Positions 1-64,000 of a stretch of 64,000 nt of DNA are shown one piece after another. The position numbers were made by a program, and so were the translations under genes. Numbering within the stretch: position 1 is the stretch's first letter; the number at the start of each line of letters is the position of its first letter. Origin of the DNA: Thalassospiraceae bacterium LMO-SO8 (GTDB taxonomy: Bacteria > Pseudomonadota > Alphaproteobacteria > Rhodospirillales > Casp-alpha2); the NCBI GenBank assembly GCA_031655335.1, contig CP134226.1, positions 3,406,001-3,470,000 on the forward strand, written 5' to 3'. A model generated the notes under the pieces. It was given only the letters and a program-made list of their open reading frames with translations. It was not told the origin of the DNA and did not search any database.

Positions 1-230
1 AGGGTTTTGGTCCGGGCGTCCGCCCGCAACCGCCGCAGAACTTCGTAACCGTCCAGTTCCGGCAGCATGACGTCCAGAATTAGAATATCCGGCGTGTCGG
101 ATTGCGCGACTTCAAGGGCTTGGCGCCCATTGGTTGTCGTCGCCACGTCGAACCCGGACCGTTCCAAGATGAAAGTCAGCGATTCGACGATGTTCGGCTC
201 GTCCTCGGCAAGCAACACACGTTTCGCCAT
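1..230 (-). CDS. Response regulator receiver domain protein, partial (3' end cut by window edge)
   Basis: Reading the minus strand from the ATG at 230 gives a CheY-like receiver start: an N-terminal beta strand MAKRVLLAEDE with the acidic pair for Mg2+, then DILILDVMLPELDGYEVL, with the phosphoacceptor Asp in LDVMLP. About 76 residues are visible before the window ends, so any output domain is unseen. A GGGAGG lies about 12 nt upstream of the ATG. It is transcribed in the same direction as the XRE-type regulator on its right, with about 100 bp between them. A role in two-component signalling is certain at family level; the signal and output cannot be given. Confidence 0.85.
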   Translation of the reverse strand, partial: MAKRVLLAEDEPNIVESLTFILERSGFDVATTTNGRQALEVAQSDTPDILILDVMLPELDGYEVLRRLRADARTKT

Positions 231-334
231 GTTTCGACGAAACCTCCCAAATTTCTGTTGTTGTTTTTTCTCCCGACCGGGCGATTAGACCCCAGATAAC
301 ACGGGTCTGCAATGCCCATGCGGAAATTCACATG

Positions 335-1729
335 TTACTGAGTCAAGGGGTCTTCCACCCGGTGCGGACAGGATTGCCGCGAACACAATCGGCAGCCCGG
401 GCCGACTTCCTCGACAACGGATGCGGTGTCCGGTGCATAGATCGTCATCCCGGCATCGACTTCGGTCGTGACCAGCATATCGGTCACATAGTGCCGCGGC
501 TTGCCGAACCCGGTCATTCCGGTGTTTCGCGCCCGGGCGATAAAAACAAAACGGTCGCCGGAAGGGAAAAGCGCGCGCTGTCTGATCACCGCCTCCGGAG
601 ACTGCTGGGCCCGGAATAAAACCCACAACGGGCAGGCGGCGGCATACCGGGGAATGATGAGTTTCTCAAACCCGAGCTTTTCGATGATCATGCCCGACGC
701 GTTGGCCTGCAGGTATCCGAAGCGGGGAAGGCCGTCGCCCCTGGGAATCGAGATCAAGCGGTGACAAACGGTGTCGACCTCAGTCGAGTAGGCGTCCGCC
801 AGTGCTTCGATGTCATAGCGGAGATTCTTGGCCTCCTCGGTAAACGCCGCCATCGGCATCAGAATCGCGCCGACCGCGTAATTTGCAAGCATTTGGCGGG
901 CGCGGTCCGCCGCCGCGGTTGTTTCAATTTGGTTGCTGTCCGCGACGATCCGTTGAATCGGACCCGCCAGATGCTCCTCAACCAATGCTTGTGCCTTCAC
1001 CCGCCGGGGCAGCGGCCGCAAGTCGGCCAGCATGTGCGACATCTCGCCGGCGATGGTTTCGATGTCCTCGAAACAGCCGCCATACGCGTCAAACAGCGCC
1101 TCAACCTCGTCGGCCGGGGTGAGAAATTTTTCCGCGTGCACTGATTTGTCCAGGTATGTGGCCAGCGTTTCGCCGTTGTCCGAAAGCACGCGAATTTCTT
1201 CATGGATGATTTCTATGAACCGATCGCGGCGATCGGGGGGCAGGTCGGAATAATCGACGAGAATGTCCGCGACCGAGCGAATGGCGGTCATGCGGTTCAG
1301 CATCTTGTGGATCTCCGCGCCGAGATAGGGGTCGTTCGACAGCCGATCGGACAGGACCTGAGCGCGAACCATCGCCTCGCGTTCGGACTGGGCCAGGGCC
1401 GCGACGGCACGGGCCCAACCGGGAAACCGTCCGATGAATTCACTGGTGCGTTCTCTCTCGACATTCGCGTCCTTTAGGCCGGGCAGATGGGCGATCTCTG
1501 AAAGAGCGGCATTCAACCGTTCTTCCGCCGCGCTTCCCAGGTCGTCCAGGGACAGGTTAAGGGCGCTGGCGATTTTGCGGAGCAGGGCGCCGGCGATGGG
1601 CCGCTTGTTCCATTCGATCAGGTTCAGGTAGCTGGGGGAAATACCGACTTCGCGGGCGAGCGCGGCCTGTGTCATTCCGACCTCCCGCCGATATTGCTGA
1701 ATTCGCGTGCCCAGGATTGCGTTGACCAT
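335..1729 (-). CDS. XRE-family transcriptional regulator with short-chain fatty acyl regulator (DUF2083/ScfR-type) C-terminal domain
   Basis: A cytoplasmic DNA-binding regulator of about 464 residues. The N-terminus carries a helix-turn-helix (QAALAREVGISPSYLNLIE) of the XRE/Cro type. The long middle and C-terminal part resembles the RamB/PccR/ScfR family, which senses short-chain acyl-CoA state in known members, and ends in a Cys-rich tail with CRLCSRQSCPH. The reading frame is open 45 nt further upstream, but the ATG at 1729 is preferred because GAGGCG sits about 8-11 nt ahead of it and the first helix follows directly. It is divergent from an ABC transporter operon and probably controls it, itself, or both through the AT-rich region between them. 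The ligand is not known from sequence. Confidence 0.85.
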   Translation of the reverse strand: MVNAILGTRIQQYRREVGMTQAALAREVGISPSYLNLIEWNKRPIAGALLRKIASALNLSLDDLGSAAEERLNAALSEIAHLPGLKDANVERERTSEFIGRFPGWARAVAALAQSEREAMVRAQVLSDRLSNDPYLGAEIHKMLNRMTAIRSVADILVDYSDLPPDRRDRFIEIIHEEIRVLSDNGETLATYLDKSVHAEKFLTPADEVEALFDAYGGCFEDIETIAGEMSHMLADLRPLPRRVKAQALVEEHLAGPIQRIVADSNQIETTAAADRARQMLANYAVGAILMPMAAFTEEAKNLRYDIEALADAYSTEVDTVCHRLISIPRGDGLPRFGYLQANASGMIIEKLGFEKLIIPRYAAACPLWVLFRAQQSPEAVIRQRALFPSGDRFVFIARARNTGMTGFGKPRHYVTDMLVTTEVDAGMTIYAPDTASVVEEVGPGCRLCSRQSCPHRVEDPLTQ

Positions 1730-1777
1730 TTGAGCGCCTCGTATGTATCGCGCGCCGGAGGGCGCATGTGTCAATAA

Positions 1778-1857
1778 TTTACAAATTAATTATCATAAAA
1801 TGCAATTTTTTACTAAATTATCTATGTAAATCAATTAAATATTGATTCGTTTACAAG
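1778..1857. promoter_or_regulatory. AT-rich divergent control region with four TTTAC(A/T) motifs
   Basis: Between the XRE regulator and the transporter operon the base composition drops sharply to AT-rich. Four related octamers occur: TTTACAAA at 1778-1785, TTTACTAA at 1809-1816, TTTACATA on the minus strand at 1823-1830, and TTTACAAG at 1850-1857. RamB/PccR-type regulators are known to bind TTTGCAAA-like repeats, so these are candidate operators for the adjacent regulator. That assignment is inference; no promoter hexamers are assigned here. Confidence 0.4.
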
Positions 1858-1972
1858 ACTCCCGTCATGTTCGCCCGGGATGGATCAATTCATCGTGGGT
1901 TAAGGCTTCGCAAACAGCCGCAGATATCGATCTGGCCCGCCTACAACAATTCAAATTGGGAGACTTCCAAAC

Positions 1973-3313
1973 ATGAGTGAGTTCAAAATTACGCGCCGTG
2001 GGCTGCTGCAAAGCACCGCCGCGGCCGGTGCCGTTCTGGCGGCCCCGACCATTTTCTCTTCCAAGGCGTTCGCCGCCGGGTATCTGAACGAGCCCAAGGG
2101 CAAGACCGTTACCTTCGGCTTCAACGTGCCGCAGACGGGTGCCTATGCCGATGAGGGCGCCGACGAGCTGCGCGCCTATCAGCTGGCCGTCGAACACATC
2201 AACGGCGAAGGCGACGGCGGCATGCTGAACACCTTCTCCTCGAAGGCGTTGAAGGGTAACGGCATCAACGGCAAAAAGGTCGTGTACGTCACCGGCGACA
2301 CGCAGACCAAGTCCGATGCCGCGCGCGCCAGCGCCAAGCGCATGATCGAAAAGGACGGCGCCATCATGATCACCGGCGGTTCGTCCTCCGGCGTCGCCAT
2401 CGCCGTTCAGGGCCTGTGCCAGGACGCCGGCGTCATCTTCATGGCAGGCCTGACGCATTCCAACGACACCACGGGCAAGGACAAGCGCGCCAACGGCTTC
2501 CGTCACTTCTTCAACACGGAAATGACCGGCTCCGCTCTGGCTCCGGTGCTGAAAAAGAACTTCGGCGCCGACCGTACCGCCTATCACCTGACCGCCGACT
2601 ACACCTGGGGCTGGTCGCAGGAAGGTTCGATCAAGAAGTACACGGAACAGTTGGGCTGGAAGACGGCGGCCGCCGTCCGCACCCCGCTCGGCGCCGGCGA
2701 CTTCTCGCAGTACATCACGCCGGTTCTCAACTCGGGCGCCGACGTTCTGGTGCTAAACCACTACGGCCGCGACATGGTCAACTCGCTGACCCAGGCCGTT
2801 CAGTTCGGTCTGCGCGACAAGCAGGTCAACGGCAAGGAGTTCGCCATCGTGGTGCCGCTCTACAGCCGACTGATGGCCCAGGGTGCCGGTGAAAACGTCA
2901 AGGGCATCTTCGGTTCGACCAACTGGCATTGGTCCTTGCAGGACGAAGGCTCCAAGGCCTTCGTCAAGTCGTTCGGCCAGAAGTACGGGTTCCCGCCGTC
3001 GCAGGCGGCGCACACCACCTACTGCCAGGCCATCCTGTATGCGGATGCCTGCCAGCGCGCCGGCACCTTCCGTCCGTCCGGCGTCGGCAAGGCCCTCGAG
3101 GGCTTTAAGTTCGACGGCCTGGGCAACGGCCCGACGGAATACCGCGCCGAGGATCATCAGTGCTTCAAGGATGTCCTGGTCGTGAAGGGGAAGGAAAACC
3201 CGACCTCCAAGTTCGACGTTCTCGAAGTCGTCGAAGTCACGCCCCGGGCGCAGGTCGAATATCCGGCCAGCCTTTTGGGCGGTGAACTCGGTCCGTACAA
3301 CGACGGCAAATAA
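1973..3313 (+). CDS. ABC transporter substrate-binding protein, branched-chain amino acid type, Tat-exported
   Basis: Periplasmic type I binding protein (Peripla_BP_6/LivJ class), 446 residues. The N-terminus has a twin-arginine signal, TRRGLLQSTAAAGAVLAAP, followed by a likely cleavage after SKAFA near residue 33. The mature part contains the family pattern of a Rossmann-like lobe with TGGSSSGVAIAVQ and a second lobe around GADVLVLNHYGRD. GGGAGA lies about 11 nt before the ATG. It heads a complete liv-like cassette (two permeases, two ATPases), separated from them by a strong hairpin. The substrate cannot be read from sequence; the divergent short-chain-acyl-type regulator suggests a small organic acid or related compound rather than leucine, but this is inference. 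Confidence 0.9.
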   Translation: MSEFKITRRGLLQSTAAAGAVLAAPTIFSSKAFAAGYLNEPKGKTVTFGFNVPQTGAYADEGADELRAYQLAVEHINGEGDGGMLNTFSSKALKGNGINGKKVVYVTGDTQTKSDAARASAKRMIEKDGAIMITGGSSSGVAIAVQGLCQDAGVIFMAGLTHSNDTTGKDKRANGFRHFFNTEMTGSALAPVLKKNFGADRTAYHLTADYTWGWSQEGSIKKYTEQLGWKTAAAVRTPLGAGDFSQYITPVLNSGADVLVLNHYGRDMVNSLTQAVQFGLRDKQVNGKEFAIVVPLYSRLMAQGAGENVKGIFGSTNWHWSLQDEGSKAFVKSFGQKYGFPPSQAAHTTYCQAILYADACQRAGTFRPSGVGKALEGFKFDGLGNGPTEYRAEDHQCFKDVLVVKGKENPTSKFDVLEVVEVTPRAQVEYPASLLGGELGPYNDGK

Positions 3314-3337
3314 TCGGTCCTCCCTGACTGGCCTTAC

Positions 3338-3371
3338 GGTCGCTCCCGGGTCTTACCCCCCGGGAGCGGCC
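3338..3371 (+). promoter_or_regulatory. Intercistronic mRNA hairpin between binding-protein and permease genes
   Basis: A 13-bp stem (3338-3350 pairs with 3359-3371, one G-U pair) closes an 8-nt loop just after the binding-protein stop codon. No T-run follows, so it is not a classical terminator. Hairpins at this place in binding-protein operons usually protect the upstream message from 3' exonucleases and let the binding protein be made in excess over the membrane parts. Confidence 0.7.
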
Positions 3372-3397
3372 AACTATTTCCGTAGGGGTGACAATCC

Positions 3398-4426
3398 ATG
3401 GATGCAATTCTTCTCCAGGTTCTAAATGGCCTTGATAAGGGCGGTGCCTACGCTCTGATCGCGCTCGGCCTGACCATTATCTTCGGCACGCTCGGCGTGG
3501 TGAATTTCGCGCACGGCGCCTTGTTCATGCTGGGGGCCTTCTGCGCGGTGGCGGTCAAGGCGGTTCTGAATATTCAGAAGGTCACGATCGACCCGACGCA
3601 AACGACACCATGGGGCGCCCCCATGGAGATCAAACAGCCCTATGTGGAGGTTTGGTTCGGGGATTACGGCACCACGATCCTTGATTTCTCGGTGCCGGTT
3701 TCCATTCTTATCGCGATCCCCATCATGCTGATGATCGGGATCGCCATGGAGCGGGGCCTGATCCGGTATTTCTACAAGCGGCCGCACGCGGAACAGATTT
3801 TGGTGACCTTCGGTCTCGCGATCGTGCTGCAAGAGATCGTCAAAAGCTATTTCGGCGCCAATCCGATCCCGCAGCCGGCCCCGGACATCGCCAACGGCAT
3901 GATCGATTTCGGCATCCTGGTCGGCTTTGACGCGGGCAACGTGGTCTACCCGGCCTGGCGCTTCATCTATTTCCTGTTTTCCACCGCCATCATCGCGGCC
4001 GTGTTCGCGTTCTTGCAGTTCACGACCTTCGGCATGGTGGTGCGGGCAGGCATGGCGGACCGGGAAACCGTGGGGCTTCTGGGCATCGACATCGACCGCA
4101 GGTTCACCATCGTGTTCGGCATGGCGGCGGTCGTCGCCGGCCTGGCGGGCACCATGTACACGCCGATCCTGAGCCCCGATTACCACATGGGCATGGATTT
4201 CCTGGTTCTCAGCTTCGTGGTCGTGGTCGTCGGCGGCATGGGGTCGCTGGGCGGGGCCGTGTCCGCTGGGTTCCTGCTCGGCATTCTGCAAAGTTTCGCC
4301 TCCATGAACGAGGTCAAGGCGATCCTGCCGGGCATTGACCAGATCATCATCTATCTGATCGCGGTCGTCGTCCTTCTGGTCCGCCCACGCGGCCTGATGG
4401 GCCGGCGCGGCGTGATGGAGCAATAA
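3398..4426 (+). CDS. Branched-chain amino acid type ABC transporter permease (LivH family)
   Basis: Integral inner-membrane permease of 342 residues with about eight hydrophobic segments. The family signature near the N-terminus is clear: NGLDKGGAYALIALGLTII followed by GVVNFAHGALFMLGAF. The C-terminal half has GIDIDRRFTIVFGMAAVVAG and VVVVGGMGSLGGA, typical of LivH. AGGGGTGA stands about 8 nt before the ATG. It forms the translocation pore with the next gene. The insertion after the second helix, with a charged region around residues 55-80, is somewhat long for the family. Confidence 0.9.
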   Translation: MDAILLQVLNGLDKGGAYALIALGLTIIFGTLGVVNFAHGALFMLGAFCAVAVKAVLNIQKVTIDPTQTTPWGAPMEIKQPYVEVWFGDYGTTILDFSVPVSILIAIPIMLMIGIAMERGLIRYFYKRPHAEQILVTFGLAIVLQEIVKSYFGANPIPQPAPDIANGMIDFGILVGFDAGNVVYPAWRFIYFLFSTAIIAAVFAFLQFTTFGMVVRAGMADRETVGLLGIDIDRRFTIVFGMAAVVAGLAGTMYTPILSPDYHMGMDFLVLSFVVVVVGGMGSLGGAVSAGFLLGILQSFASMNEVKAILPGIDQIIIYLIAVVVLLVRPRGLMGRRGVMEQ

Positions 4427-4429
4427 AAA

Positions 4430-5581
4430 ATGTTCGCCAATTCAATCAGCAAAAAAGACCTGCTTCTGCTCGCCGTGTTCACGGCGGCGGTGCTGGCGGG
4501 GCCCATCATTCTGAAACCGATCGGCGCGGGTTATCCGGACCTTCTGCAAAAATTCGCGATCTACGGAATCTTCGCGCTTGGTTTCAATATTCTGTTCGGG
4601 CTGACCGGCTACCTGTCGTTCGGTCACGCGGCCTTCCTCGGCGTGGGCTCCTACACCGCGGTGTGGACCTTCAAGCTGCTGAGCATGAATCCGGTGCCGG
4701 CGATTATCTTCGCGACGGCGATGGGGGGCCTGTTCTCGGCACTGATCGGGTTTATCTCGCTGCGCCGCTCGGGCATCTACTTTTCCATCCTCACGCTGGC
4801 CTTCGCGCAGATGTCCTACAACCTCGCCTATTCGGTGCTGACCCCGATCACCAACGGTGAAACGGGTCTCCAACTGGCCCAGTCCGACCCCCGGGCCCTC
4901 GACGTCGCCTTCGGGCGGGATTACGGCGCCGTGTTGCCGTCGTCGGACCTGTTCGGCATCCAAATGACCGGCTATCCCGGCTTCTATTTCTGCGCCGTCA
5001 TGCTGATCATCTGCTTTTTCATCTCCATGCGCATCTACCGCTCGCCTTTCGGGATGATGCTGCGCGCGGTGAAATCGAACCAGAACCGCCTGAACTTCAC
5101 CGGCGTCCACACGCGGCCCTATGCGCTTACGGCTTTCGTCATTTCGGGCATGTATGCCGGGTTGGCGGGTGGCTTGCTGGCGGTCACCGACCCGTTGGCC
5201 GGGGCGGAACGGATGCAGTGGACCGCCTCGGGCGAAGTCGTGCTGATGACCATCCTGGGCGGCGCCGGCACGCTTCTTGGGCCGGTGATCGGCGCCGGCG
5301 CCATCAAGTATTTCGAAAACATCTTCTCGGCCTTCAACGAAGGCATCCTGATGAAGATCTTCAGCTTCCTGCCCGAGGTTCTGCAACACATCGCCGTGTC
5401 CGTCAGTTCCATGTTCGTGGGCGAAGGCTGGCACTTGACGTTGGGCGCTCTGTTCATGGTCATCGTCATCTTCCTGCCGGGCGGCCTGATGGAAGGCGTC
5501 AGCCGCATCGGCAATCTGATCCGGCGACAACCGCCGGGCGGCGGATCCGGCGGCGTGCCGCAACCGGCGCCGGCGGAATAG
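4430..5581 (+). CDS. Branched-chain amino acid type ABC transporter permease (LivM family)
   Basis: Second pore subunit, 383 residues, starting 3 nt after the LivH stop, with GGAG from the end of livH as ribosome site. LivM signatures are visible: [21 protein letters not shown] near residue 45-65, [16 protein letters not shown], and the C-terminal loop [22 protein letters not shown] that contacts the ATPase. About nine membrane segments are predicted by hydrophobicity. The final 20 residues are a Gly/Pro-rich cytoplasmic tail. Confidence 0.9.
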
Positions 5582-5594
5582 GGAGGATCAGGAC

Positions 5595-6350
5595 ATGAGC
5601 GCTCTATCCGTCAAGAACGTCAACAAACGGTTCGGCGGCCTGAAGGCCCTGGACAACGTCAATCTGGAGATCGAGGCCAGCACGGTCCACGCCATCATCG
5701 GCCCCAACGGCGCGGGTAAATCGACCCTGTTGAACTGCTTCATCGGCCGGCTTGAACCCGATTCCGGGACCGTCACCTTCGACGGCCGGTCGTTGCTCGG
5801 CATGGCGCCGCACGAGATCAACCAGGCGGGCGTCAGCCGGGTTTTTCAGACGCCGGAAATCTTCGGCGACCTGAGCCTGATCGACAACGTCATGATCCCG
5901 AGCTTCGCGCGCCGCGACGGGGCCTTCAAGATCAACGCCTGGACCCCGGTCCGGCGCAATGGGCCGATGGCCGAGAAGGCGATGTCCATGCTTGAGGACG
6001 TCGGCTTGGCGGCCAAGGCCGACGAGACGGCGGCCCACCTGTCGCGTGGCGACAAGCGGCGATTGGAACTCGCCATGTGTCTGGTGCAGGACCCGAAGCT
6101 GCTTCTGCTCGACGAGCCGACGGCCGGCATGGCGCGGGCGGACACCAACAACACGATCGATTTGATGAAACGGATTGCCCAGCGCGGGGTGACCATGGTG
6201 GTCATCGAGCACGACATGCATGTGGTGTTCTCCCTGGCCGAAAGAATTTCCGTATTGGCCCAGGGAACGGTCATCGCCGAGGATACGCCCGAGAACATCA
6301 AGGGGAATCCGAAAGTTCAGGAAGCCTACCTTGGTGGAGCGCATCTATGA
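5595..6350 (+). CDS. ABC transporter ATP-binding protein (LivG family)
   Basis: Cytoplasmic ATPase, 251 residues. Walker A is GPNGAGKST at about residues 37-45; Walker B is LLLLDEPTAGM near 170-180, followed by the H-loop VVIEHDMHVVFSLAERI. The ABC signature reads HLSRGDKRRLELAM, the LivG-style variant of LSGGQ. An ideal GGAGG lies 10 nt before the ATG. It pairs with the next ATPase to energise the LivHM pore, and its stop overlaps the LivF start (ATGA), indicating translational coupling. Confidence 0.92.
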   Translation: MSALSVKNVNKRFGGLKALDNVNLEIEASTVHAIIGPNGAGKSTLLNCFIGRLEPDSGTVTFDGRSLLGMAPHEINQAGVSRVFQTPEIFGDLSLIDNVMIPSFARRDGAFKINAWTPVRRNGPMAEKAMSMLEDVGLAAKADETAAHLSRGDKRRLELAMCLVQDPKLLLLDEPTAGMARADTNNTIDLMKRIAQRGVTMVVIEHDMHVVFSLAERISVLAQGTVIAEDTPENIKGNPKVQEAYLGGAHL

Positions 6351-7180
6351 ACCAGATAGACGAACGGGAGTCTCGTATGGACAAGAGCGCCGAGGAACAG
6401 ACGCTGCTCGAAAACGGCGGGTTTAAAGACGGCACGGCGCCGGGCGTGAAGCCGGTGACGGGGAAGGGCGGACAGCCCGCCTATTTTTCGTGCTGGGACA
6501 TCCACGCCTATTACGGCGAAAGCTATATCGTTCAGGGCGTCTCGTTCGATATCCGTGAAGGGGAGATCGTCGCCCTTCTGGGGCGCAATGGCGCGGGCAA
6601 GACATCGACGCTTCGGGCCATCGCGCGGCTCGACGATCCGGCGCTCAAGCACGGGGAGATCTGGCTCGATCATAAGCCGCTTCACAGCATGCGGGCCCAC
6701 GAAGCATCGCGGAACGGGATTGGGCTGGTGCCCGAGGACCGGCGCATCATCCAGGGCCTGACGGTCGAAGAGAACCTGACCCTGGCCCAGATCGCGCCGC
6801 CGATCGGCTGGTCCATCGAACGCATCTACGAGCTGTTTCCCCGCCTGGGCGAGCGCCGCAATCAGGAAGGCACCACGCTGTCCGGCGGCGAGCAGCAGAT
6901 GCTTGCGATCAGCCGGGCGCTCGCGCGCGACGTGAAGCTGCTTTTGCTGGACGAGCCCTATGAAGGCCTGGCGCCGGTGATCGTGCAGGAGATCGAGCGG
7001 ACCTTGGAAGAGATCAAGTCGCACGGCATGACGACGATCATCGTCGAGCAGAACGCCATCGCCGCCCTGCATCTGGCGGACCGGGCCATCATTCTCGACA
7101 TGGGGAAGGTGGTGTTCGACGGCCTTGCCCAGGAAGTTCTTGAGAATGCCGACATGCGTCAACAGTACCTGGCGATCTGA
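6347..7180 (+). CDS. ABC transporter ATP-binding protein (LivF family)
   Basis: Second ATPase of the cassette, about 277 residues. Walker A is GRNGAGKTS, the signature is LSGGEQQMLAISRAL, Walker B is LLLLDEPYEGLAP, and the H-loop is IVEQNAIAALHLADRA. The start chosen is the ATG that overlaps the LivG stop as ATGA, with GGAG 8 nt ahead. An in-frame ATG at 6377 with GGGAG 6 nt ahead is a real alternative. The N-terminal 45 residues before the ABC fold are longer than usual for LivF (typically about 235 residues). Confidence 0.92.
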   Translation: MNQIDERESRMDKSAEEQTLLENGGFKDGTAPGVKPVTGKGGQPAYFSCWDIHAYYGESYIVQGVSFDIREGEIVALLGRNGAGKTSTLRAIARLDDPALKHGEIWLDHKPLHSMRAHEASRNGIGLVPEDRRIIQGLTVEENLTLAQIAPPIGWSIERIYELFPRLGERRNQEGTTLSGGEQQMLAISRALARDVKLLLLDEPYEGLAPVIVQEIERTLEEIKSHGMTTIIVEQNAIAALHLADRAIILDMGKVVFDGLAQEVLENADMRQQYLAI

Positions 7181-7197
7181 CGGTCGCCTTCCGTAAC

Positions 7198-7222
7198 CGC
7201 GGCCCGAAAACCCGAGGCCGCG
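7198..7222. other. Short GC-rich inverted repeat after the transporter operon
   Basis: A 7-bp stem (7198-7204 with 7216-7222) lies about 20 nt after the LivF stop. No T-run follows immediately, so it is at best a weak or Rho-assisted 3' end for the transporter message. The rest of the 176-nt gap before the chemoreceptor shows no clear promoter hexamers. Confidence 0.3.
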
Positions 7223-7356
7223 AATGAGACGTCAAAAAGACTGGAGGTTTTATTTCTGAACCGTGAGTGAAGCCCGCGCATCAAGACGGGCCTGGGGGCT
7301 GTCCCGATATAGGGAAAGAAAAACTTCCGCTCACACGCAACGTGTAAGGGGAGACG

Positions 7357-9840
7357 ATGATCGTTCAACGAAGAGCGTTTCAGGGGGTTAAGGGCAGGCT
7401 ATTCATCTCGTTCGGGACCGTGACCTTATTGACCATCGCCGCGGGGGGAACGGCGCTATTCGCATTCAACAGCACGGAACGACATTTTCACGCGGTTCTC
7501 GACCGCGCGGTTCCGACCATGGAAACCGCGCTCGAATTGGCCCGCAGCAGCGCATCGCTGTCCGCCAGCGCGCCGGCCCTGGCAAGAGCTCAGAACACGG
7601 AACAGAGCGCCGATATTCTTGAGACCCTCCAGGAGCGGTTATCGCAAATCGGCGACCTGATCGGCAGGCTGGAGGCGTCCGGGCCGCAGGAGGCGACGGC
7701 GCGGATCAAGCCCCTGGTGGCGCAATTCGAGCAGAACATCGAGAACCTGAATCTCGAAGTGGCGAGTGGTCTTGCCGCCAGGGACGAGCTTCAGGTCGTC
7801 GCCCAGCAGGTCATCGATACCCACGAGGCCATTCTCAGGAAACTGGCTCCGATACTCGGCGCGGCCGAAGGCGAGGTCGGGAAGGGGTCGGCAGCGTTGA
7901 GCATCGGAGGGGTTCAGGCGGTCAACGCGCTCATGAACAAGGATCTGCCAAAGCTGCTTCAGCTTCATCAACTGGAAGCATTGGCCCATAAGGCGGCCTT
8001 GCTGGTGATGCTGCCGCGAAAGGCCGCCGCCGGCATGTCGGCGGGGGACGGCCCCACGAAGGTTATGACCGAAGTATCTGAGCGGCTGGCGAACAAGCAC
8101 GGCCTGGCGAAGGTCCAGCCGGCGGTGGCGGCGTATCTGGCCGCCGTCGGCGCCAAGAATCCAGGCGGGGTTCCATCGGCGCACAACAAGTTTCTGGCTG
8201 TGTTGGGTGAACAGGCGAAGACCGCGCGCAGTGATCTGGCCGCCGCCATGCAGAAATTCATGATCGATAATTCCGTACGTGGATCGACCCTGGTCAACAA
8301 GACCATGAAGACCGTCAGCACGTTGTTGCGCATCGAGGCCAAGGTCAACCGTACCGCCGGCCTGATGGCGACCGCGGCGCAGGCCAACGACATTGACCTG
8401 ATCCAGCGCCTGCACGAGGGGATTCTGCTGGCCGTCCGCCAGACCAACTTCGAAATCGGCGAACTTCGGGACAAGGAGATGGCAAGCGCCCTGAAGGAGC
8501 CGGCCGCATGGTTTACGGCGGCATCGGAAGGCGAGGGCAGCATCAGCGAATTACGGAAAAAGGTCATCGGCGCGAACCAGCGCGCGCTGACGATCTTGGA
8601 GGATACGCAGAAGCTATCGGAGAACCTGTCGGCGGAGGTCAGCGCGATTGTCGACACGTCCCGCGCGGAAGTCCGAAGCGGATCCGAAGACATCGTCTCG
8701 GACTTCGCCAAGGGAAAACGTCTGCTCGGTGTGATCGTCGGTCTTGCGGTCGCGATCGCGCTGTTGATCCTGTGGCTTTACGTCGTCCGAAACCTGGGCC
8801 GGCGATTGACGACCTTGACGCAGGCGACCCGGGCGGTCGCGGATGGCCACCTCGACGCGGACATCAACATCGCAGGAACGGATGAAATCGCCGACATGGC
8901 GTCGGCGCTTCAGGTCTTCAAGGACGGTCTGGCAAAGGCGCGGGCCGGCGACCAGCGGGCGGAAGAAGAGCGTGACCGGGCGTCCGCGGCGCGCAAGGCC
9001 GAGATGGCCGAGCTTGCGGATGGCTTCGACACGAACGTCGGCGGGGTCGCCCGTGCGGTCGCGAGCGCGGCGAACGACTTGAAGGCGGCGTCCGAATTGA
9101 TGGCGAGGCTGGCGGAAAAGACCAATTCACAGTCCGCCGTCGTTGCGCGGGCCTCCGAAGAGGCCTCGTCGAACGTGCAGACCGTCAGTGCGTCGGCGGA
9201 ACAACTGGCGGTATCCATTCAGGAAATCGCCCGACAGGTGACGCAGTCCTCTGAAATCGCCGCGAAAGGCGTGCGCGATGCCGAATTGACGAACAGCAAG
9301 GTCCAAGGCCTCGCGCAGGCCGCCGAAAAGGTGGGCGAGGTCATCGACCTGATTACCGATATCGCCGAGCAGACCAACCTTCTGGCGTTGAATGCGACGA
9401 TCGAGGCGGCCCGTGCCGGAGACGCCGGCAAAGGCTTCGCCGTGGTCGCGAGCGAGGTTAAGAACCTAGCGTCGCAGACGGCCAAGGCGACGGAGGAAAT
9501 TGGGCGGCATATCGACGGCATTCAATCCGCGACCCAGGAGTCCGTCGAGGCCATCCGAGGTATCAGCCGAATCATCGACGATATCAACGAGATCGGGTCC
9601 GTGATCGCCGCCGCGGTCGAGGAGCAAGGCGCGGCCACCCGGGAGATCGCCCGGAGCGTCGAGGATGCCGCCTCGGGGACGTCACAGGTCAGCGACAACA
9701 TCGAATCCGTCACATCGGCCGCCGGCGAAACCGGGCAAGCCGCCGCGCGGATTCAGGAATCGGCCCTGAGCTTGACCAGTCAGGCGGATATTCTGAGGGG
9801 AGAGGTCGACAATTTCCTGACCCAGGTGCGGGCCGGCTGA
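7357..9840 (+). CDS. Methyl-accepting chemotaxis protein with large periplasmic sensor domain
   Basis: Membrane chemoreceptor, 827 residues. A first membrane helix spans roughly residues 15-37 and a second roughly 456-478, leaving a helical periplasmic domain of about 420 residues, much larger than the four-helix-bundle type. A HAMP domain follows ([19 protein letters not shown]), then the coiled-coil signalling domain whose conserved tip [19 protein letters not shown] begins near residue 668. AGGGGAG lies 5 nt before the ATG. Its place directly after the ABC transporter suggests it may sense the transported compound or its loaded binding protein; this is inference. Confidence 0.93.
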
Positions 9841-9959
9841 ACCTTGCCGAGGGGCGGATGCGGGTACAGGGGCGGGGGGCGGATGGGGCAGGTTGACCTG
9901 CATCAAGGCGATGGTGCTCCGATCCCTGTACAACCCGCGGACAACCACATGAGGGCACC

Positions 9960-10226
9960 ATGAACCATCACCACCGCAAGGTCTTGCATTCGCTTTTTTC
10001 TCACCCGATCAACGGCAATATCGCCATCAAGGATGTTGAAAGTGTGTTTCGGGAATTAGGCGCGGAAATCAGCACGGCGCAGTCTGGCAAGATGCACGTT
10101 GCGCTGAAGGGGCACAGTGCCAACTTTTCCCACGCTCAGCACAGCCTGCCGCGTGAGGAGGTCGTCCAGGTTCGGAAATTCATCGAATCTTGCGGAATTA
10201 ACCCGGAATCCGATTATCCGCTCTAA
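9960..10226 (+). CDS. HicA-like small protein, no HicB partner
   Basis: An 88-residue cytoplasmic protein. The order of a conserved helix (KVLHSLFSHPINGNIAIKDV), a strand (GAEISTAQSGKMHVALKG), a His-containing stretch (HSANFSHAQHS) and a final helix resembles the dsRBD-like fold of HicA mRNA interferases, where a His is catalytic. No HicB antitoxin frame is found on either side. Orphan relatives of this type are usually not toxins with a mobile-element context, so a regulatory RNA-binding role is as likely. Only moderate confidence in the family. Confidence 0.6.
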   Translation: MNHHHRKVLHSLFSHPINGNIAIKDVESVFRELGAEISTAQSGKMHVALKGHSANFSHAQHSLPREEVVQVRKFIESCGINPESDYPL

Positions 10227-10308
10227 GCCGTCGGGGGCAGGGCGGAACAAGTAAGATCCGATTGAAGCGCCCGGCCCGGACCCCTCACGGAACGCGGTCT
10301 CCAAAGAA

Positions 10309-10398
10309 TGGCGGATGGGGTGGGATTCGAACCCACGGTACGCTTTCACGCACGCTGGTTTTCAAGACCAGTGCCTTCAACCGCTCGGCCACCCATCC
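10309..10398 (-). tRNA. tRNA-Ser(TGA)
   Basis: A 90-nt class II tRNA on the minus strand. The acceptor strand starts GGATGGGTGGCCGAGCGG and pairs with the 3' end, with encoded CCA at 10311-10309. The anticodon loop is CTTGAAA, giving UGA for serine. The long variable arm (GCGTGCGTGAAAGCGTAC region) and the GGTTCGAATCC T-arm are present. Confidence 0.97.
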
Positions 10399-10490
10399 AA
10401 ACCTGAACAGACGGAGTCCAGACTTATGGAAGGATGTCTCCCGTGTTCGCGGGCGGCTGTCAAGAATAAGCGAATATCGGCCGTATCGAC

Positions 10491-10607
10491 CTAGAAAAGC
10501 CGGAGAAGGCTTAACTGAATGAGGTGAATGACGCCGATGGCGGCGAGGGTGCCCCCGGTTACGACGCCCAGTGTGCTGCCGATGAGTCTGGTGGAGCGGT
10601 TCGTCAT
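10491..10607 (-). CDS. 38-residue single-helix membrane microprotein
   Basis: A short frame preceded by a perfect AGGAGG seven nt before its ATG, the best ribosome site in this part of the window. The product starts MTNRSTRLIGSTLGVV, with a basic N-terminus followed by an uninterrupted hydrophobic helix TGGTLAAIGVIHLIQLSLL and a final RLF. This predicts a small inner-membrane peptide with the N-terminus inside. No family is recognised. A CRP-like site lies about 88 nt upstream, with a possible -10 (AAGAAT, minus strand 10666-10661) at class-II spacing from it. Type I toxin peptide, small regulator of a membrane complex, or stress peptide are all possible. Confidence 0.6.
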   Translation of the reverse strand: MTNRSTRLIGSTLGVVTGGTLAAIGVIHLIQLSLLRLF

Positions 10608-10687
10608 TGTGAAACCTCCTGTCCCGGCATGTCCGTCCGTTTGACGTTCTTGCTGCATGCATTCTTTCTAATGCGCCCCATCGGTGC

Positions 10688-10703
10688 AGTGACCGGAGTC
10701 ACA
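10688..10703. promoter_or_regulatory. CRP/FNR-superfamily-like operator
   Basis: The sequence AGTGACCGGAGTCACA matches the TGTGA-N6-TCACA consensus at nine of ten defined positions. It lies 88 nt (centre to ATG) upstream of the 38-residue microprotein. If it activates from -41.5, the start site falls near 10654, with AAGAAT in the -10 position. Confidence 0.5.
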
Positions 10704-10767
10704 AATCCCCATAAAAAAGACCAAAAAAATGACGTCAGGTTGTTGTCAGGAACCGATTTTGCGGCGT

Positions 10768-10793
10768 TTTTGACGCGTTTCGATGCGTCAAAA
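10768..10793. repeat. 9-bp inverted repeat (TTTTGACGC / GCGTCAAAA)
   Basis: Arms 10768-10776 and 10785-10793 are perfectly complementary around an 8-nt loop. It lies upstream of the predicted plus-strand promoter at 10844-10872. No T-tail on either strand, so an operator or cruciform is more likely than a terminator. Confidence 0.5.
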
Positions 10794-10843
10794 CGGCGGA
10801 AATCTGCGCTGGTCCATAAAATGAAAAAATTGTCAATAGAGGG

Positions 10844-10872
10844 TTGTTATATATGCCCGGCCTTGGTAATAT
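10844..10872 (+). promoter_or_regulatory. Predicted sigma-70-type promoter for the 104-residue protein
   Basis: TTGTTA (10844-10849) and TAATAT (10867-10872) are separated by 17 nt, close to the TTGACA/TATAAT consensus. A start near 10879 would give a leader of about 60 nt. Confidence 0.5.
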
Positions 10873-10938
10873 ACGAATGCAATCCGTGTGACATGATTTG
10901 ATCACGCGACGTGTAGGTTCAGAAGGGACCGCCTGACA

Positions 10939-11253
10939 ATGATCGGTTCGGCACAGAAAGCGCCGGGAGTAAGCGCAGCCCTCACCGTCCTTAATTTGGC
11001 GGTGGTGCGGCAAGTTGTGTTTGAGCGCGCTGCCGAGCAAATTTCCGAACGACGTGAAAATGCGACCGCGGCCGTTGTCCAGACGGCCGAGGAAAACCGC
11101 AGCCGCAGTGCCGCCGTTGAGGCCGTCCTCGAAGATAAGAACTCCCACCACTCCACCGCCGACGACAAGACGTCCAGCGGCGGTGCCGACAGCGAGTTCA
11201 AATCCCCCGATTTCTCCGCCAGTAGCGGCAAGACGGTCGATATTCAGGTCTGA
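10939..11253 (+). CDS. Hypothetical small hydrophilic protein
   Basis: A 104-residue protein without recognised family. Residues 1-35 could form an amphipathic helix (SAALTVLNLAVVRQVVFERA), residues 36-70 are Ala/Glu-rich and helical, and the C-terminal 35 residues are Ser/Asp-rich and probably disordered, ending GKTVDIQV. Codon use is like that of neighbouring genes, GAAGGG lies 11 nt before the ATG, and a good promoter stands upstream. Antisense frames of similar length across the same DNA give less natural compositions. No signal peptide is visible. Confidence 0.55.
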   Translation: MIGSAQKAPGVSAALTVLNLAVVRQVVFERAAEQISERRENATAAVVQTAEENRSRSAAVEAVLEDKNSHHSTADDKTSSGGADSEFKSPDFSASSGKTVDIQV

Positions 11254-11428
11254 GGGCAGGTCCGAGATTCGAACGCTTTTCGTGTCGTGACGTTGCCTGG
11301 CCCTCATGGGCCATTTTTAATGTCCGACCCATTGCTTGAGGGCGCCGGCTCATGAGTGGAAAGCAGCCGCCGCCCACCGCGCGCGGATTTGCGTGCGCTT
11401 GATCCGGCCTTGGGGTACAAGCCCCGCC

Positions 11429-12220
11429 ATGTATTTCATCCTGTCCAAAGTCATGTGGTTTGCGTTGAAGCCGTCGATGGTCATGTTCCTCGGCATGACG
11501 GTCGGTTTTGTGCTCGTCCTGACCCGGTTCCGCCGGGCCGGTCTGATGCTGTTCGGCGTCAGCATTCTGGCCCTTTGGGCGGTCACCGTAATTCCGGTCG
11601 GAGAGATGATGATCCGTGATCTGGAGGAGCGCTTTCCCAAACAGACGGAACTGCCGGAAAAGATCGGCGGGATCATCGTGCTCGGGGGCTCCATCAATCC
11701 CGTGCTCTCCCGCGAGCGGGGCCAGATCGCCGTCGACAGCAGCATGGAACGGCTTCTGTTCTTTGCCATGTTGGGCGACACCCGGCCGGGTGTGCCGTTG
11801 GTGTTCACGGGCGGGGCGGGCAGCCTGTTCGCCCAGGATGCCAAGGAAGGGCATTACTTCAAGGATCTGGCGGGGCTGCTCAACCTTGATATGTCGCGGG
11901 TGATTGTCGAGGCGGAATCGCGCAACACCATGGAAAACGTGGTGTTCAGCAAGAAATTGGTGACGGTCGAGGCCGACCGGCCCTGGGTGATGATTACCTC
12001 CGCCCGCCATATGCCGCGTGCCGTCGGCCTGTTCCGCAAGCAAGGCTGGCCGGTCATTCCCTATCCCGTCGATTATATCACGCTGCCGGCCAGAGGCTGG
12101 ACGCTGAGCCTGGAGAACCTGGGCGGGCAATCCATGCTGGACGCCGCCGTGCATGAATTCCTGGGCATGGCCGTCGCCTATGTTCTCGGCCGCAGCGACA
12201 GCCTGTACCCCGCCCCCTGA
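11429..12220 (+). CDS. YdcF family protein (DUF218)
   Basis: Inner-membrane-anchored protein of 263 residues. Two hydrophobic helices occupy about residues 1-60 (FALKPSMVMFLGMTVGFVLVL and GLMLFGVSILALWAVTVIP), followed by a cytoplasmic or periplasmic DUF218 Rossmann-like domain with IIVLGGSINP, VFTGGAG, ESRNTMEN, and VMITSARHMPRAVGLF, the standard conserved blocks. The ATG at 11429 is preferred over an open 31-codon extension since the first membrane helix follows. Members such as ElyC act in envelope polysaccharide or peptidoglycan biogenesis; the neighbours downstream are peptidoglycan enzymes. Confidence 0.88.
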   Translation: MYFILSKVMWFALKPSMVMFLGMTVGFVLVLTRFRRAGLMLFGVSILALWAVTVIPVGEMMIRDLEERFPKQTELPEKIGGIIVLGGSINPVLSRERGQIAVDSSMERLLFFAMLGDTRPGVPLVFTGGAGSLFAQDAKEGHYFKDLAGLLNLDMSRVIVEAESRNTMENVVFSKKLVTVEADRPWVMITSARHMPRAVGLFRKQGWPVIPYPVDYITLPARGWTLSLENLGGQSMLDAAVHEFLGMAVAYVLGRSDSLYPAP

Positions 12221-12341
12221 GCGAGGCCCCCGAGGCGCTCCGGCGGTGTGCCGGGCCTTGCGGCGGTGAAATCCCTATGGCACAAGGCCTCAGTGGCTCT
12301 GGCGAGGCAACCGCCGTCGGCCGGGCAGGGTATCGAGGATC

Positions 12342-13580
12342 ATGCAGAGACGTTCAATATGGCTTGTGGCGCCGGTGTTGTGCGCCCTTTGGTTCGGGGA
12401 AGCCGGCATCCGGTCGGCTTCGGCCTCGGTTGATCCCGTAACCCCGCCGAGCGCCGCCGAATTCCAGGCCTGGCTCGATTCCTTCAAGGCAACCGCCGCC
12501 GCGCGGGGCATTTCCGCCGCGACCCTGGACCGGGCCCTGGCGGGGGCATCCTACATCACCCGGGTCATCGAGCTGGACCGCCGCCAGCCCGAATTCACCA
12601 TGACCTTCTGGCAGTATTACGAAAAGACGATTTCCGACAAACGGATCGCCCGCGGCCGCGAGCTGCTGAAGACCCATGCCGCGCTGCTGAACAAGGTCGA
12701 GGCGAAATACGGCGTGCCGCCCCGGTTCCTGGTCGCCTTCTGGGGCCTGGAAAGTAATTTCGGCGACTATACGGGCACCTTTCCGCTGATCGGCTCCCTG
12801 GCGACCCTGGCGTTCGATCCCAGGCGCTCCAAGTTCTTTTCCGAACAGCTTCTGGCGGCGTTGGAGATCATCGACCGCGGCGACATCCCGGCTGACGTGA
12901 AGGCCTCCTGGGCTGGGGCCATGGGCAACACCCAGTTCATTCCGTCGACCTATCGCGCCTATGCGATCGACTTCGACGGCGACGGGCGGCGTGATTTGTG
13001 GCGCTCCCTGCCGGACGTGTTCGCCTCGTCGGCGCATTTTCTGTCCAAGTCCGGTTGGCGCAAGGACGAGACCTGGGGGCGCGAAGTGCGTTTGCCCAAA
13101 GGATTCGATTTTGCTTTAAGTGGGCTTGATAAGAAATTGAAATTAAAGGAATGGCAGGCGAAAGGCGTGCGCCGTGCCGATGGCCGCGACCTGCCGGTGG
13201 CGGACATTGACGCGGCCCTGGTGCTGCCCGCGGGGGCGGATGGTCCGGCCTTTCTGGTCTACGGCAATTTTGAGACCATTCTCGTGTGGAACCGCTCCAT
13301 TCTCTATGCCCTGGCCGTCGGACATCTCGCCGACCGTCTGGTCGAAAAGGGCCCCCTTGTTGCCAAAAAGCCAAGTAATGACAAAGCCTTGTCAAGATCC
13401 GACATGCGTGAAATTCAGCGTCTGCTGGCGGAAAAGGGGTTCGACGCCGGGGGGCAGGACGGTATCGCCGGGGCCAAGACCCGGCGTGCCATCAAGGCCT
13501 ATCAGGGGCGGGAAGGGCTGGCGCCGGACGGGTATCCGGATTCCCGTCTGCTCGATCATTTACGCGGCAACGGCGGATAA
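12342..13580 (+). CDS. Lytic murein transglycosylase, MltB/SLT family 3, with C-terminal peptidoglycan-binding domain
   Basis: Periplasmic enzyme of 412 residues that cleaves the MurNAc-GlcNAc bond with formation of anhydro-MurNAc. A Sec signal spans about residues 1-28. The transglycosylase domain has the catalytic Glu137 in FWGLESNFGDYTG and the MltB motif AGAMGNTQFIPSTYRAYAIDFDGDGRRDLW, quoted here only in its key parts. A peptidoglycan-binding type 1 domain is at about 350-405 (EIQRLLAEKGFDAGGQDG). No lipobox Cys, so it is probably soluble rather than a lipoprotein. Confidence 0.93.
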   Translation: MQRRSIWLVAPVLCALWFGEAGIRSASASVDPVTPPSAAEFQAWLDSFKATAAARGISAATLDRALAGASYITRVIELDRRQPEFTMTFWQYYEKTISDKRIARGRELLKTHAALLNKVEAKYGVPPRFLVAFWGLESNFGDYTGTFPLIGSLATLAFDPRRSKFFSEQLLAALEIIDRGDIPADVKASWAGAMGNTQFIPSTYRAYAIDFDGDGRRDLWRSLPDVFASSAHFLSKSGWRKDETWGREVRLPKGFDFALSGLDKKLKLKEWQAKGVRRADGRDLPVADIDAALVLPAGADGPAFLVYGNFETILVWNRSILYALAVGHLADRLVEKGPLVAKKPSNDKALSRSDMREIQRLLAEKGFDAGGQDGIAGAKTRRAIKAYQGREGLAPDGYPDSRLLDHLRGNGG

Positions 13581-13589
13581 CGCCCACGG

Positions 13590-13618
13590 TTGCCGGGCGG
13601 ACCAGACTCGACTACACT
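13590..13618 (+). promoter_or_regulatory. Predicted promoter upstream of rlpA
   Basis: TTGCCG (13590-13595) and TACACT (13613-13618) with a 17-nt spacer, four of six matches each to sigma-70 hexamers. It lies about 60 nt before the RlpA start in an otherwise empty 97-nt gap. Confidence 0.4.
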
Positions 13619-13677
13619 AGATAAAGGCTGGTTTCTTTATATTTTCTACTACATTTCCGTATTCAGGGGGCGGCGCC

Positions 13678-14664
13678 ATGGCTGGGCGTATTAAGGTTAA
13701 CTGGCTGATCTTGTTGGTGTTGGCCTTATTGGTCAGCGGGTGCGCTGAAACTCAGTTCCTGATTTCCGGCACCAAGCGCCTTCAGGGGGCGGCGGGAACC
13801 ACGGGGACCTACAAGATCGGCACCCCCTACCAGATTTCCGGCACGTGGTATTATCCGGCAGAGGAATGGGACTATGACGAGACCGGGATCGCCTCCTGGT
13901 ACGGCAGCGATTTCCACGGCAAGGACACGGCCAACGGCGAGACCTATGACATGAACGACCTGACGGCGGCGCACCGCACGCTGCCGCTGCCGTCCTTCGT
14001 GCGGGTCGTCAACCTGGAAAACGGGCGTTCCATCGTGCTTCGGGTCAACGACCGGGGGCCTTTCGCCAAGGGACGCATCATCGACGTCTCCCGCCGCGGC
14101 GCGCAATTGCTGGGGTTCAAGGAGCAAGGCACGGCGCGGGTCCGGGTGCAGATTTTGGCGGAACGCTCGCAAGCTCTGAAGGCACAGATTCTCGGCCAGG
14201 ATTCCATCGCCGAACACGGCAGCCCCATTCAGGTCGACAAGTTGCCGAAGGCTTCGGTCAGCGCCGAATCGCTGCCGCCGCCGCCGGGCGCCCAGGCCGC
14301 GCCACAGCCGTCCAGCCCGCCGCCCGCGCCGGTCCCGGCCAGTCAGGTCGCCGCCGCGGATGAAATCCGTCCCGGCACGCTGCCGGAACCGGAAGTCACC
14401 ACCGTTGCCGTGGGGCCGACCAACATCTTCGTTCAGGCCGGGGCCTTCACCAACTATCAGAACGCCATGCGGACCCAGATCATGGTCAGCCGGGTGTCGT
14501 CGGCGACGATTTCCCATGTCCTGATCGACAACAAGGATTTCTACCGCGTGCGGGTCGGCCCTCTGGCCACGGTCGAGGATGCCGACCGGGCCCTTGAGCA
14601 ACTCCAGGCCATCGGTTATCCAGGGGCGCGGATCATCGTCGACGGCAAGGGGGCGGGGTCCTGA
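13678..14664 (+). CDS. rlpA: Septal ring lytic transglycosylase RlpA family lipoprotein with SPOR domain
   Basis: Outer-membrane lipoprotein of 328 residues acting on denuded peptidoglycan at division sites. Lipobox LLVSGC at residues 17-22. The double-psi beta-barrel RlpA domain follows at about 60-160, with GIASWYGSDFHGKDTANGE, DLTAAHRTLPLPSFVRV and the catalytic-site VNDRGPFAKGRIIDVS. A Pro/Ala-rich linker (residues about 195-235) leads to a C-terminal SPOR domain (FVQAGAFTNYQNAMR ... YRVRVGPL) that binds denuded glycan. The order lytic enzyme, RlpA, D,D-carboxypeptidase is a common alphaproteobacterial envelope cluster. Confidence 0.95.
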   Translation: MAGRIKVNWLILLVLALLVSGCAETQFLISGTKRLQGAAGTTGTYKIGTPYQISGTWYYPAEEWDYDETGIASWYGSDFHGKDTANGETYDMNDLTAAHRTLPLPSFVRVVNLENGRSIVLRVNDRGPFAKGRIIDVSRRGAQLLGFKEQGTARVRVQILAERSQALKAQILGQDSIAEHGSPIQVDKLPKASVSAESLPPPPGAQAAPQPSSPPPAPVPASQVAAADEIRPGTLPEPEVTTVAVGPTNIFVQAGAFTNYQNAMRTQIMVSRVSSATISHVLIDNKDFYRVRVGPLATVEDADRALEQLQAIGYPGARIIVDGKGAGS

Positions 14665-14777
14665 CCCCATTTCCGCCCCATTTCCATGGCGTGGTCGGCC
14701 CTACGATTGGCCCCGACGCCCGGTCCCGGGTGTTGCAAGGAACCAGAAGGACGCGCCTTGAGCTGCGGGCGCGAAGC

Positions 14778-15968
14778 ATGATGACGACATTGAATTCCGT
14801 ATCCCGTTCCATCCCGCATCTGCGCCGCCTCGCGGCGGGGGCGGTACTGATCGCCACCGCGTTGGCCGGCGCGCCGCCGGCCGCGGCCATGGACACCGTC
14901 GCCCGCGAGGCCATCCTGATCGACGGTCAGACCGGCGCCGTGCTGTTCGAAAAGGATGCGGACGCGCTGATGCCGCCGGCATCCATGAGCAAGCTGATGA
15001 CCGTCTACATGGTGTTCGAGCGCCTGAAGGAGGGCAGTCTGTCCCTCGACGAGGAATTCGTGGTCAGCGAGAACGCCTGGCGCAAGGGCAACTGGGCCTC
15101 GGGCGGGTCGACCATGTTCCTGGAACCGGGGCAGCGGGTCCGTGTCGAGGATCTGCTGCAAGGCATCATCGTGCAGTCGGGCAACGACGCCTGCGTCGTC
15201 GTCGCCGAGGCGCTGGCCGGCAGCGAGGACGCCTTCGCCGAGATGATGACCGAAAAGGCCCGCGACATCGGGCTCAAGAACAGCACCTTCCGCAATGCGT
15301 CGGGCTGGCCCCACCCGGAACACCGCATGACGGCGCGCGATCTGGCGACCCTGGCCAAGCGGACGATCAAGGATTTTCCCGAGTTCTACCACTATTACTC
15401 GGAACGCAAGTTCACCTACAACAACCACACCCAGCACAACCGCAACGAACTGCTGGGCAAGGGCATCGGCGTGGATGGTCTGAAGACGGGGCATACGGAA
15501 AACGCCGGATACGGGCTGACCGCCTCGGCGGAGCGCCTCGACCGGCGGCTGATCCTGGTCGTCAACGGCCTGCCCGACAAGCGCGCCCGGCGCGAGGAGC
15601 CGCAGCGCCTTCTCGAATGGGGATTCCGCGAGTTCAAGAACTACGCCCTGTTCAAGGCCGGCGAGGAAGTCGCCAAGGTCGATATCTGGCTCGGCAATAA
15701 GGCGCAGGTGCCGCTGGTCGTCACTAACGAGATGCTGCTGACCCTTCCGCGCAAGGAACGGGCGGGCATGAAGGTGACCGTCGATTACCAGACGCCGGTG
15801 CCGGCCCCCGTGAAAGCGGGCGACAAGCTCGGCACCCTGATGCTGACCTTTCCCGAGCGTGAGGCCATCCAAATCCCGCTGGTGGCCGGCGACGGCGCCG
15901 AACGCCTGGGCCTTTTCGGTAGGGTGATGAGCGCTCTCCGGTCTATCATCCTGGGTGTTTCCGGTTAG
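14778..15968 (+). CDS. D-alanyl-D-alanine carboxypeptidase (penicillin-binding protein 5/6 family)
   Basis: Periplasmic serine peptidase S11 of about 396 residues that removes the terminal D-Ala from muropeptide stems. Signal peptide about residues 1-37, ending APPAAA. Active-site motifs: SMSK (Ser69 nucleophile, Lys72), SGN in IIVQSGNDACVV, and KTG in GLKTGHTENAGYGL. The C-terminal domain (FKAGEEVAKVDIWLG onwards) is the beta-rich PBP5 C domain, ending in a short amphipathic helix for membrane contact. The ATG at 14778 is chosen because the signal peptide starts there; the frame is open 29 codons further. Confidence 0.93.
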   Translation: MMTTLNSVSRSIPHLRRLAAGAVLIATALAGAPPAAAMDTVAREAILIDGQTGAVLFEKDADALMPPASMSKLMTVYMVFERLKEGSLSLDEEFVVSENAWRKGNWASGGSTMFLEPGQRVRVEDLLQGIIVQSGNDACVVVAEALAGSEDAFAEMMTEKARDIGLKNSTFRNASGWPHPEHRMTARDLATLAKRTIKDFPEFYHYYSERKFTYNNHTQHNRNELLGKGIGVDGLKTGHTENAGYGLTASAERLDRRLILVVNGLPDKRARREEPQRLLEWGFREFKNYALFKAGEEVAKVDIWLGNKAQVPLVVTNEMLLTLPRKERAGMKVTVDYQTPVPAPVKAGDKLGTLMLTFPEREAIQIPLVAGDGAERLGLFGRVMSALRSIILGVSG

Positions 15969-16049
15969 CGCCGTCCGATCAGGGACGCGGCGGCTGACGG
16001 CGGACATGCACGGAACGCGCGACAACCAGGGTATTCGGGGTGCCGGCCG

Positions 16050-16700
16050 GTGACGACGGGCAAGTTCATTACATTCGAAGGCGGCGAGGGCGGCGGCAAG
16101 TCGACCCAGCTTGGCCTGTTGGCCAAGGTGCTTGAGGACGCGGGCATCGAGGTTCTGACCACGCGCGAGCCCGGCGGCACGCCGGGGGCGGAGGACATCC
16201 GTAATCTGCTGGTCCGCGGCACGATCGACCGCTGGCCGCCCGTCGCCGAGGTGCTGCTGCATTTCGCGGCCCGCGTCGATCATGTCGAAAAATCGATCCT
16301 GCCGGCGCTGGAAAGCGGCGCCTGGGTGTTGTGCGACCGTTTCACCGATTCCACGCTGGCCTATCAGGGCGGCGGGCACGGCCTGGGGTTGCAGCGCATT
16401 CAGGCCCTCAAGGAAGACATCCTGGGCGATTTTCAGCCTGACTTGACCCTGATTCTGGATATTCCGGTGGAGGAGGGCCTGGCCCGCGCTTTCGGTCGCG
16501 CCGGGGCCGAGGATCGATACGAGCGCATGGACCTGGGCTTTCACACCCGCATCCGCGACACCTTCCTGGCCATCGCCGAGGCCGAGCCCGGGCGTTGCGC
16601 CGTGGTTGACGCCACGGGGTCCGTCGACGACGTGCAGCGGGAAATCTGCGCCGCCGTGTCGCACCGCCTGGGCGCCGATCTGAAGGTGGCGGGCCGATGA
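16050..16700 (+). CDS. tmk: Thymidylate kinase
   Basis: Cytoplasmic dTMP kinase of 216 residues, making dTDP for DNA synthesis. P-loop GGEGGGKST at residues 9-17, the TREPGGTPGAEDIR block that binds the dTMP base, and the DRFTDSTLAYQGGG motif. A GTG start is used, since the P-loop follows at the normal distance and no ATG lies nearby. The stop overlaps the holB start as ATGA, a conserved pairing of replication genes. Confidence 0.95.
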   Translation: MTTGKFITFEGGEGGGKSTQLGLLAKVLEDAGIEVLTTREPGGTPGAEDIRNLLVRGTIDRWPPVAEVLLHFAARVDHVEKSILPALESGAWVLCDRFTDSTLAYQGGGHGLGLQRIQALKEDILGDFQPDLTLILDIPVEEGLARAFGRAGAEDRYERMDLGFHTRIRDTFLAIAEAEPGRCAVVDATGSVDDVQREICAAVSHRLGADLKVAGR

Positions 16701-17848
16701 GCGACGACGATGCCCCGGACCTGGACCCGCGCGCCAATCCGGACCTGATCGGCCACCTGGAGGCCGAGGAAAGCCTGCGTGCCGCGCTTGAGGCTGGGCG
16801 TCTGGCCCATGCTTGGCTGATCACCGGCCCCAAGGGCATCGGCAAGGCGACCCTGGCGCACCGTTTCGCGCGCTATGTCCTGACCCACGGCGCGATCCTG
16901 GCCAAGGCGCCCCCCACGAACGACGGCCCGGGCCTGTTCGGCGACGCCCCGCCGGAACCGGCCCCCATGCCCGCCGGGGCCGGGGAAGAGGGGCAGGGGC
17001 TTTACCTGGACCCCGCCCATCCCGTGTTCCACCGCACGCTGGCCGGCAGTCACGCCGACCTGATGGTGGTCGAATGCGCGGTCGACGAGAAAACCGGCCG
17101 CCGCAAGGGCCAGATTCCGGTCGACGCCATCCGCGCCGTGAAAAGCTTTCTCAGCCTGACGGCGGGTGAGGGAGCGTGGCGCGTGGTCGTCATCGACAGC
17201 GCCGACGACATGAACCGCAACGCCGCCAACGCACTTCTGAAAGTACTTGAAGAACCGCCGCCCCAGGCCCTGGTTTTGCTGGTGTCGCACAATCCGGGCA
17301 GTCTGCTGCCGACCATCCGCTCGCGCTGCCGGCGCCTGACCTTGCGGCCCCCTTCGATCGACGCCGTGGCGGCCCTGATCGCCCAGCGCTGCCCCGATCT
17401 GGGCGCGGCCGAGGCGGCGCGCCTGGCCGAGGTCGCCGAGGGCAGCATCGGGTATGCCCTCGACCTGGCGGCGCAGGGGGGATTGGCCATGCTGGATGAA
17501 GTCTCGGGCCTGTTGGCGCGCCTGCCGGACGGCATTCCGGCCAAGGATCTGCATGATTTCGCCGGGCGTCTGGGCGGGGCCGGCAAGGAAGCCGAATTCG
17601 CGGCTTTCGCCAAGACGCTGCGTTGGTGGCTGGAACGCCTGATCATCGCCGGCGGTGGCGGACCGCTGCCGGGCATCATCGACGCCCAGGTCGTGGCCAG
17701 ACTCAACGCCATGGCCGGCCTTGATCGTTGGCTGGAGGTATGGGAAAAGGTGTCGCGCCTGCTTGCCGCGACGACCGCCGCCAATCTGGACCGCAAGCAG
17801 GTGGTTCTCAACGCGTTCATCACCGCCGAAGCGGCGGTCCGGCGATAA
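16697..17848 (+). CDS. holB: DNA polymerase III subunit delta'
   Basis: Clamp-loader subunit of 383 residues. The AAA+ module is recognisable: AHAWLITGPKGIGKATLAHRFA near residues 34-53, with a P-loop that binds poorly or not in this subunit. It also has VIDSADDMNRNAANALLKVLEEPP at about 170-195 (sensor 1 and SRC-like region) and SHNPGSLLPTIRSRC. The C-terminal third forms the collar. Coupled to tmk upstream and close to metG and tatD downstream, a widespread gene order in this class. Confidence 0.95.
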   Translation: MSDDDAPDLDPRANPDLIGHLEAEESLRAALEAGRLAHAWLITGPKGIGKATLAHRFARYVLTHGAILAKAPPTNDGPGLFGDAPPEPAPMPAGAGEEGQGLYLDPAHPVFHRTLAGSHADLMVVECAVDEKTGRRKGQIPVDAIRAVKSFLSLTAGEGAWRVVVIDSADDMNRNAANALLKVLEEPPPQALVLLVSHNPGSLLPTIRSRCRRLTLRPPSIDAVAALIAQRCPDLGAAEAARLAEVAEGSIGYALDLAAQGGLAMLDEVSGLLARLPDGIPAKDLHDFAGRLGGAGKEAEFAAFAKTLRWWLERLIIAGGGGPLPGIIDAQVVARLNAMAGLDRWLEVWEKVSRLLAATTAANLDRKQVVLNAFITAEAAVRR

Positions 17849-17894
17849 CGCGGACGAAGCGCAATTCTCTGACCCTGTGCCATTGGATCCACAC

Positions 17895-19451
17895 ATGCCG
17901 GCCACGCCCTACTACCTGACCACGCCCATCTATTACGTGAACGACGCCCCGCACATCGGCCATGCGTACACGACGCTGGCCTGCGACGTGCTGGCGCGCT
18001 TCAAGCGCCTGGACGGCTATGACGTGAAGTTCCTGACGGGCACGGACGAACACGGCCAGAAGGTGGAAAAATCGGCCCAGGCCAAGGGCATCGACCCGCA
18101 GACCTTCGCCGACCAGGTGTCGCAGAATTTCCGCACCCTGGCCGATTTCATGAACTTCAGCCACGACGACTTCATCCGCACCACGGAACCCCGCCACATC
18201 AAGGCCTGTCAGGCGATCTGGCAGCGCATGATCGACGCCGGGGAAATCTATCTCGGCAGCTATTCCGGCTGGTACGCCGTGCGCGACGAGGCGTTCTACG
18301 GCGAGGGCGAGTTGACCAAGCGGCCCGACGGCACGCGCGTCGCCCCTTCCGGCGCCGAGGTCGAATGGGTGGAGGAGCCCAGCTATTTCTTCCGCCTGTC
18401 GGCCTGGGAAGACCGCCTGCTGGCGTTCTACGACGCCAATCCGGACTTCATCGCCCCGCCGAGCCGGCGCAACGAGGTCACCAGCTTCGTCAAGGGCGGG
18501 CTGCAGGACCTGTCCGTGTCGCGCACCACCTTCAATTGGGGCGTGCCGGTGCCCGGCGACGAGGCGCACATCTTCTATGTCTGGCTCGACGCCCTGACCA
18601 ACTACATCTCGGCCCTGGGCTATCCGGACGAGCAGGGAGAATTCGCGACCTATTGGCCCTGCGACCTGCACATGGTCGGCAAGGACATCCTGCGCTTTCA
18701 CGCGGTCTACTGGCCGGCCTTCCTGATGGCCGCCGGGCTGGAGCCGCCGAAACGCGTGTTCGCCCACGGCTGGTGGACCAACGAGGGCCAGAAGATTTCC
18801 AAGTCTGTCGGAAACGTCATCGACCCCATTGATCTGGTTGGAAAATACGGCCTCGACCAGGTGCGCTATTTCCTGCTGCGCGAAGTTCCGTTCGGCAACG
18901 ACGGCGATTTCTCCCATTCCGCCATGGTCAACCGCATGAACGGCGAGCTGGCCAACGACTACGGCAACCTGGCGCAGCGTGTGTTGTCCATGGTCGCCAA
19001 GAACTGCGGCGGCGCGGTACCGACGCCGGGCGCGTTCACGGCCGACGACGATGCGTTGCTCGGCCCGGCGGGCGCATTGGCCGACGTCGTGCGCGGGGCC
19101 CTGGACCGTCAGGCCTTCCACGAGGCGCTGGAAGCCATCTGGACCGTGATCCGGGCCGCCAACGCCTATGTCGATCATCAAGCACCCTGGAAGCTGCGCA
19201 AGGAAGACCCGGCGCGCATGGCGACGGTGCTCTACGTGCTGGCGGAAACCATCCGGCGGCTCGCCATCCTGACCCAGCCGTTCATGCCCGACACCTCGGC
19301 CAAGCTGCTGGACCAACTGTCCGTTCCGGCGGATGCCCGCGCGCTGGACCAGTTGGCGCCCGGCGTGGCGCTTGCCCCCGGCACGGTCCTGCCCAAGCCG
19401 GAAGGGGTGTTTCCCCGTTTTCAGGACGATGAGACCCAGGGGGCGGCCTGA
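17895..19451 (+). CDS. metG: Methionyl-tRNA synthetase
   Basis: Class I synthetase of 518 residues that charges tRNA-Met. HIGH-type motif HIGHAY at about residues 18-23, KFLTGTDEHGQK, and KMSKS-type motif KISKSVGN near 305. The zinc knuckle insert lacks the paired Cys residues (YGEGELTKRPDG instead), which is the known zinc-free form common in alphaproteobacteria. There is no C-terminal tRNA-binding extension. The frame is open 80 codons upstream over holB, but the ATG at 17895 starts at the normal MPATPYYLTTPIYYVN N-terminus. Confidence 0.95.
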   Translation: MPATPYYLTTPIYYVNDAPHIGHAYTTLACDVLARFKRLDGYDVKFLTGTDEHGQKVEKSAQAKGIDPQTFADQVSQNFRTLADFMNFSHDDFIRTTEPRHIKACQAIWQRMIDAGEIYLGSYSGWYAVRDEAFYGEGELTKRPDGTRVAPSGAEVEWVEEPSYFFRLSAWEDRLLAFYDANPDFIAPPSRRNEVTSFVKGGLQDLSVSRTTFNWGVPVPGDEAHIFYVWLDALTNYISALGYPDEQGEFATYWPCDLHMVGKDILRFHAVYWPAFLMAAGLEPPKRVFAHGWWTNEGQKISKSVGNVIDPIDLVGKYGLDQVRYFLLREVPFGNDGDFSHSAMVNRMNGELANDYGNLAQRVLSMVAKNCGGAVPTPGAFTADDDALLGPAGALADVVRGALDRQAFHEALEAIWTVIRAANAYVDHQAPWKLRKEDPARMATVLYVLAETIRRLAILTQPFMPDTSAKLLDQLSVPADARALDQLAPGVALAPGTVLPKPEGVFPRFQDDETQGAA

Positions 19452-19455
19452 GGCC

Positions 19456-20274
19456 ATGGACGGCGCCACACAACCCTATCTGGTGGACAGCCACTGCCAC
19501 CTGGATTTCCCGGATTTCGGGGACGAACTGGACGCCGTGGTGGCGCGGGCGGTGGCGGCCGGGGTCGCCTACATGGTGACGATCTCGACCCATTTGTCCA
19601 AGTTTGCCCAGGTCAAGGCCGTGGCCGAACGCTACGACAACATCTTCTGCACCGTCGGCATTCACCCGCACCAGGCGGCGACGGAAAAGGTGACCAGCGC
19701 CGAGGAACTGGCCGAGCTGGCCGGCCACCCGAAGGTCGTCGGCATCGGCGAGACGGGCCTGGATTTCTATTACGAGCACAGCCCCCGGGATATCCAGGAA
19801 ACACAGTTCCGCGCCCATATCCGGGCCGCGCGCGCAACCGGCCTGCCGCTCATCGTCCATACCCGCGACGCCGACGACGACACCCTTCGCGTGATGGATG
19901 AGGAATACCGCGACGGCGGGCCGTTTCCCGGGCTGATCCATTGCTTTTCGGCGGGGCCCGAGGTGGCGGAAAAGGCCGTGGACATGGGCCTCTATATCTC
20001 CGTTTCCGGCATCGTCACCTTCAAGACCGCCGATGATCTGCGGGCCACCGTGGCTGATGTGCCGCTCGACCGTCTGCTGGTCGAAACGGACTCGCCCTTC
20101 CTGGCCCCGGTGCCGAAGCGCGGCAAGCGCAATGAACCCGCATTCACGGCCCTGACCGCCGCCAAGGTGGCGGAGCTGAAGGGGCTTTCCACGGAAGATT
20201 TGGCGCGCCAGACCACGGACAACTTCTTCACCCTGTTCACCAAGGCCGCGGCCGCGGTGCGGGGCGAGGGGTAG
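19456..20274 (+). CDS. TatD family metal-dependent deoxyribonuclease
   Basis: TIM-barrel hydrolase of 272 residues, 4 nt after metG. Metal ligands are in VDSHCHLDFPDF, the GIHPHQAA loop, GETGLDFYY, VHTRDADDDT, HCFSAG and ETDSPFLAPVPKRGKRNEP. TatD proteins act as 3'-5' exonucleases or DNases in DNA repair; the exact substrate here is not fixed by sequence. Next to metG and followed by an MBL hydrolase, as in many proteobacteria. Confidence 0.94.
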   Translation: MDGATQPYLVDSHCHLDFPDFGDELDAVVARAVAAGVAYMVTISTHLSKFAQVKAVAERYDNIFCTVGIHPHQAATEKVTSAEELAELAGHPKVVGIGETGLDFYYEHSPRDIQETQFRAHIRAARATGLPLIVHTRDADDDTLRVMDEEYRDGGPFPGLIHCFSAGPEVAEKAVDMGLYISVSGIVTFKTADDLRATVADVPLDRLLVETDSPFLAPVPKRGKRNEPAFTALTAAKVAELKGLSTEDLARQTTDNFFTLFTKAAAAVRGEG

Positions 20275-20283
20275 GGGGCCGAC

Positions 20284-21066
20284 ATGAAGGTCACGATCCT
20301 GGGCTCGGGCGCCTCCAGCGGGGTGCCCTCGATCGAGGCCGGCTGGGGCGACTGCGACCCGAAAAACCCCAAGAACCGCCGCACGCGGCCGTCGATCCTG
20401 ATCGAGCAGGCCGGGAAGCGCCTGTTGATCGACACGGCGCCAGATTTCCGCGAACAGATGCTGCGCACGGGCGTGCGGCACCTGGACGGTCTGGTGCTGA
20501 CTCATGGCCATGCGGACCATCTGCACGGCATCGACGACATCCGCAGCATCAACCGCGCCATGGGCGCCGCCATTCCCATGTGGACGGACGCGGAGACCCT
20601 GGCGGCGGTCCGGGAACGCTTCTCCTACGTCCTGGCGCCGCTGCGCGAGGGTTCGGACGTTTATTACAAGCCGACGTTGACGACCAACGTCTACGCGGCC
20701 GGCACGCCGTTCACCGCCGCCGGCATCGACGGCTTGGCGTTCGAACAGGATCACGGGTTTTCGACCACCCATGGCCTGCGCTTCGGGCAACTGGCCTATA
20801 CGACGGACCTGGTGCGCATGACCGACGCGGGCGTGGCGGCGGTACAGGGGGTGCATACCTGGATCGTCGGCGTGTTCGCCTGGCATCCGCATCCCACACA
20901 TCTCCATGTCGACGCCGCGCTCGAACTGCGCGAGCGCATCCAGCCCCAGCGCATGGTCATCACCCACATGAGCCCCAAGATCGACTACGACAAACTCTCG
21001 GCCTATGTGCCGGACGGGGTAGAGGTGGCCTATGACGGCATGGAATTGGACGTGCCGGAGGCCTGA
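20284..21066 (+). CDS. MBL-fold metallohydrolase (PhnP-like)
   Basis: Metallo-beta-lactamase-fold phosphodiesterase-like enzyme of 260 residues. The N-terminus carries LGSGASSGVPSIEAGWGDC, and the metal site is THGHADHLHGIDDIR with further His in DHGFSTTHG and ITHM. The conserved CDPKNPKNRRTRPSILIE block is typical of the PhnP/YycJ-like group adjacent to tatD. Activity is probably cyclic phosphodiester hydrolysis; natural substrate unknown. Start 9 nt after tatD stop. Confidence 0.9.
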   Translation: MKVTILGSGASSGVPSIEAGWGDCDPKNPKNRRTRPSILIEQAGKRLLIDTAPDFREQMLRTGVRHLDGLVLTHGHADHLHGIDDIRSINRAMGAAIPMWTDAETLAAVRERFSYVLAPLREGSDVYYKPTLTTNVYAAGTPFTAAGIDGLAFEQDHGFSTTHGLRFGQLAYTTDLVRMTDAGVAAVQGVHTWIVGVFAWHPHPTHLHVDAALELRERIQPQRMVITHMSPKIDYDKLSAYVPDGVEVAYDGMELDVPEA

Positions 21067-21359
21067 TCGGCGGCGGTGCTCAGACTCAGAGATGGATTCA
21101 ATGGCGAATCTAACTGACTGAATAAAAATACATATCTAATATTTTCCATAATATACATTATGCGATAATAGATGCATGACGCAGCGTGTGAGCCCCGCAA
21201 AGCCCACCCCCGGTTTTTTCGTTATGCCGGGACATGGCGATCCGCGTTGATGGCGGCGCGATCGAAAGGCTTGATGAGAAATCGACACAGGTTGTTGCCG
21301 TTGAGTGGTAAAACGATTGATGCGCGCCGGCGTCGATAAGCCTCGATACATGGATGTAG
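21067..21359. other. 293-bp gap with an AT-rich segment and an inverted repeat
   Basis: No supportable gene. The segment 21118-21178 is strongly AT-rich and contains the inverted repeat CATAAT-ATAC-ATTATG at 21147-21162, a possible operator or promoter element for the EAL gene downstream. The rest is GC-rich and unstructured as far as can be seen by eye. Confidence 0.5.
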
Positions 21360-22130
21360 ATGACAAAAGAAACTGAACCCGAATTCAGGCAGCTGGGCTG
21401 CAAGCAGTGCCTGGAAAGCAACCCCCTCGATTTTGAAATCACGATGGCGTTCCAGCCGATCGTCGATTTGACCCTCGGCGTCCCTTTCGCCTATGAAGCG
21501 CTCGTCCGCGGGAAAGGCGGTGAAGGCGCCGGTCAGGTGCTTTCGAAGGTGACTGAAGCCAATCGTTACGCGTTTGACCAGACCTGCCGGGTAAAGGCGG
21601 TGCAATTGGCGTCGCAGTTGAATTTGGACTGCAAGCTGAGCATCAATTTCATGCCGAACGCGGTGTACCGCCCGGAAACATGCATCCGCGCCACGATGGA
21701 AGCCGCCGACGAATTCAATTTTCCCATCGACCAGATCATTTTCGAGGTCACGGAAGCGGAACCGATCAAGGACCCGGCGCACCTGCTCGGCATTTTCAAT
21801 GCCTATCAGGAGCGCGGCTTCATAACCGCCATCGACGATTTCGGGGCCGGATATGCGGGTTTGAACCTGTTGACGAAATTCAAACCGCAGGTGTTGAAGC
21901 TGGATATGGAGCTCTGCCAGGGAATCGCGGACGACGTGGTCAAGCGAACGATCACGGAAGGTGCGATCAGAACCGCCAAAGCCCTGGACATCCTGGTGAT
22001 CGCGGAGGGTGTGGAAACCACCGAGGATCTGCGTGTGCTGCGGGATCTTGGCGCGGATTACTTTCAGGGATACCTGTTGGCCAGGCCGCAAATCGAGGCC
22101 CTGCCCCTGCCCGACCTGTCAAAAATTTAA
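21360..22130 (+). CDS. Stand-alone EAL domain protein (c-di-GMP phosphodiesterase-like) with N-terminal CxxC
   Basis: Cytoplasmic protein of 256 residues consisting almost only of an EAL domain. Catalytic and metal residues look intact: EALVRG in place of EALLR, Asn in SINFMPN, Glu in IFEVTE, the IDDFGAGYAGL motif, Lys in KLDMELCQ, Glu in IAEGVE and Gln in FQGYLLARP. It should therefore hydrolyse c-di-GMP to pGpG, although binding-only function is possible. The N-terminus has a CxxC pair (Cys14, Cys17), unusual for a short EAL protein and suggestive of metal or redox sensing. No GGDEF or sensor domain is attached. Confidence 0.9.
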   Translation: MTKETEPEFRQLGCKQCLESNPLDFEITMAFQPIVDLTLGVPFAYEALVRGKGGEGAGQVLSKVTEANRYAFDQTCRVKAVQLASQLNLDCKLSINFMPNAVYRPETCIRATMEAADEFNFPIDQIIFEVTEAEPIKDPAHLLGIFNAYQERGFITAIDDFGAGYAGLNLLTKFKPQVLKLDMELCQGIADDVVKRTITEGAIRTAKALDILVIAEGVETTEDLRVLRDLGADYFQGYLLARPQIEALPLPDLSKI

Positions 22131-22147
22131 GGCCGCGCCGCCCCGTA

Positions 22148-23248
22148 TCAGGTCGGAGACAGGGAAAACGTCAGCTTCGTGCTTTCGGTGAAAATCCCTC
22201 CCCGGTCGCCCGGCGTCAGGGGGCCGTAGCGCGGCTCGAACACCGGCGGCAACGGCCGGCCGTTGTCGGGCGCCAGCCAAAGACGCAGGAGATGCCGCCG
22301 GTTTTCGATCTCCGGCCAATCCTCGTAGTCGGTCCGCGAATGCAGAATCTGGTGGTTGTGCAGCAGCTGGATGTCGCCCGGCAGGAATTCCATGGACAGA
22401 TAGAATTCCGGGTCGTTGCAGAGGGTATCCAGGTAATCCATGGCCTCGATTTCAAGGTCCGTCAGGCGGCGTGCTTCCGGGAACAGCTCCTGGGCCGAGC
22501 GGATGTACTGCCCCACGTACATCGTCGTCAGATAGCCGTCGTGCCAGTTGAACACGGGCACGTCGAACCAGGGCTTCATCCCCGGCGGGATTTCACCGCG
22601 GCGGTCGGTGGGAAAGGCATTGAACAATGCCTGCCACAGGTCGGGCCGCCGTTCGCGGATCACGTCGTGCAGGGTCACGGAGCTGACGATGCGGCTGGCG
22701 CCGCCGGATTTCGCCGTTTTCAGGCAGAGCAACCCGACGATATCGACGCTGTCCGTATGGAATTCGAGGCCGCGGTTGGTCTGATAGTACCGCGTGGTCG
22801 GGTCCTTGATGTTCAGGCCGATGTCGCGCACGTGGCCCAACAGATGCCCCTTGGCGTTGCTGGGCCGGAAACCGCCGACGTAGGACCCCAGCCCCAGATA
22901 ACCGACGGCCGATTCCGTGACGCTGTAACGATCAACCGGAAACCCGCGAAGCAACACGAAACCCCGCCCGTTGACGACCTCGTCGCGCAGCTTCTTCAGG
23001 CGCGGGCCCAGGGTCGGAAGCCGGAAGGTCTCGGGCCGGATATCCGCCATGCCGAGGTCGTTGGCCTGATGGGCGCGGATCGCCGCGTCGATTTCGGCGA
23101 TCTCGGCCGCGTTCAGATGTTCGATCCAGGCCCCGGATGCCGCCATGTCCGGGCCGCGCCAGGCGCCGGGGCCGCCGATCGGCCCGGGGGTCAATTCAGG
23201 CGCCGTATCGGCCGCATCGAATGCGTCTTTGAGGGCATGGTTTGGCAT
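22148..23248 (-). CDS. TauD/TfdA family Fe(II)/2-oxoglutarate-dependent dioxygenase
   Basis: Cytoplasmic non-haem iron oxygenase of 366 residues. The 2-His-1-Asp site is seen as HxD in LEFHTDSVDIVG and the distal His in LHNHQILHSRTDYED, with the 2-oxoglutarate-binding Arg in RHLLRLWLAP. The N-terminal 90 residues are an extension typical of the gamma-butyrobetaine-hydroxylase-like branch. The substrate is not known. It is divergent from a LysR regulator, the likely controller, and convergent with the EAL gene, only 17 nt apart. Confidence 0.9.
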   Translation of the reverse strand: MPNHALKDAFDAADTAPELTPGPIGGPGAWRGPDMAASGAWIEHLNAAEIAEIDAAIRAHQANDLGMADIRPETFRLPTLGPRLKKLRDEVVNGRGFVLLRGFPVDRYSVTESAVGYLGLGSYVGGFRPSNAKGHLLGHVRDIGLNIKDPTTRYYQTNRGLEFHTDSVDIVGLLCLKTAKSGGASRIVSSVTLHDVIRERRPDLWQALFNAFPTDRRGEIPPGMKPWFDVPVFNWHDGYLTTMYVGQYIRSAQELFPEARRLTDLEIEAMDYLDTLCNDPEFYLSMEFLPGDIQLLHNHQILHSRTDYEDWPEIENRRHLLRLWLAPDNGRPLPPVFEPRYGPLTPGDRGGIFTESTKLTFSLSPT

Positions 23249-23340
23249 GGTCGCTCCCGCAGGTTGTTGGCGAAAACACCATCAGGCCCGATCAGTTATT
23301 TGTCTATTTTGTTTTTTTAATTGATTGATATATTTAACAT

Positions 23341-24306
23341 ATGAATAGCAACATCACCCTCCGCCAACTGCGCGCCTTTCTCGCCGTCATGGAACAGGCC
23401 AGCTTCACCAAGGCGGCGGCCGTGCTCAACATGACGCAGTCGGCGCTGACGAATTCCGTCAAGAACCTGGAACTGGAACTGGGGATTCGGTTGTTCGACC
23501 GCACGACCCGGCATGTCGAGCCGACCGCCCACGGCAAGCAGTTCGCCACCGTCGCCCGCCGCTTCACCGAGGACCTGGAGCGCGGCATGGACGACCTGCG
23601 GGCCCATGTGGACCGCCAGCAGGGGTTGGTCGTCGTCGGTGCGACGGCGACCATGATCACTTCCGTGCTGATCCCGGCGCTCAAGGGCATGGCCGCCCGA
23701 TATCCAGGAATCCGCGTGCGGATCATCGAGGTTCTGACGGCGGAGGCTGTCGAGCGCGTCCGGGCCGGCGACATGGACATGGCGTTCACGACCATCGCCC
23801 TGCCCGATGCGGATTTCGACGCCACGCCGGTGATGCGCGACGCCTTCCATCTCGTCTGTCCGCCGTCGCATCCGCTGGCGCGGCACGAAGGCCCCCTCGC
23901 CTGGGATGTGTTCAATGACCATGCGGCCGTGGGCATGTCCGGCGAAAGCGGCATCCGGGGCATTCTCAAGGAGCACGCGGCGGGGCAACGCGCGGTCAGC
24001 GGGCTGTCCTACGAGGTGTCGTCGGTCTGGGGGCTGATCCGCATGGTGCGCGACGGGCTGGGGATCGCGGCGGTGCCGGGCCTGGTGGCCCAGGCCATGG
24101 CGTCGGAAGGCATCCCCGGTTTTCGTCTGATGCCGCCCATCCATCGCACGGTGTCCCTGATCACGCGCGCCGGACGCTCGCCGACGCCGGCCGCGGGCAC
24201 GCTGGTCTCGGCCGCGTTGGCGCAACTCAGAAACGTGGAAAGCGACGGAATCGAGATTCCGGTGACCGAGGAACAATTGGCCGAGCGGGGCTTCGCGGCC
24301 GGATAG
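23341..24306 (+). CDS. LysR-family transcriptional regulator
   Basis: DNA-binding regulator of 321 residues. The N-terminal winged helix is clear (TLRQLRAFLAVMEQASFTKAA, then MTQSALTNSVKNLE), followed by a periplasmic-binding-protein-like effector domain from about residue 90. No Shine-Dalgarno is present; the sequence upstream is TATATTTAACAT, and TATATT at 23329-23334 would place transcription start at or next to the ATG, so the message may be leaderless. Divergent from the dioxygenase across 92 AT-rich bp, the normal LysR arrangement. Confidence 0.92.
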   Translation: MNSNITLRQLRAFLAVMEQASFTKAAAVLNMTQSALTNSVKNLELELGIRLFDRTTRHVEPTAHGKQFATVARRFTEDLERGMDDLRAHVDRQQGLVVVGATATMITSVLIPALKGMAARYPGIRVRIIEVLTAEAVERVRAGDMDMAFTTIALPDADFDATPVMRDAFHLVCPPSHPLARHEGPLAWDVFNDHAAVGMSGESGIRGILKEHAAGQRAVSGLSYEVSSVWGLIRMVRDGLGIAAVPGLVAQAMASEGIPGFRLMPPIHRTVSLITRAGRSPTPAAGTLVSAALAQLRNVESDGIEIPVTEEQLAERGFAAG

Positions 24307-24311
24307 CCGCC

Positions 24312-24698
24312 TCACCCGGCCTCGGCCGGAAGAAACGTCGCCGCTTCGATCTTGTTGCCGTCGGGGTCGCGGATGAAGGCCGCGAAGTACGGCCCCATGG
24401 AGGCCTGCCGCATGCCGGGCGCGCCGTCGTCGGTGCCGCCGTGGGCCAGGGCCGCCGCGTGGAATGCGGTAACCGCGTCCTGGGTGCGCGCCCGCAGACA
24501 GACGTGCATGCCCGTGTCGGCGCCCGCCGCCGCCATGCCCGGCCGCGCGTTGAGCCAGAATTCCGGATAGCGTTTGCCGAAGCCGACCGTATGCGGCAGC
24601 TCGACCAGCCGCGTCAGGCCGAGCGGCGCCAGAACGGCTTCGTAGAACGCCGCGCCGGCGGCAAGATCGGAGACGGCGATGGAGATATGGTCGATCAT
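24312..24698 (-). CDS. VOC family protein (glyoxalase/bleomycin resistance fold)
   Basis: A 128-residue vicinal-oxygen-chelate protein. Beta-alpha-beta modules are visible: MIDHISIAVSDLAAGAAFYEAVLAPLG at the start and DPDGNKIEAATF at the end, with His4 and Glu near the C-terminus as metal-ligand candidates. AGAGG lies 5 nt before the ATG at 24698, better than an open 26-codon extension. It converges on the LysR gene with 5 nt between stops. Function beyond the fold cannot be assigned. Confidence 0.85.
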   Translation of the reverse strand: MIDHISIAVSDLAAGAAFYEAVLAPLGLTRLVELPHTVGFGKRYPEFWLNARPGMAAAGADTGMHVCLRARTQDAVTAFHAAALAHGGTDDGAPGMRQASMGPYFAAFIRDPDGNKIEAATFLPAEAG

Positions 24699-24827
24699 GG
24701 TGGCCTCTGCGTTTGCGGTGGCCAGTATACTGCGGCCGGATGGCCCTTGTGTGAAGCCGTCGGGGTTCCCTACCATTCATCGTCATTCCCATATTCCCCC
24801 TCCTCCAGAAAAACGAGACCGCCGACC

Positions 24828-26093
24828 ATGACCCAGCAAGACCTCGTAGAACGCGCCCGCGCCGTGCTTCCCGGCGCCGGTTTCGGTAATTTCGACGCCA
24901 ATTTCGTGATCCGTGAGGGCAAGGGAGCGCGTATCTGGGACGAGGACGGCAACGAATACATCGATTTCCTGATCGGCTCCGGCCCCATGATCCTGGGCCA
25001 TTGTCATCCCGAGGTCGTCGAGGCCGTGCAGGAACAGGTGGCCAAGGGGTCGACCTTTTTCGCCAGCAACGCCCACGGTATCGAACTGGCCGAGGAAATC
25101 TGCCGCGCCGTGGCCTGCGCCGAACAGGTCCGCTTCACCAGCACGGGCAGCGAGGCCGACATGTTCGCCATGCGTCTGGCCCGGGCGCATACCGGGCGGG
25201 ACAAGATTCTCAAGTTCGAGGGCGGCTATCACGGCATGTCGGCGGAAGGCCAGATGAGCCTAGCGCCCGACCGGATGATGAACTATCCCGTCGCCGTGCC
25301 GGACTCGGCGGGCATTCCCGACGCCGTGCGCGACGACATGCTGGTGGCGCCGTACAACGACATCGAATTCTTCCGCTCGCTGATCGCCGAGCGCGGCCAC
25401 GAGATCGCCGCCGTCATCGTCGAGCCGTTGCAGCGGATCATCCCGCCCCTGCCCGGTTTCCTTGAGATCCTGCGCGACGAATGCACCCGGAACGGCATGG
25501 TCCTGATCTTCGACGAGGTCGTGACCGGGTTCCGTCTGGCCTATGGCGGCGCGCAAGAGGTCTATGGTGTCACGCCCGACGTCTGCACCCTGGGCAAGAT
25601 CATCGGCGGCGGTTTCCCCCTGGCGGCGATCGCCGGCAAGGCCCACATCATGGCCCATTTCGACGCCGGCATGGTCGGCAAGGACAAGGCGTTGATGCAG
25701 ATCGGCACCCTCAGCGGCAACCCCGTCGCCGCCGTGGCGGGCCTGAAGACCTTGGAAATCCTGCGCCGTCCGGGCCAGTACGACCATTTGTACGCCGTCG
25801 GCGAAACCCTCATCAAGGCGATCAACGAACACCTGGAGGCCGCGGGCCAGACGCATCATGTCGCCGGCTGTCCGGTGCTGTTCGACATCGTCTTCGCCGG
25901 GGGCCCGATGCACAATTACCGCGACGTGATCCGCAACGACGCGGCAAAGGCGGCGCGGTTCAACGCGGTCCTGCGGGAACAGGGCATTTTCAAGGGGCCC
26001 AGCAAGTTCTACCCCTGCCTTGCGCTGACCGACGACGACGTGGCGCAGACGGTCGCGGCCATCGCCCAGGCCGCGGCATCGCTGACCGATTGA
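24828..26093 (+). CDS. Class III aminotransferase (glutamate-1-semialdehyde aminomutase-like)
   Basis: PLP enzyme of 421 residues. Recognisable blocks: DEDGNEYIDFLIGSGPMILGH near residue 40-60, TSTGSEADMFAMRLAR, GGYHGM, VIVEPLQ, IFDEVVTGFRLAYGG, the Schiff-base Lys in TLGKIIGGGFPLAAIAG, and GTLSGNPVA. These place it in the HemL-like branch of fold type I, but a true HemL is normally longer in context and conserved in different motifs, so a catabolic omega-aminotransferase is more likely. No GGAG; AACGAGACC precedes the ATG. Followed 19 nt later by mazG. Confidence 0.88.
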   Translation: MTQQDLVERARAVLPGAGFGNFDANFVIREGKGARIWDEDGNEYIDFLIGSGPMILGHCHPEVVEAVQEQVAKGSTFFASNAHGIELAEEICRAVACAEQVRFTSTGSEADMFAMRLARAHTGRDKILKFEGGYHGMSAEGQMSLAPDRMMNYPVAVPDSAGIPDAVRDDMLVAPYNDIEFFRSLIAERGHEIAAVIVEPLQRIIPPLPGFLEILRDECTRNGMVLIFDEVVTGFRLAYGGAQEVYGVTPDVCTLGKIIGGGFPLAAIAGKAHIMAHFDAGMVGKDKALMQIGTLSGNPVAAVAGLKTLEILRRPGQYDHLYAVGETLIKAINEHLEAAGQTHHVAGCPVLFDIVFAGGPMHNYRDVIRNDAAKAARFNAVLREQGIFKGPSKFYPCLALTDDDVAQTVAAIAQAAASLTD

Positions 26094-26112
26094 ACCGGGG
26101 AAAGCCATCGAC

Positions 26113-26940
26113 GTGTCCGACGACCTGAGCAATCCGAACCCGACCGACCGCCTGCGCGCCGTGATGGCCAAACTGCGCGATCCCGACGGCGGCTGCCCCT
26201 GGGACGTCGAGCAGACGTTTCAGACCATCGCGCCCTACACCATCGAAGAGGCCTACGAGGTCGCCGACGCCATCCAGCGCGGCGACATGGCGGGATTGCG
26301 GGACGAGTTGGGTGATCTGCTGCTGCAGGTTTTCTTCCACGCCCGCATGGCCGAGGAAGCGGGCCATTTCGATTACGACGACGTGGCCCGCGCCATCGCC
26401 GACAAGATGGTGCGCCGTCACCCGCACGTGTTCGGCAACGCCGACATCGCCACGGCCGAGGCCCAGACCGTCCATTGGGAGGACCTGAAGGCCCGGGAGC
26501 GGGCGGAAAAGGGCGAGACACCGGCGGAAGACGCCAGCGCGCTGGACGGCGTGGCGATCCCCCTTCCCGCCCTGACCCGCGCGGAAAAGCTTCAGAAACG
26601 CGCCGCCCGCATCGGTTTCGATTGGCCCGAGGCCGCCCCCGTGATCGCCAAGATCGAGGAGGAACTGGCGGAGCTTCGCGCCGAAATGGATGGCGGAACG
26701 TCTAGGGCGCGCCTGGAAGAGGAAATGGGCGACCTGCTGTTCGCCGTCACCAATCTGGCCCGGCATCTTAAGATCGATCCCGAAACGGCGCTGCGCCGGG
26801 GCAATCACAAGTTCGAGGACCGCTTCCGCCGCATGGAAAAACGCCTGCGCGGCCAGGGCCGGGACCCGGCGGACGCCAGCCTGGACGAGATGGAAGCCGC
26901 CTGGCAGGCCGAGAAGCGGCACGACAAGGCCGCCGAATAG
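26113..26940 (+). CDS. mazG: Nucleoside triphosphate pyrophosphohydrolase MazG
   Basis: All-alpha NTP-PPase of 275 residues that converts (d)NTPs to monophosphates. Two MazG repeats are seen: the first with CPWDVEQTFQTIAPYTIEEAYEV and DELGDLLLQVFFHARMAEE (EExxE...ExxD metal site), the second with IEEELAELRAEM and EEEMGDLLFAVTNLARHL. The start is GTG with GGGGAAAG about 11 nt ahead. In related genomes mazG sits beside hflX; here it is 3.3 kb away and on the opposite strand, with unrelated genes between. Confidence 0.93.
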   Translation: MSDDLSNPNPTDRLRAVMAKLRDPDGGCPWDVEQTFQTIAPYTIEEAYEVADAIQRGDMAGLRDELGDLLLQVFFHARMAEEAGHFDYDDVARAIADKMVRRHPHVFGNADIATAEAQTVHWEDLKARERAEKGETPAEDASALDGVAIPLPALTRAEKLQKRAARIGFDWPEAAPVIAKIEEELAELRAEMDGGTSRARLEEEMGDLLFAVTNLARHLKIDPETALRRGNHKFEDRFRRMEKRLRGQGRDPADASLDEMEAAWQAEKRHDKAAE

Positions 26941-27018
26941 TCGAAAACCGCTGACCCGCAGGCCCGAACAGGTTAGAAGGTTGAAGGACTTAAACCGATT
27001 GAGAGCCCGAATTTCCGC

Positions 27019-27636
27019 ATGCGCCGCCTCCTCCGTCCCCTGCTGATCCTCATCGTCGCCGCGGTCGCGCTTTCGGGCTGCTACCTGCCGGCGCGTTTCG
27101 ATGCCGAGATCGAGTTGGACCGGCGCGGCTATTACAAGCTCACGTTCTCCGGCTACATGGTCGATACGCGGCTGTACGGCGCGCTCAAGGACGGCAAGGT
27201 CCAGGGGGCCCAGGAAGTCGACGAGGTCAAGAAGCTGAAGGCGGATATCGAGCGCGACCCCGACGCGTCCGATTTCGGCTACATCAAGCAGGGCTATTTC
27301 AAGATGCACTGGCATCGCGAGGGCGACCTGCTGAAGGCCAAGTCGGTCACCTTCCTGCGCCGCAACGAGCATATTTTCGGCATCGCCTACAACAAGGAAA
27401 CCCGCATCGTGAACATGCTGGGCCGGTCCCTGTCGAAAAGCCAGAAGGACCAGATCGTCCAGGCCGGGATGAACACGACCGGCGAACTGCGGGTCATCAC
27501 CGACACCAAGGTGATCAGCCACAACGCCGACGAGGTGAAGGACTTCCCCGCCCGCGGCCCGCGCACCAAGGTCTATATCTACCGCATCCCCAACATCTAC
27601 CGCGCCACGCCGCAGATGCAGATCAGCCTGCGCTGA
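27019..27636 (+). CDS. Putative lipoprotein of unknown function
   Basis: A 205-residue protein with a lipoprotein signal: basic start MRRLLRPLLILIVAAVALSGCY, lipobox LSGC with the lipidated Cys at about residue 21. The mature part begins LPARFDAEIELDRRGYYKLTFSG and has alternating beta-type patterns, with no family I can name. It probably lies at the outer membrane periplasmic face. It converges on the MmcQ gene with 3 nt between stops. Confidence 0.75.
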   Translation: MRRLLRPLLILIVAAVALSGCYLPARFDAEIELDRRGYYKLTFSGYMVDTRLYGALKDGKVQGAQEVDEVKKLKADIERDPDASDFGYIKQGYFKMHWHREGDLLKAKSVTFLRRNEHIFGIAYNKETRIVNMLGRSLSKSQKDQIVQAGMNTTGELRVITDTKVISHNADEVKDFPARGPRTKVYIYRIPNIYRATPQMQISLR

Positions 27637-27639
27637 CGG

Positions 27640-28008
27640 TCAGGCGTTCTGATTCAATCCCAATTCCCGCTGCAACTTCTTGGTCAGGCCCAAGGAGACG
27701 AGGCGATGGGACTCCGCGAGGTGGTCCTTCAGGTCGGCGTCGCTCAATCCAGGTTCTTCGTACTGCTGGATCCATTTCATGCCGCGTGACGCCAGATAGG
27801 GCGCCGGGCGCAGCCCGGGCATGTCGCGCAGCACGTCATAGGCGAATTCCGAGACCTTGAAGGTGATGCCCGCGAGGTGACCGGCGTTCCAGCCGCCGAT
27901 GGCGAACACCTTGCCGCCGACCTTCCACACGTCCGCCCCGCCCCATTGCACGACATGGGTCGTGGCCGGCAGCGTTCGGCAGAAGGCGTTGAACTCGTCA
28001 TAAGTCAT
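27640..28008 (-). CDS. MmcQ/YjbR family DNA-binding-like protein
   Basis: A 122-residue protein of the YjbR/CyaY-like fold. The family pattern is clear: start MTYDEFNAFCRTLPAT, then WKVGGKVFAIGGW and a late MKWIQQYEEPGLSDADLKDHLAESHRLV region, of which SHRLV is the standard C-terminal signature. No catalytic residues are known for the family, which has a double-wing fold. Lies 27 nt downstream of the dehydrogenase and may be cotranscribed with it. Confidence 0.85.
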   Translation of the reverse strand: MTYDEFNAFCRTLPATTHVVQWGGADVWKVGGKVFAIGGWNAGHLAGITFKVSEFAYDVLRDMPGLRPAPYLASRGMKWIQQYEEPGLSDADLKDHLAESHRLVSLGLTKKLQRELGLNQNA

Positions 28009-28035
28009 GGCCGCCCCCTTCCCCGAACGCTGTGC

Positions 28036-28905
28036 CTATTTGCGGCGCAGGCGGCGGATCAGCGACGAGGTGTCCCAGCGCGCCCCGCCCATGTCCTGGA
28101 CGTCCTTGTAATAGCCGTCGACGATGCGGGTGACGGCCAGTTCGGCGCCGTTGGCCTTGGCCTCGGCGAAACAAATCCCAAGGTCCTTGCGCATCCAGTC
28201 GACGGCGAAACCGAAGTCGAACTGGTCGTCGGCCATGGTCTTGCCGCGGTTTTCCATCTGCCAGCTTTGCGCGGCCCCCTTGGAGATCACGTCGAGCACC
28301 TGCTTGACGTCGAGCCCGGCGCGCATGCCGAAGTCCAAGCCTTCGGAAAGTCCCTGGAGCAGCCCGGCGATGCAGATCTGGTTGACCATCTTGCACAACT
28401 GGCCCGAGCCCACGGGGCCCAGCAGGGTGACGGCCCGGGCATAGGCCTGGATCACCGGCTCGGCGCGGGCGAAATCCCCGTCCCCGCCGCCGCACATGAC
28501 GGTCAGCACGCCGTTCTCCGCCCCCGCCTGGCCGCCCGACACGGGACCGTCGATGAAGCCGATGCCCATTTCAGTGGCCTTGGCCGCGATCTCGCGGGCG
28601 ACGGCGGCGGATGCCGTGGTGTGATCGACCAGCACCGTGCCCGCGTCCATGCCCGCCAACATGCCGTCGTCGCCGAACGTGACGGCGCGCAGGTCGTCGT
28701 CGTTGCCGACGCAGGAAAACACGAACTCGGCGCCCTTGGCGGCCTCTGCGGGTGTCTTGCCGAACGCGCCGCCGTGATCGGCGGCCCATTTCTCGGCCTT
28801 GGCCGTGGTCCGGTTGTAGACGGTGACCTGATGGCCGTTTTTCGCCAGATGCCCGGCCATGGGATAGCCCATGACGCCCAGGCCGATGAATGCGCAGCGT
28901 GCCAT
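28036..28905 (-). CDS. NAD(P)-dependent beta-hydroxyacid dehydrogenase (3-hydroxyisobutyrate dehydrogenase family)
   Basis: Cytoplasmic oxidoreductase of 289 residues. The N-terminal Rossmann motif GLGVMGYPMAGHLAKNG is at about residues 7-23, the substrate-binding DGPVSGGQAGAENG near 118, and the catalytic Lys in GSGQLCKMVNQI near 168. These match the HIBADH/tartronate-semialdehyde reductase/glyoxylate-succinic semialdehyde reductase superfamily. The specific substrate cannot be read. Followed by a MmcQ-like gene in the same direction. Confidence 0.9.
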   Translation of the reverse strand: MARCAFIGLGVMGYPMAGHLAKNGHQVTVYNRTTAKAEKWAADHGGAFGKTPAEAAKGAEFVFSCVGNDDDLRAVTFGDDGMLAGMDAGTVLVDHTTASAAVAREIAAKATEMGIGFIDGPVSGGQAGAENGVLTVMCGGGDGDFARAEPVIQAYARAVTLLGPVGSGQLCKMVNQICIAGLLQGLSEGLDFGMRAGLDVKQVLDVISKGAAQSWQMENRGKTMADDQFDFGFAVDWMRKDLGICFAEAKANGAELAVTRIVDGYYKDVQDMGGARWDTSSLIRRLRRK

Positions 28906-28990
28906 GCCGCCTCCTTCGAAGTCGTTTCAGATGTAAATGCCGTCCCGTTTGGTAGCGCCCCCGGGGCGTCGGGGCAAGGCGGGATATGTC

Positions 28991-29812
28991 TCAGGACATT
29001 AGGTGGTCGAGGGCTGCCCAGGCCGGCATGTCAGGGGCCAGCAGCAGGGCGTCGCCGGGCCGCGCCATGCCGGGGGCATAGGCCCGCCCGTCGCCGGTCA
29101 TGGCCGCCTGGCCGCCGGCCTCGCCATGCAGCAGGACCCCCGCCGCATGGTCCCAGGGCATCAGTTTTCCGGCGTAGCGCGCGAAATCGAGAACGCCCCG
29201 CGCCAGGTCCATGTATTCCAGGCCGACGCAGCGGTAGCGCAGGAAGGCCTTGGGGATCGCGGGGGCCCCTGGCGTTCCGGCACGGGCGCGCAGGCGGTCG
29301 GCGAACTTGTTGCCGAGGGAGCCGGTCATGGCGGCGACCGGACCGGCGGCGCCCAGGCGCAGGGGCGTACCGTCGATGGCGGCGCCGGCCCCCGCCTCCG
29401 CAAAGGCCAGGTGATCGCCCACGGGATCGAAAATCCAGCCCTTGGCCGTCTCGCCGCGCCGGGTGAGCGCCAGGATCATGGCGAAGCGCGGCGTGCCGTG
29501 GGCGAAATTATGGGTGCCGTCCAGGGGGTCGATGATCCAGGCCCAGGGGGCGTCGTTGATCTCGCCGAGGGCTTCCGGGCGGTTCTCATGGGCTTCCTCG
29601 CCGACGATCAGGGCACCCGGGATCAGGCCCGCGAGGCGGCGGGTCAGCATGGCTTCCGACGCCCGGTCGGCGACGGTCACCAGATCGCCCGGGTTCTTTT
29701 CCGAAATCTCGTGGCTGGCCAGGGTGCGGAAGCGCGGCAGAATCTCGGTTTCCGCCGCCTCGCGCAGGATGGCGGCGACACGGTCGGGATCGATGTCGAG
29801 GGCATTGGACAC
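28991..29812 (-). CDS. Inositol monophosphatase family protein
   Basis: Mg2+-dependent phosphatase of 273 residues. Metal-binding motifs are visible: GEEAHENR (Glu pair), DPLDGTHNFAHGT (the DPxDGT signature) and WDHAAGVLLHGEAGG. Members include SuhB, histidinol-phosphatase HisN and CysQ; the short divergent N-terminus and the lack of SuhB-specific features leave the substrate open. Stands alone with 85 bp to the dehydrogenase downstream. Confidence 0.9.
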   Translation of the reverse strand: MSNALDIDPDRVAAILREAAETEILPRFRTLASHEISEKNPGDLVTVADRASEAMLTRRLAGLIPGALIVGEEAHENRPEALGEINDAPWAWIIDPLDGTHNFAHGTPRFAMILALTRRGETAKGWIFDPVGDHLAFAEAGAGAAIDGTPLRLGAAGPVAAMTGSLGNKFADRLRARAGTPGAPAIPKAFLRYRCVGLEYMDLARGVLDFARYAGKLMPWDHAAGVLLHGEAGGQAAMTGDGRAYAPGMARPGDALLLAPDMPAWAALDHLMS

Positions 29813-29847
29813 GGGGTGCTGATCCGGACGCCGCCTTTAAGGGCAGG

Positions 29848-30117
29848 TCAGTTGGAGTGGATGTCGCGGTCGCGGTGGAAGGCTTCGGCGAGGTCTTCCA
29901 GCATTTGCGCCACGTCGTCGCTGTAATCGGCGCGCTGCATCAGGGCCCGGGTGACGAAGGTGGCGAAGGACACGGCCTCGCCCTTGCCGCGCAGGCGGAA
30001 ATCGTCGGCCAAGCGTTGCAGATGGTCGTGCACATGGCTTTTCGCCATGACATTCAACTGGCGCTTGACCAACTTGTTCTTGGAACGCCATTTGTTCTGG
30101 CTGCGGTTTGTCGCCAT
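29848..30117 (-). CDS. Conserved-looking small hypothetical protein
   Basis: An 89-residue basic protein. The first half is Lys/Arg/Asn-rich (RSQNKWRSKNKLVKRQ), the second is mostly helical and acidic (DDVAQMLEDLAEAFHRDRD). Codon use matches the neighbours and the frame starts at an ATG with GGACGGG about 6 nt ahead. No membrane segment or known domain. Antisense frames over the same DNA are less protein-like. It lies between hflX and the inositol-phosphatase-like gene in the same direction. Confidence 0.6.
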   Translation of the reverse strand: MATNRSQNKWRSKNKLVKRQLNVMAKSHVHDHLQRLADDFRLRGKGEAVSFATFVTRALMQRADYSDDVAQMLEDLAEAFHRDRDIHSN

Positions 30118-30231
30118 GGGTGCCCGTCCGTCCGTACCGGATGTCTGCTGTCGCCGAAATGCGATGTCCCCGGTTTAATGGGAAATGGTTACCAACCGAT
30201 GTAGGGATTCCGCCCCTGGACCCCTTGCGGT

Positions 30232-31584
30232 CTAGTGTAGACGGCTCTGGCGGGCGCTGTCGATACGGGTGAGAAGCTGCGACTGGCTGCGCGGGTCCAT
30301 GCGGACGCGCAGATGGATGCCGGTTTCGCTGTCGGCCCGGTCCAGGACCTCGCCGTGTTCATAAATCCAGGCCAGGGTCGCGCCTTCGTCGAAGCCCAGG
30401 TCCAATTCCAATTCTCCGAGCTTGTCACCGAGCACGTCCTGGATGCGCTGGATCAGGGTGTCCAACCCCTGCCCGGTCACGGCGGAAATGGCGACCGGCG
30501 GGTTGTTGTCCTGGCGGGCGATGCGTTCCTCCAGGGCGCTGAGGGCTTCCGGCGTCAGCAGGTCGATCTTGTTGAGGGCCTCGGTGATCGGTGTCGCCGA
30601 GTCGTCGCCCAATCCCAGGCCGGACAGCACCTCCAGCACGTCGCGTCGCTGAATCTCCGTATCCGGGTCGGCGATGTCGCGCACGTGCAGGATCATGTCG
30701 GCCTCCACGACCTCTTCCAGGGTCGCGTGGAAGGCGTTGACCAATTGGTGCGGCAGGTCGGAAATGAACCCCACGGTGTCGGACAGGATGACCGGCCCAC
30801 CTTCCGGCAGGTCGAGTTTGCGCATGGTCGGGTCGAGGGTCGCGAACAACTGGTCGCGGGCGACCACGTCGGCGCCGGTCAGGCGGTTGAACAGGGTCGA
30901 CTTGCCGGCGTTGGTGTAGCCGACCAATGCGACCACCGGATAGGGAACGCGTTGGCGCGCGCGGCGTTGCAGGGAGCGCGTGCGCTTAACCTCGGCCAAT
31001 TCGCGCTTCAGCCGCGCGATGCGCTGGCGGATCATGCGCCGGTCGAGTTCGATCTGCCGCTCGCCGGGGCCGCCCATGAACCCCGCCCCGCCGCGCTGGC
31101 GTTCCAGGTGGGTCCAACTGCGGACCAGACGGCCCAACTGATAGCTGAGGGCGGCCAGATCGACCTGCAAGCGGCCTTCCTTGGTCCGCGCCCGGGCGCC
31201 GAAAATTTCCAGGATCAGGCCCGTGCGGTCGATGACCTTCGCTTCCCAGGCGGTTTCCAGGTTGCGCTGCTGAACCGGCGTCAGGTTGGCGTTGACGACG
31301 ACCAGTTCGCAATCCGGCAAGGCATGCAGGGTCTCGCCGATGCGCTCCACCGTGCCCTTGCCCAGAAGGGTCGAGGGCCGGGGCCGGGGCAGTTCGAACG
31401 TTTCGGCATGGACGACGTCCAGGTCGATGGCGCCGGCGAGCGCCACGGCCTCGTCCAGGCTGGCGCGCGCGCTACGGGTGTCGGCCCCGCCGGCCGCGGA
31501 CATGTTCGGATGGATGACGGCGCAGGAGCCCGCGCCCGCCGCCTTGGCGGCGGACGTGACATCACCTGGCGTTTGTTCGGTCAA
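30232..31584 (-). CDS. hflX: GTPase HflX
   Basis: Ribosome-associated GTPase of 450 residues that can split stalled or hibernating 70S ribosomes. The N-terminal HflX domain has [10 protein letters not shown]-like [15 protein letters not shown] and the glycine-rich linker [19 protein letters not shown]; the G domain has G1 [16 protein letters not shown] near 235, [14 protein letters not shown] and NKIDLL. The start is TTG, overlapping the hfq stop as TTGA, so translation is coupled to hfq. The hfq-hflX pair is conserved in proteobacteria. Confidence 0.94.
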
Positions 31585-31835
31585 CCCTCGACGGACTCGG
31601 CCGCATCCGGTTCGAACAATTGAACGGGAACGGACGGCATGACCGTCGAGATGGCGTGTTTATACACCAACTGCGTATGCCCGTCCCGGCGCAGGAGAAC
31701 GGAAAAATTGTCAAACCAGGTGACGATTCCCTGTAGCTTGACTCCGTTGACCAGAAACACCGTGACCGCAGTTTTGTTCTTCCTGATGTGGTTAAGAAAA
31801 ACGTCCTGCACGTTTTGTGATTTTTCTGACGACAT
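31581..31835 (-). CDS. hfq: RNA chaperone Hfq
   Basis: Sm-like hexameric RNA chaperone of 84 residues that pairs small RNAs with mRNAs. Sm1 motif: [20 protein letters not shown] then [18 protein letters not shown]; Sm2: [12 protein letters not shown], including the conserved YKHAIST. The acidic C-tail is short ([10 protein letters not shown]), typical of alphaproteobacteria. The ATG at 31835 follows a G-rich GGGGTGGGG site. A 140-bp gap upstream probably holds its own promoter. Relevant to the candidate small RNA at 46 kb. Confidence 0.96.
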
Positions 31836-31975
31836 CTCTCCCCACCCCAAAGTCTTTTTGCGACCACACCTCGCTTCTGCGCGCTGGCCGTAACGCCGCG
31901 TCCGACTTTGTTCCGGGCTCCCTGTTGTTGTTTTCTCTTTTGTTTCTACACGGCTAACCAGCCTTGTACAAAAGC

Positions 31976-32650
31976 TTACAGTGTCTGAGTGAACTTGCAA
32001 AGACTATCGCAATCGGGGAAATGCAGGGCCGGAGGAAAATCAGTGAATTCGTCTAGTCCGGGTGCTTGGGGGCGGATCAGCACCGGATAACAGCCGGCCC
32101 CGTGGGCGCATTCCATGTCGACATCGGCGTCGCCGACGAACCACACGCCCTCCCCGGCCGCCACGCCGCCGGGTTGCAGCGCCATGTCGATGGGATCGCG
32201 GGCCGGCTTGTCGCGCGGCGCGTCCATGGCCCCGACCAGGGCGCCGAAATGGCCGACCCAGCCCAGGGCCTGTGCCTCCTTGCGCAGGAACGATCCTTTC
32301 TTGTTCGACACCACGCAAAGGTACACGCCGGCATCCACCAAATTCTGGAGGAGCCCCGCCGCCCCCGCCGCCGGTTGCAGCTTTTCCGCATGGATCGCGC
32401 CATAGCGTTCGTAGAACACGTCGCCGGCTTTTTCCCAGTCGTCGCCGAACAGGCCGGGAAAGCTGTCGCGGAGCGACTTGCGGACCTTGGCGTGGGTCTC
32501 GGCGAGCGTCCATTCGCGCAGGCCCCAGGCCCGGAAGGTATGGTTCAGGGCGTCATGGATGATCGGCCAGGTATCGACCAGGGTGTTGTCCCAGTCGAAG
32601 ACGACGGCCTTGGGCCGGGGCAACGGCGGCAAGAGGTGCGAATCGGTCAC
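31976..32650 (-). CDS. HAD family hydrolase (phosphoglycolate phosphatase-like)
   Basis: A 224-residue haloacid-dehalogenase-type phosphatase. Motif I is [12 protein letters not shown] with nucleophile Asp, motif II is [15 protein letters not shown], the motif III Lys lies in RDKPARDPI, and motif IV is [17 protein letters not shown]. The cap is an alpha-helical C1 type, as in Gph. It starts 3 nt after the trkA stop, so it sits inside the conserved trkA-hfq stretch where most relatives have either nothing or an aminotransferase. Substrate unknown. Confidence 0.87.
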
Positions 32651-32653
32651 TGC

Positions 32654-34030
32654 TTAGAAATATTCCAGTTGCACGGCGAACATGTTTTCGACCTTGCGGA
32701 TGGATTCCGGCGCCGAGAACAGGATCACCCGGTCGCCGGCCTCGACCGTGGTCGTGCCGCGCGGGAACAGCATCTTGCCGTCGCGCACGATGGCGCCGAC
32801 GACGACCCCCGCCGGCAGTTGGATTTCCTTCAGCGTCTTGCCGGCAAGGTCCGAGGTTTCCAGAGCCTCGGCCTCGATCAGTTCGCCCAGGCCCTCGCGC
32901 ACCGCATGGACCGAATGGATGCGCCCGCGGCGCACGTGCTGCAAGATCGTCGAGACGGTGATGTTGCGCGGGCTGACCACCACGTCGATGCCGAGGGAGC
33001 CGATGAGCTGCTCGTAGATCGAGGTGTTGACCAAGGTCACCGTGCGTTCGCAGCCGAACTTCTTGGCCAGCAGCGAGGCCAGGATGTTGCTTTCGTCATC
33101 GTTGGTGACGGCGACCACCGTGTCGGTGCCGCGGATGTTGGCTTCTTCCAGGATTTCGATGTCGCGCGCGTCGCCGTTCAGCACCACCGTGCTGTCGAGC
33201 TGGCCGGAGATGTATTCGGCGCGCTCCTTGTTGTGTTCGATGATCTTGGCCTTGACCCAGGGGTATTCGCGCTCGATCTCCTGCGCCAGGACCAGGCCGA
33301 TGTTGCCGCCGCCGATGATCAGCAGGCGCCGGGCCTCGCCCGCGTCATAGCCGAAGGCGGTCATGGCGCGGCTGATCTGCGCCGTGTCGACCACGAAATA
33401 GACCTCGTCGCCGGGCGCCATCTGGTCGTTGGCCTTGGGCACGATCGCGTTGCCGTCGCGGACCAGGCCGACGACCACGATGTTGAGATCCGGGAACAAC
33501 TGGGTCAGCTGTTTCAGCGGCGTGTTCAGCAGCGGGCATTCCTCGGTGCAGCGTACGCCCAGCAGCGTCACCGCCCCATTGGCCAGGGGAATCATGTCCA
33601 TGGCGCCGGGGATGCGCAGGCGCCGGGCGACGGCCTTGGCGACCTCCATCTCCGGCGAGATGATGACGTCGATGGGAAGGTTGTCGCGCGAGAACAGATT
33701 GGCCCACATGGGGTCGAGATAACTTTTCTGGCGGATGCGCGCGATCTTGGTCGGCACGTCGAACAGGGAATGGGCGACCTGACAGGCGACCATGTTGATC
33801 TCGTCCGTCAGGGTGACGGCGATCAGCATGTCGGCGTCGGCGATGCCGGCGCGCTCCAACACGTCCGGATGCGACGCATGGCCGACCACCGCCTGGGCGT
33901 CCAGGGTGTCGGACACCCGGCGCACCAGATCCGGCGCCTGATCGACGATGGTCACGTCATGGTTTTCCAACGCCAACTGGCGGGCGATGTTGACGCCGAC
34001 CTGGCCGGCGCCGCAAACGATGATCTTCAT
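32654..34030 (-). CDS. trkA: Trk system potassium transporter peripheral component TrkA
   Basis: Cytoplasmic gating subunit of K+ uptake, 458 residues. It has two RCK_N Rossmann domains, the first with IIVCGAGQVGVNIARQLALE at residues 3-22 and the second with LLIIGGGNIGLVLAQEIE near 235, each followed by an RCK_C domain. NAD(H)/ATP bind to these and control the membrane subunit TrkH/TrkG, which is not in the window. Directly downstream of ntrX, as usual in this class. Confidence 0.95.
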   Translation of the reverse strand: MKIIVCGAGQVGVNIARQLALENHDVTIVDQAPDLVRRVSDTLDAQAVVGHASHPDVLERAGIADADMLIAVTLTDEINMVACQVAHSLFDVPTKIARIRQKSYLDPMWANLFSRDNLPIDVIISPEMEVAKAVARRLRIPGAMDMIPLANGAVTLLGVRCTEECPLLNTPLKQLTQLFPDLNIVVVGLVRDGNAIVPKANDQMAPGDEVYFVVDTAQISRAMTAFGYDAGEARRLLIIGGGNIGLVLAQEIEREYPWVKAKIIEHNKERAEYISGQLDSTVVLNGDARDIEILEEANIRGTDTVVAVTNDDESNILASLLAKKFGCERTVTLVNTSIYEQLIGSLGIDVVVSPRNITVSTILQHVRRGRIHSVHAVREGLGELIEAEALETSDLAGKTLKEIQLPAGVVVGAIVRDGKMLFPRGTTTVEAGDRVILFSAPESIRKVENMFAVQLEYF

Positions 34031-34085
34031 GCCGGGCGCCCTTCTTTGGATGCGGCTTTGGATACGGCGGTTGTGCGGGAAACGG

Positions 34086-35468
34086 TCATGACGCCCCGCG
34101 ATCCTCGTCCGTCAGGCCGAGGGACTTGAGCTTGCGATGCAGGGCCGACCGTTCCATGCCCACGAACTGCGCGGTGCGCGAGATGTTGCCGTTGAACCGC
34201 GACATCTGGGCATTCAGGTATTCGCGCTCGAAATCCTCGCGCGCGTCCCGCAGCGACTTGGCCAGATAGCCCTCGTCGCCGCCGATGGGGCTGCGTTTCA
34301 TTCCGTCGAGAAATTCCGTCGGCAGCATGCTGGCACCCAGAACCGTGTCGTTGTCGCCGGGGGCCAGGATCAGCACCCGTTCGATCACGTTACGAAGTTC
34401 GCGGACGTTACCCGGCCATGCGTAACTCTGCAATGCCGCCAAGGCGTCCTCGCCCAGGCGGCGGGGCTGCTGGCCGGTGGCGTCGGCGGCCTGACGCATG
34501 AAATGGTCGGTCAGGGCGCGGATGTCCTCGCGCCGGTCGGCCAGGGCCGGCACCGTCAGGGGCACCACGTTGAGACGGTAGAACAGGTCCTCGCGGAACC
34601 GTCCGGCGGCGACCTCGGCCTGCAGGTCGCGGGTCGTCGACGAGATCACCCGCACGTTGACCTGCACCCGGGTGGAGCCGCCGACCCGTTCGAAATTCTG
34701 TTCCTGTAGGACGCGCACGATCTTGCCCTGGGTTTCCAACGGCATGTCCGAGACCTCGTCGAGCACGAGGGTGCCGCCGTGGGCGCGCTCGAACGTGCCG
34801 ATACGCCGCGAACCGTCGCCGCCCTCGGTGCCGAACAGTTCCATTTCAACCCGGTCCGGCGCCATGGTCGCGCAGTTGACGATGACGAAGGGGCCGTCGG
34901 CGCGGTTGGACCGCGCGTGGATGTTGCGCGCCACGATTTCCTTGCCGCTGCCGCTCGGCCCGAAGATCAAAATCCGGCTGTTGGACGGCGCCGCGCGCTC
35001 GATGACCTGCTGAATTTCGCGTATCGCCGCCGACGCGCCGATCAGGTCGAGGGACGAGCCGGCGCGCAGTTTCAATTCCTCGTTTTCCGAGCGCAGGCGC
35101 GCCGCCTCCACCGCGCGCCGCACGTTGAGCAACAGGCGGTCGGCCTTGAACGGCTTTTCGATGAAGTCGTAGGCGCCGTCCTTGATGGCCGTGACGGCGG
35201 TTTCCACGGTGCCGTGGCCGCTCATCATCAGAACCGGGATTTCCGGGTGGTTCTGCTTGATCCGCTTGAGAATTTGCAGACCGTCCAGTTCGCTGCCCTG
35301 TAACCAGATGTCGAGCAGCACCAGGCTCGGCTGCCGCGCCGACAGCGCCTCAAGCGCCCCTTGGCTGTCGGCCGCCTCGCGGGTGTCGTAGCCCTCGTCC
35401 TGGAGAATCCCCGCCGTGAGGGTTCGAATGTCGGCTTCGTCGTCGACGATGAGAATGTCTTGTGCCAT
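34086..35468 (-). CDS. ntrX: Nitrogen assimilation response regulator NtrX
   Basis: Response regulator of 460 residues. Receiver domain with ILIVDDEADIR and phosphoacceptor Asp in LVLLDIWLQG; AAA+ domain with Walker A-like FGPSGSGKEIVARNIHA and Walker B LVLDEVSD; C-terminal Fis-type helix with ISRTAQFVGMERSALHRKLK. The sigma-54-contact motif GAFTGA is absent: ELFGTEGGDGSRRIGTFE stands in its place. This matches alphaproteobacterial NtrX proteins that work without sigma-54. Partner of NtrY encoded 7 nt upstream. Confidence 0.95.
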   Translation of the reverse strand: MAQDILIVDDEADIRTLTAGILQDEGYDTREAADSQGALEALSARQPSLVLLDIWLQGSELDGLQILKRIKQNHPEIPVLMMSGHGTVETAVTAIKDGAYDFIEKPFKADRLLLNVRRAVEAARLRSENEELKLRAGSSLDLIGASAAIREIQQVIERAAPSNSRILIFGPSGSGKEIVARNIHARSNRADGPFVIVNCATMAPDRVEMELFGTEGGDGSRRIGTFERAHGGTLVLDEVSDMPLETQGKIVRVLQEQNFERVGGSTRVQVNVRVISSTTRDLQAEVAAGRFREDLFYRLNVVPLTVPALADRREDIRALTDHFMRQAADATGQQPRRLGEDALAALQSYAWPGNVRELRNVIERVLILAPGDNDTVLGASMLPTEFLDGMKRSPIGGDEGYLAKSLRDAREDFEREYLNAQMSRFNGNISRTAQFVGMERSALHRKLKSLGLTDEDRGAS

Positions 35469-35475
35469 GACAGCC

Positions 35476-37773
35476 CTACCCCAATCCCAGGCCGGTCGCG
35501 ACCTTCATGGGATCTTTGTCGCCGTCGTTGGCGGTTTCATCCAAGTCCCGAAACACCAGACTGATCCGCGCCCCGCCGCCGGGGCGGTCCTCGAGGCGCA
35601 GGTCACCCTGATGATCTTCCATGATCTTGCGGACAATGGCCAGCCCCAGGCCGGTGCCCTTGCTGCGTGTCGTCACGTAGGGTTCGGTCAACCGTTCGCG
35701 CCCGGCTTCGGGCAGGCCGATGCCGTTGTCCTCGACGATGACCGCGACGCTTTCGTCACCGCCGCCCTGACCGCGGCCGTCGGTCACCGTGACGGAAATC
35801 CGGCCAGGCTCGCCCTCGCCGCCTTCGGTCTTGTCCTGGAGAATCCGGCTTTCAACGCTTTCCGCCGCGTTCTTCAGGATGTTGGTGAGGGCGCGCGACA
35901 CCTGACGACGGTCGCAGCGCAGCATCATGTCGCCGTCCGGCAGGGCGAGATCGATCGTGATGTCTTCCGCGCGCGACCGCTCGAGAATGACGACCTCGCG
36001 AATCAGGTGCGACAGGTTCTCGCGCCCGATGGAGGGTTGCGGCATGCGCGCGAAGGACGAGAATTCATCGACCATGCGGCCGATGTCCTCGACCTGACGG
36101 ATGATCGTGTCCGTGCAGGTGGTGAAGGTTTCCGGGTCCGAGGTGACTTCGTCCTGGTACTTGCGCTTCAGGCGTTCGGCCGACAATTGGATGGGCGTCA
36201 GCGGGTTCTTGATCTCATGGGCGATGCGCCGCGCCACGTCGGCCCAGGCGGCGGCGCGCTGTGCCGACAAAAGTTCGGTCACGTCATCGAAGGTGACGAC
36301 GAAGCCCAGCAACTGACCCGCCAGACGCTCGGCGGCGATGCGCACCAACAACGTGCGCTCGCTGCCGTCGCGGGCAAGCTTGACCTCGGACCGCTGCTGG
36401 CGGTCGGGCCGGCGCTTGGCCTCGGACCACAGGGGGGCGAATTCCGGTACCAGATCGACCAGCAGCCGCCCCTTGGCCCGCATCAGGTCCTCGCCGACCA
36501 GGGTCGAGGCCGACCGATTGGGCAAATTGATGCGCCCGTCCTTGTCCAGGCCGACCACGCCCGCCGACACGCCGGCCAGCACCGTTTCCGTGAACCGGCG
36601 CCGTTCGTCCAATTCCCGGTTGGCCGAAATCAGACCTTCCTGCTGGCCGCGGATCTGCGCCGTCATGCGGTTGAAGGCGCGCGACAGGGAGGCCAGTTCG
36701 TCATCGGCGTCGGGAATGTCCACGGTCGTCGTCAGGTCGCCGTCGCGGATGCGCCCGGCGGCATAAATCAGGCTTGAGACCGGCTCGGCCAACTGCGTTG
36801 CGACGGTCAGGCCCGTCCATACGGCGGCCAGCAGCAACAGCACGGAAACCACGGTGAAGATCAGGATGAAGCTGACTTGCAGGCCGCCCCGCTCGCGCTG
36901 GAGTTTCTGGTATTCGCGCACCGCGTTCTGGATGGTGTCGATGTGGTTGAGGACGTCCGGGTTCACGAACCTCTCCAGCACCAGATAGGCGTCGACGAAG
37001 CGGTTCAGCTTGTAGATGGCGCGGATGCGGTCCTGTTCGTCGAGCGGGATCAGGGTGATCTTGCCGGTCTGCGCCTGCTGGAAAAGTTCCGGGGTGATTT
37101 GCTCGGTCTCGCGCGGGCGGGAAAATTCGGATTGCGCGATGACCTTGCCCGTGCCGTCGACCATGACCGCCTCGGTGAACCCGCGCGAGCGGGTGTGGAA
37201 GGTCAGAAGCGGGCTCAGGCGCCAGGGTTCGCGGGTGAGAATGCCGGAATTGATGTTCAGGTCGTTGGCCACGGCCAGGATGTCCGTGCCGAAGTTTTCC
37301 CGGTGTTCCTTCAAATAGGCGCTGGCCACGCCCATGGACTGGTCGAGCGCCGTCGAGACCCGTTCATTGAACCAGGCCTGCACGCCGTAATGCAGGAAGG
37401 TCGCCGACATCACGGCGACCAGAATGGCCGGTGCCGTGGCGACCAGGGCGAACAGGGTCACCATGCGCACATGCAGGCCCGAGCCCGCCTGCCCGCGCCG
37501 CCGGTCGAGCCAGATCGAGAACAGGCGCTGGCCGACGACCATGCCGAGAAGCAGCAGGATCCCGCCGTCCAGGTAGATCATGGCGACGATGGTTTCGATG
37601 TTCTGGGTCTGGGCCGGGCGGAACACCAGCATGAAGGCGGTGGCCACGCAGGACACGACCGCCGCCGCCGCAAGCCCGTAGGCGAGAAGCCGCTTGGTGC
37701 TCGCCCCGCGCAGGCCGATCAGCGCCCAAAGGCTGCCGAGGGGGCCTTGTCCGGGCGTGGCCGGAGGGTTCAT
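35476..37773 (-). CDS. ntrY: Sensor histidine kinase NtrY
   Basis: Membrane histidine kinase of 765 residues. Membrane helices at about 25-50, 60-85 and 100-120, with a periplasmic stretch, then a further helix near 305-325 leading to HAMP, PAS, HisKA ([19 protein letters not shown], phospho-His in AHEIKNP) and HATPase_c ([30 protein letters not shown]-like [13 protein letters not shown]). The start overlaps the ntrC stop as ATGA; a longer upstream frame overlaps ntrC and is rejected. It phosphorylates NtrX in nitrogen and redox signalling. Confidence 0.95.
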
Positions 37774-39203
37774 TTCTGGCCCCGCACCACCGAAATGTCG
37801 AGGTCGCGGATCTTCTTGCGCAGGGTGTTGCGGTTGAGACCCAAAACCTCGGCCGCCTTGACCTGATTGCCGCGCGTGGCCCGCAGGGTCAACAGGATCA
37901 GCGGCCGTTCGATTTCGCGCAGCACGCGGTCGTACAGGCCCGCCGCCGGCAACGCCCCTGCATGGGCGCCGAAGTAGGCTTCCAGGCGTTCCTCGACGAC
38001 CTGCGACAGGCCCCGATTGGCGCCTGGGTCGCCGCTGCGGCTGCGGTCGGCGAGTTCCGCCGAGATGGCCTGTTCGGAAATGGTTTCCTCGGAATAGAGG
38101 GCGGCCAGGCGGTGGATCAGGTTTTCCAGTTCGCGCACGTTGCCCGGCCAGTTGTAGGCCATCAGACGTTCCGTGGCCTTGCCCTCGATGATCTTCCACG
38201 GCAGGCCCTCGCCCGCCGCCTTGGCGAGGAAGGTCTTGACCAGTTCGGGGATGTCCTCAAGCCGTTCGCGCAGCGGCGGCAGGCGCAGCGGCACGACGTT
38301 CAGGCGGTAGAACAGATCCTCGCGGAAGCGGCCCTGGCGGGTCAGCTGGGTCAGGTCCTGATGGGTCGCGGCGACGATGCGCACGTCGGTCTTGCGCGTC
38401 ACCCGGCCGCCGACGGAGGTGTATTCCCCTTCCTGCAACACGCGCAGCAGGCGGGTCTGGGCCTCCAGCGGCATGTCGCCGATTTCGTCGAGGAACAGGG
38501 TGCCGCCCTCGGCCTGCTCGAAGCGGCCGGAGGACCGCATGGTGGCCCCCGTGAAGGCGCCCTTTTCGTGACCGAACAGTTCGCTTTCGATCAACTCACG
38601 CGGGATCGCGGCCATGTTGACGGCGACGAACGGCCCGCGCTTGCGCTTGCCGTAATCGTGCAGCACCCGCGCCGCCAGTTCCTTGCCGGTGCCCGACTCG
38701 CCGGTGATCAGCACGGTCAGGTCGGTCGAGATCAGGCGCGCCAGGGTGCGGTAGATTTCCTGCATGGCCGGCGAGCGGCCGACCAGGGGCAGCTTTTCCA
38801 CCCCGGCGTGCTCGGCGCTCAGGCCCGGCTGCTCGGGCGGGGCTTCCAGGCCGCGGCGCACGATGGAGATCAACTCGTTGATGTCGAACGGCTTGGGCAG
38901 GTATTCGAAAGCCCCGCTTTCCGCCGCCTTGACCGCCGTCAGAATGGTGTTCTGGGCGCTCATCACGACGATCCGCAGTTCCGGGCGGATCTCCTTGATG
39001 CGCGGGATCAGGTCGAGGCCGTTTTCATCGGGCATGATCACGTCGGTAATGATGATGTCGCCCTCGCCCGCCGATACCCAATCCCACAGGGTCGAGGCCT
39101 GGCCCGTCGTCTTGACGTCCAGTCCGGCGCGGCCCAGCGCCTGCGCGACCACGGTACGGATCGCCGCGTCGTCGTCGGCGACAAGAACGGTGCGGCCGCT
39201 CAT
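37770..39203 (-). CDS. ntrC: Nitrogen regulation protein NR(I), NtrC
   Basis: Sigma-54-dependent activator of 477 residues. Receiver with [11 protein letters not shown] and Asp in [16 protein letters not shown]+ domain with Walker [20 protein letters not shown], an intact GAFTGA in [16 protein letters not shown], and Walker [11 protein letters not shown]; Fis-type DNA-binding helix at the C-terminus ([19 protein letters not shown]). Unlike NtrX next door it keeps all sigma-54 contacts. Coupled by ATGA overlaps to ntrB upstream and ntrY downstream. Confidence 0.96.
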
Positions 39204-40333
39204 TTCAACTCTCCCGGTTCAGTGTCTTCGTAGAACGGCAGCATGACCCGGAACTCGGTCCGTCCCGGGCGGCTTTCGCATTCGACCACGCCGCCGTGAT
39301 CGCCGACCAGCTTGGCGACCAGGGCGAGGCCCAGGCCGGTGCCGTTCGGCTTCGACGTCACGAAGGGGTCGAACAGGTTGGACGTCAGGTCCTCGGGGAT
39401 GCCGGGGCCGTTGTCGATGATGGAAACCTTCAAGGGCAGCGCCACCTTGTCCTTGCGGCCCGACAGGGCGAACCGCACGCCATGCTGGTAGGCGGTGCGC
39501 AGGTTGATTTCGCCGCCGACCTCGGGACAGGCGTCACAGGCGTTCTTGACCAGGTTGAGGAAGATCTGCACCAACTGGTCGTGGTCGCCCGGCACCGGCG
39601 GCAGCGACGGGTCGAAATCGGCGCGGAACCGGATATTGGCGCCGAACCCGGTTTCCGCCAGGCGCTGCACCCGGTCCAGGACCTTGTGGATGTTCACGGG
39701 CTTGCGTTCGAACGGGCCGTAATCGGTGAAGATTTCCATGCGCCCGATCAGGGTCGAGATGCGGTCGGCTTCCTGGCGGATCAGTTCGGCGAGCGGCCGG
39801 TCCTCGTCGGAGGCGTTCTGTTCCAGAAGCTGCGCGGCCCCCCGGATGCCGGACAAGGGATTGCGCACCTCGTGGGCTAGCACGGCGGCCATGGAGGTGA
39901 TGGAACGCGCCGCCCCCCGGTGGGTCATCTGGCGATCGATCATTTCCGTGATGCCGCGGTCGAACATCATCAGCACGATGAAGCCGGGCGAATCCGGCAG
40001 CGGCGTCGCCTGCACGCTGAGGAAATGGCGGCCGACACGCGGGCTTTCGATGGCCAGTTCGTGTTCCGAGACCTGGGCGTTGGCCCGGCGTACCTGGGCG
40101 ATCAGCCCGTGCAGCGGTGAATCGGGCGGCACGAAATTGGACAGCGGCCGGTCGATCAGATGAGAGGCGCTGGCGCTGAAGAAATTCTCCGCCGCCGCGT
40201 TGACCATGGTGATGCGGTCCTCGGCGTCGAGCGTCATCACGGGGGCCGGCAGCAGGTCCAGGATGGTCGCGGAATCCGCCGGCGAATGGGCGCGTCCGCC
40301 GGCGCGGACCCGGGTGACGGTGGTTTCCATCAC
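39200..40333 (-). CDS. ntrB: Nitrogen regulation sensor kinase NtrB
   Basis: Soluble histidine kinase of 377 residues with no membrane segment. N-terminal PAS domain ([19 protein letters not shown]), then HisKA with [19 protein letters not shown] (phospho-His) and HATPase_c with [23 protein letters not shown] and [19 protein letters not shown]. Controls NtrC phosphorylation in response to PII. The start overlaps the dusB stop, as in the classic nifR3-ntrBC operon. Confidence 0.95.
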
Positions 40334-41316
40334 GCCGCGGCCCTTTCCATCTGCGGTTCGTAGAACGCGGCCAGCTTGTGGCGCACGACCTCCGGGTCTT
40401 CCTGGCCCATGATGTCGGCGCGGAATTCGGCCGATCCGGGCAGGCCCTTGGAATACCAGCCGATATGCTTGCGCGCGATCTTGACGCCCGCGTGGACGCC
40501 GTAATGGCTGAGGATGTCCTCGTAATGCCGGCGCAGCATCTCGTATTGGGCGTCGATCGAGGGATCGGGCAGGCGTTCGCCCGTTTTCAGGAAATGAATG
40601 ACCTGGGCCGGGAACCAGGGCCGGCCATAGGTGCCGCGCCCGATCAGCACGCCGTCCGCGCCCGATTCTTCCATGCAGCGTTGCGCATCGTCGAGCGTCA
40701 GGATATCTCCGTTCGCAAACACAGGTACTTGCACTGCTTCCTTCACGTTACGGATGAATTTCCAATCGGCCGTTCCCTTGTAGAACTGGCAGCGCGTGCG
40801 GCCATGCACGGCAAGCGCCTGCACGCCGCAGTCCTGGGCCGCGCGGGCGAGAACCGGCGCGTTCAGGCTATCGTGGTCCCAGCCCATGCGCATCTTCAGG
40901 GTCACGGGGATGGAGACGGCCTTGACCACGGCGTCGAGGATCTTCGCGGCGTGCTTGACGTCGCGCATCAGGGCGGAGCCCGCATCGCCGTTCACGACCT
41001 TTTTCACGGGGCAACCCATGTTGATGTCGATCAGCGCGGCACCACGGGCTTCGTTCAGGCGCGCGGCCTCGGCCACGACCTCGGGCTCGCAGCCGGCCAG
41101 CTGCACCGACATGGGGTGTTCCTCGGCGCAATGGGTCGCCATCTTCATGGTTTTCTTGGCGGCATGGATCATCGCCCGGCTGGCGATCATTTCCGACACG
41201 ACAAGGCCGACGCCGCAGTTCTTGACCAGGCGGCGGAACGGCATGTCGGTGACGCCGGACATGGGCGCCAAAACAACCGGGTCGGAAATCTCGACCCCAC
41301 CTATCTTCAGTGACAT
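40330..41316 (-). CDS. dusB: tRNA-dihydrouridine synthase DusB (NifR3)
   Basis: FMN-dependent TIM-barrel enzyme of about 328 residues that reduces uridines in the tRNA D-loop. Motifs: [19 protein letters not shown], catalytic Cys in [38 protein letters not shown] and [14 protein letters not shown]. The ATG at 41316 is preferred since [13 protein letters not shown] is the usual N-terminus and GGGAT lies about 8 nt ahead; an ATG nine codons earlier has no ribosome site. First gene of the ntr operon. Confidence 0.94.
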
Positions 41317-41399
41317 GTTGGGTATCCCATTTTGCGTGCCCATTTATTGGGCAGAAACGGCAAGAATTCAACAAAATGCGGGGGAAAGGCGCATAAATT

Positions 41400-42215
41400 T
41401 TATGCCAGGAGCACGCTGGTCACGAATTTGACCCCCGGATAGGCCAGGGTCACGAACAAATAGGCCAGCAAAACCAGCCGGGCGACCTGACGGCCGCGGG
41501 CGCCGGTTTTCTGATGCGCGTACAAAAGCGCGCAGATCACCGCGAAGGCGGCCAGGGCGAATACGGTTTTGTGGTCGAGATGCAGGATGGACACGCCATG
41601 GGTCAGGTTGATGGCCGTCCCGGTGGCCATGCCGAGCGCAAGGACCGCCGCCGACAGCCACAGAAAGCGCAGCACCACGCCCTCACAATCCAGCACCGAC
41701 GGCAGGCCCTGGGGCCGCTTCAGGGGCGCCTTGCGCTTCAGGGCGCGTTCCTGCAGCAAAGCCGCGAGAGAGGCCGCGGCGGCCACGGTCAGCAACGCAT
41801 AGGTCGCGATGGACACGCCGATATGGAACCACAACCAGCCGCCGTCGCCCGGGGCCATGGTCATGGGGGCGGCATGGGTGGCGCCGTGGCTGAGCATGGC
41901 GAGAGCGGCCAGGATCGTCATCAGCGCGAGAAACAAGGGAGACAGGCGCGCCACGTCGCGGTCGAACACGGCCGCGGCGGCGAACACCGCCATGCTGGCG
42001 CTGACCGAAACCCAAAGCGCGAACGACAGGTCCGTGCGCCAATCGGCGATCGCCGTGGCGGCGGCCACGGTCCAGGCCACGGGCCCCACAACGGCCACGG
42101 CGAGCAGCATCCAGAACCGCGCCTGAGGCTGTTCGGCCTCGCCCTTCCAGGCGGCGAGCAGCGCCGGCAGCAGGGCGACCAGGGCGGCGATGTTGAGAAC
42201 GGTGTCGGCGGCCAT
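41400..42215 (-). CDS. CcsA/YpjD-like integral membrane protein (cytochrome c assembly family)
   Basis: Inner-membrane protein of 271 residues with about eight hydrophobic helices. WFHIGVSIATYALLTVAAA in the middle, GVVLRFLWLSAAVLALGMATG and the late DHKTVFALAAFAVICALLYAHQ match the HemX/CcsA fold seen in YpjD-type proteins; His residues in these helices could bind haem. It is not next to other cytochrome c maturation genes. Lies 57 nt upstream of dusB in the same direction and may drive part of its transcription. Confidence 0.75.
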   Translation of the reverse strand: MAADTVLNIAALVALLPALLAAWKGEAEQPQARFWMLLAVAVVGPVAWTVAAATAIADWRTDLSFALWVSVSASMAVFAAAAVFDRDVARLSPLFLALMTILAALAMLSHGATHAAPMTMAPGDGGWLWFHIGVSIATYALLTVAAAASLAALLQERALKRKAPLKRPQGLPSVLDCEGVVLRFLWLSAAVLALGMATGTAINLTHGVSILHLDHKTVFALAAFAVICALLYAHQKTGARGRQVARLVLLAYLFVTLAYPGVKFVTSVLLA

Positions 42216-42313
42216 TTGTTCAGTCTCTCGTTACAACAGGCGGCTAGAACATCGCCCTACGCGCCCGGTTTGACAAGGGCCGCTTGCGCATGGCCGTCCG
42301 GTGACATGGCCTA

Positions 42314-42343
42314 TTGGCAAAATCCCCGTTTGTTCAGTATGTT
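42314..42343 (+). promoter_or_regulatory. Predicted ispDF promoter
   Basis: TTGGCA (42314-42319, five of six) and TATGTT (42338-42343, four of six) with an 18-nt spacer. The start would be near 42350, giving a leader of about 47 nt that begins with a pyrimidine-rich CCTCCCTTCCCTC (42354-42366). Confidence 0.5.
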
Positions 42344-42396
42344 CCGCGCCTGACCTCCCTTCCCTCCCTGCGTTGGACAAGGCGACACCGGAACCT

Positions 42397-43569
42397 ATGG
42401 CGAATTGCACGGCCATCATTGTCGGCGCGGGCCGCGGCCACCGTTTCGGCGGCCCCCTGCCCAAACAGTACCGGACCCTTGGCGGGGAGCCCGTGCTGCG
42501 CCACGCCTTGCGTGCCTTTGCGGCGCATCCCGCCGTGACCCAGGTGGTCGGCGTCATCCACCCCGACGACCGCGAGATGTTCGAGGCCGCCGCCCAGGGG
42601 TTGGGCATCGCCGGCCATACGGCGGGCGGCGCCGAGCGGCAGGATTCCGTGCGCAACGGCCTGGAATTCGCGGCCGGTCTGACCCCCGGCGGCGCGCCGG
42701 ACCTGGTGCTGATCCACGACGCGGCCCGGCCCTTCGTGTCGGCCCGCCTGATTTCCGACGTCATCGCCGCGCTGGAAACGGCGCCCGGCGCCGTGCCGGC
42801 CCTGGCCGTGGCCGATACCCTGAAACGCGGCGCGGACGACCGGGTGACGGAGACCGTGGACCGCACCGGGCTGTACCGGGTGCAGACGCCCCAGGGGTTC
42901 CGGTTCGCCGACATCCTGGCGGCCCACGGCAAGGCCAAGGGACAGACCCTGACCGACGATGCCGCCGTGGCCGAGGCGGCGGGGCTGGCGGTCGCCCTGG
43001 TTGCGGGCGATGCGGATAATTTCAAGATCACGACGGAGGGCGACCTGATGCGCGCCGAAGAGATGATGAACGGCGGTGAAACGCGAACCGGATTCGGCTT
43101 CGACGTCCACCAGTTCGAGCCCGGCGACGCCGTGCGGCTATGCGGCGTCGATGTTCCCTTCGACCGCAAGCTCAAGGGCCATTCCGATGCCGATGTCGGG
43201 CTGCATGCCCTGACCGACGCCATTCTGGGCGCCATCGGCCAAGGCGACATCGGCCAGCATTTTCCGCCGACGGACCCGACGTGGCGGGGCGCCGAATCCC
43301 ATATCTTCCTGGCCCATGCCGCGGCCCTGGTCCGCGACCGGGGCGCGGTGATCGTCAACGTCGACGTGACGATCATCTGCGAAGCCCCCAAGGTCGGTCC
43401 TCACCGCGCCGCCATGGCCGCGCGGGTCGCGGACATCCTCGGCATCGACGGGGGCCGGGTCAACGTCAAGGCGACGACGACGGAGCGTCTCGGCTTCACC
43501 GGCCGGGGCGAAGGCATCGCCGCCCAGGCCGTGGCGACGGTGCGTTACCGCGGCGCGGGTCCGGCGTGA
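42397..43569 (+). CDS. ispDF: Bifunctional IspD/IspF: MEP cytidylyltransferase and MECDP synthase
   Basis: Fusion of two non-consecutive MEP-pathway enzymes for isoprenoid precursors, 390 residues. IspD part about 1-225: [45 protein letters not shown]. IspF part from about 228: [14 protein letters not shown] with Asp/His zinc ligands, [18 protein letters not shown], and [19 protein letters not shown]. Fused IspDF is characteristic of alphaproteobacteria and epsilonproteobacteria. The ATG at 42397 is used; an open 32-codon extension overlaps the promoter. The fusion often stands beside dusB-ntr, as here. Confidence 0.95.
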
Positions 43570-43595
43570 GTTGCACATCTTCGTGTGAACGCCGG

Positions 43596-43625
43596 TTCAC
43601 AGAAGCCAGACGAACGTTCTATATT
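43596..43625 (+). promoter_or_regulatory. Predicted promoter for the receiver-like protein
   Basis: TTCACA (43596-43601) and TATATT (43620-43625) with an 18-nt spacer, five of six matches each. Start near 43632, leader about 51 nt. Confidence 0.5.
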
Positions 43626-43682
43626 TTCAGCCAGCCAGCGTGGGGACGCGCTGAATCAAAAGACCGGGGAACCGCCTGAACC

Positions 43683-44615
43683 ATGGCGAAATTGAACTTT
43701 GGCAATGTCGGGGTGTTTCTGGTCGACGGCGACGCCAGCGCCCGCCAGGGCATCCGCCACATCCTGTTCAACGAAGGCTGCCGCGACATTCGCCTGGGCG
43801 ACGACTGCAAGGAAGTGGTCGCCGTGCTTGGCCAGAACGATCCCGACCTGATTATCGCCGAACTGCGCCTGCCGGACGGCAATTTCGCCGCCGTGACGCA
43901 GAAGATCCGCCAAGGAAAAATCGGCCATAACCCCTTCGTGCCCATCATCCTGGTCGTCGTCGAGGACGAGGACCCCAAGGCGGTCAAGACGGCCCTGGAC
44001 ATGGGCGTCGACGATGTCGTGTCGAAACCCGTTTCCGCCGTCGGCCTGATGGCGCGCATCAACCGCCTGGTGGAAAAGCGCCGTCCCTTCGTGGTGACCG
44101 AGGGCTACATGGGCCCCAAGCGGGCTCAGGACGAGGGGGCCAAGTCCATCGACGCGCCGAATCACCTGAGCCGCAAGTTGAAGGGCGAAAAGATCGGGTT
44201 CCTCGACAAGGAAATGGATGTCGCCGCCGCCGAGGAGGACGTGAAGGGCTGCCGGCTGCAGTTCATCGGCGACGAGATCAAATCACTGATCAACGGCATC
44301 GCGCCGCGTCTGGAAAAGGGCGAGTTCGACCGGGACCTGCGCAACGCCCTGGCCCGCGTGGTGGCGGAAGCCATGCGCGCCCAGGATCAGCTTGAGAACA
44401 CGCGCTACGAACATGTCGCCCGCCTGTGCAGCAGCCTGAGCGGCGTCGCCGGACAGTTGCGCGATACGGGCGAGGACAGCGTCGATCAGCGCCGCGCCAT
44501 GCTGCTGCGCCCCTTGTCCCAGGCCATTCAGGTGGGATTCGCGGGCGGCATCGCGTCCGAAGAGGCCGCCAAGACCATCGTCGAGAAGATCGGCGCCGGC
44601 ATCCTCAAGACTTAA
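43683..44615 (+). CDS. Receiver-like protein with Glu at the phosphoacceptor position and helical C-terminus
   Basis: A 310-residue cytoplasmic protein. The first 125 residues fold like CheY: GVFLVDGDASARQGI for the acidic pocket and Lys115 in DVVSKPVSAVGLMARI. The phosphoacceptor Asp is replaced by Glu60 in DLIIAELRLPDG, so phosphorylation is unlikely and the protein may be locked in an active-like state. Residues 160-310 are helical, with no HTH, GGDEF or kinase motif; MRAQDQLENTRYEHVARLC is a likely coiled coil. Partner unknown. Confidence 0.8.
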   Translation: MAKLNFGNVGVFLVDGDASARQGIRHILFNEGCRDIRLGDDCKEVVAVLGQNDPDLIIAELRLPDGNFAAVTQKIRQGKIGHNPFVPIILVVVEDEDPKAVKTALDMGVDDVVSKPVSAVGLMARINRLVEKRRPFVVTEGYMGPKRAQDEGAKSIDAPNHLSRKLKGEKIGFLDKEMDVAAAEEDVKGCRLQFIGDEIKSLINGIAPRLEKGEFDRDLRNALARVVAEAMRAQDQLENTRYEHVARLCSSLSGVAGQLRDTGEDSVDQRRAMLLRPLSQAIQVGFAGGIASEEAAKTIVEKIGAGILKT

Positions 44616-44636
44616 GGGGGCATCGGGGCGAACGCC

Positions 44637-44954
44637 CTACCCGCCCGTTTCCGCCGATATCCAGTTCAGGAACGGGGCGTGGCCGCCGGCCAGGTCCAGG
44701 ACCACCAGACAGGGACAATCGTAGCTGTGCAGTTCGGCCGCGCGGGCGATCGCCGCTTCGGCCAGCGCGTCCCGTGTTTTCAGGATCACGGCCACTTCGC
44801 CGCCGCGCGTGACCTTGCCGTCCCAGCGATAGACCGATTCCATGGCGCCCAGGATGTTGGCGCAGGCGATCAGCCGTTCATCGACCAGGGTTTCCGCGAT
44901 GCGCCGCGCCTCATCCAGGTCGGCTGCGGTCATGTAGATGAATTTTGCGGTCAT
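44637..44954 (-). CDS. cutA: Divalent cation tolerance protein CutA
   Basis: A 105-residue trimeric ferredoxin-like-fold protein. Conserved parts: FIYMTAADLDEARRIAETLVDERLIACANI with the family Cys, SVYRWDGKVTRGGEVAVILKT, and HSYDCPCLVVLDLAGG. The ATG at 44954 gives the standard N-terminus MTAKFIYMT; the frame is open further but adds atypical sequence. Role in copper tolerance is by name only; the biochemical function in bacteria is uncertain. Converges with the receiver-like gene. Confidence 0.92.
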   Translation of the reverse strand: MTAKFIYMTAADLDEARRIAETLVDERLIACANILGAMESVYRWDGKVTRGGEVAVILKTRDALAEAAIARAAELHSYDCPCLVVLDLAGGHAPFLNWISAETGG

Positions 44955-45060
44955 GTTCAGTGCCTGCGGCCCTAATCGGTTGGCGGGGCTCGGGAACTCA
45001 ATTACCATCGCCGGGGACGCGCCCCGGGGGACGGGGCATGATGGCAGGTGAGCGGGAGGC

Positions 45061-45351
45061 ATGATGTCGCAAGGCCAGACGGAGATCAATGGACGCAGCC
45101 GGCGGGATGCCGGCGCGGGGACGCAGCCGACGGCCCAGCAGCGCAAATGGCTGCGGCGTGGCTTGAATCAGGCGGGCGGAAAGCTGCCGTTGTTTGATGA
45201 ACTCGGCCAGAAAGTCAGCGACCGCACGGTCAACGCCTGTATCGAACACGGTTGGGCCGAACCCTGGTTCAACAATCCTCTCAAGCCCGACTGGCAGGTC
45301 TGCAAACTGACCGACGCGGGCCGGCGCCTGCTGACGGGCGATGACGCCTGA
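45061..45351 (+). CDS. Small hypothetical protein, winged-helix-like
   Basis: A 96-residue protein. Residues 1-25 are polar and probably disordered; the rest (QQRKWLRRGLNQAGGKLPLF, then NACIEHGWAEPWF and CKLTDAGRRLLTG) looks like a MarR/winged-helix-type unit in which LTDAGRRLL is the classic last helix of such domains. AGCGGGAGG is found directly before the start, a good ribosome site. Divergent from cutA. Family not recognised with certainty. Confidence 0.6.
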   Translation: MMSQGQTEINGRSRRDAGAGTQPTAQQRKWLRRGLNQAGGKLPLFDELGQKVSDRTVNACIEHGWAEPWFNNPLKPDWQVCKLTDAGRRLLTGDDA

Positions 45352-45654
45352 GCCATGATCATGATGTGGTCGTCGCATTTCGCCATGGTTTCTCAAATCG
45401 ACACGCGTTCTGCGAAGAATAATTTTTCCCGGCACACGCCCTGGATGCGGCCGGGGGCTGGCCGTGCTATGGCGCGCACGGTCAATGTGTTGAATTATCA
45501 ATGAATTTTTTGGGAGGGGGCGGCAACCCAGTGAACCAGTGCTTGGGGGGAGGAGGAGAAAAGTTCCGGCCCACCGGGTTACCACTGAGGCAAAGTGCAG
45601 GTTCCATGCCAGTCCCAATCACCCCGTCTCATGCCGTGTTCGCCCGGTCTCCCC
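45352..45654. other. 303-bp non-coding region, partly foldable, upstream of the ferredoxin gene
   Basis: No gene is supported here. The left half is AT-richer around 45420-45435 and 45480-45510, including a short inverted repeat CGGCC/GGCCG near 45452-45470. The right half, 45512-45653, can fold as described in the next entry. No clear promoter hexamers, though TTGAATTATCAATGAATTTTTT lies just before the foldable part. Confidence 0.5.
45512..45653 (+). ncRNA. Candidate structured RNA or mRNA leader, family unidentified
   Basis: Nested complementarity closes a long hairpin: 45512-45516 with 45649-45653 (GGGAG/CTCCC), 45518-45522 with 45641-45645 (GGGCG/CGCCC), 45523-45525 with 45632-45634, and inside it 45533-45537 with 45600-45604 (GAACC/GGTTC) extended by 45540-45542 with 45597-45599. 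It ends one base before the ferredoxin ATG at 45655, so the closing stem would hide the translation start. It lacks the conserved cores of SRP, RNase P, cobalamin, TPP and glycine RNAs as far as I can tell by eye. GC-rich DNA can fold by chance. Confidence 0.3.
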
Positions 45655-46020
45655 ATGCCGCAGGATAATGTTTCCTCCACGCCGCCCGTACCGCCGCCCG
45701 CCGCCGGCTGGACCATCATGGTCTGCATCAACCGCCGCCTGCGCTCTGACCTGGCGTCCTGCGCCGCGCGAAACAGCGAGGACCTGGCCAAGGCCATCGA
45801 GGCGGAAGTGCGGGCCCGTGGCCTCGATATCCGGGTCGAGCGGACGGTGTGCATGGGGCGTTGCGACTTCGGGCCGACGGTGCGCGTGGCCCCCGGCGGC
45901 GCCTTTCATCTGGGGCTTGCGCCGGATGACGTCGGCGGGTTCCTGGATGACCTGGAATTGAAACTGGGCTTGAAAAAAGAAACAAATAAAATCAACGAGT
46001 TGCCGCCACCCGGTACGTGA
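45655..46020 (+). CDS. Thioredoxin-like (2Fe-2S) ferredoxin domain protein
   Basis: A 121-residue protein with the thioredoxin-like 2Fe-2S fold. Cluster ligands are the four Cys in TIMVCINRRLRSDLASCAAR (Cys-x11-Cys) and TVCMGRCDFGPTV (Cys-x3-Cys). Residues 1-15 are Pro-rich; the C-terminus is Lys-rich. The start is uncertain: ATG at 45655 has no GGAG, and an in-frame GTG at 45595 would add 20 residues lying inside the structured region. Related proteins occur near cobalamin and respiratory genes; role here unknown. Electron transfer or redox sensing is likely. Confidence 0.8.
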   Translation: MPQDNVSSTPPVPPPAAGWTIMVCINRRLRSDLASCAARNSEDLAKAIEAEVRARGLDIRVERTVCMGRCDFGPTVRVAPGGAFHLGLAPDDVGGFLDDLELKLGLKKETNKINELPPPGT

Positions 46021-46041
46021 CGAGGCAATTTTTCCCAAGAT

Positions 46042-46057
46042 TGTGATGACTATCACA
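46042..46057 (+). promoter_or_regulatory. Perfect CRP-type operator (TGTGA-N6-TCACA)
   Basis: TGTGATGACTATCACA is a full match to the CRP consensus, with 6-bp perfect arms (TGTGAT/ATCACA). The centre is 46049.5. A -10-like CATAGT (46079-46084) puts the start near 46091, exactly 41.5 nt from the centre, the class II activation geometry. A CRP/FNR-superfamily regulator is not in the window. Confidence 0.6.
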
Positions 46058-46090
46058 GCAAGGTCACAGGCCACCTGCCATAGTCAGGGT

Positions 46091-46172
46091 GTTGGATGGA
46101 TTTGTAATGAATCCTCCCTTCCCTCAAGAGCACAGACTGCGGGCCGGAACTTCGTGTTCCGGCCCTTTTTCT
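46091..46172 (+). ncRNA. Candidate small regulatory RNA with anti-Shine-Dalgarno stretch
   Basis: About 80 nt from the predicted start to a strong terminator, with no convincing frame inside (only a 3-codon ATG frame and one running through the terminator). A 5' hairpin (GGATT 46098-46102 with AATCC 46110-46114) is followed by an unpaired pyrimidine run CCTCCCTTCCCTC (46113-46125) complementary to ribosome-binding sites, then the terminator hairpin. This three-part plan is that of Hfq-dependent small RNAs in alphaproteobacteria. Existence is inferred from promoter, operator and terminator placement only. Confidence 0.5.
46141..46170 (+). terminator. Strong intrinsic terminator
   Basis: Stem 46141-46150 (GGGCCGGAAC) pairs perfectly with 46156-46165 (GTTCCGGCCC) around a 5-nt loop, followed by TTTTTCTTT. 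It could end the ferredoxin message as well, but that stop codon lies 120 nt upstream with an operator and -10 in between. Confidence 0.92.
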
Positions 46173-46280
46173 TTGCATCCCCGGCGGGACGGCCGAACAT
46201 TGAGTGCAGGGAAGCCTATCCCGCGCCGCCGCCTTTGCGGGCGACAGGGACATGAGTTCTGACTGTGCGGGAAAAAGTAA

Positions 46281-46357
46281 TGGTCGGAGCGGCGGGATTC
46301 GAACCCACGACCCCCACACCCCCAGTGTGGTGCGCTACCAGGCTGCGCTACGCTCCG
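46281..46357 (-). tRNA. tRNA-Pro(GGG)
   Basis: A 77-nt tRNA on the minus strand: acceptor CGGAGCG pairs with CGCTCCG, the anticodon loop CTGGGGG gives GGG, the T-arm is GGGTTCGAATCCC, and CCA is encoded at the 3' end. It lies downstream of the merR-like gene, a frequent position in this class. Confidence 0.97.
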
Positions 46358-46523
46358 ACTACTTTGTTGGCGCCGCGATCGTTTGCCTTGGGAGGGCTCG
46401 CGGCCACCGGCAGGTACACCGAGGCAAAACCCCGGTGACGTGCGGGCCGGACTATACTTGCTGCGTTGGGTGGGGGCAACAACCCTGGGCGGGTCCGGGC
46501 GATTTTTCTGAGAGGCCGAGGGT

Positions 46524-46922
46524 TTAGGTGAGAAGGGCCCGGATATCCTTCAATTCGGCCAGCACGGCGGCCAGTTGCGCCGCCTGCCCGTCGCTTTCCG
46601 GGGCGGATTTCGGGGCCGGCGCCGCAGGCATGTCCTGGCCCTCGCCGTCGTCGTCGGTGACGCCGTCCTTCAGCAGCTTCTGCACGCCCTTGATGGTGTA
46701 GCCGTCTTCGTACAGCCAGCGCCGGATGCGGTCGAGAAGCACGATGTCCTCAGGCCGGTAGTAACGACGGCCGCCGCCGCGCTTCATGGGTTTGATCTGG
46801 GGGAATTTGGTTTCCCAGAATCGCAGCACGTGTTGCGGCAGGTCGAGCTCGTCGGCGACTTCGCTGATCGTGCGGAACGCGCCCGCCGATTTCTTCACGG
46901 ACCTGGCGTCATCGGCAGGCAT
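46524..46922 (-). CDS. MerR-family transcriptional regulator
   Basis: A 132-residue DNA-binding protein. The MerR winged helix occupies about residues 14-82: [25 protein letters not shown], the [14 protein letters not shown] wing and [19 protein letters not shown]. No metal-binding Cys, and the effector part is short and Pro/Ala-rich. It is the small MerR protein regularly found after ihfA in alphaproteobacteria; its targets are not known. Starts 13 nt after ihfA. Confidence 0.9.
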
Positions 46923-46935
46923 CTCTACGCCGCGC

Positions 46936-47241
46936 CTAGCTGTTGCTTATGGAGCGATTGATCCGGCTCTTCAGAACCTGCGAGGGCCGAAACACCAGAA
47001 CCTTCCGGGGAAGGATCGGCACTTCCTGTCCGGTCTTCGGGTTGCGTCCGATGCGCTGTCCCTTCTGGCGGACGGAAAAACTGCCGAACGACGAAATCTT
47101 CACGGTTTCGCCACGCGCCAGGGCATCCGTCATATAACCCAGGACATTCTCCAAGAGGGCCGCGGATTCGTTCCGCGACAGCCCGACTTCCTGATACACC
47201 GCCTCACCCAACTGCGCGCGGGTGATTGTTTTACCAGCCAT
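46936..47241 (-). CDS. ihfA: Integration host factor subunit alpha
   Basis: A 101-residue DNA-bending HU/IHF-fold protein. [24 protein letters not shown] at the N-terminus, the beta-arm region [25 protein letters not shown] with the GRNPKTGxxxxI motif and the intercalating Pro, and a C-terminal helix [11 protein letters not shown]. In the usual place between fabH and the merR-like gene. Pairs with IhfB, which is not in the window; relevant to sigma-54 promoters driven by NtrC. Confidence 0.95.
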
Positions 47242-47348
47242 AGTTTCCGGTCCCCCTTAGGTCCGCGACCGAGGCAAAGGGTATCCTCGCCGGAGAAAGC
47301 CGTCAACGTCAAAGGGTTGCGTGTAACAACCTAAAATCAGGCGGGAAT

Positions 47349-48356
47349 TTACCAACGTACGAGGGCGGAGCCCCAGGTCAGCCCACCGCCCATGGCTTCG
47401 AGCAGGAGCAGGTCGCCGCGCTTTATCCGGCCGTCCTTGACGGCGACGTCCAACGCCAGCGGAATGGACGCGGCGGAGGTGTTGGCATGTCGGTCCACGG
47501 TCGTAACGACCCGGTCCGGCGACACGCCCAGCTTGCGCGCGGTCGAGTCGAGAATGCGCTTGTTGGCCTGATGCGGGACGATCCAGGAGATGTCGTCGCG
47601 TTCCAGGCCGTTGGCGTCCAGCGCCTCGTCGACCACGGCGGCCAGATTGGTCACCGCATGGCGGAAAACCTCGCGTCCGACCATGCGGACATGACCCACG
47701 GTCTGGGTCGAGGAAGGCCCGCCGTCGACATACAGAAGGTCGTTGAGCTTGCCGTCCGAATGCAGATGCGTGGACAGGATGCCGCGTTCCCGGTTGTGGC
47801 CGGTGCCGGCGCCGTCGTCGTCCGCGGCGGCGCCGTTGGCGGACGCCTGCAGGACCACGGCCCCTGCCCCGTCGCCGAACAGCACGCAGGTCGAACGGTC
47901 TTCCCAATCGAGAATGCGGGAAAACGTTTCGGCACCGATCAGCAGCACGGTCTTGGCCTGACCCGAGCGGATGAAGGCGTCCGCGGTGGAAATTCCATAC
48001 AAAAAGCCGGAGCACACGGCCTGAATGTCGAAGGCGGCGCCGTTCGACATGCCGAGTCGCGCCTGCACTTTCGTCGCCGTCGAGGGAAAAGTCTGGTCCG
48101 GCGTCGTCGTCGCCAGGATCACCAGATCGATGTCGTCGACGTCAATGCCGGCATGGTCGATGGCCCGTTCCGCGGCGGCGAAGGCAAGGTCGGAGGTAAA
48201 CTGCCCGTCCTCGGCGATATGACGCTGGCGGATGCCCGTGCGTTCGACGATCCATTCGTCGGTGGTATCGACGCGCTGCGCCAGTTCGTCGTTCGTGACG
48301 ACGCGCTCCGGCAGATAGGAGCCGCAGCCCAGGATGATTGAACGAGGCATGGTCAT
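47349..48356 (-). CDS. fabH: 3-oxoacyl-ACP synthase III
   Basis: Initiating condensing enzyme of fatty-acid synthesis, 335 residues; joins acetyl-CoA (or another short acyl-CoA) to malonyl-ACP. Active-site triad visible: Cys in [13 protein letters not shown], His in [12 protein letters not shown] and Asn in [17 protein letters not shown]-terminus [20 protein letters not shown]. The ATG at 48356 overlaps the plsX stop as ATGA; a frame 75 codons longer runs over plsX and is rejected. Confidence 0.95.
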
Positions 48357-49471
48357 CCGTTGGCCACCACTCCGGTCCCGCCGTTGCCGTCGGGGGTGTC
48401 CTGACCGTTGGTGGGGACGTCGTCGTCGGTTTCCGTCAGGATGCTGGGGTCGAAGGAGGCACGGAACTGTTCGTAGTCCTCCTTGATGCTTTCGTTGAAA
48501 TTGTTGGAAATCAGCTCGTAGGCGACGTGGATGGCGTTGGCGAAGCCGACCGCGTCGGTGCCGCCGTGGCTTTTCACGCAAATCCCGTTCAGGCCGACGA
48601 ACATGGCACCGTTGTAGCGCCGGGGATCGACCCGCATCTTGAAGGTCATGAGCGCCGATTTCGCCAGCATGGCGCCCAGCTTGGCCGGCAGGGAACTGGT
48701 CAGGGCTTCCTTCAGGAACTGGCCGAACAGCTTGGCCGTGCCTTCGGCGGTCTTCAGCGCGATATTGCCGGTGAAGCCGTCCGTGACGATCACGTCGACG
48801 GTGCCGGCACCGATGTCGTCACCTTCGACGAAGCCATGGAAATGCAGCGGCAGCTTTGAATTCATCAACCCCTTGGACGCGAGCTTGACCGCCTGATTGC
48901 CCTTCAGGTCCTCCTGGCCGACGTTGAGAATGCCGACGGTGGGCTTTTCCAGGCCCAGCACGTTGCGCGCGAAGACCTCGCCCATCACCGCGAACTGGAT
49001 CAGGTTCTCGGCGTCGCATTCCACGTTGGCGCCCAGGTCGAGCATGACGCTTTCCCCGCGCCGTGTCGGGAAATAGGTCGCGATGGCCGGCCGGTCGATG
49101 CCCGGCAGGGTCTTGAGCACGAACTTGGCCATGGCCATGAGCGCGCCCGTGTTGCCGGCCGACACGATGCCCGCGGCCGTGCCGTCGCCGACGGCGTTGA
49201 TGGCCAGGCGCATGCTGGAATTGCGGCCCTGGCGAAGCGCCTGGGCCGGCTTGGCGTCGTTGGTCACGATATCGGCCGTGTGACGCACCTGACACACCGC
49301 GCGGGCCCGGGGAAACCGATCCAGCAGCGGGTTCAGGAGAGCTTCGTCACCGAACAGGAGAAAGCTGACGTCCGTCAGCCGCTCAAGAGCCGTGTCCACG
49401 CCTTCCACCACCATGTCCGGGGCATTGTCCCCGCCCATGGCGTCGATGGAGAGCGTCAGGTTATCCGACAA
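48353..49471 (-). CDS. plsX: Phosphate acyltransferase PlsX
   Basis: Enzyme of 372 residues that makes acyl-phosphate from acyl-ACP for phospholipid synthesis. Blocks: [19 protein letters not shown] at residues 6-24, [43 protein letters not shown] and [17 protein letters not shown]. The conserved rpmF-plsX-fabH order links ribosome and membrane synthesis. The C-terminal 20 residues are a polar tail not seen in all relatives. Confidence 0.95.
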
Positions 49472-49521
49472 GGAAATGTCCTTTCCCGACTGCCTCGTTG
49501 TGTTAGCGCCTGGAAAGCAGG

Positions 49522-49707
49522 CTACGCGGCGTCGTCGGCTTCGATCACTTCGCGGTCATCATAATGACCACACGCCTGACACACATGGTGGGGGCGCTTC
49601 AGTTCACCGCACTTGGGGCATTCGTTGTACGAAGACGGCGACAAGCGGTGATGGGCTCGCCTCATGTCCCTTTTCGACTTCGAGATCTTCTTCTTTGGAA
49701 CAGCCAT
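49522..49707 (-). CDS. rpmF: 50S ribosomal protein L32
   Basis: A 61-residue ribosomal protein. Start [20 protein letters not shown]; a zinc-ribbon follows with [21 protein letters not shown] (two CxxC pairs, so the zinc-binding form), and an acidic C-tail. The ATG at 49707 is the universal L32 start; the frame is open seven codons longer. Upstream of plsX by 50 nt. Confidence 0.97.
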
Positions 49708-49722
49708 GTTGACTACACCTTC

Positions 49723-49760
49723 ATTCAAAAAACGCCCGGGCGGCGGACCGCCTGCGGCGC
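49723..49760 (-). terminator. Possible weak terminator/attenuator between yceD and rpmF
   Basis: On the minus strand a GC-rich segment with GGCGG/CCGCC complementarity (49742-49752) and CGCC/GGCG flanks runs into six T residues just before the rpmF ribosome site. The stem is imperfect with a tiny loop, so partial readthrough is expected. Confidence 0.3.
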
Positions 49761-49812
49761 AAAGCCGGTTACTTAAACAATCTCGCTTTTACCTGCAAGC
49801 GCTAACCCATCA

Positions 49813-50355
49813 TTATTTTTCAAGATCGCGCAGTTTCGCAAGGACCGCGAAGGGGTTGTTTTTGGGCGCCTCGTCCTCCCCGTCCCCATTCCGGGCCGGA
49901 TTTTCGACCGCCGGCGCGTCTTTGGCGCGGGGATAAGGCTCCATTTCCAAGGCAGTGTACTCGCAAACCGCCGCCCCGGCATCAATCATGCCGCCCTCGA
50001 TCAGGTCGGGGGCATCATCGTCGAAGGGATCGAGGTCGGCGTCCTCCTTGTCGGGGGGCGTATCGAGGTAAACGCGGCGAATCGGCCCCTCGACACGGGT
50101 CTCGACCGGCTCCAGGGTGGCCACGCAGGACTGCACGAGATCGGCGGCAACGGTTCCGTCCAGGACGAATCGGCGCCCCGGCTCGGCCCGCAGCTTGACG
50201 CGCGCAACCAAGGATTTGACCTCTGGAATGCCCAGGAAGTCGGCCAGCGCCCGGCGCTCCCCATTGTCGGCCTCGATGGTCAGGGACACGACATCGCCGC
50301 GCAGCAGGTCGCTCACCGGAACAGGCTGGCTCAGGGGGAAGGCGCCGACGGTCAT
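49813..50355 (-). CDS. yceD: YceD family protein (DUF177)
   Basis: A 180-residue protein of the 23S rRNA accumulation family. Core features: LVQSCVATLEPVETRVEGPIRRVYLD, where the single Cys and the E-P-V pattern match DUF177, and the acidic loop DADLDPFDDDAPDLIEGGMIDAG followed by EYTALEMEPYPRAKDAP. These end pieces (GMIDAG ... ALEMEPYPR) are typical of alphaproteobacterial forms. Coupled by ATGA overlap to the chaperone upstream and upstream of rpmF, as usual. Confidence 0.92.
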   Translation of the reverse strand: MTVGAFPLSQPVPVSDLLRGDVVSLTIEADNGERRALADFLGIPEVKSLVARVKLRAEPGRRFVLDGTVAADLVQSCVATLEPVETRVEGPIRRVYLDTPPDKEDADLDPFDDDAPDLIEGGMIDAGAAVCEYTALEMEPYPRAKDAPAVENPARNGDGEDEAPKNNPFAVLAKLRDLEK

Positions 50356-50906
50356 TGCCCGTCTCCTTCCGGCATCCATTCAGGCGCGGTGAACCCGGCG
50401 CGCCCGGCAAGCAGGTCCACATCCTCCAGGGCCGTCAGGACCGCCGTCTGGGCCCGCACGTAGGCGGCCAGGCGCGCCACGGCGGCATCCTCGGGCGTGG
50501 CGTTTCGGTACAGGTTGCGGCGCAGGGCGCCCTCCAGGGCCTCCTCGCCGCCCGTAAGGCCCTCGCGGTAGGCGCTCATGCGGCCGTAGAAGCCTTCGAC
50601 CATCTTCTGGATGCGACGGCGCACGCCCTCGTCGCCGAATCCCATCTCGCGCAGATTGAGGTCCAGGTCCTCGAACAGCACGTCGAACAGGTCCTGCTTC
50701 AGCTTGCCAGGGGCCGGGGTCATGCGGTTCAGGCGTTCGAGAACCAGGAACATGTGCAGCAGGATCAGATCGTAGCGGCCGTCTTCCGTGTCGGCGACGC
50801 CGCCGGCCCCGTAGAACGCGGGCTGGCGTGCCTGGCGTACGACGTCGCCATACAGGCTGCGCGCGGTCTGGACGCCGGAAGAACGCTTGAAAAGGGATAG
50901 GATCAT
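50352..50906 (-). CDS. Ubiquinol-cytochrome c chaperone (CBP3/UQCC1-like) family protein
   Basis: A 184-residue protein related to mitochondrial CBP3/UQCC1, which helps cytochrome b synthesis and bc1 assembly. Features: ARSLYGDVVRQARQPAFYGAGGVAD at about 14-38, GRYDLILLHMFLVLERLNR and LFEDLDLNLREMGFGDEGVRRRIQKMVE, then AYREGL. The ATG at 50906 is chosen because the frame above it reads through the divergent promoter space. It is the usual upstream partner of yceD in alphaproteobacteria. Divergent from bamE. Confidence 0.9.
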   Translation of the reverse strand: MILSLFKRSSGVQTARSLYGDVVRQARQPAFYGAGGVADTEDGRYDLILLHMFLVLERLNRMTPAPGKLKQDLFDVLFEDLDLNLREMGFGDEGVRRRIQKMVEGFYGRMSAYREGLTGGEEALEGALRRNLYRNATPEDAAVARLAAYVRAQTAVLTALEDVDLLAGRAGFTAPEWMPEGDGQ

Positions 50907-51052
50907 CGCCGTTTGAACCGGATTTGGGGAAAAACCGCCATATGGGCCCTGGACATGCGCACTCGCGTGACTAATTATCAAGTCCGATTTACCGGGTCCG
51001 TTTAGCAAGTCGTGCCGGGCCTTGCACGCAAGAAGATTGCCGCCGGCTGAAC

Positions 51053-51574
51053 ATGACACGAAACCCCACGACCTATCGCGATCTCATCACCGCCCGCCCC
51101 TGGCTTGGCCTGACCGCCGCCGTGCTGGTGTCCGTGGCCGTTGCCGGTTGCGCCACGCGGGTCGCGGTGCGCGGCAACCTGCCCGATTCCGAACGCCTGG
51201 CCGAGGTTGTGCCCGGCGACATGAGCCGCGAAGAGGTGGCGGAAATCCTGGGCTCTCCGTCCAGCGTCACGCCCTTCGATTCGCATCTGTGGCTCTACAT
51301 CAGTGAAAAGACGGAAACCTTCGCCTTCATGGCGCCCAAGGTTCTGGAACGCAACGTGATCATGGTCCGCTTCAACGACAAGGGCCTGGTCAAGGAGGTC
51401 AAGAAGCTCGACCTGTCCTCGGCCCAGGACATCAAGCATGTGGAGCGGGTCACGCCGACATCCGGTAACGAGATTACCTTTTGGGACCAGTTGTTCAACA
51501 ACATGGGCCGTTTCAACAAGGGCGACGGCGACGTTACGCCGGGGGGGCCGACCGGCGGCGGCGGCGTTCCTTAA
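51053..51574 (+). CDS. bamE: Outer membrane protein assembly factor BamE (SmpA/OmlA)
   Basis: Outer-membrane lipoprotein of 173 residues, part of the BAM complex that inserts beta-barrels. Signal and lipobox VAVAGCA with Cys at about residue 32. The BamE domain reads AEVVPGDMSREEVAEILGSPSSV then SHLWLYISEKTETFAFMAPKV and VMVRFNDKGLVKEVKKLDL. The C-terminal 35 residues are low-complexity Gly-rich. Divergent from the chaperone gene with about 146 bp between, the conserved arrangement. Confidence 0.93.
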   Translation: MTRNPTTYRDLITARPWLGLTAAVLVSVAVAGCATRVAVRGNLPDSERLAEVVPGDMSREEVAEILGSPSSVTPFDSHLWLYISEKTETFAFMAPKVLERNVIMVRFNDKGLVKEVKKLDLSSAQDIKHVERVTPTSGNEITFWDQLFNNMGRFNKGDGDVTPGGPTGGGGVP

Positions 51575-51632
51575 GTCTGCTGGCCTTAAGCCCGCTGGCC
51601 CCCGCCCTTTTCCTAAATCGACCAGGCAAGAA

Positions 51633-51663
51633 AAAGCCCCGGAGCAACCTGCCCCGGGGCTTT
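51633..51663. terminator. Bidirectional intrinsic terminator between bamE and hppA
   Basis: A 10-bp perfect stem (51633-51642 with 51654-51663) flanked by A-runs on the left and T-rich sequence on the right. It ends bamE on the plus strand and hppA on the minus strand, the two converging genes. Confidence 0.88.
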
Positions 51664-51691
51664 GTCGTCGTTGGTTTGCGGCGTTTCCGGC

Positions 51692-53782
51692 CTAGGCGAG
51701 AATCGCCAGCAGCAGGATCGCCACGATGTTGATGATCTTGATCATCGGGTTGACGGCGGGACCGGCGGTGTCCTTGTAGGGATCGCCGACCGTGTCGCCG
51801 GTCACCGCGGCATGATGGGCGTCGGAGCCCTTGCCGCCATGATGGCCGTCTTCGATGTACTTCTTGGCGTTATCCCACGCACCGCCGCCGGAGGTCATGG
51901 ACAGCGCCACGAACAGGCCGGTCACGATGGTGCCCATCAGCATGGCGCCGAGGGCGGAGAACGCCGCCGACTGCCCGGCGATGGCGTTGACCACGAAGTA
52001 CATGACCGCGGGTGCGAACACCGGCAGCATGGACGGCAGGATCATTTCCTTGATCGCGGCCTTGGTCAGAATGTCCACGCACTTGCCGTATTCCGGCTTG
52101 CCGGTGCCTTCCATGATGCCCGGGATCTCGCGGAACTGGCGGCGCACTTCGACGACCACCGCGCCACCGGCCCGGCCCACGGCCATCATGCCCATGGAGC
52201 CGAACAGATAGGGCAGCATGCCGCCGATGAACAACCCGATGACCACATAGGGGTCCTGCAGGGAGAAGGTCACGGAGACGTCCGGGAAGTAGTGCTTGAG
52301 GTCTTCCGTATAGGCGGCGAACAGCACCAGGGCGGCCAGACCGGCGGAACCGATGGCATAGCCCTTGGTCACGGCCTTGGTGGTGTTGCCGACGGCGTCG
52401 AGCGCGTCCGTGGTCTTGCGCACGTCTTCCGGCAGGTTGGCCATTTCGGCGATGCCGCCGGCGTTGTCGGTGACCGGGCCGAAGGCGTCGAGCGCCACCA
52501 CCATGCCGGCCAGCGCCAGCATGGTCGTCGCGGCGATGGCGATGCCGAACAGGCCCGCGTTCAGGTAGGAGATGATGATGCCGGCGCAGATCACGATGAC
52601 CGGCATGGCCGTCGCTTCCATGGACACGGCGAGACCCTGGATCACGTTGGTGCCGTGGCCGGTTTCCGAGGCCGCAGCGACGGACTTCACCGGGCGGTAG
52701 TCGGTGCCGGTGTAGTACTCGGTGATCCACACGATCAGGCCGGTGACGCCCAGGCCGGTCAGGGCCGTGATGAACAGCTGCGTGCCGGTCACGGTCTTGG
52801 CGCCCATCGGGATGGCGGTTTCCCAGCCGATGAACATGGACACGATGCCGCCGATCAGCACGGCGGAGATCACGGCCGAGGCGATGAAGCCCTTGTAGAG
52901 GGCGCCCATGATGTTCTGCGAGGCGCCCAGCTTCACGAACCAGGTGGCGACGACCGAGGCGATGATGCACACGCCGCCGATGACCAGCGGGAACAGCATC
53001 ATCTGTTCCTGGGCCGCACCCGTGAAGAAGATGGCGGCCAGCAACATGGTGGCGACCATGGTCACGGCGTAGGTTTCGAACAGGTCGGCGGCCATGCCGG
53101 CGCAGTCGCCCACGTTGTCGCCCACGTTGTCGGCGATGACGCCGGCGTTGCGGGGATCGTCTTCCGGAATGCCGGCTTCGATCTTGCCGACCAGGTCGGA
53201 GCCGACGTCCGCACCCTTGGTGAAGATGCCGCCGCCGAGACGCGCGAAGATGGAAATCAGCGACGCGCCGAAGCCCAAGGCCACCAGGGCCTCAAGGATA
53301 TGACGCATGCCGGCGGCGCTGTTCGGGTCGATCATGTTGCGCAGCACGACGTAGTAGCCGGCGACGCCAAGCAGCGCCAGACCGACCACCAGCATGCCGG
53401 TGACGGCGCCGGACTTGAAGGCGACGTCCAGACCGCCGGCCAGGCCCTGGGACTGGGCGGCTTCGGCGGTGCGCACGTTGGCGCGGACCGAGACGTTCAT
53501 GCCGATGTAGCCGGCGACGCCGGACAGCACGGCGCCGATGAAGTAGCCGATGGCCACGGTCATGCCGAGCTTCAGGCCAAGCAGGATGCCGATCACGGCG
53601 CCGACGACGGCGACGGTCGTGTACTGGCGGTTCAGGTAGGCGGCCGCGCCTTCTTGGATGGCGGCGGCGATTTCCTGCATACGTGCGTTGCCGGCGGGCG
53701 CCGACAGGACGGAGCGGATGGCATAGGCGCCGTACAGTAGCGCCAGGACACCGCAGGCGATGACCAAGGTGTAAAGCGACAT
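51692..53782 (-). CDS. hppA: K+-insensitive pyrophosphate-energized proton pump
   Basis: Membrane-bound H+-translocating pyrophosphatase of 696 residues with about 16 membrane helices. PPi site motifs are [21 protein letters not shown] and [19 protein letters not shown]. The cation-type determinant reads [18 protein letters not shown] with Lys469 where K+-dependent enzymes have Ala, so it is the K+-independent class. It recovers energy from PPi made in biosynthesis and is common in Rhodospirillales. AAGGA stands about 10 nt before the ATG. Confidence 0.95.
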
Positions 53783-53955
53783 TCTCGTTTATCCTTCATG
53801 CATGTGAATAGTGCCGCCGGGATAAACACTCCCCTACCCCAACAGTCGGCGGCCCTTGTGATTATTATTCAGTCGGCGTCACAGCGTGCGATTCCGACCG
53901 GAAAGCCGCCGGGAACATACGCAAAGAGTTTTCATAAAGCAACCGCCATGGGGAT

Positions 53956-53972
53956 GGGCGGGGCCCCCGCCC
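53956..53972. repeat. GC-rich inverted repeat downstream of the FliL-like gene
   Basis: GGGCGGGG (53956-53963) and CCCCGCCC (53965-53972) are perfect complements, 40 nt after the fliL-like stop on the minus strand. No T-run follows. May slow polymerase or stabilise the 3' end; weak as a terminator. Confidence 0.3.
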
Positions 53973-54011
53973 GCCTCTGTCCCGGGGGGTAAAAACCGAC
54001 CGGCGATGAGG

Positions 54012-54470
54012 TTATTTCTGGGGGGTGTCGACGACCGACTGGATCAGCACGCTCTGCACCACGCCCTTGCCCAGGACGATGTCGGCGCGCAGCTGCAAAC
54101 GCTGTTGCAGGATGGCCAGATTCAACTGGTCCTGTTCCTTCAGCATGCGCGGGATGAAGGTGTGCAGATCCTTGAAGAAGGCGTCCTTCAAGACCGGCGT
54201 CATCTTGCGGACTTCGGCAAAATTGTCGTCGTTCCAGACTTCCAATTTCAGCTCGAACTGGAAGTTTCCAAGCACCTTGCCGTTGCCGAAAACGTTGACC
54301 AGCAAGGGAGTCATCTCGACGAACTTGGCTTCGCCCTTGTTGGGGCGCTTGGGTTTTTCCACTTCCGCATTGGGGTTGGCGAAGGGGCCGAGCTCCATCC
54401 ATTTCATGACGCCGACGGCGCCGCCTAGGATGCAGATCAGAACGATGAACCCGATAAAGATCTTTTTCAT
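54012..54470 (-). CDS. Flagellar basal body-associated FliL-like protein
   Basis: A 152-residue single-pass inner-membrane protein. Membrane helix at residues 3-22 (KIFIGFIVLICILGGAVGVM), then a Pro/Lys-rich linker, then a periplasmic stomatin-like FliL domain with FVEMTPLLVNVFGNGKVLG and a C-terminal GKGVVQSVLIQSVVDTPQK. FliL supports stator function in the flagellar motor. No other flagellar gene is near; it lies 106 nt after thiL. Confidence 0.82.
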   Translation of the reverse strand: MKKIFIGFIVLICILGGAVGVMKWMELGPFANPNAEVEKPKRPNKGEAKFVEMTPLLVNVFGNGKVLGNFQFELKLEVWNDDNFAEVRKMTPVLKDAFFKDLHTFIPRMLKEQDQLNLAILQQRLQLRADIVLGKGVVQSVLIQSVVDTPQK

Positions 54471-54576
54471 TGGCGTTGGCCGTCAGCCGTTCCGTCTGTG
54501 GTCAGGGAGATCGCGTGGCGCCATTATGCAGGTGGCGGCCGGGCGTGCAATGCGGACGATCACCCCGCCCCGGCCG

Positions 54577-55575
54577 TCAAAAATGCCGGTAACCGCCGGG
54601 GCCCAGGTCCAGCACCGCCCCGCCGGGGCCGAGCAGACGGACGTCCGGTTCCGCCGTCATGGTTCCGATACGGGTCACGGGGACGCCCGATTCGCGGGCG
54701 GCCGTGGCGACGGTGGCCGCCGATGACGGGGCGGCCGTGAACGCAAGCTCGTAATCGTCGCCGCCGGTCACCAGCGTTTCCAGCAGGCTGGGGTCGGCCG
54801 CGAGCGCCGTCCGCGCCGCATCGGACAGCGGCAGATCCTGAACCCCGATCTCGGCCCCCAGGCCCGACGTCTTGGCAATATGGCCGACGTCGGCGGCAAG
54901 GCCGTCGGAAACGTCGATGCAGCTCGTGGCGATTTGCACCAGGCGCGGTCCGAGCGCCGTGCGCGGCCGCGGCCGGTCGTAACGGTCGCGCAGAAACGCG
55001 TCGCCGGCGGCGCCGGCGAGCGTCCGCCCGTCGCGGGCCACCAGAAGGCCGAGGGCGGCGTCGCCGATCGTTCCGGACAGGTACAGATCGTCGCCGGCCC
55101 GCGCCCCCGACCGGCGGAGGGCCTGGCCCGCGGTCACCCAGCCGAGCGCCGTGATCGAGAGGGTGAGCGGTCCGCTCGTGGTCACCGTGTCCCCGCCCAA
55201 AAGAAAGATGCCGTGCGCGGCCTGCATGTCCCCAAGACCGGATGCGAAGGTCTGCAGCCAGCCGGGAACGACCGGCTTGGGGGCGGCCAGGGCCAAGGTA
55301 TAGGCGGCGGGCGTGGCGCCCATGGCGGCCAGATCGGACAGATTGACGCCCAAGGCCTTGACCGCCAGGCATTCAGGGTCGGCGTCGGCCAGGAAATGCT
55401 GGCCCGCGACCAGGGCGTCGGTGGTGACGACGAGCTGGCAGCCCTTGGGCGGCGTCAGCAACCCGGCGTCGTCCTTGAGATCAAGGGCTTCCGGCCGGCC
55501 CTCGGTCAGGGGCCGGAAATAGGCGGCGATCAGATCGAATTCGCCCAATCGGTCCAGTTTGTCGTTGTCGTTCAT
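54577..55575 (-). CDS. thiL: Thiamine-monophosphate kinase
   Basis: Enzyme of 332 residues that makes thiamine pyrophosphate from TMP with ATP. PurM/AIRS fold. Blocks: GEFDLIAAYFRPLT at the start, LKDDAGLLTPPKG (metal/ATP site), VKALGVNLSDLAAMGATPAAYTL, LGGDTVTTSGPLTLSITALG and CIDVSDGLAADVGHIAKTSG. The usual IGDDAA is replaced by LKDDAG, a known local variation. Downstream of nusB, as in many proteobacteria. Confidence 0.93.
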   Translation of the reverse strand: MNDNDKLDRLGEFDLIAAYFRPLTEGRPEALDLKDDAGLLTPPKGCQLVVTTDALVAGQHFLADADPECLAVKALGVNLSDLAAMGATPAAYTLALAAPKPVVPGWLQTFASGLGDMQAAHGIFLLGGDTVTTSGPLTLSITALGWVTAGQALRRSGARAGDDLYLSGTIGDAALGLLVARDGRTLAGAAGDAFLRDRYDRPRPRTALGPRLVQIATSCIDVSDGLAADVGHIAKTSGLGAEIGVQDLPLSDAARTALAADPSLLETLVTGGDDYELAFTAAPSSAATVATAARESGVPVTRIGTMTAEPDVRLLGPGGAVLDLGPGGYRHF

Positions 55576-55630
55576 GCGGTTAGGTGCATCCGTCGTGTCC
55601 CCCGCATATTGGGGGCCAATTGTGGCGACC

Positions 55631-56116
55631 TTAAGTGAACTCCGCCGGGCGGAGCTGGCGGCCCAGATGATCGAGAAAGCCGTTGACCAGGGCCGGTTCG
55701 CGCCCGTCGAAAAAGGCGTCGGCGACGTCCACGTATTCCTTGATGACGACCACGGCCGGAACCTGCGGGCGTTTGGCCATTTCGAAGGCCGCCGCGCGCA
55801 ACACCGCGCGCAAAAGCGCTTCCAGGGAGTCCACCGTATGCGGATGGTTGAGCGCCATCTTCAGATAGCGGTCGACGCCTTCGAGATCGTTGCTGACACC
55901 CGCGACCAGTTCCTTCAACAGGTCCAGGTCGGGCGGCGTGAAGCCGTTCTCGCCGTCGTCGGCGCCGTCGGCGTCGAGGGCCGAGGACGACCAGCGTTCG
56001 GCCATGATGGCTTCCAGCACCGGATCGGCGCCGGCGCCGGCCAGGTCCATTTCATACAGCGCCTGCACGGCGGCCAGACGAGCCGAACTCAGGGGGGCGG
56101 ATCGGGTCGCGCTCAT
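55631..56116 (-). CDS. nusB: Transcription antitermination factor NusB
   Basis: A 161-residue all-helical RNA-binding protein for rRNA antitermination. ARLAAVQALYEMDLAGAG at the N-terminus is the RNA-binding helix with conserved Arg and Ala, and later blocks are ALLRAVLRAAAFEM, PAVVVIKEYVDVADAFFDGREPALVNG with the conserved NEYVD-like IKEYVDVA. The ATG at 56116 is used; the frame is open across ribH but that part is a shadow. Starts 8 nt after ribH. Confidence 0.94.
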   Translation of the reverse strand: MSATRSAPLSSARLAAVQALYEMDLAGAGADPVLEAIMAERWSSSALDADGADDGENGFTPPDLDLLKELVAGVSNDLEGVDRYLKMALNHPHTVDSLEALLRAVLRAAAFEMAKRPQVPAVVVIKEYVDVADAFFDGREPALVNGFLDHLGRQLRPAEFT

Positions 56117-56124
56117 GATGGTTT

Positions 56125-56574
56125 TCAACCTCCGCCGAAACGCTGTTTGACGCCGATCATGGCAAGGCAGGCGCGGGCCGCCTCGGCGCCCTTGTTCTTG
56201 CCCTTGGGATCGGCGCGCACGCGGGCCTGGTCGCCGTTCTCGCAGGTCAGCACCCCGAAACCGAGGGCCAGTCCGTCCCGCGTCGTCAGGTCCATGATCG
56301 CCCGGCTGGCTTCGGTGCAGATATGGTCGTAGTGGCTGGTTTCGCCGCGGATCACGCAGCCGAAGGCCAGGAACCCGGCATAGCTGCCGCCGAACGCCGC
56401 ATGGCGGATGGCGGCGGGAATTTCGAATACGCCCGGGACTTCCAGGCGTTCGTGATGCAGGCCGGCCTCGGCCAACAGCGGCAAGGCGCCGGCGATCAGG
56501 CCGTCGGCGATGTCCGGGTAGTAGCGGGATTCGACGATCAGGACTGCGCCCTTGTGGGCCTGGGCGGCGCTCAC
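56125..56574 (-). CDS. ribH: 6,7-dimethyl-8-ribityllumazine synthase
   Basis: Penultimate riboflavin enzyme of 149 residues. Blocks: VESRYYPDIADGLIAGALPLL, VPGVFEIPAAIRHA (substrate ring site), FGCVIRGETSHYDHICTEASRAIMDLT with the catalytic His, and FGVLTCENGDQA. Overlaps the ribB stop as ATGA, so translation is coupled. Confidence 0.95.
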   Translation of the reverse strand: MSAAQAHKGAVLIVESRYYPDIADGLIAGALPLLAEAGLHHERLEVPGVFEIPAAIRHAAFGGSYAGFLAFGCVIRGETSHYDHICTEASRAIMDLTTRDGLALGFGVLTCENGDQARVRADPKGKNKGAEAARACLAMIGVKQRFGGG

Positions 56575-57707
56575 TCGGCACCTCGGTCGATGGGCTGGCG
56601 GCCGACGATGGTCAACCCATGGCCGTCCAGGCCGACCACGGTCTTGGTCGAATTGGTCAAAAGGGTCATCTCCGTAATGCCGAGGTCGGTCAGGATCTGT
56701 GCGCCCACGCCGTAATCGCGAAGCTGGCCGGACGGCTTTTCGCCCTCGCCCAGCTTGGCCTTGACCCGGTCGGACAGGCTGGTCGGCATGGGTTCGCGGA
56801 TCAGCACGATGACGCCCCGGCCCATCTCGCCGATGATTTCCATGGACCGCTGCAACAGGCCGTCGGCCCCCCGCGAATTGTCGCCCAGCACGTCTTCCAG
56901 CACGTTCAGCGCGTGCATGCGCACGGGCACCGGCCCGCCTTTGGCGATGTCGCCCTTCACCAGGGCGATGTGTTCCGCATAGGCCACGGTGTTCTGATAG
57001 ATCGCCATGGTGAAGCTGCCGCCGTGGCGGCTTTCGAACGGCGTTTCCAAAATGCGTTTGACCAGCCGGTCGTTCTTGCGCCGGTAGGCGATCAGGTCGG
57101 CGATGGTCGCGATCTTCAGCCCGTGATGCTGGGCGAAGTCGACCAGATCGGGCATCCGCGCCATGGTGCCGTCGTCGTTCATGATCTCGCAGATCACGCC
57201 GGCCGGGCTGAGGCCCGCCAGGCGCGCCACATCGACGGCCGCCTCCGTATGGCCGGCGCGCACCAGGGTGCCGCCGTCGCGGGCTTCCAGCGGGAATATG
57301 TGTCCCGGCGTGGCGATGTCGGCCGCCCCCCGCGCCGGGTCGATGGCGACGGAGACCGTGCGCGCCCGGTCCGAGGCGGAAATACCCGTGGTGACGCCCT
57401 CGCGGGCCTCGATCGACACGGTGAAGGCCGTCTGATGGCGCGACGAATTGGTGCGGCTCATATGCGGCAGGTCCAGCTTTTCGACCCGCTCGCGGGTCAG
57501 CGCCAGGCAGATCAGCCCGCGCCCGAAGCGCGCCATGAAGTTGATGGCGTCCGGGGTCGCCATCTGGGCCGGAATGACCAGATCGCCCTCGTTCTCGCGT
57601 TCTTCGTCGTCGACCAGGATGAACATGCGCCCGTTGCGCGCGTCCTCAATGATGTCCTCGATCGGCGACAGGATGCTGTCGTAGGCGTTAACGTCTTGTA
57701 ATTTCAA
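56571..57707 (-). CDS. ribB: 3,4-dihydroxy-2-butanone 4-phosphate synthase with degenerate GTP cyclohydrolase II domain (RibBX)
   Basis: A 378-residue protein. N-terminal RibB domain (residues about 10-210): [47 protein letters not shown] and [17 protein letters not shown] all intact. The C-terminal domain keeps the RibA scaffold ([47 protein letters not shown]) but has none of the three zinc Cys and no GRGIGL loop. GTP cyclohydrolase II activity is therefore not expected, and a separate RibA is needed elsewhere. Confidence 0.93.
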
Positions 57708-58303
57708 GGGGCTTCACCATTCATCTGCATGAGCCGCGCAACATAGCGCGCCAGCATATCGATTTCCAGGTTCACGGCGCCGCCGACAGTCAGGCCGCCG
57801 AGGGTCGTCTGTTCCTGGGTATGGGGGATGATATTGACCGTGAAATCCCGGGCCGCAACCGTGTTCACGGTCAGCGACACGCCGTCCAGGGTGACCGAGC
57901 CCTTGGCGGCGATGAAGGGTGCCAGGGCATCGGGCGCGCGGAAGGTCAGTTTCAGGGACTCCCCTTCCACCTCCCGCGTCACCAATTCGGCCATGCCGTC
58001 GACATGCCCCGAAACGATATGCCCGCCCAGTTCGTCCCCGGCCTTGAGCGCGCGTTCCAGATTGACGGCGGTGCCTTCGCGCCAGGCACCGAGCGTCGTC
58101 AGCCGCCGGGTTTCGCCCGAGGCCTCGAAGGCGAGCCAGCCCGACCCTTTTTCCACGACGGTCAGACAGCAGCCGGAACAAGCGACCGACGCGCCGATGG
58201 CGATATCGCCGGTATCGAAGGCGGTTTCGATTTCCAGGCGGCCGTCATCCGCATGCTCGATGGCGCGGACCCGGCCGACGTCGGTGATGATGCCTGTAAA
58301 CAT
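57704..58303 (-). CDS. ribE: Riboflavin synthase, alpha chain
   Basis: A 199-residue trimeric enzyme joining two lumazines to riboflavin. Two lumazine-binding barrels: MFTGIITDVGRVRAIEHA and the conserved ASVACSGCCLTVVE in the first, GHIVSGHVDGMAELV, and KGSVTLDGVSLTVN in the second, with NIIPHTQEQTTLG near the end. Overlaps the ribB start by ATGA. This gene is called ribE or ribC depending on naming tradition. Confidence 0.95.
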   Translation of the reverse strand: MFTGIITDVGRVRAIEHADDGRLEIETAFDTGDIAIGASVACSGCCLTVVEKGSGWLAFEASGETRRLTTLGAWREGTAVNLERALKAGDELGGHIVSGHVDGMAELVTREVEGESLKLTFRAPDALAPFIAAKGSVTLDGVSLTVNTVAARDFTVNIIPHTQEQTTLGGLTVGGAVNLEIDMLARYVARLMQMNGEAP

Positions 58304-58312
58304 GAGTGCTTC

Positions 58313-59473
58313 TTACGCCGGACGGGGCCGAACCGCCAGTATTTCCAGGATGTCGTCGCCGACCAGTTCCATGGACAGGCGCTCGAAGCGCAGCGCGTCG
58401 CTCATGGTCGCGACCGACAGCGGGGCGACCGCCGGCACGCCGTCGCTGCCGACCACCACGGGGGCATGGAACCAGGCCAGGCGATCGACCAGCCCGGCCT
58501 TCAGGAACGTGGCCGCGACGGTGCCGCCGCCCTCGATCAGCAGCCGCGTGATTCCGGCCCGGGCGAGAGCGGACAGAACCGCCACCGGGTCCGGCCTGCC
58601 GTCGTCGCCGGCGGCGACGCGGACTACCTGGGCTCCCGTTTTCTCCAGCTCTTTCGCGGCTTCGGGCGAATAATCCGGAACCGTAACGATCCACAGAGGC
58701 ACATCCTTGGCCGAGGCCGCCAGCTTGCCATTTGGCGGGGTCTTCAGGTGCGTGTCGAGCACCACCCGCGCGGGCGAGCTGGCTTCCATTCCCGGCAGGC
58801 GGCAGGTCAGTTCCGGATCGTCGGCCAACACCGTGCCGATGCCGACCAGGATGGCGTCGGATTGCGCGCGCATCAGATGGCCGCGCGCTCGGGCGGCGTC
58901 GGAGGTCACCCATTTGCTGTCCCCGCCGACGGCGGCGATGCGGCCGTCCAGGCTGGACGCGGCCTTCAGCAGGACCAGCGGGCGGCCCGATTGGGCGCGC
59001 GTGAAATAGCCGGCGTTGACTTCCCGGGCGCGGGTTTCGTCCAGGCCCTGGGCGACCGCTATGCCGGCCGCCTCCAGGGCGGCGATGCCCTGCCCCGCCA
59101 CGCGGGGGTCCGGGTCGCCCACGGCGACGACCACGCGGCCGACGCCGGCCTTGATGAGGGCCTCCGTGCAGGGCCCGGTCTTGCCGGTGTGGCAGCAGGG
59201 CTCCAGCGTTACATAGGCCGTGGCGCCCCGGGCAAGGTCTCCTGCCCGCGCCAGGGCTTCCGTTTCGGCATGGGGCCGTCCGCCGGGCTGGGTCCAGCCG
59301 CGCCCGACCACGCGCCCGCCGCCGTCCCGGCCACCCTCAAGGTCTGGGCGGACCAGGACGCAGCCGACGGCCGGATTGGGCCAGGCATTACCCAGCCCGC
59401 GCCGGGCGAGCCCGAGCGCCATGGCCATGAACCGGCGGTCGTGATTGGTGAATGTGTTAGTCGTCTTCGCCAC
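58313..59473 (-). CDS. ribD: Bifunctional deaminase/reductase RibD
   Basis: Riboflavin biosynthesis enzyme of 386 residues. N-terminal deaminase: [24 protein letters not shown], zinc site HAETEAL with [20 protein letters not shown]-terminal NADPH reductase from about 150: [41 protein letters not shown] and [20 protein letters not shown]. The start overlaps the nrdR end by 17 nt, and a later in-frame ATG at 59428 is possible. Confidence 0.94.
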
Positions 59474-59915
59474 TTAAGTTCTCGACGAAGGCCTCGAAAT
59501 CCTTGGCCTCGCGGAAGTTTCGATAGACGGAGGCGAAGCGCACGTAGGCGACCTGATCCAGGTTGGCCAGGTTTTCCATGACCATTTCACCGACCACCTT
59601 GGAGGGGATTTCGTTCTCCCCCAGGGTTTCCAGGCGGCGCTGGATGGAATTGACGATGCGCTCTATCCGGTCCTCGTCGACCGGGCGTTTGCGCAGCGCG
59701 ATGTGCAGGGAGCGCGACAGCTTGTCGCGGTCGAAGGGAGTCTTCTCCCCGTCCTTCTTGACGACCACCAGTTCGCGCAGTTGGACCCGCTCGAAGGTCG
59801 TCCAGCGCGCGCCGCAGGCCGGGCAGAAACGTCGGCGGCGGACCGCCGAGCCGTCGTCCGTCGGCCGGGAATCCTTTACCTGAGAATCGTCATGTCCGCA
59901 GAATGGGCACCGCAT
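59457..59915 (-). CDS. nrdR: Transcriptional repressor NrdR
   Basis: A 152-residue repressor of ribonucleotide reductase genes. The zinc ribbon has [18 protein letters not shown] and [17 protein letters not shown] with two CxxC pairs, followed by an ATP-cone ([48 protein letters not shown]). Position between glyA and ribD is the standard alphaproteobacterial one. Senses dATP/ATP. Confidence 0.96.
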
Positions 59916-59979
59916 CGGTCAGTTCTCCCCAATATTTTGTATGTTGTACCCGTTCGGTTCTAAACAAGCCGTTACCGGC

Positions 59980-61293
59980 CTAGATGTTCGAATAGATCGG
60001 AAAATCCCGGCACAGCCGGCCCACGGCTTCGGCCGCCTTGGCTTCCGCCGCCGAGTTGTCGTCCGGATTGGCGGCGACGCCGTCCAGCACGTCGGCGATC
60101 AGGTTGCCGATTTCGCGGAATTCAGCCTCGCCGAAGCCGCGCGTGGTGCCCGCCGGTGTGCCGAGCCGGATGCCCGAGGTCACCGTCGGCTTTTCCGGAT
60201 CGAACGGCACGCCGTTCTTGTTACAGGTCATGCGGGCATTTTCCAGGGCGGCCTCGGCCACGACCCCGGTCAGTCCCTTGGCGCGCATGTCGACCAACAT
60301 CAGATGCGTGTCCGTGCCGCCGGCCACGATGTCGAAGCCGCGCGAAACCAGCGTTTCCGCCAGTACCCGCGCATTGGCGACGACGCGCGCCGAATAGTCC
60401 TTGAATTCGGGGCGCAGGGCCTCGCCGAAGGCAACCGCCTTGGCGGCGATGACATGCATCAGCGGCCCGCCCTGAAGGCCCGGGAACACGGCTGAATTGA
60501 TCTTCTTGGCGATCGCCTCGTCGTTGGTCAGGATCATGCCGCCGCGCGGCCCGCGCAGCGTCTTGTGGGTCGTCGTGGTGGCGATGTCCGCATGGGGAAA
60601 CGGGCTCGGATGCACGCCGGCGGCGACCAGGCCCGCGAAATGGGCCATGTCGACCATCAAAAGGGCGCCGACCTTGTCGCAGATCTCGCGGAACTTGGGG
60701 AAATCCAGGGTGCGGGGATAGGCCGAGCCGCCCGCGATGATGACCTTGGGCTTGTGTTCCATGGCCAGTTCCTCGACCTCGTCGAAGTCGACGCGGGCGT
60801 CCTGCTTGCGCACGCCGTACTGCACGGCGTCGAACCACTTGCCCGACATGGCGGGCGGCGCGCCGTGGGTCAGGTGCCCGCCGGCGGCCAGCGACATGCC
60901 CATGATGGTCTCGCCCGGCTTGACCAGGGCCAGCATGACGGCGCCGTTGGCCTGCGCGCCGGAATGGGGCTGCACGTTGGCGAAGCCGCAGCCGAACAAC
61001 TTCTTGGCCCGCTCGATGGCGAGCGTTTCCGCGACGTCGACGAATTCGCAGCCGCCGTAGTAACGCCGCCCGGGATAGCCCTCGGCGTACTTGTTGGTCA
61101 TGACGCCGCCCTGGGCTTCCATGACCGCGCGGGACACGATGTTTTCCGAGGCGATCAGCTCGATCTTGTCCTGCTGGCGCTTCAGTTCGGCGCGTTCGGC
61201 GGCGTAAAGCTCGGGGTCGGTCTCGGACAACGGCGCTTCGAAGAAGCGGTTGAGGGACGGATCGGCGTATTTCGGGGTATCGGCGTCGGGCAT
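59980..61293 (-). CDS. glyA: Serine hydroxymethyltransferase
   Basis: PLP enzyme of 437 residues that interconverts serine and glycine and makes methylene-THF. Blocks: [58 protein letters not shown], the Schiff-base Lys in [14 protein letters not shown], and [15 protein letters not shown]. Between rpiB and nrdR, probably one transcript feeding one-carbon and nucleotide synthesis. Confidence 0.96.
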
Positions 61294-61381
61294 GGCGGGT
61301 TCTCGGTCCTTAGAATTTCGGTTGCGGCGCCCGGACGTCTTGGCGGCGGGCGCGGATGTTCAGGCGGTATGGCGGGCGGCC

Positions 61382-61825
61382 TCAGGCCGGCGTGGACAGC
61401 TTGTCCACGCGGCGGCCGTGGCGGCCGCCTTCGAAGTCGGTTTCCAGGAATATCTTGAGGCAATCCTTGGCCGTTTCGGCGCCGATCATGCGGCCGCCGA
61501 AACAGATCACGTTGGCGTCGTTGTGCTGGCGGCACATGCGGGCACCCAGCGCGTCGTGAATCAGCGCGGCGCGGACTTCCGGATAGCGGTTGGCGGCCAT
61601 GGAGATGCCGATGCCGGAGCCGCAGACCAGAACGCCTAAGTCGGCCTTGCCGTCGCGGATGGCCCGGGCCATGGCGAAGCCGAAATCGGGATAATCGACC
61701 GAGTCCTCGGAATTGGTGCCGAGGTCCAGGACCTCGTGGCCCATGTCGGCGAGCTGCTTCAGCAGGTCGGTTTTCAGGGCGAAGCCGGCGTGATCGCAGG
61801 CGATGGCGATGGGTTTGGTGCTCAC
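61382..61825 (-). CDS. rpiB: Ribose 5-phosphate isomerase B
   Basis: A 147-residue aldose-ketose isomerase. AIACDHAGFALKTDLLKQL at the start, VDYPDFGFAMARAI, the catalytic Cys in VLVCGSGIGISMAANR, and HNDANVICFGGRMIG. The usual upstream neighbour of glyA in this class. The ATG at 61825 starts MSTKPIAIACDH; no other start is better. Confidence 0.95.
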   Translation of the reverse strand: MSTKPIAIACDHAGFALKTDLLKQLADMGHEVLDLGTNSEDSVDYPDFGFAMARAIRDGKADLGVLVCGSGIGISMAANRYPEVRAALIHDALGARMCRQHNDANVICFGGRMIGAETAKDCLKIFLETDFEGGRHGRRVDKLSTPA

Positions 61826-62011
61826 GGGTGTCCACCTAGGGCTTTTGGAAGGCTGCGTTCGTCCGGCGGCAGTGATACCACATCTCGATTCTTGCCGCTA
61901 CACGAACACAAGGGCTCTGCGCCGCTCCAGATGTAGAAATCTTGGGCCAGCGCGCAACATGTGGAAAAATCGGCCGTGAAAATCAAGCGCCGAATTGTTC
62001 CCCGGCAATGT

Positions 62012-62257
62012 TCAGGCCAGCAGGTCCGTGCGCCCGGTCCGGCCCGTGCCCATGACCTGGGCGCGGCGTTTGCGCAGCACGTATTTGAGCTTGCGGACGG
62101 CCAGGCGCTGAACCATCGCTTGGGAATACTTGGCGTCGCAGATGGAGATGACTTCGACTCCGGTGCGCGGATCGATGGCGGTGACCCGCACATAGCGTCC
62201 CTTGGGCTGGAATTCGAACAGCACTTCCGGCAGGTAAACGTCGTCTTGCGTGGCCAA
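62012..62257 (-). CDS. Small conserved hypothetical protein (DUF6898-like)
   Basis: An 81-residue soluble protein. The pattern LPEVLFEFQPKGRYVRVTAIDPRTGVEV followed by a basic helix VRKLKYVLRKRRAQ recalls the DUF6898 family of Rhodospirillales, found near glyA/rpiB or mutase genes; no function is known. The frame lies between the icmF end and rpiB, all in one direction. A long antisense frame on the plus strand is rejected. Confidence 0.7.
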   Translation of the reverse strand: MATQDDVYLPEVLFEFQPKGRYVRVTAIDPRTGVEVISICDAKYSQAMVQRLAVRKLKYVLRKRRAQVMGTGRTGRTDLLA

Positions 62258-62307
62258 GCCAGAGCCCTTTTTCCACCGGCCGGAGGCGACCGTTCAGGCC
62301 GGTCCGG

Positions 62308-64000
62308 CTACATGTTTCGGCGGTACTGTCCGCCCGCGTCGAACAACGCGTCCGTTATCTGGCCCAGGGAACACGATTTCACGGCTTCCATCAAGGCGGC
62401 AAACAGGTTGCCGTCCGACGCGGCGGCGGCCTTCAGGTCGGCGAGCGCCGCCTGGGCGTCCTCGCGCCGTGCATCGTGAAACGCCCGCAGCCTTTTGATT
62501 TGATTCTGTTTTTCTTCTTCCGAGGATCGCTGCAACGGCGGTTCGGCCAAGCCCGCGTCCGGATTAGGGTTGAGGAAGGTGTTGACGCCGACGATGGGCA
62601 GACTGCCGTCGTGCTTCAGGGTTTCGTAGTGTAGGGATTCCTCTTGGATCTTGCCGCGCTGGTAACCCGTTTCCATGGCGCCGAGCACCCCGCCGCGCTC
62701 GGAAATGCGCTCGAACTCCCGCAGCACCGCCTCTTCCACCAGGTCGGTCAGCTCGTCGATGACGAAGGCGCCCTGGTTGGGATTCTCGTTCTTCGCCAGG
62801 CCCCATTCCTTGTTGATCACCATCTGGATGGCGATGGCCCGGCGCAGACTGTCCTCGGTCGGGGTGGTGAAGGCCTCGTCGAAGGCGTTGGTGTGCAGTG
62901 AATTGCAGTTGTCGTAGACGGCGATCAGCGCCTGCAAGGTGGTGCGGATGTCGTTGAAATCCATTTCCTGGGCGTGCAGCGAGCGCCCCGAGGTCTGGAT
63001 ATGGTATTTGAGCTTCTGCGAGCGGTCGTTGGCGCCATAGCGTTCCCGCATCGCGACCGCCCAGATGCGCCGCGCGACCCGGCCCATGACCGTGTATTCC
63101 GGGTCCATGCCGTTGGAGAAAAAGAACGACAGGTTGGGCGCGAAATCGTCGATCTTCATGCCGCGCGCGAGGTAGGCCTCGACGAAGGTGAAGCCATTGG
63201 CGAGCGTGAAGGCCAGCTGCGAGATCGGGTTCGCCCCCGCCTCGGCGATGTGATAGCCGGAAATCGACACGGAATAGAAGTTCCGCACCTTGTGTTCGAC
63301 GAAATAGGCCTGGATATCGGCCATCATGCGCAGCGCGAATTCGGTCGAGAAGATGCAGGTGTTCTGGCCCTGGTCTTCCTTGAGGATGTCCGCCTGCACC
63401 GTGCCGCGCACGTTGGCGAGCGTCCAGGCGCGAATCTCCGCCGCCTCGGTTTCGTCGGGAACCCGGCCCTTGTCGGCTTCGAACTTGGCCAGTTGCTGGT
63501 TGATCGCCGTGTTGAGGAACATGGCCAGGATGGTCGGCGCCGGGCCGTTGATGGTCATGGAAACGGAGGTCGTGGGCGCGCAGAGGTCGAAGCCGTCGTA
63601 AAGTTCGGCCATGTCGTGCAGCGTCGCGATGGAAACGCCGGAATTGCCCACCTTGCCGTAGATGTCCGGGCGTTCGTCCGGATCGAACCCGTAGAGCGTC
63701 ACGGAATCGAAGGCCGTCGACAGGCGCTTGGCCTCGGATTCCTTGGACAGGTACTTGAACCGGGCGTTGGTGCGCTTGGGGTCGCCCTCGCCCGCGAACA
63801 TGCGGGTCGGATCTTCCTCGGTCCGCTTGAAGGGGAACACGCCGGCCGTGTAGGGAAAATAACCCGGCAAATTCTCCCGCATCAGCCATCTAAGCAGTTC
63901 GCCGTGATCTTCATATTTCGGCAGGCTGACGCGGCGGATCGTGTTGCCGGAGAGCGTCGTGCGGGTCAGCGCGTTGCGGATTTCCCGGTCGCGCACGGTG
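62308..64000 (-). CDS. icmF: Fused isobutyryl-CoA mutase IcmF, C-terminal part (5' end outside window)
   Basis: About 564 residues of the mutase part of an IcmF-type adenosylcobalamin enzyme, which in full form is about 1,090 residues with an N-terminal B12 domain and a MeaI-like G-protein chaperone domain, both beyond the window. Family blocks: [72 protein letters not shown], and [15 protein letters not shown]. Residues marking substrate choice are Phe in RMFAGEGD and Gln in [11 protein letters not shown], as in isobutyryl-CoA rather than methylmalonyl-CoA mutases. Interconverts isobutyryl-CoA and n-butyryl-CoA. Confidence 0.9.

Follow-up and report, generated by a model that had tools for sequence, protein, structure and literature searches.

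CyaR, a small RNA (sRNA) of the enterobacteria, is activated by CRP. In overall plan, the closest described RNAs are those of the alphaR8 family (MmgR and SisA-D), in which a hairpin described as weak is combined with the 10-mer UUUCCUCCCU and a terminator (PMC12559287). A related regulatory system is Clr, the cAMP/cGMP receptor of Sinorhizobium meliloti: its reported site-to-start distances range from -42 to -76 and have been compared to those of class I and class II promoters (PMC10127613). For Magnetospirillum gryphiswaldense, the excerpt that we cite names one Rfam sRNA, BjrC80 (PMC9549626).

Here, we analyze a locus in a 64-kb stretch of DNA (the whole stretch is called the window). The original prediction was that this locus encodes a CRP-activated sRNA with an exposed anti-Shine-Dalgarno stretch. 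From the sequences of the locus and its relatives, we consider it quite likely that it belongs to an order-wide family of trans-acting, base-pairing sRNAs that depend on Hfq and are activated by CRP from class II promoters. No description of this RNA was found in the open-access literature that we searched, and in that literature, the letters of its core appeared in animal or human-cell papers only.

The operator, the promoter, and the predicted transcript

A CRP-type operator TGTGA-N6-TCACA (TGTGATGACTATCACA) lies at 46042-46057 on the plus strand and is centered at 46049.5, or -41.5 relative to the predicted start near 46091. The operator, the hexamer CATAGT at 46079-46084, and the predicted start are all present as originally claimed. 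CATAGT is the end of an extended -10 box, TGC-CATAGT (46076-46084, plus strand). Upstream of the operator is an AT-rich tract (46027-46033, plus strand), which is possibly a contact site for alpha-CTD. The operator is the only perfect TGTGA-N6-TCACA site in the 64-kb window; if one mismatch is allowed, there are 3 sites, as compared to 0.57 expected, and 1 of 100 shuffles reached 3. A sigma-70 promoter scan of 45300-46600 did not list the promoter at 46079-46084, which it misses because there is no -35 box. Across the whole window, Rfam at its cut-off reported two tRNAs and nothing else.

The predicted sRNA is about 80 nt long (46091-46170, plus strand). It is supported by the match to our covariance model (R1, described below), which scores 86.4 bits at this locus, and by the predicted fold; the start was placed from the -10 box. 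The 82 nt from 46091 fold with -32.1 kcal/mol (z of -3.5). The 5' hairpin that had been proposed is present in the predicted fold, but it spans 46094-46117 (plus strand) instead of 46098-46114. Because CCTCC at 46113-46117 sits in the stem of this hairpin, as its 3' side, the exposed part begins at about 46118, from CTTCCCTCAAGAGC onward. The proposed seed is the exposed conserved core CUUCCCUCAAGAGC (46118-46131, plus strand), which has the lowest pairing probability in the RNA. It is followed by a Rho-independent terminator (46141-46170, plus strand) with a stem at 46141-46165 and then TTTTT, so the claim of a strong terminator with a T-run holds. Two other parts of the original prediction are also in place: the gene for Hfq, which had been put at 31.6 kb, is at 31584-31835 (minus strand), and the neighboring tRNA-Pro(GGG) is at 46281-46357 (minus strand). 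This tRNA is convergent with the RNA and outside it, and it serves as a marker of synteny.

Distribution and conservation

A DNA search with 45960-46280 gave matches in 32 of 61 genomes. R1 was built from 28 aligned copies and covers the transcript only, with no operator or promoter; it matched 33 of 48 genomes from the family, 122 of 317 genomes from the order (E of 0.01), and 8 of 385 genomes in a class-wide sample. The best matches in the order, with E values below 1e-6, come from 13 family codes. The other 195 of the 317 order genomes had no R1 match at E of 0.01: some of these are due to incomplete assemblies and our strict filters, and in others the RNA is truly absent. Some of the weak matches in the order are surely due to chance. 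We rejected L155 and L159 as members, as the core is absent and the similarity is terminator-like only; L030, a match from the DNA search, was rejected because it too has only terminator-like similarity.

Of the eight matches in the class-wide sample, one is our own genome and another (L105) is from the same order and has both the core and the operator. The other six each lack at least one of the two: in L106, the operator is elsewhere and the core is absent, while L107 has no operator, and its core and terminator sit where a coding region ends, on the 3' side. L107 (at 1501-1567) resembles L162 (at 473-550), where a core and terminator without an operator likewise mark a coding region's 3' end. 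These might be 3'-UTR-derived relatives; the protein ends at L162 and L107 look like those of flagellin and GlmS.

A pattern scan for the core only, in genomes of named species, gave 43 matches in 41 stretches. Their records are labeled as Rhodospirillales or Rhodospirillaceae (27), Magnetovibrio (3), Defluviicoccus (1, L091), Rhodobacterales (1), only Alphaproteobacteria or Proteobacteria (6), or as unrelated organisms (3). Magnetovibrio blakemorei MV-1 (L077) carries a match to the core. The operator is perfect for 33 of the 43 matches and has one mismatch for 5 more (38 of 43 with at most one mismatch). The other five are L079 and L080, whose stretches do not include upstream DNA, and L070, L099, and L101, which are the unrelated organisms (the records are for Thermoproteota, Planctomycetota, and Ruminococcaceae). 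Because the genomes overlap, the named set and the other order set are not independent.

We then compared the operators of 80 distinct copies, collected by a pattern for the core and core variants. They come from 60 regions high in the order list, from L001-L029, and from L102 (two of the 60 fetched regions, L161 and L169, repeat places that were already included). Within 50-110 nt 5' of the core, the operator is perfect in 55 copies and has one mismatch in 10, two in 6, and more in 9. Seven of these nine (L137, L142, L147, L149, L151, L153, and L156) have a perfect operator further 5', at 78.5-122.5 nt before the model match, and apparently have a longer transcript. In total, the operator is perfect in 62 of the 80 copies and has at most two mismatches in 78; the two exceptions are L024, whose site is correctly placed but degenerate, and L162, with no operator. 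A side observation concerns family code f4: in five of its copies (L137, L142, L147, L151, and L152), a perfect operator precedes the model match by 109.5-120.5 nt, and the 5' part seems to be about 70 nt longer.

Among the copies outside the 80, whose core differs or whose stretch is cut, are L163 (perfect operator), L128 (two mismatches), L125 (not enough DNA on the upstream side), and the divergent copy L160, with no operator within 320 nt. We found 11 off-place perfect operators in 261,066 bases of loci: nine are those of copies whose spacing is longer or whose core is divergent, and two are the RNA's own hairpin. Every perfect operator in these loci was linked to an RNA copy. Given this result and the sole perfect site in the window, we rejected the idea that the operator arose by chance. 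At the five loci with tandem double copies (L110, L111, L112, L117, and L131), each of the 10 copies has its own perfect operator.

In E. coli, an operator centered at -41.5 is the class II arrangement for CRP promoters. When 60 non-redundant promoters were aligned on the operator, the -10 positions stood at one fixed distance from it: position -11 is A and position -7 is T in 55 promoters each, position -14 is G in 45, position -12 is C in 38, and position -9 is A in 36. This alignment bears out the original claim that the operator is centered 41.5 nt from the predicted start. It has no separate -35 box, and it shows a preference for A/T at about -58 to -64. Thus, with +1 as inferred, the promoters have the class II layout of an operator centered at -41.5, a -10 box, and no -35 box.

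The pairing within the copies is also conserved. The original prediction took the exposed stretch to be an anti-Shine-Dalgarno sequence. An exposed conserved element does exist in the predicted folds, but in most copies it is UUCCCUCAAGAGC; CCUCC is paired, and it varies and is not retained across the whole order. An exact TTCCCTCAAGAGC occurs in 72 of the 80 copies, which were gathered by a pattern that allows core variants. The core is the least paired part of the RNA (mean pairing of 0.31 across the 80 copies, as compared to 0.66 and 0.58 for the other parts), and the 5' part folds better than its own mononucleotide shuffles (z < -1) in 93% of the copies. In an alignment of 83 distinct rows, which was fitted to the covariance model and therefore favors the pairing result, standard pairs fill 93.4% of cells, versus 76.0% when shuffled, and two-sided changes occur at all 14 of 14 pairs, versus 8.9 in shuffles. 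Sliding the partners in this alignment abolishes the signal. The sequence of the hairpin thus changes while its predicted pairing is kept. In the terminator helix, 96.0% of cells are paired and two-sided changes are present. Because the 5' part varies freely among relatives, we rejected the possibility that the RNA encodes a short peptide.

A lack of conservation of the operator and of a CCTCCC segment had been named as grounds for refuting the original prediction. The result was largely the opposite: the operator, the -10 spacing, the core, and the terminator are kept together across the order, while the hairpin sequence and the flanking genes vary; the CCTCCC segment is not kept throughout. 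The joint conservation of these four parts makes the CRP-activated sRNA of the original prediction a well-supported inference. More broadly, the RNA is a strongly predicted, and apparently an ancestral, target of CRP in the order.

The genes upstream of the RNA fall into two main clusters, with 12 loci in each, along with smaller clusters. One of the 12-locus clusters includes the loci from the genus, in which the upstream gene is, by position and size, the window's ORF 45595-46020. This ORF has no match in Pfam and weakly matches 2Fe-2S ferredoxins (29.9 bits, as compared to a cut-off of 195). Among the downstream genes, a cluster of 8 includes a 132-amino-acid gene that corresponds to the window's MerR gene by size and place.

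Candidate regulators and alternative readings

The genome has 12 matches above the cut-off for HTH_Crp_2, of which at least two (L190 and L191) look GntR-type by eye. L182 and L188 have the recognition helices RETVSR and RETVAR along with a PRSA motif; for the main Crp cluster, RE(T/M)VGR is reported at this place (PMC10127613). The best match for L182 in the PDB is E. coli CAP (1e-20). For L188, the top match is to a Toxoplasma protein but is limited to the cyclic-nucleotide-binding part, and CAP comes next (1e-16). The genome also encodes 8 class III cyclase domains. The candidates for the protein that would bind the promoter are among these Crp-family proteins.

The genome encodes several Crp/Fnr-family proteins, including L180 with a VETVSR helix, so we considered whether the promoter might be served by a regulator of the FNR/FixK type, which would respond to oxygen or NO, instead of by cyclic-nucleotide-bound CRP. 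The operator in the window also contains GTGAT-N4-ATCAC, as this reading would have it. However, the half-sites in the copies we read are of the CRP type (TGTGA/TCACA), and two proteins with RETVxR helices and the PRSA motif are present. Also, T is fixed at position 6 of the FNR consensus, whereas position 6 of the operator is C in 26 of the 60 promoters and T in 34. We therefore consider a regulator of the FNR/FixK type to be improbable. Another reading is that the RNA acts as a leader or attenuator for a gene downstream and is not a free RNA: it does end in a terminator, and the predicted ORF that comes next shares its strand at 32 of 70 loci. But at the other 38 loci, this ORF lies on the opposite strand, and the downstream genes belong to different clusters, which means that no single conserved gene has this RNA as its leader. 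Furthermore, the convergent tRNA-Pro(GGG) follows the RNA, on the opposite strand, at 24 of the 60 loci scanned, in several families. A leader or attenuator thus seems extremely unlikely.

The RNA might instead be a divergent member of alphaR8 (MmgR/SisA, the Rfam family suhB) that was brought under the control of CRP. It shares the plan of alphaR8, with a hairpin, an exposed, single-stranded, CU-rich stretch, and ACU before a strong Rho-independent terminator; the 8-mer TCCTCCCT is found in 21 of the 80 copies; and RF00519 has a sub-threshold match at the locus (26.4 bits; E of 0.0012, 0.0007, and 0.0042). However, this score is below the cut-off of 41 bits, and it is weak evidence of kinship because other sub-threshold sites in the same genome score 29.3, 28.7, and 26.4 bits. 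The alphaR8 10-mer occurs in 0 of the 80 copies, and none of 55 further loci reached the cut-off of any sRNA family. Also, a separate locus in the same genome, G000:C1:723609-723685 (L258), matches RF00519 above the cut-off, at 53.5 bits. Because RF00519 scores over its cut-off in 153 of the 317 order genomes, alphaR8 and the CRP-linked sRNA coexist. Overall, we think it rather unlikely that this RNA is a divergent alphaR8 and not a family of its own: it would work like an alphaR8 sRNA but is probably not a member, and it matches no named RNA family tested. Elsewhere in the same genome, we also noticed two sub-threshold alphaR8-like candidates with TCCTCCC elements (L259 and L261).

Proposed mechanism, targets, and known systems

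Our preferred reading, a CRP-activated and Hfq-dependent sRNA, builds on features that can be read in the genomes: the operator, the promoter geometry, the core, the pairing, the terminator, the neighborhood, the CRP-like proteins, the cyclase domains, and Hfq. Transcription, activation by CRP, binding of Hfq, repression, and the targets are the predicted parts of the model. As cyclic nucleotide rises, a CRP-type protein would bind at -41.5 and recruit RNA polymerase to the extended -10 box, giving the RNA of about 80 nt, which Hfq would stabilize. Single-stranded UUCCCUCAAGAGC, framed by the 5' hairpin and the terminator and extended by 5' C-rich bases in some families, would then pair, with Hfq, to purine-rich stretches at or just 5' of ribosome-binding sites. 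The paired mRNAs would be repressed when the cyclic-nucleotide signal is high. That the RNA blocks ribosome sites is a prediction.

Target prediction with the pyrimidine stretch, as originally suggested, led to one candidate site that is conserved in the genus, but the number of sites in the genus was not above the control. Specifically, the eight genus genomes contain 8 sites complementary to the core besides the sRNA copies, versus 9 for the reversed control. The 48 family genomes contain 19 sites versus 4, but purine-rich ribosome sites would yield the same excess. The best lead is TCTTTGAGGGAAGGGAGG in our own genome, 23 nt 5' of the GTG start of a gene of 159 amino acids (5' region at C1:2302555-2302572, minus strand), which adjoins a gene for an AMP-binding acyl-CoA synthetase. 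This site is kept in 6 of 6 orthologues from the genus (E < 1e-40), and 14 to 16 of its 18 bases are complementary, even though two of the six share only 50% protein identity. The region pairs with the RNA at -34.4 kcal/mol, which is lower than for 160 of 161 sampled starts (mean of -18.5 kcal/mol); the sampled starts are from a crude ORF rule, and the target segment was chosen separately. The one lower value, -49.0 kcal/mol, comes from an ORF that runs antisense to the sRNA. In 300 shuffles of the target segment, the mean was -18.2 and the lowest was -33.8 kcal/mol. The 159-amino-acid gene is confined to the genus (matches in 8 of the 48 family genomes, all g1), and its protein has no match in Pfam or NCBIfam. 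It lies at L224 998-1477 (minus strand), and we noticed that it has several distant relatives, with 6 matches in our own genome. The other leads are one gene common to two g7 genomes and coaX in one genome.

A second conserved hairpin RNA lies nearby, at 45522-45583 on the minus strand. It has an 18-bp hairpin and is present at seven loci in the genus (L001-L007), with an invariant C-rich stretch in its loop, UCUCCUCCUCCCCCCAAG. The minus strand is likely the RNA strand because all 126 of 126 cells pair on it, as compared to 73.8% on the plus strand. Three pairs have two-sided changes, and 2 of 500 shuffles reached the paired percentage. No terminator was seen by eye for this RNA, and Rfam gave no match to it up to an E of 5. 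Promoters for sigma54, which often reflect a nitrogen signal, have the pattern GG-N10-GC; directly 5' of the hairpin is a sequence that fits it, CTGGCATGGAACCTGCA (45596-45612, minus strand).

On the plus strand, the loop at 45538-45560, which is 5' of the ferredoxin-like gene at 45595-46020, pairs with the core of the sRNA at -29.4 to -30.7 kcal/mol in six loci from the genus, versus roughly -20 to -22 kcal/mol for shuffles. Among 8 loci from other genera, only L011 (-25.3) is clearly below its shuffles. The plus-strand loop is possibly a target or a sponge of the sRNA. In the genus, two unrelated predicted RNAs with similar C-rich elements ending in CAAG flank the ferredoxin-like gene. If the CRP-linked sRNA and the sigma54-like RNA act on the same purine-rich ribosome sites, they might form a two-input RNA switch for carbon and nitrogen, which we regard as unlikely; we found no description of such a switch in the open-access literature.

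If the model is correct, the order gains a strongly predicted CRP target that gives rise to a regulatory RNA, and the core of this RNA is almost unchanged across the 13 family codes with matches below 1e-6. This would provide a concrete route to the outputs of cyclic-nucleotide signaling in little-studied bacteria, including Magnetovibrio blakemorei MV-1. The family also offers a clean example of how a transcription-factor site and an exact promoter spacing are kept, over a great evolutionary distance, before an sRNA.

Like CyaR, which is known to be activated by CRP and to pair near ribosome sites, this sRNA is predicted to do both, but CyaR is from a different lineage and has a different core, and it has no match in the window at the Rfam cut-off. 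The sRNA also resembles the alphaR8 RNAs (MmgR of S. meliloti and SisA-D of Caulobacter crescentus) in having a hairpin, an exposed CU-rich stretch resembling an anti-Shine-Dalgarno sequence, and a terminator; alphaR8 is described as likewise having adjacent copies in some genomes and links to carbon physiology (PMC12559287). The two differ in that the sRNA conserves UUCCCUCAAGAGC and lacks the alphaR8 10-mer (80 of 80 copies). They also differ in their promoters: the sRNA has one conserved CRP promoter, whereas no common motif is reported upstream of SisA-D (PMC12559287). The text that we cite on the Clr regulon does not describe this sRNA (PMC10127613). According to that text, Clr is, like the regulator predicted here, an alphaproteobacterial CRP-type protein whose activated promoters have class I or class II distances, but its core motif is GTNNCNNNNGNNAC (PMC10127613), as compared to TGTGA-N6-TCACA for the operator of the sRNA.
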